A stretch of 35,110 bases of DNA from Bacteroidota bacterium (GTDB lineage: Bacteria > Bacteroidota > Bacteroidia > Flavobacteriales_F > PHOS-HE28), in contig JAFEAI010000275.1 in the NCBI GenBank assembly GCA_018266475.1, forward strand, positions 1-35,110. Reading direction: 5' to 3'. The notes under the pieces were generated by a model. That model saw only the letters and a program-made list of their open reading frames with translations, did no database searches and had not been told where the DNA came from. Position numbers and translations under genes: made by a program. Below, piece after piece: positions 1-35,110 of the stretch. Position 1 is the first letter of the stretch, and the number at the start of each line of letters is the position of its first letter.

Positions 1-1190
1 CCGCCTAAAGCGCCCTGCTGCCAAAGCTCGCCGAGGCGGAAGGTTTTGCGGAAGGTTTCAATGTCCTCCACGGCGGCTGCGGTGCGCACCACGGTGTATC
101 CTTCAGGCTTGTCGCACAGGATCACCTCGTCGGGTTCCAGCTCGTCCAGGAAGGCCGGGTTGTGGGTGGTGGCGATCACCTGGCGGCGCTCGCTCACCGT
201 GCGCAGCAGGTCCATCACATGCTTGGAGAGGTGCGGATGCAGGCCGGTCTCGGGTTCTTCGATCACCAGCAGGGTGCTTTGGGGATCGTGGAAATAGGCC
301 ATTACCAACATGGCCAGCATGCGCACCGTTCCGTCGGATACGGATTCCGGCGAAAGCCCTCCCTTGAGGCGGTCTTCCAGTACCTCGAAACTGCGCTCTA
401 TGCCGAGCGGCACGGTGCGGATCCCTTTGAAGCCGGGCACAGCGCCCCGCAAGCCCTCCACGATCCGGCTGATGGCCCCATTGCCATTCTGCTTCTCCAA
501 GCGGTGCAGCAGCACGGCCAGGTGTTCCCCGTATTCACCCATGCCTTGTTCGGGCAGGTCCTTGTAGGCTTGGCGGGCCACATCCGGGTAGATGTTGAAG
601 AACGACCAGCCTTCGATGTATTGCCGAAGCATGTTCAATTGCACCGCAAAAAAGGGAGCGCCTGCCAAGAGCCGGGAGCTATCCAGCATTTGGCCCGGAA
701 TGAACCGGACCGGTTCGTCATTCAGATCATCATAGATCGTCGCTTCCGTGGTCGATCGCTCCAACGAGAAATCCCGCTCTTTCCCTTCGGGGTCCTGTTG
801 GACCACGACCAAGGATTCACCGGTCACCTTGGCGTCCAGATCACTCAGGTCGATCTCCACCATGTATTTCATGGAACGGATATACCAACTGGTTCCTTGG
901 CCGCTCACCATCCAGTTCGTTGGATCGTTGATCGTGATCGCGATCCGCATCGGTTGCGGCTCTTCGCTTGGGTGGTGGGTCCTGTTCCTTACCTCAGCTG
1001 TGCCCCCCATGGCATGGATGGCGTGCTCCACGTTCTGCACCACCGCCAACTTCAGGAATCGCAAGGCGCTCACGAGATTGGTCTTCCCCGAAGCATTGGC
1101 CCCCACGATGAAGTTCAGGGGCTTCAGGTGCAGGGCATCCGTGCCCGACCCGAAGCTCTTGAAATTCTCGATGCGCAGTTCGGTGATCAT
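1..1190 (-). CDS. AAA family ATPase, RecF/OLD-like (partial, C-terminus outside window)
   Basis: The frame is open from an ATG at 1190 to the left edge, so about 396 residues are visible and the C-terminus is missing. The N-terminus (MITELRIENFKSFG) and Walker A GANASGKTN near residue 35 are typical of SMC/RecF-like predicted ATPases of the AAA_21 class. Further on there is a signature-like LSPESVSDGTVRM, a Walker B of the form LLVIEEPETGLHPH, and an H-loop ATTHNPAF. Such proteins bind ATP as dimers with composite sites. Many stand-alone members lie in defence loci, some with a nuclease partner. The start is fixed by a 4-bp ATGA overlap with a 38-codon upstream ORF that begins like a Mod methyltransferase (1187-1303). 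No nuclease domain is visible in the part present, so the activity is unassigned. Confidence 0.85.
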   Translation of the reverse strand, partial: MITELRIENFKSFGSGTDALHLKPLNFIVGANASGKTNLVSALRFLKLAVVQNVEHAIHAMGGTAEVRNRTHHPSEEPQPMRIAITINDPTNWMVSGQGTSWYIRSMKYMVEIDLSDLDAKVTGESLVVVQQDPEGKERDFSLERSTTEATIYDDLNDEPVRFIPGQMLDSSRLLAGAPFFAVQLNMLRQYIEGWSFFNIYPDVARQAYKDLPEQGMGEYGEHLAVLLHRLEKQNGNGAISRIVEGLRGAVPGFKGIRTVPLGIERSFEVLEDRLKGGLSPESVSDGTVRMLAMLVMAYFHDPQSTLLVIEEPETGLHPHLSKHVMDLLRTVSERRQVIATTHNPAFLDELEPDEVILCDKPEGYTVVRTAAAVEDIETFRKTFRLGELWQQGALG

Positions 1191-1303
1191 GGGAATTGCA
1201 GGAAGGCGCAAGGTACGGGTGTGTGCAAGAGTATGCGAAATCGCAGCTTGGGTCGATTTTCCTTGCCGATCCAGGTGAGTTCGAGGCGGGGTTGTTTGGT
1301 CAT
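1187..1303 (-). pseudogene. Decayed 5' end of a Mod-type DNA methyltransferase gene (copy A), now a 38-codon ORF
   Basis: The minus-strand ORF starts ATG at 1303 and encodes LELTWIGKENRPKL within its first 20 residues. I recognise this as the N-terminal consensus of type III-like site-specific adenine methyltransferases (usually continuing EPRILLEDP). After about 20 codons the similarity ends. The frame closes at a TGA that overlaps the ATG of the downstream AAA ATPase (ATGA). No methyltransferase motifs (DPPY, FxGxG) follow, so it is a remnant. It may still act as a translated leader coupled to the ATPase. Compare copies B (1314-1409) and C (3340-3534). Confidence 0.65.
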
Positions 1304-1313
1304 AACAAGGCGG

Positions 1314-1409
1314 TCACTTGGCAAGTTGCGGGTAGGGCACGAGCGTGGACGCTCGTGCCAGAGAGTTGGGGCCGATCCAGGTGAGTTCGAGTTTGGGGAG
1401 TTTGGTCAT
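1314..1409 (-). pseudogene. Decayed 5' end of a Mod-type DNA methyltransferase gene (copy B)
   Basis: ATG at 1409 opens MTKLPKLELTWIG, again the Mod N-terminal consensus. After 13 codons the sequence changes to an unrelated palindrome-containing stretch, and the frame stops at 1314. The DNA of 1371-1409 matches copy A (1265-1303) apart from a few bases around codons 4-6. It lies 98 bp after the stop of the 1508-2029 gene and directly before copy A, so two Mod starts stand in tandem. Confidence 0.6.
1336..1359. repeat. Perfect 24-bp palindrome (11-bp arms) inside copy B
   Basis: GGCACGAGCGT is followed by GG and its exact reverse complement ACGCTCGTGCC. The arm pair forms a strong 11-bp hairpin on either strand. 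I recognise the motif as a dispersed intergenic palindrome common in Bacteroidota genomes (recollection, not a search). There is no T-tract next to it, so a terminator role is uncertain. Confidence 0.7.
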
Positions 1410-1507
1410 GTGGGAATCGATCACGATTTCCTTTCCGGGCAAGGAAGGTCGCTTTGCGGATGCCCGCACAAGGTAGGGCGCACGGCTTTCCGGCTGTAGC
1501 CTATGCG

Positions 1508-2029
1508 CTACGTGCCCGTTTCTTCTTGTGGCGGTGCCTGCACAACGAATGCTTGTTCCTTGGCATGCCGTTCCAGGTCCATGGAGGCTTCCTTGAAGTA
1601 TTCCTTCATGTTGGCCCCTTCCGGCAGCGGCAGAAAACCGGTGACGTGCGCATGGTAGGGCGTGGAACCATCGGCGGCTTCATGCGCCAGCACGTCCAGG
1701 TTTTGCAGTTCGCCCCCCTCGCCGCTCTTCATGGCGGTGCTGCGGACCTGCTTGGCGACCAATAGCGCACTGCCCTTGTAGCTGCGGCCGCTTAATTGGC
1801 CGATGGCCCTGCCATTCCGCTGTATGGCCTCGGCATCTTTCAGGTGCAAGGTGCGTGATACGGAAAACACCCAGTTGTGGCCATCGAACTGGGGTAGAAA
1901 AGCTTGCGCCTTTGCCCACTTCTTGCTGCGGTCCTTGGCATCGGAGCCGATGTGCCGGTCCGTGAAGACATGCCGCGCCACGGATTCTTCATCGCCCACC
2001 TGGTCGGGCAAGCCACTGGGCAGGGGCAT
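1508..2029 (-). CDS. Hypothetical protein, third gene of the TIGR04255 cluster
   Basis: Protein of 173 residues from the ATG at 2029, which lies one base after the TGA (2031-2033) of the upstream gene. A TTG at 2038 would add three residues. The sequence runs DEESVARHVFTDRHI near the N-terminus, then KAQAFLPQF and WVFSVSRT. This pattern (a short D..VSR.VF...H.. segment, an AFLP block, then a V.R block) resembles uncharacterised small proteins that accompany toxin-like or defence-like genes. No catalytic motif is recognised and there is no signal peptide or membrane segment. The 1-bp spacing to its neighbour shows it is co-translated with the two genes before it. Function unknown. Confidence 0.75.
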   Translation of the reverse strand: MPLPSGLPDQVGDEESVARHVFTDRHIGSDAKDRSKKWAKAQAFLPQFDGHNWVFSVSRTLHLKDAEAIQRNGRAIGQLSGRSYKGSALLVAKQVRSTAMKSGEGGELQNLDVLAHEAADGSTPYHAHVTGFLPLPEGANMKEYFKEASMDLERHAKEQAFVVQAPPQEETGT

Positions 2030-2030
2030 G

Positions 2031-2546
2031 TCACGCAAAGAGCTCGATCAGTTTCAGTAGTGTGTTCGGCAATTCCGGCTTCGACCAGAGCAGGGTGGTG
2101 CGCATCCGGTCCGGCATGTAGAGCACGGTAAGCCGCCCATTGGATGCAAGGCTCACGGAAAGGACTTGGCCCCGTTCATCGCGCCATTCAAAGGCCAGTT
2201 CCCCATCATTCTCGGGCACTATTTCGGGCATCGGCAGTTCGGCAGGCAGGGCCTCCAGGAAGTCAATGGCCTTTCTGTAGGTGGCATAGCTCACCGGCAG
2301 GGCTTCGTGGCCGTCCCAGCCCGGCTGGTCGCATTCATCCCGGATATTTCCCAGTTCATCAATGGCCTCGTTCAGCACGGTGCGGTCCGTGCGGATGGTG
2401 ACCAAGTGCGAGAACCGGAAGGTGCCTGCCAGTTGTTCATTGCGCTGCTGCAAATGTTCACGGTTCTCCAACAGGTCATCACTGATGGAACGGCTGAAGA
2501 GCATGGCGGCCTTGGCGGGGTCGGCTATTGGAATTGTTGGAAGCAT
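2031..2546 (-). CDS. Hypothetical protein, second gene of the TIGR04255 cluster
   Basis: Protein of 171 residues from the ATG at 2546 (MLPTIPIADPAKAAM). A start further upstream (2585) would overlap the previous gene by 61 bp and is less likely. The ATG lies inside the last codons of the TIGR04255 gene (22-bp overlap), indicating translational coupling. The N-terminal half is helical and charged. The C-terminal half contains CDQPGWDGHEALPVSYATY, then LPAELPMPEIVPENDGELAFEW and a strand-rich end with LSVSLASNGRLTVLY. A WDGxxA-PV segment followed by a P-EI..DGE..-W segment is familiar from uncharacterised proteins next to TIGR04255 members, but I know no assigned activity. Soluble and probably cytoplasmic. 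Confidence 0.75.
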   Translation of the reverse strand: MLPTIPIADPAKAAMLFSRSISDDLLENREHLQQRNEQLAGTFRFSHLVTIRTDRTVLNEAIDELGNIRDECDQPGWDGHEALPVSYATYRKAIDFLEALPAELPMPEIVPENDGELAFEWRDERGQVLSVSLASNGRLTVLYMPDRMRTTLLWSKPELPNTLLKLIELFA

Positions 2547-3277
2547 TTTTCGGTAAGGGTATTGGAGAAGAGCTTGTAAGCCCATTTTCTAGCCAAGTCG
2601 AAGCGGTCCCAGATGACCGCATCCGTCGGCCGGCGGGTTTCATCATCAAAGGATTCTATGTCAAGGATCACCTCCAATCCGGTCCGGGTTTCCTTCATGC
2701 TGGTAAAGATCACGCGGGCCGGTATTCCGAATTCAGGGGAGGAAACCTCGAACTGGTTGTGGAAGCGGTGCAGCTCAAAGGGGCCTTCCACGGGGTACAG
2801 GGTCAACAACTTGAAATGGTCCTCGAACTTGATGATCCCATCTTCCACGGGGATCAACAGCCAGTTGATGTACCGGATGCCAAGGCGCGCGACCTGTTGG
2901 GGGGCGAAGCACTTCGTGTACAGTTCCCACAGGCGGCGTACCTCTTCGATGCATTCGGGAAACCCGGCATAGGGCGGGAGAAAGCTGATGAAAAGACCTT
3001 CCCGCGTAAAATGGGCCACGCGCCTCCCATCTGCGGATATCGCTTTGATGCCGTGCCATTCGGCACGCTGTTCGTGCAGGTGCCTTCCTTGCTCCACGGT
3101 ACGTACCTGAACTTGCACCTGGTCCATGTCCTCCAACTTAAAGCCTGGCAACTCCGGTTCAAGGACGGCCCGGACATGTTCTCGTCCAATGGTCGGGGCT
3201 GTAATGGCCTGCAACCCGTACAGCACCTCCACCAAGGGAGGTTCTTTCAGTTGCGGCAGTTCGACGAAGGCAGGCAT
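2525..3277 (-). CDS. TIGR04255 family protein
   Basis: Protein of 250 residues starting MPAFVELPQLKEPPLVEVLYG. The proline-rich PPLVEV opening, the central RLGIRYINW block at about residues 148-156 and the C-terminal DRFDLARKWAYKLFSNTLTE block are the hallmarks of TIGR04255, a sporadically distributed family of about 250 residues with no firm biochemical role. The scattered occurrence and short co-translated partners suggest a mobile defence or toxin-antitoxin-like function (inference). It is the first gene of a tight three-gene unit (3277 to 1508). A TACATTTG promoter element lies 17 nt before its ATG, so the unit probably has its own promoter although HerA lies upstream on the same strand. 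Confidence 0.8.
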   Translation of the reverse strand: MPAFVELPQLKEPPLVEVLYGLQAITAPTIGREHVRAVLEPELPGFKLEDMDQVQVQVRTVEQGRHLHEQRAEWHGIKAISADGRRVAHFTREGLFISFLPPYAGFPECIEEVRRLWELYTKCFAPQQVARLGIRYINWLLIPVEDGIIKFEDHFKLLTLYPVEGPFELHRFHNQFEVSSPEFGIPARVIFTSMKETRTGLEVILDIESFDDETRRPTDAVIWDRFDLARKWAYKLFSNTLTEKCFQQFQ

Positions 3278-3294
3278 GACATCGACGGGATGAC

Positions 3295-3302
3295 CAAATG
3301 TA
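3295..3302 (-). promoter_or_regulatory. Candidate Bacteroidota -7 promoter element (TACATTTG) for the TIGR04255 cluster
   Basis: TACATTTG on the minus strand matches the TAnnTTTG -7 consensus and lies 17 nt upstream of the ATG at 3277. A well-spaced -33 TTG was not found, so confidence is modest. Confidence 0.4.
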
Positions 3303-3339
3303 GGACCGATCGGTTTCCGGCTTTAGGAATTGGTTGCAA

Positions 3340-3534
3340 TTAACGAAACCCCGCCTGTTGGATCAGGGGCATTTGGCAAGCATACGCCCGTGCGTTTGTG
3401 TGGCGCTGCATCTTCTGCCTCAGCACCTGCTTGATCACCCGGCCAACAGCGAGCTCCTCCTTCATCCATTGCTCCGGCTTGGGTCGGTTCTCCTTGCCGG
3501 GCCAGGTTAGTTGGAGCTTGGGGTGTTTGGTGAT
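3340..3534 (-). pseudogene. Decayed 5' end of a Mod-type DNA methyltransferase gene (copy C)
   Basis: The minus-strand reading from 3534 gives ITKHPKLQLTWPGKENRPKP, equivalent to MTKxPKLELTWIGKENRPKL of copies A and B. The initiator ATG has become ATC and no usable start precedes it in frame. The frame continues for 64 residues (WMKEELAVGRVIKQVLRQKM and onward) to a TAA at 3340 without methyltransferase motifs. It begins 12 bp after the HerA stop. At DNA level 3477-3534 aligns with copy A 1246-1303 over 58 bp without gaps. Confidence 0.6.
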
Positions 3535-3545
3535 GGCTCTACTTC

Positions 3546-5651
3546 CTATTCTGGCACTTCTTCTCCCTCTGTACCGGTAGTACCATTTTGCTGCCAGTCA
3601 TCGGCGATAACCTTCCAATCCACTGGTCGCGCGACATCCTCTCCCGCACTGTCCTTGCCAGTCCAAACCGCCCAGAAGTCCGGGTCGTTGGAGCGGGGGC
3701 GCTGTTCAATGGGTAGTTCATTCATCCTGACCATCACCGGAAGTTCCGAAGCCCAGCCCAAAAGAACTGCATGGCGTGAAGGCAATGAAGGTAGGTCGCG
3801 GAGCAGACCGCGCAGATTGTCAGGGGTCAGCTTATGCACAAGCTCCTGGTCACGGTCGTTGCTGATGCGGTGTAGCAGATAGCTGTTGCATTGGGATAGT
3901 ACGGTGGGGGATAGCTCGCTCGGGCGCTGCGAGGACAACACCAACCCTAACCCGAACTTGCGTCCTTCACGGGCGATCTTCTCGAACACTTGGCAGCAGA
4001 TGGCGGCTGAGCTTTGGTTTTCCGCGTCGTCTGTATAGCGCTTGATAAAGGTGTGCGCTTCTTCCATCACCAGTACGGTGGGCAATGTCTTGCCGTTGTT
4101 CAATTTACGATAGCGTTGCAGGGCCTCCAGCGTCATACGCGCGATCACGGCCGTGATGATGTGTACCACTTCGGCGGGCACGAGCGAGAGGTCGATGATG
4201 CTGATGGAGCCATTCGATGCTTGGCTATCACCCATGTAGTTGCTTAGCCAGTTGTCCAGTGAAAGACCATCGGCATTACCCGATACGACTTTCATGCGGC
4301 TGTCCGACAAGATGATGCGTATGCGCATCAGCATAGTCTCGACGTACTCGGATACACCGATCAACTCGGCCGTGGCCTCCACACTTCTTAGCAACTGATC
4401 GCCGGAGAAAGGACGAGGAACGTCTGCATCGATGGGCAAGATCTCGACGTCGCTGCCACCAAAGGTGGCATGAGCAGCCCTGATCAACGATAACAGTTCG
4501 CCCACTTCCACTCGCGTGAAATCATATGTTGGGTATTGACCACTACGCGCATTGACCAACGTTGATATCTTATCCCTGACAGCAGCGAGGCTTGTCTTTT
4601 CGTCGTCAGTAAAGCCGTCGTGTTCGCTCAGTCCATCCTGCCACTTCTTGATCTTCTCAAAGAAATTCTTCGGATGCGGGAAGTTCGCCCATGGCCGACC
4701 TGCATTATTTTCCAATTGCAAGATGCTCACCAATGTGCGCAAATAGCGGCGCATCTCATGACCGGGTGTCATAGCTCCGGTGAATACACCGTCTCTGACG
4801 GACCTTAGCGCTTGCACCAAGGTCGGCCGTTGGGTCTTGGCGCTGGCTTGGGTAAACGCACTCCACTCCGCACTGTTCCAGAACCACAGGGGTATCTGAA
4901 GTTGCGTCACGCCATCGCCGGGCTGTACGGCATACACCCTCACCTTGCCCATGTCCTTGAAGGTGTTGGCGTACTCACCATTCGGATCGAGCACGATGAA
5001 GCGGGCATTGGGGTCGTTTCCGCTGCGGGCTTTGCGTGCCTCGGCCATGGACCAGCGGAGCAACCCGGCGACCGAGCAGGACTTGCCGCTCCCGGTATTG
5101 CCAAGCACGGCCAAATGACGGCCAAACAAGCGGTCCGGATCGACCCTGACTTCAGCATTCGCGGCCAACGGACTGGTTCCGATGAGTATACGGCGATCGT
5201 CGCCCGATTCCACGATGGCTCGTAGTTGATTCTGCGTCGGAAGCAGCACGGCATCACCCACCGATGGGTAGCTTTCCACACCGCGCCGGAAGCGATAGTT
5301 ATCCTCTCCCTGTGGCGACCTGCCTTCATGCGCCAACACGCCCAACGGATTCAGGCTCATTTTGCGCAATGGATAGGGCAGGTCCACCAATCCGAAGTCC
5401 TGCATGCCCTTGCGCTTGGGGTATTGCGACCGCTCGATGGTGATCCATTCAATTTGCGCGACCAAGTATCCTTGGTCGCTTGGGATCAACACATAGCTGT
5501 TGATGCGAGGGAATTGTCGAGGCGTGCCAGTATTGAGGGCCACGCCATCAGGTGCTTCGATATCCAAGAGCACCTTGATCTCGTCCGGTGAAACGAAGTC
5601 GATGGTGCCGATACGCAAGGAGTCGGCGAATGCCAATGGCGACTGGCTCAT
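3546..5651 (-). CDS. herA: HerA-like ATPase of a SIR2-HerA defence system
   Basis: A 701-residue protein. The N-terminal 70 residues form a HAS-barrel-like domain (LRIGTIDFVSPDEIKVLLD). Walker A GNTGSGKS lies at about 184-191, Walker B VLVMEEAHTFI at about 545, and a downstream SSQRPSELSP is the conserved sensor/arginine region of HerA/FtsK-fold translocases. HerA proteins form hexameric ATP-driven DNA translocases. In SIR2-HerA systems they assemble with the SIR2 protein, and the complex depletes NAD+ or degrades DNA on phage infection. The start overlaps the SIR2 stop by 4 bp (ATGA), so the two are translationally coupled. By eye the base composition of 3546-7036 is less GC-rich than the flanking helicase and metal genes, consistent with separate acquisition. 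Confidence 0.92.
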   Translation of the reverse strand: MSQSPLAFADSLRIGTIDFVSPDEIKVLLDIEAPDGVALNTGTPRQFPRINSYVLIPSDQGYLVAQIEWITIERSQYPKRKGMQDFGLVDLPYPLRKMSLNPLGVLAHEGRSPQGEDNYRFRRGVESYPSVGDAVLLPTQNQLRAIVESGDDRRILIGTSPLAANAEVRVDPDRLFGRHLAVLGNTGSGKSCSVAGLLRWSMAEARKARSGNDPNARFIVLDPNGEYANTFKDMGKVRVYAVQPGDGVTQLQIPLWFWNSAEWSAFTQASAKTQRPTLVQALRSVRDGVFTGAMTPGHEMRRYLRTLVSILQLENNAGRPWANFPHPKNFFEKIKKWQDGLSEHDGFTDDEKTSLAAVRDKISTLVNARSGQYPTYDFTRVEVGELLSLIRAAHATFGGSDVEILPIDADVPRPFSGDQLLRSVEATAELIGVSEYVETMLMRIRIILSDSRMKVVSGNADGLSLDNWLSNYMGDSQASNGSISIIDLSLVPAEVVHIITAVIARMTLEALQRYRKLNNGKTLPTVLVMEEAHTFIKRYTDDAENQSSAAICCQVFEKIAREGRKFGLGLVLSSQRPSELSPTVLSQCNSYLLHRISNDRDQELVHKLTPDNLRGLLRDLPSLPSRHAVLLGWASELPVMVRMNELPIEQRPRSNDPDFWAVWTGKDSAGEDVARPVDWKVIADDWQQNGTTGTEGEEVPE

Positions 5652-7036
5652 TGGTGACCCCCAGTCCCCGGGGCAGATGTTTCCATCTCCGCTGCTGCAT
5701 GCTCGTCCCTGCGAGGTTCAGTGCCCATTCGCTGTTTGATCAGCTCGCTCATCCGGTAGGTCGTCTTATCAATGGCTGCCTTCGGCATGAAGTTTTCCGT
5801 CAATGTGGTAAGGTCGGCCAAAGCGGGGCCAATCAACAAGGAAATCTGCGATGGCCTACCCATCTCCGCATAGGTCTTCATGATGCGACCGAGTGGCCTG
5901 TCGTCGTATGCAATAACGACCAAGTGCGTCGAGGGGATGGTCAGCATATCGCGGACAACGCGATTGATATGCTCGTCACCAAAACTGTAGCCGTAGGTCA
6001 CCAATGTGCTGTTCGGGCGACAAACGGCTGCTGCAAAGTCACGGAACAGTTCCACATAGGGGTAGTCGGCTGTTTCCCTGTCCTTGGCGGCATTGGGATA
6101 AATCATCAACTGGTGGGCTGTGACTTCACCAATTCCCGGCACCTTCAAATAGGGTTCGATATCCTGCGCCCCGAAAGGCAATCCAATGCGCCGGATGTCC
6201 TTGCCTGCCTGCATCCAGTCCACCGAACCATGAAGCTTGGCGTAACGTGCCACACCCTCGAGATAGCGCGGTTCACCCCGTATGCCGGGCGGGTTGTAGT
6301 GCATGTCCAAGTCTAGCCTGGAGGAACGGAAGATCGGCATGAGGTTGCCCAAGAACCGGTCCAAAAGGTGAAGTCCGGCCAACTCCGCACCCGCCTCTAT
6401 CAACCGATCGTAGTTCGTGGTGAAAATGCTCAGTCGATCACGCACCCCGGTACGGCTGGCAAAGCTCATTAGGAAGGTGACCAGTGTATTGAACGCCTGT
6501 TCACGATCTTCTTCCTTTGCCTTGGCGATACCGGCTTCACCACGCAGGATGGACTGCGCGAAGCTCTTCATGCCGGTTTGTAGTTCCAGGCATAATTGTC
6601 CGGCGTCGTCCTTCATTTCCAAGATTTCCAATCCCCGAAGCAACTCGTTGGCAACACGTAGGTGGTCTTCCAAGTTGCCAGTATTCCTACCAGCCGCCCG
6701 AGCAGCTTCACCTGCGGCCTGCTCAATTTTGTCCTTGTGTTTTTTCAAGGCCATAGCATCCATGCCAGCCGCGCTGTTTCCTGTAGCCAAACGGTGGACA
6801 GCATGGGTAAGGCCGGAACCAGCCAACAGTGAAAGGTGCTCTGATTGGAACAGCGATGTGAGCCAAGGCTCAATACGTTGACGCAGTTCCTTCACCCCGA
6901 ACTCTCCGGTCACCCACGAAGCACTGGAGCCTTCGCAAAGAACGTACTTGGCTTCAGCCTCATCGAAGCGGACCGGCCTATGGTCATCCCGTACTTTGAG
7001 GATGTTCTGTATATCATTCGGTGTTTTCTTGGCCAT
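5648..7036 (-). CDS. SIR2-like NADase/effector of a SIR2-HerA defence system
   Basis: A 462-residue protein with a divergent SIR2 Rossmann fold: LSLLAGSGLTHAV at about 68-80 (nucleotide-binding loop), FTTNYDRLIEAGAEL near 205-219, KLHGSVDW near 268-275, and TLVTYGYSFGDEHINRV near 343-359. These match SIR2_2-type effectors of phage defence. The family hydrolyses NAD+ and, in the HerA-paired type, has also been linked to DNA cleavage. It is first in the two-gene unit and overlaps herA by 4 bp. A 191-bp non-coding gap separates it from the SNF2 gene upstream and must hold its promoter; I could not pick out a convincing one there. The C-terminal 30 residues are charged and low in complexity. Confidence 0.9.
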   Translation of the reverse strand: MAKKTPNDIQNILKVRDDHRPVRFDEAEAKYVLCEGSSASWVTGEFGVKELRQRIEPWLTSLFQSEHLSLLAGSGLTHAVHRLATGNSAAGMDAMALKKHKDKIEQAAGEAARAAGRNTGNLEDHLRVANELLRGLEILEMKDDAGQLCLELQTGMKSFAQSILRGEAGIAKAKEEDREQAFNTLVTFLMSFASRTGVRDRLSIFTTNYDRLIEAGAELAGLHLLDRFLGNLMPIFRSSRLDLDMHYNPPGIRGEPRYLEGVARYAKLHGSVDWMQAGKDIRRIGLPFGAQDIEPYLKVPGIGEVTAHQLMIYPNAAKDRETADYPYVELFRDFAAAVCRPNSTLVTYGYSFGDEHINRVVRDMLTIPSTHLVVIAYDDRPLGRIMKTYAEMGRPSQISLLIGPALADLTTLTENFMPKAAIDKTTYRMSELIKQRMGTEPRRDEHAAAEMETSAPGTGGHQ

Positions 7037-7227
7037 CAGTCACGCGCGTACTGGGTGTATGAACCTATCTTGTCTCAATGCACTTAGTCCGGTTGCAAAT
7101 GTCGGTTCTGGGGTGGCATTCTTTTGCTCCTTGACTTGCCGACCATTAGAATTGAATTGCTTGGGGAGGTTCTAAACCTTTTGGTGAGTGGGATGCCAGA
7201 TATCATGGGTTACGTACAAAGGTCGGG

Positions 7228-10062
7228 TCAGACTATCGCCCAACCAATCGTGAACACTTCCTCCACCTTCAACCGCTGCTCCAGCTTCCCTTCTATCCCC
7301 GCGATCAATTCATCGCGGCGGCGGTCTATGGCATCCTGGGCTTCGAAGAGCGCGCGGCGCTTGGCATTGCGCTGCTGCTCCAGCTCGCGCATGGCTTTTT
7401 GGTAGCGCAGCTTTTCATCCAAGGTGAGCGAGGCGGCGGCGGTGCGGCGCGTGTCCTTGATCTGCTTGTCGATTTCCTTGATGTCGCGTTCCAGGGCCAC
7501 CTTTTGGTCGTCGGCCCAGCCGTCGAGCTTGGTGGCTTCGGCCTCGTAGTAGCTCAGGTTGCGCTGGGTCACTTCGCGCTGTACGGCCTCCTTGGCTTTC
7601 GCCAGTTCGGCGGTGAGCAAGTCGCTCACGTGCGATGCAGTGGTTTCCTTGGCTTCGGCGTCCAAGCGGAAGAACTCCTTCAGCACGTCCGGTGGCAGCA
7701 CTTCGCCCACGGCGGTGTGGCCGGCCAGCAGCAGGTGGTCCTCGGCGGTGTCCATGCTTTCGATGGTCACGCGGCGCAAGGTGAGCAGGCCGCTTTGGCC
7801 GATGAAGGGCTTGAGCACGCTCACATTGCCCGCGTGCCCGGTGAGGTCGAAGGCCACGTCGGCCATGGGCGTGGCGCGGTCGCGTGCCCGTTGCACCACG
7901 GTTTCCGCCAGTGGTGTGCCCATGCGGTAGTCGTGCGCGGTGGGGGCTAATTGCGGCAGTTCGTATTCGCCCAAGGGCACCTCCAGTCCGAAGGGCTTGC
8001 TGTGCAGGGTGAAGCGGCGTTCATCGGCGAAGGTGGCGAAGGCGGCAAGCTCGTGGCTGCTGAGGCGCATCAGCATCTTCTGGAAGCGGTCCAAGCTGGC
8101 CTCGGTGCGGCTTCCGTTGAGCATGAGCTTCTCGCGCACCTCATCGTCGAAGTGCTCAATGAGCTGCTGGCGGGTGCGCTTCATGTCCTCGTCGATCTGG
8201 AACTGGAACTCCAACTGCAGGTCGTCGAAGGATTTCCTGATCTCCTCCTTGGTGCGGCATTTCTGGTAGATGTCGGCGATGCGGCGCTCGATGTCCACGC
8301 CGTTCTCCAGCGCGCCAAGCACCTCGTCACTGGCGCCGAACACGCCGTTGAAGAGCTTGAACTTCTCGCTGAGCAGTTCGAACACGCGCTCGTCGGCGGC
8401 GTTGGCACGGTTCACAAAGTTGAGCACCACCACATCGTGCTGCTGTCCGTAGCGGTGGCAGCGGCCGATGCGCTGCTCGATCCGCTGCGGGTTCCAGGGC
8501 AGGTCGTAGTTGATGACCAGCGAGCAGAACTGGAGGTTGATGCCCTCGGCGGCGGCCTCGGTGGCGATCATGATGGTGCCCTGCTCGCGGAAATAATCCA
8601 CCAAGGCGCTGCGCATGTCCACCGTGCGGCTGCCGGTGATGCGGTCCGAGCCTTTGTTGGCGGCAACCCAATCCGCGTAAATGCGTTTGCTCCGCTCGTC
8701 GGTGTTGCTGCCGTTGAAGAGCAGGAGACCGTCCTTGTATGCCGTTTTTGAAAGCAGCTCCAGCAGGTATTCCTGTGTACGGCGGCTTTCGGTGAAAATG
8801 ATGGCCTTGCGGCTTCCGCCCAGCCGTTCCGTTTCCTTGAAGGCGCGGTCCAGCGCCTTCAGCAGGGCATGGCCTTTGGCATTGTGCTCCACGGAAATGG
8901 CCAGGTCGCGGAAGGAGCGGAGGTCGTGGAGTTCCGCTTCAATGAAGGCACGATCCGCTTCGGTGGCCGCTTCCTCATCCTCGGGCCATTCCTCCGCACT
9001 TTCATCCAGTGCCTCGAAGTCCTCGTCCAGCGATTCGCCGAGATCCAGCAATTCCAAGGATTGCAGGATGCCTTCCAACCGGGCGATGAGCTTTTCCAAC
9101 GCACCGGCAATGGCGAAGGTGGAGGAGGCCAGCAGTTTGCGCAACACCATGGTGATCAGCGCGCGTTGGCCCTTGGGCAAGGCGGCGAGATGCTCGCGCT
9201 GCAGGTAGGCGCCCACCAGGTCGTACAGCCGCTCTTCCTTTTCGGAGGTGACGAAGTCCTCCACCAGCGGATGCCGCGCGGTGAACTTCACGTTGAGCAC
9301 TTGGCGGCGAAGTGTGCGGTGGCACACGGGCGCGAGGCGGGCCTTGAGGCTGTTGTACACGTCCTCCTCCTTCACCGAGGCGAATTGCTCACGAAAGCTT
9401 TTGTCATCGTTGAAGACCCGCTCGTCAATGAAGCTCACCAGGCCATAGAGTTCCATCAGGGAGTTTTGCAAGGGCGTGGCGGTGAGCAGCACCTTGTCGC
9501 AACCCGAGAGAGCGTTCTTGAGCTTGTTGGCGGTCTTGTTGTCGGGCTTCCACACGTTGCGCAGGCGGTGCGCTTCGTCAATGACCACCAGGTCCCAGGG
9601 CACATCCCGCACGTGGGCCTCCTTGCTTGCGGCGAACTGGTATGAGCAGATCACGATCTCCGGCAGCTCGAAGGGATTGGCCTTCCCTGTTTTGACTTTT
9701 GCGTTGAAGCTCTTTGCCTCGAGGATGTGGCAGGGCAGGAAGAACTTCTCGCCCATCTCCTGGTGCCATTGCTTGCGCAGGTTCGCCGGGGTGATGATGA
9801 GGATGCGCCGCTTGCGTTCCGCCCAGCGTTGGCTGATGAGCAGGCCGGCCTCGATGGTCTTTCCAAGCCCTACTTCATCCGCCAGCAGCGCCCCTTTGCT
9901 CAACGGCGACTTGAACGCGAACAAGGCGGCCTCCACCTGGTGCGGGTTCAGGTGTACGCGTGCATCCACCAATGCGGCGGCAAATTTCTCCACGCTGTCA
10001 CTGGGCCATCGGCGCGTGAGTTCATAAGCGTAGTATTTGGCGTGGTAGGGGGTGAGGGACAT
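7228..10062 (-). CDS. SNF2-family helicase, type III R-M/defence associated
   Basis: A 944-residue SWI2/SNF2 ATPase. The start at 10062 (MSLTPYHAKYYAYELTRRW) is preferred over an ATG 21 bp upstream because this opening is the conserved N-terminus of the family. Walker A DEVGLGKT is at 62-69 and the DEAH motif VVIDEAHRL near 165. SAT is represented by LLTATPLQNS, and the C-terminal helicase block is ATEAAAEGINLQF...RIEQRIGRCHRYGQ. A long coiled-coil rich in K/E/R follows near the C-terminus. Proteins of this subfamily normally stand in one operon with a Mod-type methyltransferase and a Res-type DEAD helicase/nuclease. Here neither follows, only Mod vestiges, so it may be an orphan. DISARM DrmD is another SNF2 possibility, but no drmA/B/C is present. 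A weak TACATTGT lies 20 nt upstream of the start. Confidence 0.88.
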   Translation of the reverse strand: MSLTPYHAKYYAYELTRRWPSDSVEKFAAALVDARVHLNPHQVEAALFAFKSPLSKGALLADEVGLGKTIEAGLLISQRWAERKRRILIITPANLRKQWHQEMGEKFFLPCHILEAKSFNAKVKTGKANPFELPEIVICSYQFAASKEAHVRDVPWDLVVIDEAHRLRNVWKPDNKTANKLKNALSGCDKVLLTATPLQNSLMELYGLVSFIDERVFNDDKSFREQFASVKEEDVYNSLKARLAPVCHRTLRRQVLNVKFTARHPLVEDFVTSEKEERLYDLVGAYLQREHLAALPKGQRALITMVLRKLLASSTFAIAGALEKLIARLEGILQSLELLDLGESLDEDFEALDESAEEWPEDEEAATEADRAFIEAELHDLRSFRDLAISVEHNAKGHALLKALDRAFKETERLGGSRKAIIFTESRRTQEYLLELLSKTAYKDGLLLFNGSNTDERSKRIYADWVAANKGSDRITGSRTVDMRSALVDYFREQGTIMIATEAAAEGINLQFCSLVINYDLPWNPQRIEQRIGRCHRYGQQHDVVVLNFVNRANAADERVFELLSEKFKLFNGVFGASDEVLGALENGVDIERRIADIYQKCRTKEEIRKSFDDLQLEFQFQIDEDMKRTRQQLIEHFDDEVREKLMLNGSRTEASLDRFQKMLMRLSSHELAAFATFADERRFTLHSKPFGLEVPLGEYELPQLAPTAHDYRMGTPLAETVVQRARDRATPMADVAFDLTGHAGNVSVLKPFIGQSGLLTLRRVTIESMDTAEDHLLLAGHTAVGEVLPPDVLKEFFRLDAEAKETTASHVSDLLTAELAKAKEAVQREVTQRNLSYYEAEATKLDGWADDQKVALERDIKEIDKQIKDTRRTAAASLTLDEKLRYQKAMRELEQQRNAKRRALFEAQDAIDRRRDELIAGIEGKLEQRLKVEEVFTIGWAIV

Positions 10063-10213
10063 GGAGGTTGAACAAGGCCGCACAATGTACCGCCCATGCA
10101 GGAATCAATGGATGGCGCTAGATCCTGCCCAATTCCTGGGTTATACAGCCGTCCACCCCCCCCGATACAAACCTTCCCCATCTTCCTGTAACACGCCCCC
10201 GTCCCGGTCGTCG

Positions 10214-10221
10214 GACCTTTG
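10214..10221 (+). promoter_or_regulatory. Candidate -7 promoter element (GACCTTTG) of the copZ-copA unit
   Basis: GACCTTTG differs in one base from TAnnTTTG and lies 20 nt before the ATG at 10242, the same distance as the TACCTTTG before the 32866 gene. No clear operator for a copper regulator was seen. Confidence 0.35.
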
Positions 10222-10241
10222 CATCGTCAAGACCTACCACG

Positions 10242-10481
10242 ATGAACACCACGCCGTATGAAACCTTGCGCTTCACCACCACCGGCATCACCTGCGGGGG
10301 CTGCGCCAACAGCGCCGCCAACATCCTGAAGCGGCTGCCCGGCGTGGTGGCCGTGCGGGTGGATGCCGCCAGCAACACCGCCGAGGTGGAGGTGGAACGC
10401 GGTGCCGTCAACCTGGACGTGCTGCAAGACGCCCTGAAACCCGCTGGCTACGGATTGATCCCTGAAAAGGCCAATGCGTGA
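10242..10481 (+). CDS. copZ: CopZ-like heavy-metal-associated (HMA) domain protein
   Basis: A 79-residue protein consisting of one HMA ferredoxin-like domain. The metal site is GITCGGCANSA with Cys18 and Cys21 (CxxC), near the end of the first strand. No signal peptide is present, so it is a cytosolic Cu(I) chaperone or donor. It precedes a CopA-type ATPase on the same strand by 132 bp, the usual arrangement in which the chaperone delivers Cu(I) to the ATPase. The gap is filled with an 8-bp tandem repeat. Metal specificity (Cu against other soft metals) is inferred from the ATPase and the island, not from this sequence alone. Confidence 0.85.
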   Translation: MNTTPYETLRFTTTGITCGGCANSAANILKRLPGVVAVRVDAASNTAEVEVERGAVNLDVLQDALKPAGYGLIPEKANA

Positions 10482-10516
10482 AGAAGAGATGAAGTGAAGG
10501 AGGAACTCCAAGCTTT

Positions 10517-10612
10517 CTTCACCTCTTCACCTCTTCACCTCTTCACCTCTTCACCTCTTCACCTCTTCACCCCTTCATCTCTTCACCTCTTCACCTCTTC
10601 ACCTCTTCACAC
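10517..10612 (+). repeat. 8-bp tandem repeat, 12 units of CTTCACCT, in the copA leader
   Basis: Twelve consecutive 8-bp units run to one base before the copA ATG; nine match CTTCACCT exactly, and units 7, 8 and 12 differ slightly. A purine-rich stretch at 10479-10500 (GTGAAGAAGAGATGAAGTGAAG) is nearly its reverse complement, so the leader can fold into a long hairpin. Unit-number changes would alter the leader length and, because 8 is not a multiple of 3, the frame of any upstream start such as the GTG at 10494. Confidence 0.85.
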
Positions 10613-10613
10613 C

Positions 10614-12953
10614 ATGACCCAGATCAAACAAACCTTCCCCGTCACCGGCATGACCTGCGCCAGTTGCGTGCTCCACGTGGAGAAGGCGCTGAAGGCGGAA
10701 CCTGGCGTGGAGGACGTGAGCGTGAACCTGGCCACCAACACCGCGCAGGTGAGCTGGCAGCAAGGCCGCACCGACAGCCAGCACCTGAAGCAGGCCGTGC
10801 GCAACGCGGGCTACGATCTGCTGGTGACCGATGAGGGCGACGCCGTGGCCGAGGCGGAGAAAATCCAGGCCGAGCGGTTGCGCGGCTTGAAACGCAAGCT
10901 GATCGCCTCGCTGGTGCTGAGCATCCCCCTGGTGGTCATCGGCATGTTCCTCATGCACGAGCCTTGGGCCAACCTCACCATGTGGGCCTTGAGCACGCCG
11001 GTGGTGCTGCTCTTCGGACGGCAATTCTTCGTCAACGCCTGGAAGCAGGCCAAGCACCGCACGGCCAACATGGACACGCTGGTGGCGCTGAGTACCGGCG
11101 TGGCCTACCTCTTCAGCGTATTCAACATGGCGTGGCCGGACTTCTGGACCAGCCGCGGACTGGAGCCGCACGTGTACTTCGAGGCGGCGGCGGTGATCAT
11201 CACCTTCATCCTGCTGGGCAAATTCCTGGAAGAGCGCGCCAAGGCCGGCACCAGCAGCGCCATCAAGAAGCTCATGGGCCTGCGCCCCAACACCGTGCTG
11301 CGCGAGGCCGCCGACGGCACCACGCGCGAGGTGCCCATCGCCGACATCAACGTGGACGACCTCTTGGTGGTGCGCCCCGGCGAAAGCATCGCGGTGGACG
11401 GCGAGGTGGTGGGCGGCGAGAGCTATGTGGACGAGAGCATGCTCAGCGGCGAGCCCGTGCCCGTGGCCAAGACCGCCGGTGCGTCGTTGCTGGCGGGCAC
11501 CATCAACCAGAAGGGCAGCCTGCGGATGCGCGCGCAGAAGGTGGGCGCGGCCACGCTGCTGGCGCAGATCGTGCGCACTGTGCAGGAGGCGCAAGGCAGC
11601 AAGGCCCCCGTGCAGAAGCTCGTGGACAAGGTGGCGGCGGTCTTCGTGCCCGTGGTGATGGGCATCGCGCTGCTCAGCGCCATCGCCTGGTGGATCTTCG
11701 GCGGCGAGCACGCCTTCACCCAAGGGCTGCTCGCGCTCGTCACCGTGCTGGTGATCGCTTGCCCCTGCGCGCTGGGACTGGCCACGCCCACGGCCATCAT
11801 GGCCGGCATGGGCAAGGGCGCCGAGAACGGCATCCTGATCAAGGACGCCGAGAGCCTGGAGCGCGCGCGCCACATCACGGCGATCGTGCTGGACAAGACC
11901 GGCACCATCACCGAAGGCAAGCCCGAGGTGCAGGAGGCCGTAGGATTGGACGATGCCGAAGCCACGGCAGCATTGTACGCCATCGAATCAAGATCGGAAC
12001 ATCCGCTGGCGGAAGCGGTGGTGCGGTACTTGAATGCGGGTGAAAGGCGAATAGTGAATAGTGAACGGACAACATCGCTCGGCACCATCCACCATTCACC
12101 CACCACCATTCACCATTCACCAACCACCATTCACCATTCACCAACCACCATTCACCATTCACCAACCACCATTCACCATTCACCCATCACCGCCTTCGAA
12201 AGCCTCACCGGCAAAGGCGCCTCCGCCACCATCGCCGGCACCACCTGGCTCGTGGGCAACCGCCGCCTGCTGGAGGAGCACGGCATCGGCATCACCGGCG
12301 CATGGCGCGAACACGAGAAACGCTGGCAGGAACACGCCCACACCGTGATCTGGCTCGCCGACGGCACCACCGTGCGCGCCGCATTGGCCATCGCGGACAA
12401 GATCAAGCCCACCGCCGCAGAGGCCATTGCCCGTCTGAAGAAGGCCGGCATCAAGGTGTACATGCAGACCGGCGACGCGCGCCGCACCGCGCAGGCCGTG
12501 GCCCAGGCCGTGGGCATCGACGACTTCCGCAGCGAGGTGCTGCCCAAGGACAAGCGCGCCTTCGTGGAGGGCCTGCAGCAGCAAGGGCACGTGGTGGCCA
12601 TGGTGGGCGACGGCATCAACGACAGCGAGGCCCTCGCCAAGGCCGACGTGAGCATCGCCATGGGCAAAGGCAGCGACATCGCCATGGACGTGGCCCGCAT
12701 GACGCTCATCAGCACCGACCTCAACGCCATCCCGCGCGCCATCACCCTCTCGCGCAAGACCGTCAACCTCATCCGCCAGAACCTCTTCTGGGCCTTCATC
12801 TACAACATCATCGGCATCCCCATCGCCGCCGGGGTGCTCTACCCGTTCAACGGTTTTCTTTTGGATCCGATGATCGCGGGCGCGGCGATGGCGCTGAGCA
12901 GCGTGAGCGTGGTGAGCAATAGCTTGCGGTTGAGGTGGGCGAGGTTGGGTTGA
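10614..12953 (+). CDS. copA: Copper-translocating P1B-type ATPase
   Basis: A 779-residue P-type ATPase. The start at 10614 (MTQIKQTFPVTGMTC) is chosen because the frame upstream is only tandem repeat. One N-terminal HMA domain carries CASC at 15-18. The TM6 CPC motif is at 383-385 (IACPCALG), the phosphorylation site DKTGTITEGKP has Asp427, the SEHPLAEAV nucleotide-site motif is near 463 and GDGINDSEALA near 665. CPC plus the C-terminal [14 protein letters not shown] segment fit the Cu(I)-exporting P1B-1 subgroup. It moves Cu(I) from cytosol to periplasm. Odd point: residues 490-524 are five TTIHHSP repeats inserted in the nucleotide-binding domain between the HP motif and the next core strand. 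The last 209 bp are duplicated at 34742-34953. The gene converges on KilA-N with only 4 bp between the stops. Confidence 0.93.
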   Translation: MTQIKQTFPVTGMTCASCVLHVEKALKAEPGVEDVSVNLATNTAQVSWQQGRTDSQHLKQAVRNAGYDLLVTDEGDAVAEAEKIQAERLRGLKRKLIASLVLSIPLVVIGMFLMHEPWANLTMWALSTPVVLLFGRQFFVNAWKQAKHRTANMDTLVALSTGVAYLFSVFNMAWPDFWTSRGLEPHVYFEAAAVIITFILLGKFLEERAKAGTSSAIKKLMGLRPNTVLREAADGTTREVPIADINVDDLLVVRPGESIAVDGEVVGGESYVDESMLSGEPVPVAKTAGASLLAGTINQKGSLRMRAQKVGAATLLAQIVRTVQEAQGSKAPVQKLVDKVAAVFVPVVMGIALLSAIAWWIFGGEHAFTQGLLALVTVLVIACPCALGLATPTAIMAGMGKGAENGILIKDAESLERARHITAIVLDKTGTITEGKPEVQEAVGLDDAEATAALYAIESRSEHPLAEAVVRYLNAGERRIVNSERTTSLGTIHHSPTTIHHSPTTIHHSPTTIHHSPTTIHHSPITAFESLTGKGASATIAGTTWLVGNRRLLEEHGIGITGAWREHEKRWQEHAHTVIWLADGTTVRAALAIADKIKPTAAEAIARLKKAGIKVYMQTGDARRTAQAVAQAVGIDDFRSEVLPKDKRAFVEGLQQQGHVVAMVGDGINDSEALAKADVSIAMGKGSDIAMDVARMTLISTDLNAIPRAITLSRKTVNLIRQNLFWAFIYNIIGIPIAAGVLYPFNGFLLDPMIAGAAMALSSVSVVSNSLRLRWARLG
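12081..12185 (+). repeat. In-frame 21-bp tandem repeat (5 x TTIHHSP) inside copA
   Basis: Five 21-bp units built from ACCATTCACCATTCACC-like sequence encode one GTIHHSP and four TTIHHSP heptads. Just upstream (12049-12066) GAATAGTGAATAGTGAAC is a near reverse complement of the unit, so the insert has an inverted arm as in the copA leader. The copies are almost identical, indicating recent expansion. Confidence 0.9.
12745..12953 (+). repeat. Direct repeat, left copy (3' end of copA)
   Basis: This 209-bp segment at the end of copA recurs at 34742-34953 in the same orientation with about eight substitutions and a small indel just before the stop. Homology starts abruptly at CCCTCTCGCGCAAGACC in both copies. 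Confidence 0.93.
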
Positions 12954-12957
12954 ACGC

Positions 12958-13788
12958 TCAGCCCTTCTTGCGGCCTTCCTCAAGTCGTTTCATCGCACCG
13001 GCGTTCAGCAACGAACGCATCTGCGAAATGGCGATCGCGTTCAACTGCGTCAGGCGTTCAGGTGCTGCAACACCCTGATGGATCAGCACCGCATTGATGC
13101 TCTCCAGATTGGACAGCACCACCAACTGCTCCAGCGTGGCGGCATCGCGCATGTTGCCATCCAGGTCCGGGAATGCACGCCGCCATTCCGCCGCCGTGCG
13201 TCCGAAGAGCGCCATGTTCAGCAGGTCGGCCTCGCTGGCGTACACCGCGCTGGCCTGCGTGCGTGTCAGTACCGGCGGTATCAAATGCTCCTTGATCGCA
13301 TCCGTGTGGATGTGATAATTCACCTTGGCCAGGGTACGCTGGAAATTCCATTCGAGGGAGCGGGCATCCGCTTCGGCCGCTTTCAAACGTTGGAACTCCG
13401 TGATGAGGTAGATCTTGAAGGTGGGGCTGAGCCAAGAGCCGAATTCGAAGGCGATGTCCCTGTGCGCGTAGGTGCCCCCGCCGCGTCCCGCCTTGGAAAT
13501 GAGGCCGATGGCATGGGTGGCCTCCACCCACTTGGACGGGGACAGCGAGAAGCGGTTCAATCCCGCTTCGCCCATAAACCTCTCGAATTCGAGGGGTTTA
13601 AAATCGGGGTTGTTCAGCTGCTCCCACGTACCCAGAAACTCCACCGTGTTCTTGTTCCGTAGCCAGCCGTATAGCACGGTCTCATCCCCGAACCCGCGCA
13701 CCATGTCAGTGAGCGAAATGTAATCCTGATCGTGGCGCGTGGCGATGCTCACCTCGATGCCTCTCACGGTAATGCTGCGCTTCTTCAT
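12958..13788 (-). CDS. KilA-N domain-containing protein
   Basis: A 276-residue protein from the ATG at 13788 (MKKRSITVRGIEVSI). The frame stays open further upstream but enters repeat sequence. Residues 1-110 form a KilA-N domain: YISLTDMVRGF, then VLYGWLRNKNTVEFLGTWE, and GRGGGTYAHRDIAFEFGSWLSP. These are the conserved blocks of the phage KilA/APSES-type DNA-binding fold. A C-terminal region with ALFGRTAAEWR and a helical tail is usual in Bacteroidota members. KilA-N proteins come from phages and mobile elements and probably bind DNA; the role of the chromosomal versions is unknown. It stands alone between the end of copA and the first structured repeat, inside the segment bracketed by the copA-end repeats. 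Confidence 0.88.
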   Translation of the reverse strand: MKKRSITVRGIEVSIATRHDQDYISLTDMVRGFGDETVLYGWLRNKNTVEFLGTWEQLNNPDFKPLEFERFMGEAGLNRFSLSPSKWVEATHAIGLISKAGRGGGTYAHRDIAFEFGSWLSPTFKIYLITEFQRLKAAEADARSLEWNFQRTLAKVNYHIHTDAIKEHLIPPVLTRTQASAVYASEADLLNMALFGRTAAEWRRAFPDLDGNMRDAATLEQLVVLSNLESINAVLIHQGVAAPERLTQLNAIAISQMRSLLNAGAMKRLEEGRKKG

Positions 13789-13901
13789 GTCGGCTGGTCT
13801 TTGCAGGCTTCGTTTCTTCCCATCGACGGTTTTTCCGCCGATCGGCGTTTGCCCAACATACACCACACACGCGGATGCGTGCATTGCTTGATGCATGATC
13901 A

Positions 13902-14078
13902 GGGCGTGCCCCCTCGCCGCCCGCCATGCCACGCGCGGGGTCGGGCCATCCGCTATAGCCCCGGCCGTCCGCGCCGCGCGGGTGGCGCTCCGGGGGCACC
14001 TCGTGCCTCGGTGCCTCCTCGCTGCACACCCGCGCAAGGCGCTTTCGGCCGGGGGCTGCCGCTGCTGTCCCTCACGCG
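13902..14078 (+). repeat. Structured dispersed intergenic repeat, copy 1
   Basis: This shares four conserved blocks, in order, with 32572-32776: GGGCGTGCCCCC; GGGGTCGGG followed by TCCGCTATAGCC; GCCTCCTCG with TGCAC and CGCAAGGC; and GGGCTGCCGCTGC ending CCCTCACGC. The stretches between blocks differ in sequence but are GC-rich and self-complementary, as in an RNA or DNA with conserved junctions and variable stems. It lies in the 714-bp gap between KilA-N and the exonuclease gene. No coding potential is evident. Confidence 0.7.
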
Positions 14079-14141
14079 GAAAACCCGCAACCCATCCGCT
14101 GCGGAACCATTATGGATTCATTGGTGTCCGGGATAACATCC

Positions 14142-14324
14142 CAACACCGGCTGCGACACCCTCCGGGGTCGGCGCGCACACGGGCCTGTTCGTCTATAAG
14201 CTTTGACCCCTCCGGGGTCAGGCCCCTTTGTTGACGCTGGGTTCTTGACCCCGGAGGGGTCGCAGCTTGTAGCATTTGCCCACCACATGGTATTCGACCC
14301 CGGAGGGTGTCGCAGCTGGTGTTC
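14142..14324. repeat. Nested inverted cluster of four GACCCCGGAGGGGTC-type palindromes
   Basis: Four copies of a palindromic unit occur at 14150-14171, 14204-14220, 14246-14266 and 14295-14316. The first and fourth are exact 22-bp reverse complements (CGACCCCGGAGGGTGTCGCA... in the fourth). The second and third pair over 16 bp. The orientation (-,-,+,+) gives a nested cruciform-like structure. The outer pair extends further through AACACC-GCTGCG. It occupies the rest of the non-coding gap before 14503. Confidence 0.8.
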
Positions 14325-14502
14325 CTGACACGGGGAGCTTCGTTGCACGCCCCATCCATTTCCATACAGGGCAGGGCGTTCCGACCTATGCCGATGCTTA
14401 TCCCGGACACCACTGATTATGGAATGAAGCAAAGGGGGTCGTGCCGCCCATTTTTGACCATCAACAAGATCCTGACTTACTTGTGGTCCGCTCAAACCCG
14501 GA

Positions 14503-15351
14503 ATGGACCCGCTCGCCGAGACGCTCTTCCTCGACATCGAAACGAACGGCGACCGCCTGCTCGATATCGGTGCGTTGCTGGGTGCGGGCGAGCTGCACGA
14601 CCGTGCATTGAACAAGCTCACCCCGCTGATCGCACGGGCCAATTATGTCTGCGGGCACAACATCGTGGCGCACGATGCACCCTTTCTCGCAAAAAAGGCG
14701 GGCACCACCCTCTTCGAAGGCAAGTCCTTAGTGGACACCTTGTACTGGTCCGCGCTGCTCTTCCCGGAGAAGCCCTACCACCATCTGGTGAAGGGGTACA
14801 AGCTGCACGACGAGGATGCACCGAACGATCCCTTGAGCGATGCCCGGCTGTGCAAACGGTTGTTGCAGGAGCTGATCGGTGCGTTCCATGCGCTGGATGC
14901 CCCCTTGCGGTCGATCTACCATGGGCTGCTGCACCGCCGGCCCGGATACGGCGGCTTCTTCGCACTGGCCGGTGGGCAGTACACCGCTGCCGGTGACCTT
15001 GCCGCGGTCATCCATGCATACTTCGGCGACCGCATTTGCCGTTCGGCAGACCTGTCGCACCTGATCACCGGGCGGCCGGTGGAACTGGCGCATGCGCTAG
15101 CCCTGGTCTCCACGAGCGCTGCCTCGATCCTGCCGGCCTGGGTGGTGAAACAACTGCCATGGACCGATGAAGTGCTGCGGCTGCTCCGCTTCGCAACCTG
15201 CAAGGATCCCGGTTGCGGATATTGCTCCAACCGCCTGGACCCGAAACGTGCGTTGCGGGAGATCTTCGGCTACGGGGACTTCCGGCGCTTCGATGGCGAG
15301 GACGGCATGGGCGTGCAGGAACAGGCCGTAAGGCATGCGCTCGGCAAATAG
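14503..15351 (+). CDS. DnaQ-like 3'-5' exonuclease domain protein, truncated RecQ-type helicase
   Basis: A 282-residue protein. Residues 8-125 form a DEDD exonuclease fold: LFLDIETNGD (Exo I), YVCGHNIVAHDAPFL (Exo II), and a distal DEDAPNDPLSDARL (Exo III region). After a linker comes a Cys cluster (ATCKDPGCGYCS) and then ALREIFGYGDFRRFDGED-GMGVQEQAV. In the family of exonuclease-RecQ fusions this last block immediately precedes the helicase Q motif and Walker A (…FPTGGGKS). Here the frame ends at a TAG exactly there, at HALGK. The sequence after the stop is unrelated. It is therefore probably the surviving N-terminal third of a much longer helicase. It could still be an active exonuclease, since the DEDD residues look intact. 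Confidence 0.75.
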   Translation: MDPLAETLFLDIETNGDRLLDIGALLGAGELHDRALNKLTPLIARANYVCGHNIVAHDAPFLAKKAGTTLFEGKSLVDTLYWSALLFPEKPYHHLVKGYKLHDEDAPNDPLSDARLCKRLLQELIGAFHALDAPLRSIYHGLLHRRPGYGGFFALAGGQYTAAGDLAAVIHAYFGDRICRSADLSHLITGRPVELAHALALVSTSAASILPAWVVKQLPWTDEVLRLLRFATCKDPGCGYCSNRLDPKRALREIFGYGDFRRFDGEDGMGVQEQAVRHALGK

Positions 15352-15387
15352 CTGAGCGCGTTCATGATCGCGGGGGAAGAAGTTGAA

Positions 15388-15405
15388 GTGAGCGTTATCG
15401 CTCAC
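15388..15405. terminator. Stem-loop between convergent genes
   Basis: GTGAGCG, loop TTAT and CGCTCAC make a perfect 7-bp stem. It lies between the stops of the exonuclease gene (15351) and the peroxidase gene (15409). There is no clean T-tract, so it is a bidirectional terminator candidate only. Confidence 0.5.
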
Positions 15406-15408
15406 CCC

Positions 15409-16494
15409 TCAATTGGGATCCGAGTACGCCGGGTTGTTCAGGAACTCCGTGTCCGTAAGCGTCTTCATGAACGCCACCAAGGCCGCGCGGTCCGCGGCGT
15501 CGAGCGGGGTCCCTCCATTGAGGAAGGGGAACATGTGGTTGTCCAGGCCGGGCGAGGAGACGATGGAGTCCGCGTAGAAATCCACCACCTCTTCCAAGGT
15601 CGCAAAACGGCCATCGTGCATGTAAGGCGCCGTGACCTCTATGTTGCGGAGGGTGGTGTTCTTGAACTTGCCGAAATCGGAGTGCTGCCCCGTCGCTTCC
15701 TCCTGGCCCAGGTCCCCGAAGCCCACCGTTGAACCGATGTTGAACATGCGGTTGTCCGAGAAGAAGGGGGCCACATGGCAGATGTTGCAATGGGCGCCAT
15801 CGAAGAACAAGTTCCTTCCGGCCTGTTCCTGCGCGGTCAACGCGGTGCTGTCCCCGCCGTACTCGAATCGGTCGAAGCGGGAGTTGAAGGAGATGAACGT
15901 CCGTTCGAACTGTGCGATCGCTTTCACCACGCGCATGCTGTCCACGCCGGGCGATCCGAAGGCGTGTTCGAACAGCAAGGGATACACGGGATCCGCGGCC
16001 AAGCGATCCACCACTTCGGGCCAGGTGTTGTGCATTTCCACCGGATTGGCCACGGGACCGAAGGCCTGCATCTCCAGGCTGGGCGCGCGGCCGTCCCAGA
16101 AAAAGAATTGGTCCCATGCGGGGTTCACGATGGCCATGGAATTCCGCCGTCCGGGGGAGCCGTCCGTGCCCAGGGAAACGACCCTCGGATCCGTGAATGC
16201 ATGATCCTGCTGGTGGCAGGTGGCGCAGGACATCGAGTAATCGTTGGATAGTGCTTTCTCATAAAACAACTTCCGGCCCAGCGCGACCCCTTCCTCCGTC
16301 AAGGGGTTGTCCGCGGGCATCATCAACACATGTGAGGCGTCCGTGGCCCATTCGGGAAAGGACAACTGATAGGGCGTGGGGCCGTTCCATTCCTCACCGG
16401 CAGGTTGCGCCTGTTCCGCATCACGTTGGCAAGCGTACAGCGTGAACAAGCCTGCGCAGAGCAGAAGCACCGGGTTGCGTCCGTTCATTCTCAT
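15409..16494 (-). CDS. Di-haem cytochrome-c peroxidase (MauG/CcpA family) lipoprotein
   Basis: A 361-residue protein from the ATG at 16494; an ATG two codons later is equally possible. A lipoprotein signal ends at LFTLYAC (Cys22), so it is membrane-anchored in the periplasm or outer membrane. Two haem c sites are present: CATCH at 90-94 and CNICH at 236-240. The intervening NSMAIVNPAWDQFFFWDGR and the distal MHDGRFATLEEVV match the bacterial cytochrome-c peroxidase/MauG family, which reduces H2O2 or carries out oxidations with c-type cytochromes as electron partner. Length fits the family. It points away from the metal genes at 16700 onward, so the 16495-16699 gap probably holds divergent promoters. 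A link to copper-induced oxidative stress is plausible but inferred. Confidence 0.9.
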   Translation of the reverse strand: MRMNGRNPVLLLCAGLFTLYACQRDAEQAQPAGEEWNGPTPYQLSFPEWATDASHVLMMPADNPLTEEGVALGRKLFYEKALSNDYSMSCATCHQQDHAFTDPRVVSLGTDGSPGRRNSMAIVNPAWDQFFFWDGRAPSLEMQAFGPVANPVEMHNTWPEVVDRLAADPVYPLLFEHAFGSPGVDSMRVVKAIAQFERTFISFNSRFDRFEYGGDSTALTAQEQAGRNLFFDGAHCNICHVAPFFSDNRMFNIGSTVGFGDLGQEEATGQHSDFGKFKNTTLRNIEVTAPYMHDGRFATLEEVVDFYADSIVSSPGLDNHMFPFLNGGTPLDAADRAALVAFMKTLTDTEFLNNPAYSDPN

Positions 16495-16699
16495 GCGGCG
16501 AAGTACGTTAAATTGTTCTAATTGTCCAGCTGGTTCGAATGCGGCCCCGAAGGTGAAGCTTTCGTCCTTCGCCTTCTGCCCACATCCGGGGATGCGGGTA
16601 TTTGGAACACGTTTCCGGTGCCGCTGCAATTCCAAGCCTCGCAGCAAAAAGGAACTCCTTCTGTCCATTTCGCAATACCTTGGCTACCGTATGTGGAAG

Positions 16700-17095
16700 A
16701 TGTCATCCATCAGAAAGCGGCGATCGGCCCTGTGGCCCTTGGTGCTGTTGCTATTGCTGGCAACGGTGGCTCCAAAGCTTTCACGGATGACCTGCACTTC
16801 CAGCGGGCGCAGTTCGGTTCAGATTGGCGATGCCCGTGATTGCTGTCCGACCCCTGAGAGTACGGATCCACATCTGAGCTTTAACTGCTGTGAGTTCTTC
16901 AGCGTGCAAGCTGAGATTCCAACATTCATCTTCGATAAGGTCGTAGCACCTGCTCCAGTGCAGGCCATAGTGGTCGCTTGGGGAACAGTGACCGTCGCAC
17001 CTCGTTCCGGGCACACCTTTTCAGCAAGGCCACAGTACCGCCCACCTCGCTCCATGAGCGCCCGTTTGGCGGACCTTCAGGTTTTCCGCGTCTAA
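16700..17095 (+). CDS. HYC_CC_PP-like small secreted Cys-rich protein
   Basis: A 131-residue protein starting MSSIRKRRSALW; an ATG three codons upstream (16691) is the alternative. A TACCTTGG promoter-like box ends at 16683 and favours the later ATG. Residues 5-27 form a basic n-region and hydrophobic h-region (LWPLVLLLLLATVAPKL). The mature part carries MTCTS, a DCCP pair and an NCCEFF pair, which is the spacing of HYC_CC_PP family proteins found in Bacteroidota metal loci. The Cys pairs suggest metal binding in the periplasm. It heads the plus-strand series of small metal proteins and the RND pump. The function of the family is not established. Confidence 0.65.
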   Translation: MSSIRKRRSALWPLVLLLLLATVAPKLSRMTCTSSGRSSVQIGDARDCCPTPESTDPHLSFNCCEFFSVQAEIPTFIFDKVVAPAPVQAIVVAWGTVTVAPRSGHTFSARPQYRPPRSMSARLADLQVFRV

Positions 17096-17254
17096 GGATC
17101 GAATCTGCGGGCCCCATGGTCCGTTGCGCATGATGGCATGGCCCATCGCGCTTTCCCGTGCCCTTTCCATTCACTTACGACGATTGAGCGACTTCCCTGC
17201 GGGAACCGCAGAAGGCACATATGGTGCCCCTCAACGGACCAATACAACACGACC

Positions 17255-17500
17255 ATGAACAAGTACAGCCTGATCATCCTCGCCTTTGCAGTGACCACTT
17301 GGACCGCCTGCGGCACCACCTCGACCAACGAGCAAAAACACGACCACATGATGAACGACAGCACGCACAGGATGAGCGGCAGCACCGCCACCCACTCCTC
17401 GGAGGAGATGGCATACGCCTGCCCGATGCACCCGGAGGTAACGGGCAAGGATGGGGACAAATGCTCGAAGTGCGGGATGTACCTCGAACCCATAGACTGA
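17255..17500 (+). CDS. Small lipoprotein with heavy-metal-binding domain
   Basis: An 81-residue protein, MNKYSLIILAFAV..., with a lipobox at TWTAC (Cys19). A His/Met-rich spacer (KHDHMMNDSTHRM) follows, then a C-terminal heavy-metal-binding domain with YACPMHPEVTGKDGDKCSKC and CGMYLEP. This CPMHP-CxxCGM module also occurs at the N-terminus of CusB-type adaptors, including the one at 23613 here, so the lipoprotein is probably a periplasmic metal buffer or donor for the pump. It is 25 bp upstream of the DUF2231 gene and likely in one transcript with it. Confidence 0.85.
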   Translation: MNKYSLIILAFAVTTWTACGTTSTNEQKHDHMMNDSTHRMSGSTATHSSEEMAYACPMHPEVTGKDGDKCSKCGMYLEPID

Positions 17501-17525
17501 CCGCAACAACTTAAATACAACGACC

Positions 17526-18089
17526 ATGAACACCTGGGAACTCCATCCGGCACTCGTCCACTTTCCGATCGCCTTGCTGCTGAGCGGCGTGATACTCGAC
17601 CTCTACGGTTGGCGAAAGCAACGGGAGGACCTGGCGCGCGTGGCGTTCGGGCTGATGGTGGCGGGCGTGACCATGGGCCTCTTGACCATCATCACCGGCA
17701 TCATGGCCTACTACACGGTGCCCGCCCACACGGAAGCGGCGCATGAGCGGATGACCTGGCACATCTGGATCCAGTCGATCGCCATCGGCGTGTTCGGGCT
17801 GATGTGCCTGCTGCGTTGGAAGCGCAGAAAAAGCTTGGCCACTCCGCAGTCCCTGTTCCTTGCAGTGTCAGCGGCGGTGCTGCTGATCGTGGGCTCCTAC
17901 CTCGGCGCATGGATCGTGTATCGCGGCGGTGCAGGTGTGGACCCTGCGATACTGGCTCCGGAGGTAGTGGAAGGTCACCATCACCACCATCACGGCGGGG
18001 ACGTGGACGAGGACCACGATGGAGATCACCACGACGGGGACCACCACCATGATGATGATGACGACCACGACGAGGACCACCACCATTGA
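17526..18089 (+). CDS. DUF2231-type membrane protein with His/Asp-rich metal-binding tail
   Basis: A 187-residue protein. The opening WELHPALVHFPIALLLSG is the DUF2231 signature (HP..VHFPI). Four membrane segments lie at about 8-27, 40-63, 78-97 and 108-131. After residue 150 comes a tail of 37 residues with 16 His and 14 Asp, beginning with six consecutive His (151-156) and ending EDHHH. DUF2231 proteins are small inner-membrane proteins of unknown role, often near cytochromes or metal genes. The tail looks like a metal sensor or buffer for divalent cations. It sits 33 bp before the CusA-type pump gene and is probably co-transcribed with it. Whether the tail faces cytosol or periplasm is not certain from the sequence. 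Confidence 0.88.
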   Translation: MNTWELHPALVHFPIALLLSGVILDLYGWRKQREDLARVAFGLMVAGVTMGLLTIITGIMAYYTVPAHTEAAHERMTWHIWIQSIAIGVFGLMCLLRWKRRKSLATPQSLFLAVSAAVLLIVGSYLGAWIVYRGGAGVDPAILAPEVVEGHHHHHHGGDVDEDHDGDHHDGDHHHDDDDDHDEDHHH

Positions 18090-18122
18090 TCGTTGATCCC
18101 CGATGCCATTCCCCCTTGACCC

Positions 18123-21919
<3,797 letters not shown>

Positions 21920-21923
<4 letters not shown>

Positions 21924-23152
21924 GAACGATCCTCCTGCTTTTCCTCTGCTCCCTGGCGCTGTCGCAAGCATCCGCGCAGGACCTGGACGCGCACCTGCGC
22001 GCTGCCGCGGAACTGAACCCCGCTGTACAGGCGCGCTATGCGGAATTCCAAGCGGCGCTCAAGCGTTCCGCCCAGGTCCGGGGCTTGCCCGATCCAACGC
22101 TCACTGCGGGTTTCTCCCTCACGCCGCCGGAAAAGCTGATGAACGCTGAACGGGCGCGCTTCTCGCTGATGCAGATGTTCCCCTGGTTCGGTACGCTGGG
22201 TGCGCAAGCGGAAGTGGCCGACCGCCAGGCCGAAGCACGTTACGAGGCCTTCCTCAGTGCGCGGAACGAGCTCTTCTACAAGGTCCGCGTGGCCTACTAC
22301 CCCTTGCATGAACTGGGGCGCGACATCGCCATTGCCAAGGACGACCTGGCCATCCTGCGCAGCTACAGGGCCTTCGCCATGGCCCGCTTCAAGGGCGGCA
22401 CCGGGAGCATGGTGGACGTCTTGCGCATCGACCTCCTGATCAACACCGAAGAGAACGACATCGCGATCCTCGAAGAACGGCGCAAGCCCTTGCAGGCCAC
22501 CTTCGCGAGCACCGTAGGCTATGCCGGGCCGGTGATCGTGGACGTGAGCGACAGCTTGCAGCTCGTGGACCTGGCCAACTATACCACGGACAGCCTGGAG
22601 CACAACCCGCGACTGGGCGAACTGGACCGAAAGGCATCCGCGGAATTGGCCCGGGCCGAGGCCGCGAGGAAGATGGGCCTGCCGCGCTTCGGGCTCGGCG
22701 TGGAATACATGGCGATGGACAAGCGCTCGCCCCTGATGATGCCGGGCATGAGCAGTGGCGAGGTAATGCCCATGGTGAGCCTGAGCCTGCCGATCTATCG
22801 CAACAAATACCGCAGCGCGGTGGAGGAAGCACAGAGCTTGGAGCAGGCCGTGCAAGCGATGCGGCAACAGACCGCGAACGAACTGGGCAGCGCCTACGAG
22901 ACGGCCTATTTCGAGGCACACAAGGCCGCGCTCAACGTGCAGCTGATGGACCGGCAGATCGGCATCGCCCAGCAAGCGCTGAACCTGCTGCTGGACGCGT
23001 ACAGCAACAGCGGCGACGACCTGGAGGAAGTGCTGCGCATGCAGGAACAAGTATTGCGCTTCCGGCTTATGCGGCTCTCGGCCATGCGCGAACACCACAC
23101 TGCCATTGCCCAACTGGACTACCTCACGGCCAAACAGATCGTGAGGCCTTGA
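21920..23152 (+). CDS. cusC: TolC/CusC-family outer-membrane efflux protein
   Basis: A 410-residue protein with a cleavable signal peptide (MRTILLLFLCSLALSQASAQ). It contains two repeats of the helical outer-membrane-factor fold: ELNPAVQARYAEFQAALKR early, and LGELDRKASAELARAEAARK in the second half. PPEKLMNAERARFSLMQMFPWFG is typical of CusC-like members in metal pumps. It forms the trimeric exit duct for the RND pump. Translation is coupled to the permease by the ATGA overlap. It ends at 23152, just before an AACCAAC repeat run and the second small lipoprotein gene. Confidence 0.9.
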
Positions 23153-23160
23153 CACGAAAG

Positions 23161-23195
23161 AACCAACAACCAACAACCAACAACCAAAAACCAAA
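23161..23195 (+). repeat. 7-bp tandem repeat, 5 units of AACCAAC/AACCAAA
   Basis: Three AACCAAC and two AACCAAA units stand between the cusC stop and the ATG at 23201. This is a simple-sequence leader like those before copA. Confidence 0.85.
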
Positions 23196-23200
23196 CAACG

Positions 23201-23458
23201 ATGAAGACGAGGAACATGTTCAAGATGGGCCTGATGGCCTTTGCGCTGATCGCTTTCAGTGCATGCGGAACTTCGGGCAACGAAGCGGGCACCGCAGTGG
23301 ATGCTGCCCAACAGGAAGAAGTCCACAGCGATGGTGCAGCACATGCGCACGATGAGCAAGTGGCGACTTACCAATGCCCCATGAAGTGCGAAGGCGACAA
23401 AACCTATACGGAAGCAGGAAATTGCCCCGTATGCAAAATGAACTTGAAGGAGGTGTAA
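23201..23458 (+). CDS. Small lipoprotein with heavy-metal-binding domain
   Basis: An 85-residue protein, MKTRNMFKMGLMAFALIAFSAC, with a lipobox ending at Cys22. A His-containing spacer (AAHAHDEQ) leads to a C-terminal metal-binding module YQCPMKCEGDKTYTEAG followed by CPVCKMNLKEV. This is a paralogue-like variant of the domain in the 17255 lipoprotein, with CPMKC in place of CPMHP, so the metal ligands differ. It lies between the outer-membrane factor and adaptor genes of the pump, which suggests a periplasmic metallochaperone for that pump. Confidence 0.82.
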   Translation: MKTRNMFKMGLMAFALIAFSACGTSGNEAGTAVDAAQQEEVHSDGAAHAHDEQVATYQCPMKCEGDKTYTEAGNCPVCKMNLKEV

Positions 23459-23612
23459 TGGGCCGGTCGGCAGATACACTTTCCACTGACGGGATGCGAT
23501 CGGTCTGGTATGCAAGGGGCGTACCGGGCCATCATCCGCAGCTATTTCAACGCAAGTACACGCCCACCGATAAAAGGAGACAGTTCCAACGACCATTCAA
23601 ACTTCCACGACC

Positions 23613-24899
23613 ATGACTACCAAGTCTTTCTTCTCCCGTTACCGCACCGCGTTCATTGTCGGCATCGCCCTCATCGCAGGGCTCTTGCTCGGCAGGGCCT
23701 TCTTCGGCGGCGGTTCTTCCGGATCATCCGCAGCGGCCCATGAGCACCATGGTGAAACGGGCCAGATATGGACCTGCTCCATGCATCCGCAGATCCGCAT
23801 GAACGAGCCCGGCTCCTGCCCTATCTGCGGCATGGACCTCATCCCGCTTGCCTCCATGGAGGAGGATATGGACCCGATGTCCGTTCACATGACGGCCAGT
23901 GCCATGAAGCTCGCAAGCGTGCAGACCATGGTGGTGGGCACGGGCGGAGGTGCGGGCAGCCTGCGCCTGACCGGAAAGGTGGTGCCGGATGAACGGCGCG
24001 TGTATGCACAGGCCTCGCACGTGGCGGGGCGGGTGGAGGAATTGCTGGTGAACTTCACCGGCGAGACCGTGCAGAAAGGACAGGTCCTGGCGCGGGTGTT
24101 CTCTCCCGAGCTGGTGACCGCGCAGGAGGAATTGCTGGAAGCCCACCGCGTGCGCGAAGCGCAGCCTTACCTGTACGCCGCGGCGCGCGGAAAGCTGCGC
24201 AACTGGAAGCTGAGCGATGCACAGATCGATGCGATCGTAGCGGCGGGAGCAGCGAACGGTGTGATCGCGATCCTGGCGGATGTAAGCGGCGTGGTGGTGG
24301 AAAAGAAAACGGACCTGGGCGACTACCTGAAGCGCGGCGACGTGCTCTACGAAGTGGCCGACCTGAGCCAGCTATGGGTGCAGTTCGACCTCTACGAGAG
24401 CGACCTGGGCAGCACCCGGAAGGGCGATACCATCCAGTTCACCGTGCGCTCCCTGCCCGGCAAGACCTTCAGGGGCCGCATCACCTTCATCGATCCCATG
24501 GTGGACCCCGCAACACGCGTGGCCCGCGCCCGGGTGGAGCTGAACGATCCGCAAGGGGCGTTGAAACCGGGCATGTTCGCCATCGGCACCGTGCAGGCGA
24601 AGCACCTGCATGGCGATACCAAGGCCTTGGTGGTCCCACGCACGGCCGTGCTCTGGACCGGCCCGCGCTCGGTGGTGTACGTCCGTGTGGGCGAAGGGCA
24701 GTTCCGCCTGCGCGAGGTGGTGCTGGGCGCTGCCATGGGCGATGATGTGATGATCGCCTCCGGCCTGAAAGCAGGAGAAGAGATCGTGGTCCATGGCACC
24801 TTCACAGTGGATGCCGCAGCTCAATTGAGCGGCGCACCCAGCATGATGTCGCCGCAAGGTGGTGCCATGCCTGCGGGGCATGACCATGGGAACATGTGA
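23613..24899 (+). CDS. cusB: CusB-type RND periplasmic adaptor with N-terminal metal-binding domain
   Basis: A 428-residue membrane-fusion protein. An N-terminal anchor (FIVGIALIAGLLLGRAFF) is followed by a His-containing linker and a heavy-metal-binding domain, IWTCSMHPQIRMNEPGSCP then CGMDLIPL, at about 54-82. The barrel-sandwich and hairpin regions follow: VAGRVEELLVNFTGETVQKG, FSPELVTAQEEL, and a second lipoyl half with IAILADVSGVVVEKK. The tail GGAMPAGHDHGNM is Met/His-rich. It bridges the inner-membrane permease and the outer-membrane duct and hands over metal. Gene order here is A-C-lipoprotein-B, unlike the usual C-B-A of cus operons. The 154-bp gap before it could hold a promoter, but none was recognised. 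Confidence 0.92.
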   Translation: MTTKSFFSRYRTAFIVGIALIAGLLLGRAFFGGGSSGSSAAAHEHHGETGQIWTCSMHPQIRMNEPGSCPICGMDLIPLASMEEDMDPMSVHMTASAMKLASVQTMVVGTGGGAGSLRLTGKVVPDERRVYAQASHVAGRVEELLVNFTGETVQKGQVLARVFSPELVTAQEELLEAHRVREAQPYLYAAARGKLRNWKLSDAQIDAIVAAGAANGVIAILADVSGVVVEKKTDLGDYLKRGDVLYEVADLSQLWVQFDLYESDLGSTRKGDTIQFTVRSLPGKTFRGRITFIDPMVDPATRVARARVELNDPQGALKPGMFAIGTVQAKHLHGDTKALVVPRTAVLWTGPRSVVYVRVGEGQFRLREVVLGAAMGDDVMIASGLKAGEEIVVHGTFTVDAAAQLSGAPSMMSPQGGAMPAGHDHGNM

Positions 24900-24987
24900 G
24901 GGAAGCCGCATGGGTCCCGATCACGGGTTGCCATGCACGCCCGAAGCGTAACACCAACCGATCATTTTGACGAACCGGACCACCCAA

Positions 24988-25404
24988 ATGAACATGCCAA
25001 CATCCTCCCGAATGCAGATCATCGCCATGCAACTTGGCGGGCTTGTGTTCCTGGTCCTGCTCGCCGTGCTGGTGATCCACCATTCCACGGCGCGATTGGA
25101 CCGGGAACAGGTAGCGGGATCCTACCGAATAAAGCTGCCTCTACTATTCGATGACACGGAAGCACCAGCCACCGTGGAACTGCACCCGGATGGCCGGATA
25201 GGAACGTATGGACCGAAGGGGAGAGCGATCCAAGAGGGAACCTGGTCGTGGGACCGTTCCGAAGGCTGGGTCCGCTCCGATGTGCCGGAGCTGGACCGTC
25301 GCATACGGGGATACCTCGGATGGACCGGCCCCAAGCTGTTCTGGAGGAACCAGCCCGGAACGGTTGATCTGGAGGAATTCACCCTTCAAACCATGGAACC
25401 ATGA
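24988..25404 (+). CDS. Hypothetical single-pass membrane protein
   Basis: A 138-residue protein from the ATG at 24988 (MNMPTSSRMQII); a TTG at 24967 and an ATG at 24994 are alternatives. One hydrophobic segment (LGGLVFLVLLAVLVIHH) is near the N-terminus. A small strand-rich domain follows with AGSYRIKLPLLFDD, ATVELHPDGRIGTYG and IQEGTWSWDR, reminiscent of lipocalin-like (calycin) repeats that measure out 'GTW' strands. No metal-binding motif is evident. It overlaps the next gene by 4 bp (ATGA), so the two products are probably functional partners. Function unknown. Confidence 0.7.
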   Translation: MNMPTSSRMQIIAMQLGGLVFLVLLAVLVIHHSTARLDREQVAGSYRIKLPLLFDDTEAPATVELHPDGRIGTYGPKGRAIQEGTWSWDRSEGWVRSDVPELDRRIRGYLGWTGPKLFWRNQPGTVDLEEFTLQTMEP

Positions 25405-27056
25405 AGCTGTCCGCCATCGATCCATCCGCCGCAAGGAACTCCGGACGGGACCGGGGATCCATGGTCGCACTCCTGCTGGCCGCCTTCCTTATCGCACTGG
25501 CGTTCGCCAGCGGCCATCGCGCCACCAGCGACCTCACGTGGCCTCCGTACATGGACTTTGACCGCGATGCCTCGTTCGCACAGAGCATCCTGGACGGGCA
25601 CTATGGAGAGGACCCCTTGTATCGGGATGAAGTGTTGTGGTTCACCCCGCTCGTATTCACCATGGAGGCGTTCATCGTGAAGGCCACCGGTGTGTCCATC
25701 CAGGTTCTCCAGGCCCGGGGCGGGGCATTCCTCAACCTGCTCGGGCCGATCGCCTTCTTCCTCTTGGTCTGGCGCATGTTCAACCCCTTGATCGCGGTGG
25801 TGGCCTTGTGGGCGCAGCTCTATCTGCTGCCCGGCCAGGAGCCGGGCTGGGCGGTGGCCACCTATTCCCCCTGGCTCCTTCCGATGATGTTCTCCCAGGG
25901 CTTGTTCTACCTGATGGTGATCGCCCTGCTCGGCTCCATCCGGACCTCCGCTTGGCCCGTATGGATGGGGATGGGTGCCGGTGCCGGTGTCCTCTTCCTG
26001 GCACATGCCGCACCCGCCATGATCCTGGTGGGCATGGTGGCGATCCATCTGATCCGCGCGATGTTCACCGCATGGCGCGCCGGGGACCGCGCCGGGCTGC
26101 TGGCCCATGTGAAGTGTGCCCTTGCTTCGGCCATCGCCTTCATCGTGATCACGCTGCCCCTCACGTGGTACGTGGTGGGCTACTACGGATTGGACCAGGT
26201 GAACCGCATCCCGTCGGCCTATACGTACACACCATTGTCACTTCGCCATCTGCAGCTGTTCCTGTTCCACAACGTTTCGCTGTTCAACCTGATCGCGGGC
26301 ATCGGGGTGGTGGCGCTCTTCCGGGGCAAGGGGCAGGCTTCCCGGCCGGTGATGCGATCATGGGTCCTGCTCGCCCTCTTCCTCGGCTTTTTCGGCTACA
26401 TGGCCGTAACACTGGGCTTACACTACGGCATCGAACTGCCCATGGCGGTGCCGACCTTCCATTTCTATTTCTACCTGAAGGCAGCCCTGGCCATCGGCTT
26501 CGCCCATATCGTTGTCCGTTCCGTGGAGCGCGCTTGGCAGTACCTGCGCCGCAAGCGCGATGACAGGGGCATAGCGACCGGGACGACGTGGACCCTCGCG
26601 GCCGTGATCCTTCTCCAAACGGTCCTGGGCTATCCCGCATACGCCAACCGGCCCGACCTGGTGGACACCCGCCAACGGTGCATGGTGCGCATGGCCGACA
26701 CCGGCGCGACGGACATGTGCTACTTCATGCGGGACCAGCTCCCCTGGGAGGCCGTGGTGCTTTGTGACGATGAACTCTCCATTTGGGTCCTGATGGCCTC
26801 CGCGCGCAAGACCGTGGCCACCAACGCGTCCATGGCGAACCCGTACGTGCTCCCCGCACCACGCGAGCAGGCCAGGGCAGGAATGTTCGCCGGCTTGGAG
26901 GCCCCTGCACCTGAAATGGACAGCCTGCTGCAAGCATACGATGTGACCTACTTGCTCATTCGCCGAAGCGAGGCGGAGAAGTACCCCGAACGCGGACGTT
27001 GGTTCCCTCACCTCGTCCATCGGAATGAAGGGTATCTGCTCTACTCCAGGAATTGA
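25401..27056 (+). CDS. Polytopic membrane protein, GT-C glycosyltransferase-like
   Basis: A 551-residue protein with roughly 10-12 hydrophobic segments spread over residues 20-430 and a C-terminal soluble domain of about 120 residues. The first loop has YMDFDRDASFAQSILDGHY, an acidic-residue loop after TM1 as in GT-C fold lipid-linked-sugar glycosyltransferases (PMT/ArnT/GT39-like). The soluble part (LPWEAVVLCDDELSIWVLM, then VTYLLIRRSEAEKYPERG) also resembles the terminal domain of such uncharacterised membrane proteins. No specific family could be fixed. It is coupled to the small membrane protein upstream by a 4-bp overlap. It does not look metal-related despite lying within the copper island. 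Confidence 0.7.
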   Translation: MKLSAIDPSAARNSGRDRGSMVALLLAAFLIALAFASGHRATSDLTWPPYMDFDRDASFAQSILDGHYGEDPLYRDEVLWFTPLVFTMEAFIVKATGVSIQVLQARGGAFLNLLGPIAFFLLVWRMFNPLIAVVALWAQLYLLPGQEPGWAVATYSPWLLPMMFSQGLFYLMVIALLGSIRTSAWPVWMGMGAGAGVLFLAHAAPAMILVGMVAIHLIRAMFTAWRAGDRAGLLAHVKCALASAIAFIVITLPLTWYVVGYYGLDQVNRIPSAYTYTPLSLRHLQLFLFHNVSLFNLIAGIGVVALFRGKGQASRPVMRSWVLLALFLGFFGYMAVTLGLHYGIELPMAVPTFHFYFYLKAALAIGFAHIVVRSVERAWQYLRRKRDDRGIATGTTWTLAAVILLQTVLGYPAYANRPDLVDTRQRCMVRMADTGATDMCYFMRDQLPWEAVVLCDDELSIWVLMASARKTVATNASMANPYVLPAPREQARAGMFAGLEAPAPEMDSLLQAYDVTYLLIRRSEAEKYPERGRWFPHLVHRNEGYLLYSRN

Positions 27057-27114
27057 GCAAACCGCAATTTTTTCATCCAAACCAAACTCGATGACCAACA
27101 CAAACCCCAAATCC

Positions 27115-29157
27115 ATGAAAAAGCTCTTACCCCTCGCCTTTGGCGCACTGCTCTTCCCTGCCCTGCTGCAGGCCCAAGTACCGATCACCGTGGATGTGAT
27201 CACGGACGACTACGGCTATGAAGGCTATTGGCAATTGGTGCCCGACGGATCCGCGTGCGGCAGCAACACCATCGCCTCCGGCGGGAACACCGCGGTGGGC
27301 TGCAACGGCGGTGGCGTGCAGAACCAGGCCCCGGGCGGTTATGGAAACAACCAGACCATCACCGAAGGACCGTTCAACCTCTCGGACGGCGCCACCTACA
27401 ACCTGATCGTAGTGGATGATTGGGGGGATGGCGGGATCCATTACAACGTGCGGGCAAATGGCTACCTGATCGGCGAATATGCCTCAACCGGGGCGGGCAA
27501 TACCTTTTCCTTCGTGGCAGCCGTTCCTGCGGAACTGGACCTCGCCGTCAGTGAGCTCACCAACCCGAAATACGCCTTTGCGGATCAGGCCATTACCGTG
27601 GCAGGCACCCTCCGCAATCACGGCACCGCCACGATCAGCAGCCTGGACCTCAACTATACCATTGATGGCGGCGACCCTCAGGTCGCTTCACTGTCAGGGT
27701 TGAACATCGCTTCCGGCGAGGACTACCACTTTGAGCACAGCATTCCCTGGACGCCGACACAGACCGGCACCTACGACCTGGACGCCTGGGCGAGCAACTT
27801 GAACGGCGCAGCGGACCAAGCGCCGGCGAACGACCACAACCTGATGCAGGAGGTCATCAATGCACCCATCCCGAACATCATCGACCAGTACTTCTACGCC
27901 ACGCCCACCTTCACTACCGTGGGATCCAGCAGCGACCAAGTGAGTTCACCGCGCGACCTGGACTTCCACCAGGACCTGGCCCGAAATGAACTTTGGGTGA
28001 TCAACAAAGGCACCGAGAACTCCGGTGGCAGCACCGTCACCTTCTTCGATGCGGGTGCCCCTGACATGACCCACCAGTATAAACATGACGGGAACGCATG
28101 GCATTTCATGAGCCTTCCCACTGCCATCGCCATGGCGGACAATGGCAACTTTGCAACAAGCCCCGGGGTCTATGATGCCAACCATGACGGAGGAACGCCA
28201 TTCACCGGCCCTGCCTTGTGGAGTTCGGACATGAGCATCTATGCGCAACCGTCGGGAGGCAATGGCAGCCACTTGGACATGCTGCATGAAAGTCCGTACA
28301 GCCAAGGGATCGCATCGGAGACCTTGAACCGCTTCTGGGTGGTGGACGGCAACCTCGGCGATATCGTGATGTACGACTTCGAACACCCCCACGAACCAGG
28401 CGGTTCGGACCATTCCGATGGTGTGGTCCACCGGTATGATGAATTTACCATCACCAAGGACCCGAACAACAACGTGGTGAGCCATTGCGTGCTAGACCAC
28501 AACACCGGATGGCTCTATGTGGTGGATTTCGGCGGGCAACGCGTATTGCGGCTGGACATCCATTCCGGAACGCCGGGCGGTACGCCGAGCTTCGGCCCGC
28601 ACGAACCTTTCGCGGAATACCAGAACATCGTTGGGGCCACTTGGGAGCCCGTTGTCACAACCGGCTTGGTTGAGCCTGCCGGCATTGAAGTGATAGGCAA
28701 CCGCTTGCTTGTTTCCGATCATTCCACCGGCGACATCCTGGTCTACGACATCAACTCCGCGCCGCCGTTCAGCCTTGTCGGCACCATATCCACCGGTGCA
28801 CCGGGCATTATGGGCATCAAAGTGGGCCCCGATGGCCACCTGTGGTATGTGAACACCCCGAACAACGAGGTAGTGCGGATCGATCCGGCGGCAGGCGCTG
28901 GCATCACCGAGAATCCTCCCCCAACGCTTAGTGCCCACCCGAACCCAACAAGCGGGACGGTATACCTAGCAGGCCTCTCCGATGTTAAAGGGAACGCAAC
29001 CCTCGACGTGCTGGACATCACGGGAAGCATCGTGCTCACACTGCCCGTATCCACCGCACTGCATGGGATCGACCTCTCCGGTCTGTCCAACGGTGTGTAT
29101 GGAATCCATGTCAGGGAATATCCTGCCAGCATGGTCCGGATCTTGGTAGAACATTGA
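27115..29157 (+). CDS. Secreted beta-propeller/CARDB protein with type IX secretion sorting domain
   Basis: A 680-residue protein from MKKLLPLAFGALLFPALLQAQ at 27115; an ATG at 27091 would add eight residues before the signal peptide. Domains in order: residues 22-160 a strand-rich domain with VVDDWGDGGIHY, the Asp/Gly-rich loop common in Bacteroidota surface proteins; about 165-270 a CARDB-like Ig fold (DLAVSELTNPKYAF, GTLRNHGTATISSLDLNY); about 290-600 NHL/YncE-like propeller repeats (NTGWLYVVDFGGQRVLRLDI, GIEVIGNRLLVSDHSTGDIL); and from about 605 a T9SS C-terminal domain (LSAHPNPTSGTVYLAG, ...LSNGVYGIHV). It would be exported across the outer membrane and attached or released there. The T9SS machinery is not in the window. 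No copper ligand cluster is seen. Confidence 0.85.
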   Translation: MKKLLPLAFGALLFPALLQAQVPITVDVITDDYGYEGYWQLVPDGSACGSNTIASGGNTAVGCNGGGVQNQAPGGYGNNQTITEGPFNLSDGATYNLIVVDDWGDGGIHYNVRANGYLIGEYASTGAGNTFSFVAAVPAELDLAVSELTNPKYAFADQAITVAGTLRNHGTATISSLDLNYTIDGGDPQVASLSGLNIASGEDYHFEHSIPWTPTQTGTYDLDAWASNLNGAADQAPANDHNLMQEVINAPIPNIIDQYFYATPTFTTVGSSSDQVSSPRDLDFHQDLARNELWVINKGTENSGGSTVTFFDAGAPDMTHQYKHDGNAWHFMSLPTAIAMADNGNFATSPGVYDANHDGGTPFTGPALWSSDMSIYAQPSGGNGSHLDMLHESPYSQGIASETLNRFWVVDGNLGDIVMYDFEHPHEPGGSDHSDGVVHRYDEFTITKDPNNNVVSHCVLDHNTGWLYVVDFGGQRVLRLDIHSGTPGGTPSFGPHEPFAEYQNIVGATWEPVVTTGLVEPAGIEVIGNRLLVSDHSTGDILVYDINSAPPFSLVGTISTGAPGIMGIKVGPDGHLWYVNTPNNEVVRIDPAAGAGITENPPPTLSAHPNPTSGTVYLAGLSDVKGNATLDVLDITGSIVLTLPVSTALHGIDLSGLSNGVYGIHVREYPASMVRILVEH

Positions 29158-29250
29158 CAAAAGGATCGGCTGGGTCCGCTGCTTCCTTAAGGGCCTGATC
29201 GAAAGCCCGGACGATTGACCTGCCTGATAAGGCAAAAAACGAAAAAACCC

Positions 29251-30102
29251 ATGACGATGAAGAGCATCTTCCTGAACTTTTGGGCCTTGACCCTTTCACT
29301 AAGCGCGAGCGCCCAAATACCTCATGCAAATACAACCACCATGGAAGTGGACGGCAACTGCGGCATGTGCAAGAAGACCATCGAGGCTGCGGCGCTCGTG
29401 AAGCACGAGGCCATGGCCAGCTGGAACAGTGACACCAAGGTCGCCACCATCACCTACGACAGCGCGCGTACGAATGTGGACGCCGTGCTGAAGCGGATCG
29501 CGCTGGCGGGATACGACAACGCGAGCTACCTCGCGCCCGATGCCGCCTACGCCGCGTTGCCCGGCTGCTGCCAGTACGATCGCACGCTGAAGAAAGCACC
29601 CGTCGCGGCCGCGGAAGTTCATGACCACGCTGGGCACCATGCGGAAACCGATCAAGTGGTAGCACCGGCCGCAAACAATCCGTTGGCGCCGGTGTTCACG
29701 GCCTACTTCAAACTGAAGGATGCACTCGTGGCCTCCGATGCCGCACAGGCCCAGGACCAAGCGGCCGCACTGAAGAATGCCGTGGATGCCGTGGACATGT
29801 CCGCGCTGGGCCACGACGTGCATACCGTGTGGATGCGGGTGATGGGGCCGCTCGCGGACCGTTCCGGAAGCATCGCGAACACCGTCAAGCTGGACGAGCA
29901 GCGCAAGGCGTTCATGCAACTGACCACACCGCTTTCGGAACTGGCCAAGGCCGCGCCCGGGGCCGTCCCCGTGTACCTCGCCCATTGCCCCATGTATCAA
30001 GGTGGCGCCGATTGGCTCAGCTTGGAAAAGGAGATCAAGAACCCATTCTACGGCAGCATGATGCTCACCTGCGGCAGCGTGAAGGAGACGATCGTGAAGT
30101 GA
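29251..30102 (+). CDS. Periplasmic HMA-DUF3347 copper-binding protein
   Basis: A 283-residue protein from MTMKSIFLNFWALTL; a second ATG two codons on is equally possible. The signal peptide ends near SLSASAQ. An HMA domain follows with MEVDGNCGMCKKTIEAAA (CxxC), so this is a periplasmic HMA rather than a cytosolic one. After a His-containing linker (EVHDHAGHHAE) the C-terminal half, from NNPLAPVFTAYFKLKDALV to AHCPMYQGGADWLSLEKEI and LTCGSVKE, is a DUF3347 domain. DUF3347 occurs in Bacteroidota copper loci and in CusB C-termini. It probably binds Cu in the periplasm and works with the oxidase gene 20 bp downstream. Confidence 0.88.
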   Translation: MTMKSIFLNFWALTLSLSASAQIPHANTTTMEVDGNCGMCKKTIEAAALVKHEAMASWNSDTKVATITYDSARTNVDAVLKRIALAGYDNASYLAPDAAYAALPGCCQYDRTLKKAPVAAAEVHDHAGHHAETDQVVAPAANNPLAPVFTAYFKLKDALVASDAAQAQDQAAALKNAVDAVDMSALGHDVHTVWMRVMGPLADRSGSIANTVKLDEQRKAFMQLTTPLSELAKAAPGAVPVYLAHCPMYQGGADWLSLEKEIKNPFYGSMMLTCGSVKETIVK

Positions 30103-30116
30103 GACAAGAACCTTTC

Positions 30117-30209
30117 GACAGGATGAGCAGGATGTACAGGATAGAGCTATGCATGGAGGACTTTGGTGAACTTCCGTGCATTCATCCTGTACATCCTGCA
30201 CATCCTGTC
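30117..30209. repeat. Dispersed inverted repeat (CAGGATGTACAGGAT family) over the oxidase start
   Basis: The left arm 30117-30142 and right arm 30184-30209 are 26 bp each, reverse complements with one mismatch, around a 41-nt loop whose ends (ATGCATGGAGG / CTTCCGTGCAT) also pair partly. The unit contains CAGGATGTACAGGAT. I recognise this as a common dispersed Bacteroidota intergenic repeat (recollection). Confidence 0.88.
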
Positions 30210-32528
30210 AACGTATTGATCCTGTTCCTTGCCTTCTTGTCGTTCTCGTCCGTGCGCGCCCAGGTCCATGTACCGGGCACCACTGTCCCGAAAGGCGACT
30301 TCATCCCGAAGGTGACGCGCTATGACCTGTACGTCACCGACACCGTGCTGAACTACACCGGCAAGGACGTGCCCGCCATCGCGGTGAACGGGCAAACGCC
30401 CATGCCCACACTGTACTTCACCGAGGGCGATACGGCGATGATCGTGCTGCACAACCGCCTGAAAAAGGGCGAGACCTCCCTGCATTGGCACGGCCTGATC
30501 CTGCCCAACGTGTACGACGGCGTGCCCTGGCTCACCACGCCGCCGATCAAGGCCGGGGAGAGCTACACCTACAAATTCCCGCTGAAGCAGCACGGCACCT
30601 ATTGGTACCACTCGCACACCATGCTGCAGGAGCAGAGCGGCATGAACGGCGCGCTGATCATCCACCCGCGCCGACCCGATACCATCCCCGAGTACACGCT
30701 GCTGCTCACCGATTGGACCGACATGAAGCCCAGCGAGGTGGACCGCCTGCTGCACAACGGCAGTGACTGGTTTGCCATCCAAAAGAACAAGCTGCGGCCC
30801 GGCACCGTGCAGAGCTACAGCGACGCCATCCAAGCCGGCGCGCTGGGCACCAAGCTGGGCAACGAGTGGAAGCGCATGCACGCCATGGACGTCAGCGATG
30901 TGTACTACGACCGCTTCCTCACCAATGGCAAGGTGGAAGATGCCGCACCGCGGTTCAAGGGCGGGCAACAGGTGCGGCTGCGCATCATCAACGGCAATTC
31001 GTCCACCTACTTCTGGATCCAGTACGCCGGCGGAAAGATGCAGGTGGTGGCTACCGACGGCGCCGATGTGGAACCCGTGTCCGTGGACCGCTTCATCATG
31101 GGCGTGGCCGAAACCTACGACGTGATCGTAACGCTCCCCGCCGACAGCACCGCCTACCAACTATTGGCCACCGCCGAGGACCGCACGCGTTCAACATCCC
31201 TTTGGCTGGGCAACGGCATCCGGCAGCTCGCACAACCGTTGGGTCCGCTGGACTACTTCGCCGGGATGAAGATGATGAACGGCATGATGAAGATGAACGG
31301 CGACCTGGATGACATGGGCATGAAGATGGGCCTCCAGCGCATGGACATGAACGAGGTGATGTATCCGGAGATCACCGGTGGAAGAAGTGAAGAAGGGAAG
31401 AAGGTGAAGGAGGTGAGGGAGGGAGCGCGTCGCTCCGCTCGCGATGACGGGAAGGGAAAGGAGGTGAAGAAGCAACCGGGCCATGAAGCGCATGCCGCAG
31501 CATCGAGTACGGAGCGCCCGGTGACATTGAACTATGCGATGCTGCGCGCGCCGGAACCCACCACCCTGCCGCCGGGACCGCTGAAGGAGCTGCACTTTGA
31601 GCTAACCGGCAACATGAACCGCTACCTGTGGTCCATCGACGGAAAGACGATCTCCGAAGCGGACAAGATCAAGATCCACAAGGGCGAGAACGTGCGCCTG
31701 ATCCTGCACAACAACAGCATGATGCGCCACCCCATGCACCTGCACGGCCATTTTTTCCGCGTGCTGAACGGCCAGGGCGCCTACGCCCCGCTGAAGAACG
31801 TGCTGGACATCATGCCCATGGAGACCGACACCATCGAATTCGCCGGTACCGAAAGCGGCGACTGGTTCTTCCACTGCCACATCCTCTACCACATGATGAG
31901 CGGCATGGGCCGCGTGTTCAGCTATGCGGACACGGCAACCAACCCTGAACTCGGTGACCCCAAGCGTGCCTGGCGCAACTTCCTGAAGGAGGACAAGCAC
32001 TGGCACCTCATGGCGCAGAACGACTTCGCCACCAACGGACTGGACGGCGAACTGATGCTGATGAACAAACGCTGGGAGCTGCAGACGGAATGGCGGCTTG
32101 GCTACACCAAGGAGCACGGCCAGGAAGTGGAGGCCCGCTTCGGCCGCTACGTGGACCGCATGCAATGGCTCTTCCCCTACATCGGCGCGGAATGGCGCTC
32201 GCACCCCATGGACATGGACATCCACGAGGACAACCTTTTCGGTGAGCCCAACACCTGGGACGACCGCAAAGCGCTCAACATCGGCCTGCGCTACACACTG
32301 CCCTTCCTCCTGGTGCTGGACGGCCACATCGACACGGACGGCCAGCTGCGCGCTTCGCTGATGCGCGAGGACATCGCCCTCACCCCGCGCCTGCGCATGG
32401 ACCTGATGGGCAACACCGACCTGGAATACATGGCCGGCCTGCGCTACGTGCTGAACAAGACCTTCTCCCTACGCACCCACTACGACAGCGACATGGGCCT
32501 GGGCGTGGGACTGACCTTGACCTATTGA
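30123..32528 (+). CDS. CopA-type multicopper oxidase with CopB-like C-terminal region
   Basis: A protein of up to 801 residues. The start is uncertain: ATGs at 30123, 30132 and 30153 lie inside a dispersed repeat, and a TTG at 30216 gives a short signal peptide (ILFLAFLSFSSVRAQ). All four copper blocks are present: LHWHGLILPN, TYWYHSHTMLQ, HPMHLHGHFFRVLN and WFFHCHILYHMMSGMG. A Met-rich stretch (MKMMNGMMKMNGD) typical of CopA/CueO-like oxidases precedes the C-terminal cupredoxin. After the oxidase, from about KDKHWHLMAQNDFATNGLDG to the end at LGVGLTLTY, the sequence resembles the CopB (PF05275) outer-membrane barrel: EHGQEVEARFGRYVD, WLFPYIGAEWRSHP. It would oxidise Cu(I) in the periplasm. 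An in-frame Lys/Glu/Arg-rich linker (31379-31482) looks like inserted intergenic repeat. Confidence 0.88.
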   Translation: MSRMYRIELCMEDFGELPCIHPVHPAHPVNVLILFLAFLSFSSVRAQVHVPGTTVPKGDFIPKVTRYDLYVTDTVLNYTGKDVPAIAVNGQTPMPTLYFTEGDTAMIVLHNRLKKGETSLHWHGLILPNVYDGVPWLTTPPIKAGESYTYKFPLKQHGTYWYHSHTMLQEQSGMNGALIIHPRRPDTIPEYTLLLTDWTDMKPSEVDRLLHNGSDWFAIQKNKLRPGTVQSYSDAIQAGALGTKLGNEWKRMHAMDVSDVYYDRFLTNGKVEDAAPRFKGGQQVRLRIINGNSSTYFWIQYAGGKMQVVATDGADVEPVSVDRFIMGVAETYDVIVTLPADSTAYQLLATAEDRTRSTSLWLGNGIRQLAQPLGPLDYFAGMKMMNGMMKMNGDLDDMGMKMGLQRMDMNEVMYPEITGGRSEEGKKVKEVREGARRSARDDGKGKEVKKQPGHEAHAAASSTERPVTLNYAMLRAPEPTTLPPGPLKELHFELTGNMNRYLWSIDGKTISEADKIKIHKGENVRLILHNNSMMRHPMHLHGHFFRVLNGQGAYAPLKNVLDIMPMETDTIEFAGTESGDWFFHCHILYHMMSGMGRVFSYADTATNPELGDPKRAWRNFLKEDKHWHLMAQNDFATNGLDGELMLMNKRWELQTEWRLGYTKEHGQEVEARFGRYVDRMQWLFPYIGAEWRSHPMDMDIHEDNLFGEPNTWDDRKALNIGLRYTLPFLLVLDGHIDTDGQLRASLMREDIALTPRLRMDLMGNTDLEYMAGLRYVLNKTFSLRTHYDSDMGLGVGLTLTY
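31379..31482 (+). repeat. Low-complexity insert in the oxidase coding sequence
   Basis: A GAAG/GTGAAGG-rich run encodes EEGKKVKEVREGARR and continues. It embeds GTCGCTCCGCTCGCGATGAC, a motif resembling the dispersed repeat with a CGTCGCT-CGCTCGC-ATGACG core often seen between Bacteroidota genes. The reading frame is kept. It separates the Met-rich segment from the C-terminal cupredoxin. Confidence 0.6.
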
Positions 32529-32571
32529 AAGCGGCCAGCGCATGCACGGTGGTGCATCGCAGCGATCAGTT

Positions 32572-32776
32572 GGGCGTGCCCCCGGCTGTCATGCTGGGCA
32601 AAGCCAAAGCAGGCAGCCGGGGTCGGGTGCTCCGCTATAGCCGGTTTTGTCGCGGCCAGCGGTCGCGGCACTGCGGGGTCTGCTCCCCCGGATGAACTCC
32701 GGGGCTCGCAGCCTCCTCGTTGCACGGGCCCGCAAGGCCGCGCCTGCACCGGGCTGCCGCTGCGCCCCCTCACGCA
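32572..32776 (+). repeat. Structured dispersed intergenic repeat, copy 2
   Basis: The same four conserved blocks as 13902-14078, in the same order and orientation, with different variable segments. Between block 1 and block 2 here a hairpin closes with GGCTG...CAGCC. It fills most of the 337-bp gap between the oxidase stop and the 32866 gene. No protein-coding potential was recognised in the gap. Confidence 0.7.
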
Positions 32777-32837
32777 GGCCACGCCAACCTCAGCGCCGCA
32801 TTCCAATCCGCTCGCAACAACCCGGCTTTACCTTGAT

Positions 32838-32845
32838 TACCTTTG
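32838..32845 (+). promoter_or_regulatory. Candidate -7 promoter element (TACCTTTG) of the MNT/HepT operon
   Basis: An exact TAnnTTTG match 20 nt upstream of the ATG at 32866. It lies just after the structured repeat. Autoregulation by the XRE domain of the first gene product is likely, but no operator palindrome was identified. Confidence 0.5.
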
Positions 32846-32865
32846 GACAACTCCTGTCCAACGCC

Positions 32866-33462
32866 ATGAACGCTCCTGCACCCTTTTCCCAAATGCTCCG
32901 CACGCAACGCGAAGCCGCAGGCCTCACCTTGCAAGCAGTGGCCGCCAAGCTGAAGGTGGACCTCAGCTTAGTGAGCAAGTGGGAGCGCGGTGTCCGCAAG
33001 CCGTCCCGCGCACAGGTCATCGCACTGGCCCGCGTCCTGAAGGCCGATGCCAACGCGTTCCTCATGGCATGGCTCCGTGATGCCGCCGTGTATGCCGTGG
33101 GCGATGATGAGCTGGCCCTGGAAGCCTTGAAGGCCGCCGAGGCGCAGGTGGCCTACAAGCTGTTCCAGCAGCAGGACCGCAAGGCCATCGTCCGCAAGCT
33201 GAGATCCGGCCTGGCCCGTTTTCCCAAGGTGCGTAAAGCGTGGCTCTTCGGCTCCTTCGCCCGAAAGGACGACAAACCCGGCAGCGACATCGACCTGGCC
33301 ATCGAGGTGCAGGATCCCTTCAGCTATTTCGACCTGGCCGATGTGCAGTACCAATTGGAGCAGCTCACGGGCCGCAAGGTGGACGTGGGCTTCATGGATG
33401 CCTTCCGGCCCCACGTGCGTGCGCGTATCGAACCCGATCTGCAGCTGATCCATGGAGCATGA
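32866..33462 (+). CDS. XRE HTH-MNT nucleotidyltransferase fusion (antitoxin, MntA-like)
   Basis: A 198-residue protein from the ATG at 32866. Residues 8-65 form an XRE helix-turn-helix (LRTQREAAGLTLQAVAAKL, SLVSKWERGVRKPS). Residues about 115-198 form a minimal nucleotidyltransferase with WLFGSFARKDDKPGSDIDL, i.e. GS followed by DxD, plus a third acidic strand at KVDVGFMD. In HEPN/MNT type VII toxin-antitoxin systems, MntA adenylylates a tyrosine of the HEPN toxin and so silences it. The HTH fusion would add autoregulation of the operon. The next gene overlaps by 11 bp. Confidence 0.88.
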   Translation: MNAPAPFSQMLRTQREAAGLTLQAVAAKLKVDLSLVSKWERGVRKPSRAQVIALARVLKADANAFLMAWLRDAAVYAVGDDELALEALKAAEAQVAYKLFQQQDRKAIVRKLRSGLARFPKVRKAWLFGSFARKDDKPGSDIDLAIEVQDPFSYFDLADVQYQLEQLTGRKVDVGFMDAFRPHVRARIEPDLQLIHGA

Positions 33463-33802
33463 CCGCGCTGATAGCCTGCCCGCATTGCAGCGCATGCGGA
33501 TCACGATCGCTCGGATAAAGGTCCACATACAGGGACGCTCGATGGAGCAATTCCTGGCAGACAAGGTCCTGTGCGATGCCGTGCTGATGCAACTGAGCGT
33601 CCTCGGCGAGGAAGTGCGCCGCGTGGATCCGGACCTGCTCAACAAGTACGATTACCCGTGGCACAAAGTGCGCGCGCAGCGCAACGTCATCGTGCATGAC
33701 TACTTCGGCATCCGCCTGCCATCCATCTGGGCCAATGTGCAGCAAGACCTCGGCCCTTTGGATGAACTGCTGGAACGCATCATCCAAAATGAATTCTCCT
33801 GA
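33452..33802 (+). CDS. HepT-like HEPN domain toxin (DUF86)
   Basis: A 116-residue all-helical protein. The HEPN RNase motif is RNVIVHDYFG (Rx4HxY), with the Tyr two residues after the His that is the AMPylation target in HepT proteins. Flanking sequence (FLADKVLCDAVLMQLSVLGE, KYDYPWHKVRAQRN) fits DUF86/HepT throughout, and the length is typical. It should act as an RNase toxin neutralised by the HTH-MNT protein. The start ATG at 33452 overlaps the antitoxin gene by 11 bp. Confidence 0.88.
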   Translation: MEHDRADSLPALQRMRITIARIKVHIQGRSMEQFLADKVLCDAVLMQLSVLGEEVRRVDPDLLNKYDYPWHKVRAQRNVIVHDYFGIRLPSIWANVQQDLGPLDELLERIIQNEFS

Positions 33803-33822
33803 TCTGCTGCTCGGCCCCCTGT

Positions 33823-33870
33823 GGCAATAACAACACGGGCTTCGGCGTGGGCGTGACGGTGACGTATTGA
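33823..33870 (+). pseudogene. Vestige of a second multicopper-oxidase/CopB C-terminus
   Basis: The frame reads GNNNTGFGVGVTVTY and stop, matching the end of the 30123-32528 protein (SDMGLGVGLTLTY and stop). Over 42 bp, 10 bases differ, so this is an older or paralogous fragment and not a recent copy. There is no start and no upstream domain; the preceding bases belong to the HepT gene. Confidence 0.5.
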
Positions 33871-33891
33871 GACCACCCTGCGCCGCCACCG

Positions 33892-34542
33892 TTAGGACAG
33901 CGCGCCGAAGAAGGACTCGAGCTTTCGTTCGTCCAACCGCCCATTGGTCCGCACGCCGCTGCAAAGGTCCACGCCAAAGGGTTGCACCATGTCCACCGCG
34001 CGCTGCACATTGCCCGCGTTCAATCCGCCAGCGAGGAAGAGCGGAACGTTGATGGCTTCGCGGATGGCTTTGCTCAGCTGCCAGTCGTGCGCGCGGCCCG
34101 TGCCGCCGAGTTCCTTCACCGCCAGGTTCGGGTTGCCGCTGTCCAACAGGACCGCATCCACGTGTTGGGATACTTCCACCGCTTCGCGCACGGAGGCCTC
34201 GTCCAGCACATGGATCACCTGCACCAGTTCCACCCCCGGCAGTTCGCGCCGCAATCGGTCATACTGCCGCTCCTCCAACGCATCCACGATCTGCACGGTG
34301 GTGGTGCGCACCCGCCGATGGTGCGCGATGATCGCTTCCGCGCTCGTCTCACTGGTGAGCAGAAAGGTGCGGGTGGGCGGCGCCACGCTGCTTGCGATGT
34401 CGGCGATCAATGCATCGCCGATCACCCCCGGGCCGCTTGGCATGTGGCCCACAAGTCCCAGCGCATAAGCACCGTGGGCAACGGCGAGTTGCGCCTCTTC
34501 CACACTGCTGATGCAGCAGATCTTCACCTTCACATGGGCCAT
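33892..34542 (-). CDS. Phosphoribosylanthranilate isomerase-like (TrpF-like) TIM-barrel protein
   Basis: A 216-residue (beta/alpha)8 barrel. HVKVKICCISSVEEAQLAV matches the TrpF start (KICG in classical enzymes), with Cys8 as the presumed catalytic thiol. AVLLDSGNPNLAVKELGGTGRAHDW supplies the catalytic Asp and phosphate region. PLFLAGGLNAGNVQRAV and FGVDLCSGVRTNG form the C-terminal phosphate-binding loop. TrpF isomerises N-phosphoribosylanthranilate in tryptophan synthesis. No trp gene is near, and KICC and other deviations suggest a paralogue with a different or unknown substrate. It stands alone, with a TATCTTTC promoter-like box about 30 nt upstream. Confidence 0.78.
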   Translation of the reverse strand: MAHVKVKICCISSVEEAQLAVAHGAYALGLVGHMPSGPGVIGDALIADIASSVAPPTRTFLLTSETSAEAIIAHHRRVRTTTVQIVDALEERQYDRLRRELPGVELVQVIHVLDEASVREAVEVSQHVDAVLLDSGNPNLAVKELGGTGRAHDWQLSKAIREAINVPLFLAGGLNAGNVQRAVDMVQPFGVDLCSGVRTNGRLDERKLESFFGALS

Positions 34543-34572
34543 TCTTCCGTGGTTCTGGTCGCTTGGGAGAGC

Positions 34573-34580
34573 GAAAGATA
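34573..34580 (-). promoter_or_regulatory. Candidate -7 promoter element (TATCTTTC) of the TrpF-like gene
   Basis: One mismatch to TAnnTTTG on the minus strand, about 30 nt before the ATG at 34542. No matching -33 element was seen. Confidence 0.3.
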
Positions 34581-34741
34581 GCCTATGCCTTCACAGCGTT
34601 GAACGATCCACGACGCTGGATGCGATCGAACCGGCACCTACCATAAGGTTCGTCATCTCTTGAATGAGGATCGGATGTTGATCGGGGTTCTTTGGTTCCT
34701 GGTTCCGGTTTCCACATCGTTGGTCGGCAGGAGCGCCTGCG

Positions 34742-34953
34742 CCCTCTCGCGCAAGACCGTCGCCCTCATCCGCCAGAACCTCTTCTGGGCCTTCATCTAC
34801 AACATCATCGGCATCCCCATCGCCGCCGGGGTGCTCTACCCGATCAACGGTTTCCTTTTGGATCCGATGATCGCTGGCGCGGCGATGGCCTTGAGCAGCG
34901 TGAGCGTGGTGAGCAATAGCTTGCGGTTGAGGTGGGCGGGGTTGGAAGGGTGA
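34742..34953 (+). pseudogene. Duplicated 3' end of copA (right copy of the direct repeat)
   Basis: It encodes [20 protein letters not shown] to the stop, the last two membrane helices of the CopA-type ATPase, about 96% identical in DNA to 12745-12953. The frame is open from an ATG at 34660, but residues before the junction are unrelated, and no phosphorylation or metal site is present. It is a fragment and cannot be a working ATPase. Confidence 0.9.
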
Positions 34954-34987
34954 ATCCAGGCTGCGGGGGCGCTACCACGGGGGCGGA

Positions 34988-35110
34988 TCAATAACCTCCG
35001 GCGTTGTCATCTCCGCGCGGGTCCGCACCACCCTCCAACTTGCCATCGCCGCGCACCAGCACCGCATCCGCCCGGCCGATGGCGTGCTTTAGCTTGAAGG
35101 CGTGGCCCAT
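34988..35110 (-). CDS. Gamma-glutamyltransferase, C-terminal end (partial)
   Basis: Only 40 residues and the stop lie in the window. The end reads LEGGADPRGDDNAGGY, matching the conserved C-terminus of gamma-glutamyltranspeptidases (typically GGADPRGDD-AAGY), preceded by AIGRADAVLVRGDG. The family transfers or hydrolyses the gamma-glutamyl group of glutathione in the periplasm or outside the cell. The catalytic Thr and all upstream domains are off the right edge. Confidence 0.8.
   Translation of the reverse strand: MGHAFKLKHAIGRADAVLVRGDGKLEGGADPRGDDNAGGY

Follow-up and report, generated by a model that had tools for sequence, protein, structure and literature searches.

The gene described here probably encodes a PcoA-PcoB fusion, that is, a Sec-exported, outer membrane-anchored copper oxidase coupled to a PcoB-like channel, which would have a single fusion origin and carry a near-neutral insert within its oxidase part. 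It lies in a stretch of 35,110 nt (hereafter the window) from a Bacteroidota bacterium (PHOS-HE28; GCA_018266475.1, contig JAFEAI010000275.1, positions 1-35,110 of the forward strand). The architecture is already in print for Bizionia argentinensis, as is a PcoA-PcoB fusion for Legionella; new here are the spread of the fusion, its link to CopB via intermediates, and its altered export signal.

Sequences and Alignments

The homolog alignment kept 92 rows, leaving out ORFs of ≤700 aa as well as L081, L083, L084, and L089, whose places or genes are already represented by the window, L001, L002, and L005. Tails for the tail HMM were supplied by 89 of the 92 rows (L101, L044, and short tails were dropped). 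Alignment A2 consisted of the window and 69 of 80 related loci (near-copies, L016, and L044 being left out), and alignment A3 of the window and 56 of the 80.

The Fusion Gene and Its Surroundings

The reading frame is open on the + strand from a GTG at 29829 to 32528, and from the ATG at 30123 its product has 801 aa (Table 1). This nominal start codon sits within an inverted repeat with arms of 26 nt, and a copy of one arm (94%) is found at G000:C139:30956-30988. Since the first ~29 codons from the ATG consist of inverted-repeat sequence and the hydrophobic signal peptide comes only after it, the start of the fusion gene is uncertain; a TTG at 30216, immediately 5' of the hydrophobic signal peptide ending VRA/Q, is an alternative candidate.

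Table 1. Coordinates in the window of the fusion gene's parts and of neighboring features.
Feature	Position	Strand	Basis or remark
CusA-type RND efflux pump gene	18123..21923	+	PF00873, E 8.5e-174
CusB-type membrane fusion protein with heavy-metal-binding domain	23613..24899	+	PF16576, PF19335
Upstream gene, HMA-like N-terminal part and DUF3347	29257..30102	+	Pfam
Inverted repeat	30117..30209 (arms 30117-30142 and 30184-30209)	.	Arms 96% complementary; overlaps nominal start
Probable Sec-type signal peptide core (LILFLAFLSFSSVRA/Q)	30216..30260	+	Sequence; without twin-arginine motif
Multicopper oxidase, three cupredoxin domains	30309..31928	+	Pfam PF07732, PF00394, PF07731; TIGR01480; laccase fold
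Conserved Met-rich segment between domains 2 and 3	31254..31378	+	Alignment of 92 homologs
In-frame Lys/Glu/Arg-rich insert, GA-rich satellite-like ends around GAGCGCGTCGCTCCGCTCGCGATGACG core	31379..31482	+	Repeat comparisons; pLDDT
Predicted 12-stranded outer-membrane beta-barrel domain, PcoB/CopB-like	32004..32528	+	AlphaFold2, Foldseek, VIA-align, hhalign

Because its neighbors encode CusA, CusB, and an HMA-DUF3347 protein, copper handling is the likely role of the fusion gene. Synteny extends to an Ornithobacterium plasmid, where the fusion is likewise preceded by a DUF3347 gene.

Several further features were observed in the window. Downstream of the gene, a dispersed repeat (32540-32810) has seven more partial matches in the genome at 73-96% identity, one of them at 14007-14077. 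The overlapping frames 32866-33462 (HTH and nucleotidyltransferase) and 33452-33802 (HepT-like) are a probable MNT-HEPN toxin-antitoxin pair, and a 97-aa ORF at 34660-34953, with no Pfam match, looks by eye like the C-terminus of a copper P-type ATPase. Tandem arrays are present at 12083-12191 (period 7/21, CACCATT) and 23161-23199 (period 7, AACCAAC).

The Oxidase Part

The N-terminal part is a multicopper oxidase (MCO), as an earlier note on this DNA had recognized. In the 801-aa product, Pfam places Cu-oxidase_3 at residues 75-184, Cu-oxidase at 190-351, and Cu-oxidase_2 at 488-602; copper-ligand motifs occur as HWHG, HSH, HPMHLHGH, and HCHILYHM, so that the three cupredoxin domains and ligand motifs by which CopA/PcoA proteins are recognized are both found. 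The score against the NCBIfam model copper_res_A (TIGR01480), 402.4 bits, is under its cut-off of 478.95. The model of the whole protein has a laccase fold (best Z 36.0, rmsd 2.5, 364 aligned). In 13 of 95 fused ORFs (L012, L017, L021, L046, L050, L060, and others), a CPMHP-type heavy-metal-binding motif precedes the oxidase, making a three-part fusion.

Fold and Descent of the Tail

The C-terminal extra part comprises residues ~599-801; the earlier note had rightly seen the oxidase run on into an extension, but put its length at about 180 residues, whereas it is nearer 200. The note had also remarked on an aromatic, barrel-strand-like final residue, and this is a Tyr, shared without exception by the 70 aligned tails. 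An AlphaFold2 model of residues 593-801, with the 70 aligned tails as input, consists of one helix followed by 12 strands (mean pLDDT 83.4, pTM 0.74). When this model was compared with 350,542 PDB chains by Foldseek, PcoB (7PGE) came first (E 7.7e-5) and KdgM next (1.3e-4). VIA-align likewise ranked PcoB first (Z 14.8, rmsd 3.4, 156 aligned), in a tie with OMPLA (Z 14.5) and near Tsx (14.0) and KdgM (13.8), with NanC about as good. A soluble tail unrelated to CopB, named in the earlier note as the outcome that would speak against it, is rejected on the basis of this 12-stranded model with PcoB 7PGE as its top match. The tail is thus predicted to fold as a 12-stranded outer-membrane barrel, a fold that does not by itself single out PcoB.

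The closeness of these scores fits a barrel of other descent (OMPLA-, KdgM-, or generic OMP-like), which would serve as an anchor only, without a copper channel. Family searches are in line with this explanation. OMP_b-brl was the main recurrent Pfam match, in 11 of the 70 tails (best 8.5e-4), and PF05275 (CopB), the profile that the earlier note had proposed for the tail, was absent from it, from the 70 tails (E up to 10), and from the organism's own genome. In G138, a PF05275 match under the cut-off (16.5 bits) fell in a 147-aa ORF that is apparently unrelated by sequence and was not counted. A profile of the close tails found no match among PDB sequences at E up to 10. Furthermore, the acidic copper site of PcoB (D97-E207) is not clearly conserved as judged from the aligned sequences: one Glu was aligned by hhalign (MRED) and varies among tails, and D97 falls outside the aligned part.

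Nevertheless, profile-profile comparison argues against a barrel of other descent and for CopB. Aligned with 17 stand-alone CopBs in hhalign, the close tails alone gave E 0.0095 at a probability of 4%, but after divergent fused tails had been added, E fell to 1e-4 when the window was the query and to 6.9e-7 when the divergent fused protein L175 was (probability 91.9, 134 columns), against 0.12-0.35 for reversed-alignment controls; these E-values refer to single comparisons. The divergent fused proteins came from the phylum survey, and some share genera with stand-alone CopBs (G229 with G082, G094, G108, and G154; G241 with G143). A CopB HMM run over 1455 ORFs placed the 17 CopBs first (of these building sequences, 16 are unbroken and one is short), followed by 16 MCO-type rows that represent 14 different genes, two genes occurring twice and the tail-only remnant L102 being counted. 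The ORF set is rich in MCOs, which favors MCO rows but does not explain why the best HMM stretch falls in the tail in all 16. Two further observations stand against an unrelated barrel: CopA and CopB are adjacent in outgroup loci, and the tails share a conserved SDM turn and conserved strand faces, several strands, most clearly 4, 11, and 12, having one face with greater mean conservation than the other. We therefore consider a barrel of other descent unlikely and descent of the tail from CopB likely, though not proven; the resemblance to CopB claimed in the earlier note is thus supported via the divergent fused tails, despite the PF05275 miss.

The order of the domains also invites comparison with autotransporters, in which case the N-terminal oxidase would exit through the C-terminal 12-stranded barrel and act at the cell surface. 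An N-terminal passenger, a C-terminal 12-stranded barrel, and a helix right before strand 1 agree with this arrangement, and the barrels of EstA, BrkA, and EspP matched at Z 10.7-11.3. However, PcoB scored higher by 3-4 units, the 19 families listed for the 70 tails (E up to 10) include no autotransporter beta-domain family, and the profile link goes to CopB, which makes surface export of this kind very improbable.

Distribution and History of the Fusion

All 80 related loci that were kept align through residue 796-801, a figure biased by their being the best-scoring rows. In a survey of the distribution of the fusion, as the earlier note had suggested, the tail was present in 32 of the 198 phylum genomes drawn; 41 of the 42 tail matches lay in frames of 479-967 aa and the remaining one in a 47-aa frame. 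Stand-alone CopB, recognized by PF05275 above its cut-off, occurred in 15 of 198 phylum genomes, none of them among the 32 with the tail, if both draws of 198 are taken as identical, as the recurring genome handles indicate. The fusion is also carried on Bacteroidota plasmids. The earlier note was correct that the gene departs from the classical arrangement of separate CopA and CopB, which is seen in the outgroup loci as a stand-alone CopB gene immediately after CopA, but the fusion is common in Bacteroidota and already in print.

On a tree built from the oxidase parts of 34 fused, 19 split, and two other proteins (three of the five 'other' MCOs had no usable row), the fused label required one change, and support for one fusion was moderate (78/94; 82% of bootstrap trees).

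Two variants were noted. In G004, a barrel-only remnant (L102/L230; G004:C2:147277-147858) is 87% identical to residues 608-801 and has no oxidase part; the sequence upstream of it is unrelated, which looks like a deletion, and a stretch resembling the 32540-32810 repeat comes after it. Plasmid pILYOP02 of Ilyobacter polytropus (L216) carries the fusion near genes for a two-component system and a periplasmic metal sensor. The I. polytropus plasmid MCO WP_013389237 shares with the window protein a barrel-like tail of ~200 residues and a Sec-type signal, but belongs to the Fusobacteriota, has 675 aa, is encoded on a conjugative plasmid, and sits on a long branch of the tree; the presence of the fusion on this plasmid is likely to reflect transfer between phyla.

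Export Signal

Outer-membrane barrels need Sec, while CopA and CueO travel by the Tat pathway. A twin-arginine motif was found in 17 of 17 unfused CopAs adjoining CopB, and also in a Novosphingobium CopA and a Halomonas plasmid CopA. None of 95 fused ORFs, near-copies included, had a credible Tat motif when the whole N-terminal part was scanned (an earlier scan had covered only the stretch before HWHG in 92 fused ORFs; the N-termini of L002 and L084 were masked), nor did nine further divergent fused proteins. Two pattern matches among the 95 were dismissed by eye, since RRNAM in L004 precedes the first Met and RRLGL in L098 lies in a non-hydrophobic stretch. Most of the 95 have a Sec-type start, with Met followed by hydrophobic residues; three had none by a simple test, two of these being masked. 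TatC is encoded in 197 of 198 genomes, including the organism's own.

Absence of the Tat motif as a mark of the fusion alone was weakened by the other unfused MCOs of these genomes. Most of those scanned, mostly with ~103 residues after HCH, also had no credible Tat motif; in L106, L201, and L206 the pattern occurred as well, at a position judged by eye to be 5' of the likely start, and L214 (16 residues after HCH) has RREFV. Perhaps the Tat/Sec contrast between unfused and fused proteins is a single evolutionary event. In the literature searched we found no published statement of this pattern of Tat in unfused and no Tat in fused proteins. Sec would be expected for an outer-membrane protein such as PcoB (PMC12509749).

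The Insert in the Oxidase Loop

The Lys/Glu/Arg-rich insert reported in the earlier note is present and in frame. It does not, as stated there, place repeat DNA in the linker before the barrel, but lies within the oxidase, in the loop that joins cupredoxin domains 2 and 3. Model residues 377-417, covering the insert region, have pLDDT <50, and across the 92 aligned homologs the loop-bearing stretch is hypervariable, from 47 to 156 aa.

The proposal that the insert is captured repeat holds for its GA-satellite part, which recurs in the genome, and not for its core, which occurs once. The former matches GA-rich arrays of period 8 elsewhere in the organism's own genome, where the octamer-pair pattern has 62 matches against seven for a reversed control; the pattern also occurs in eight other of 39 genomes of the genus, and the second gene copy in G032 has an octamer array in the same oxidase loop. 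A tandem array of period 8 in the window (10516-10610, TCTTCACC) is of the same satellite type. The core, GCGTCGCTCCGCTCGCGATGACG, has one copy in the genome at up to three mismatches, and the insert was consequently rejected as a multi-copy palindromic element of its own genome as far as the core is concerned. A 19-nt part of the core has 11 matches (≤1 mismatch) in six other genomes of the genus, and its control had none.

Rickettsia palindromic elements are a known case of repeats that have entered coding genes in frame, and the insert is like them in this respect, but here only the GA-satellite part recurs in the genome and the palindrome-like core does not. Whether the segment has instead been selected as a functional, Lys/Glu-rich part of the enzyme must be weighed against capture. 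Read on this strand, a pure GA array contains a stop in each of the three frames; the six TGA triplets of the insert are all out of frame, and this preserved frame, together with the uniqueness of the core, would be expected of a selected segment. The hypervariable loop length, the excess of octamer matches over the control, and the array in the same loop of the second G032 copy all point the other way, and we regard a selected function as quite unlikely and the insert as satellite DNA that a disordered loop probably captured as a neutral or near-neutral change.

Comparison With Known Systems and Proposed Mechanism

The same architecture of an MCO with a PcoB-like C-terminus is described for the flavobacterial protein G2EDV6 of B. 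argentinensis, in which a signal peptide and three cupredoxin domains are followed by a porin-like C-terminal region, residues 611-809, that is somewhat similar to PcoB (PMC11213822); a satellite in a linker, Tat versus Sec export, and distribution do not appear in the parts of that account describing the protein. Fused PcoA-PcoB is reported from five Legionella species (PMC3548706), which as described resemble the window protein in having both parts in one chain but belong to the Gammaproteobacteria. In Escherichia coli, PcoA and PcoB (7PGE) are likewise an MCO and a 12-stranded barrel, but separate proteins encoded side by side, for which cooperation has been proposed (PMC9210255), and the D97-E207 site of PcoB is not clearly kept in the window tail. 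Both termini of the E. coli barrel are described as periplasmic, and PcoB is reported to let Cu(II) through when placed in liposomes (PMC9210255). Transport is argued to be uptake in PMC9210255 and efflux in PMC12509749, the latter also reporting that PcoA is stabilized by PcoB.

What the sequences show is the domain architecture, its distribution, the missing Tat motif, and the predicted fold; for the location and orientation of the fused protein, its catalysis, and its channel activity, we infer the following. The Sec signal peptide would deliver the chain, unfolded, to the periplasm, where the C-terminal 12-stranded barrel would be assembled into the outer membrane. The oxidase would then fold and take up copper on the periplasmic side, tethered to the periplasmic N-terminus of the barrel, and would convert Cu(I) to Cu(II) beside a PcoB-like copper channel. 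Such coupling would mirror that of PcoA and PcoB, thought to act elsewhere as separate neighbors. The fusion likely had one origin, within or close to the base of the Bacteroidota lineages sampled, and because it would not be compatible with exporting an already folded oxidase through Tat, the Tat signal would have been replaced.

A broader reading is advanced only tentatively, as something possible that falls short of being probable: one ancient fusion in Bacteroidota would have made a single outer membrane-anchored oxidase-channel and forced the oxidase from Tat to Sec, so that its copper centers must be assembled in the periplasm, and PcoA and PcoB would form a direct complex when unfused too, as the 1:1 covalent pairing would imply. 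How PcoB works with PcoA, and whether it moves copper in or out, is an unsettled question. That a covalent fusion exists in nature, and commonly so among Bacteroidota, speaks for direct contact between the two, and the fused protein could serve structural and flux studies as a single-chain target. The switch from Tat to Sec would be a clear consequence, open to testing, of joining an enzyme to a barrel, and it raises the question of how the oxidase becomes loaded with copper.
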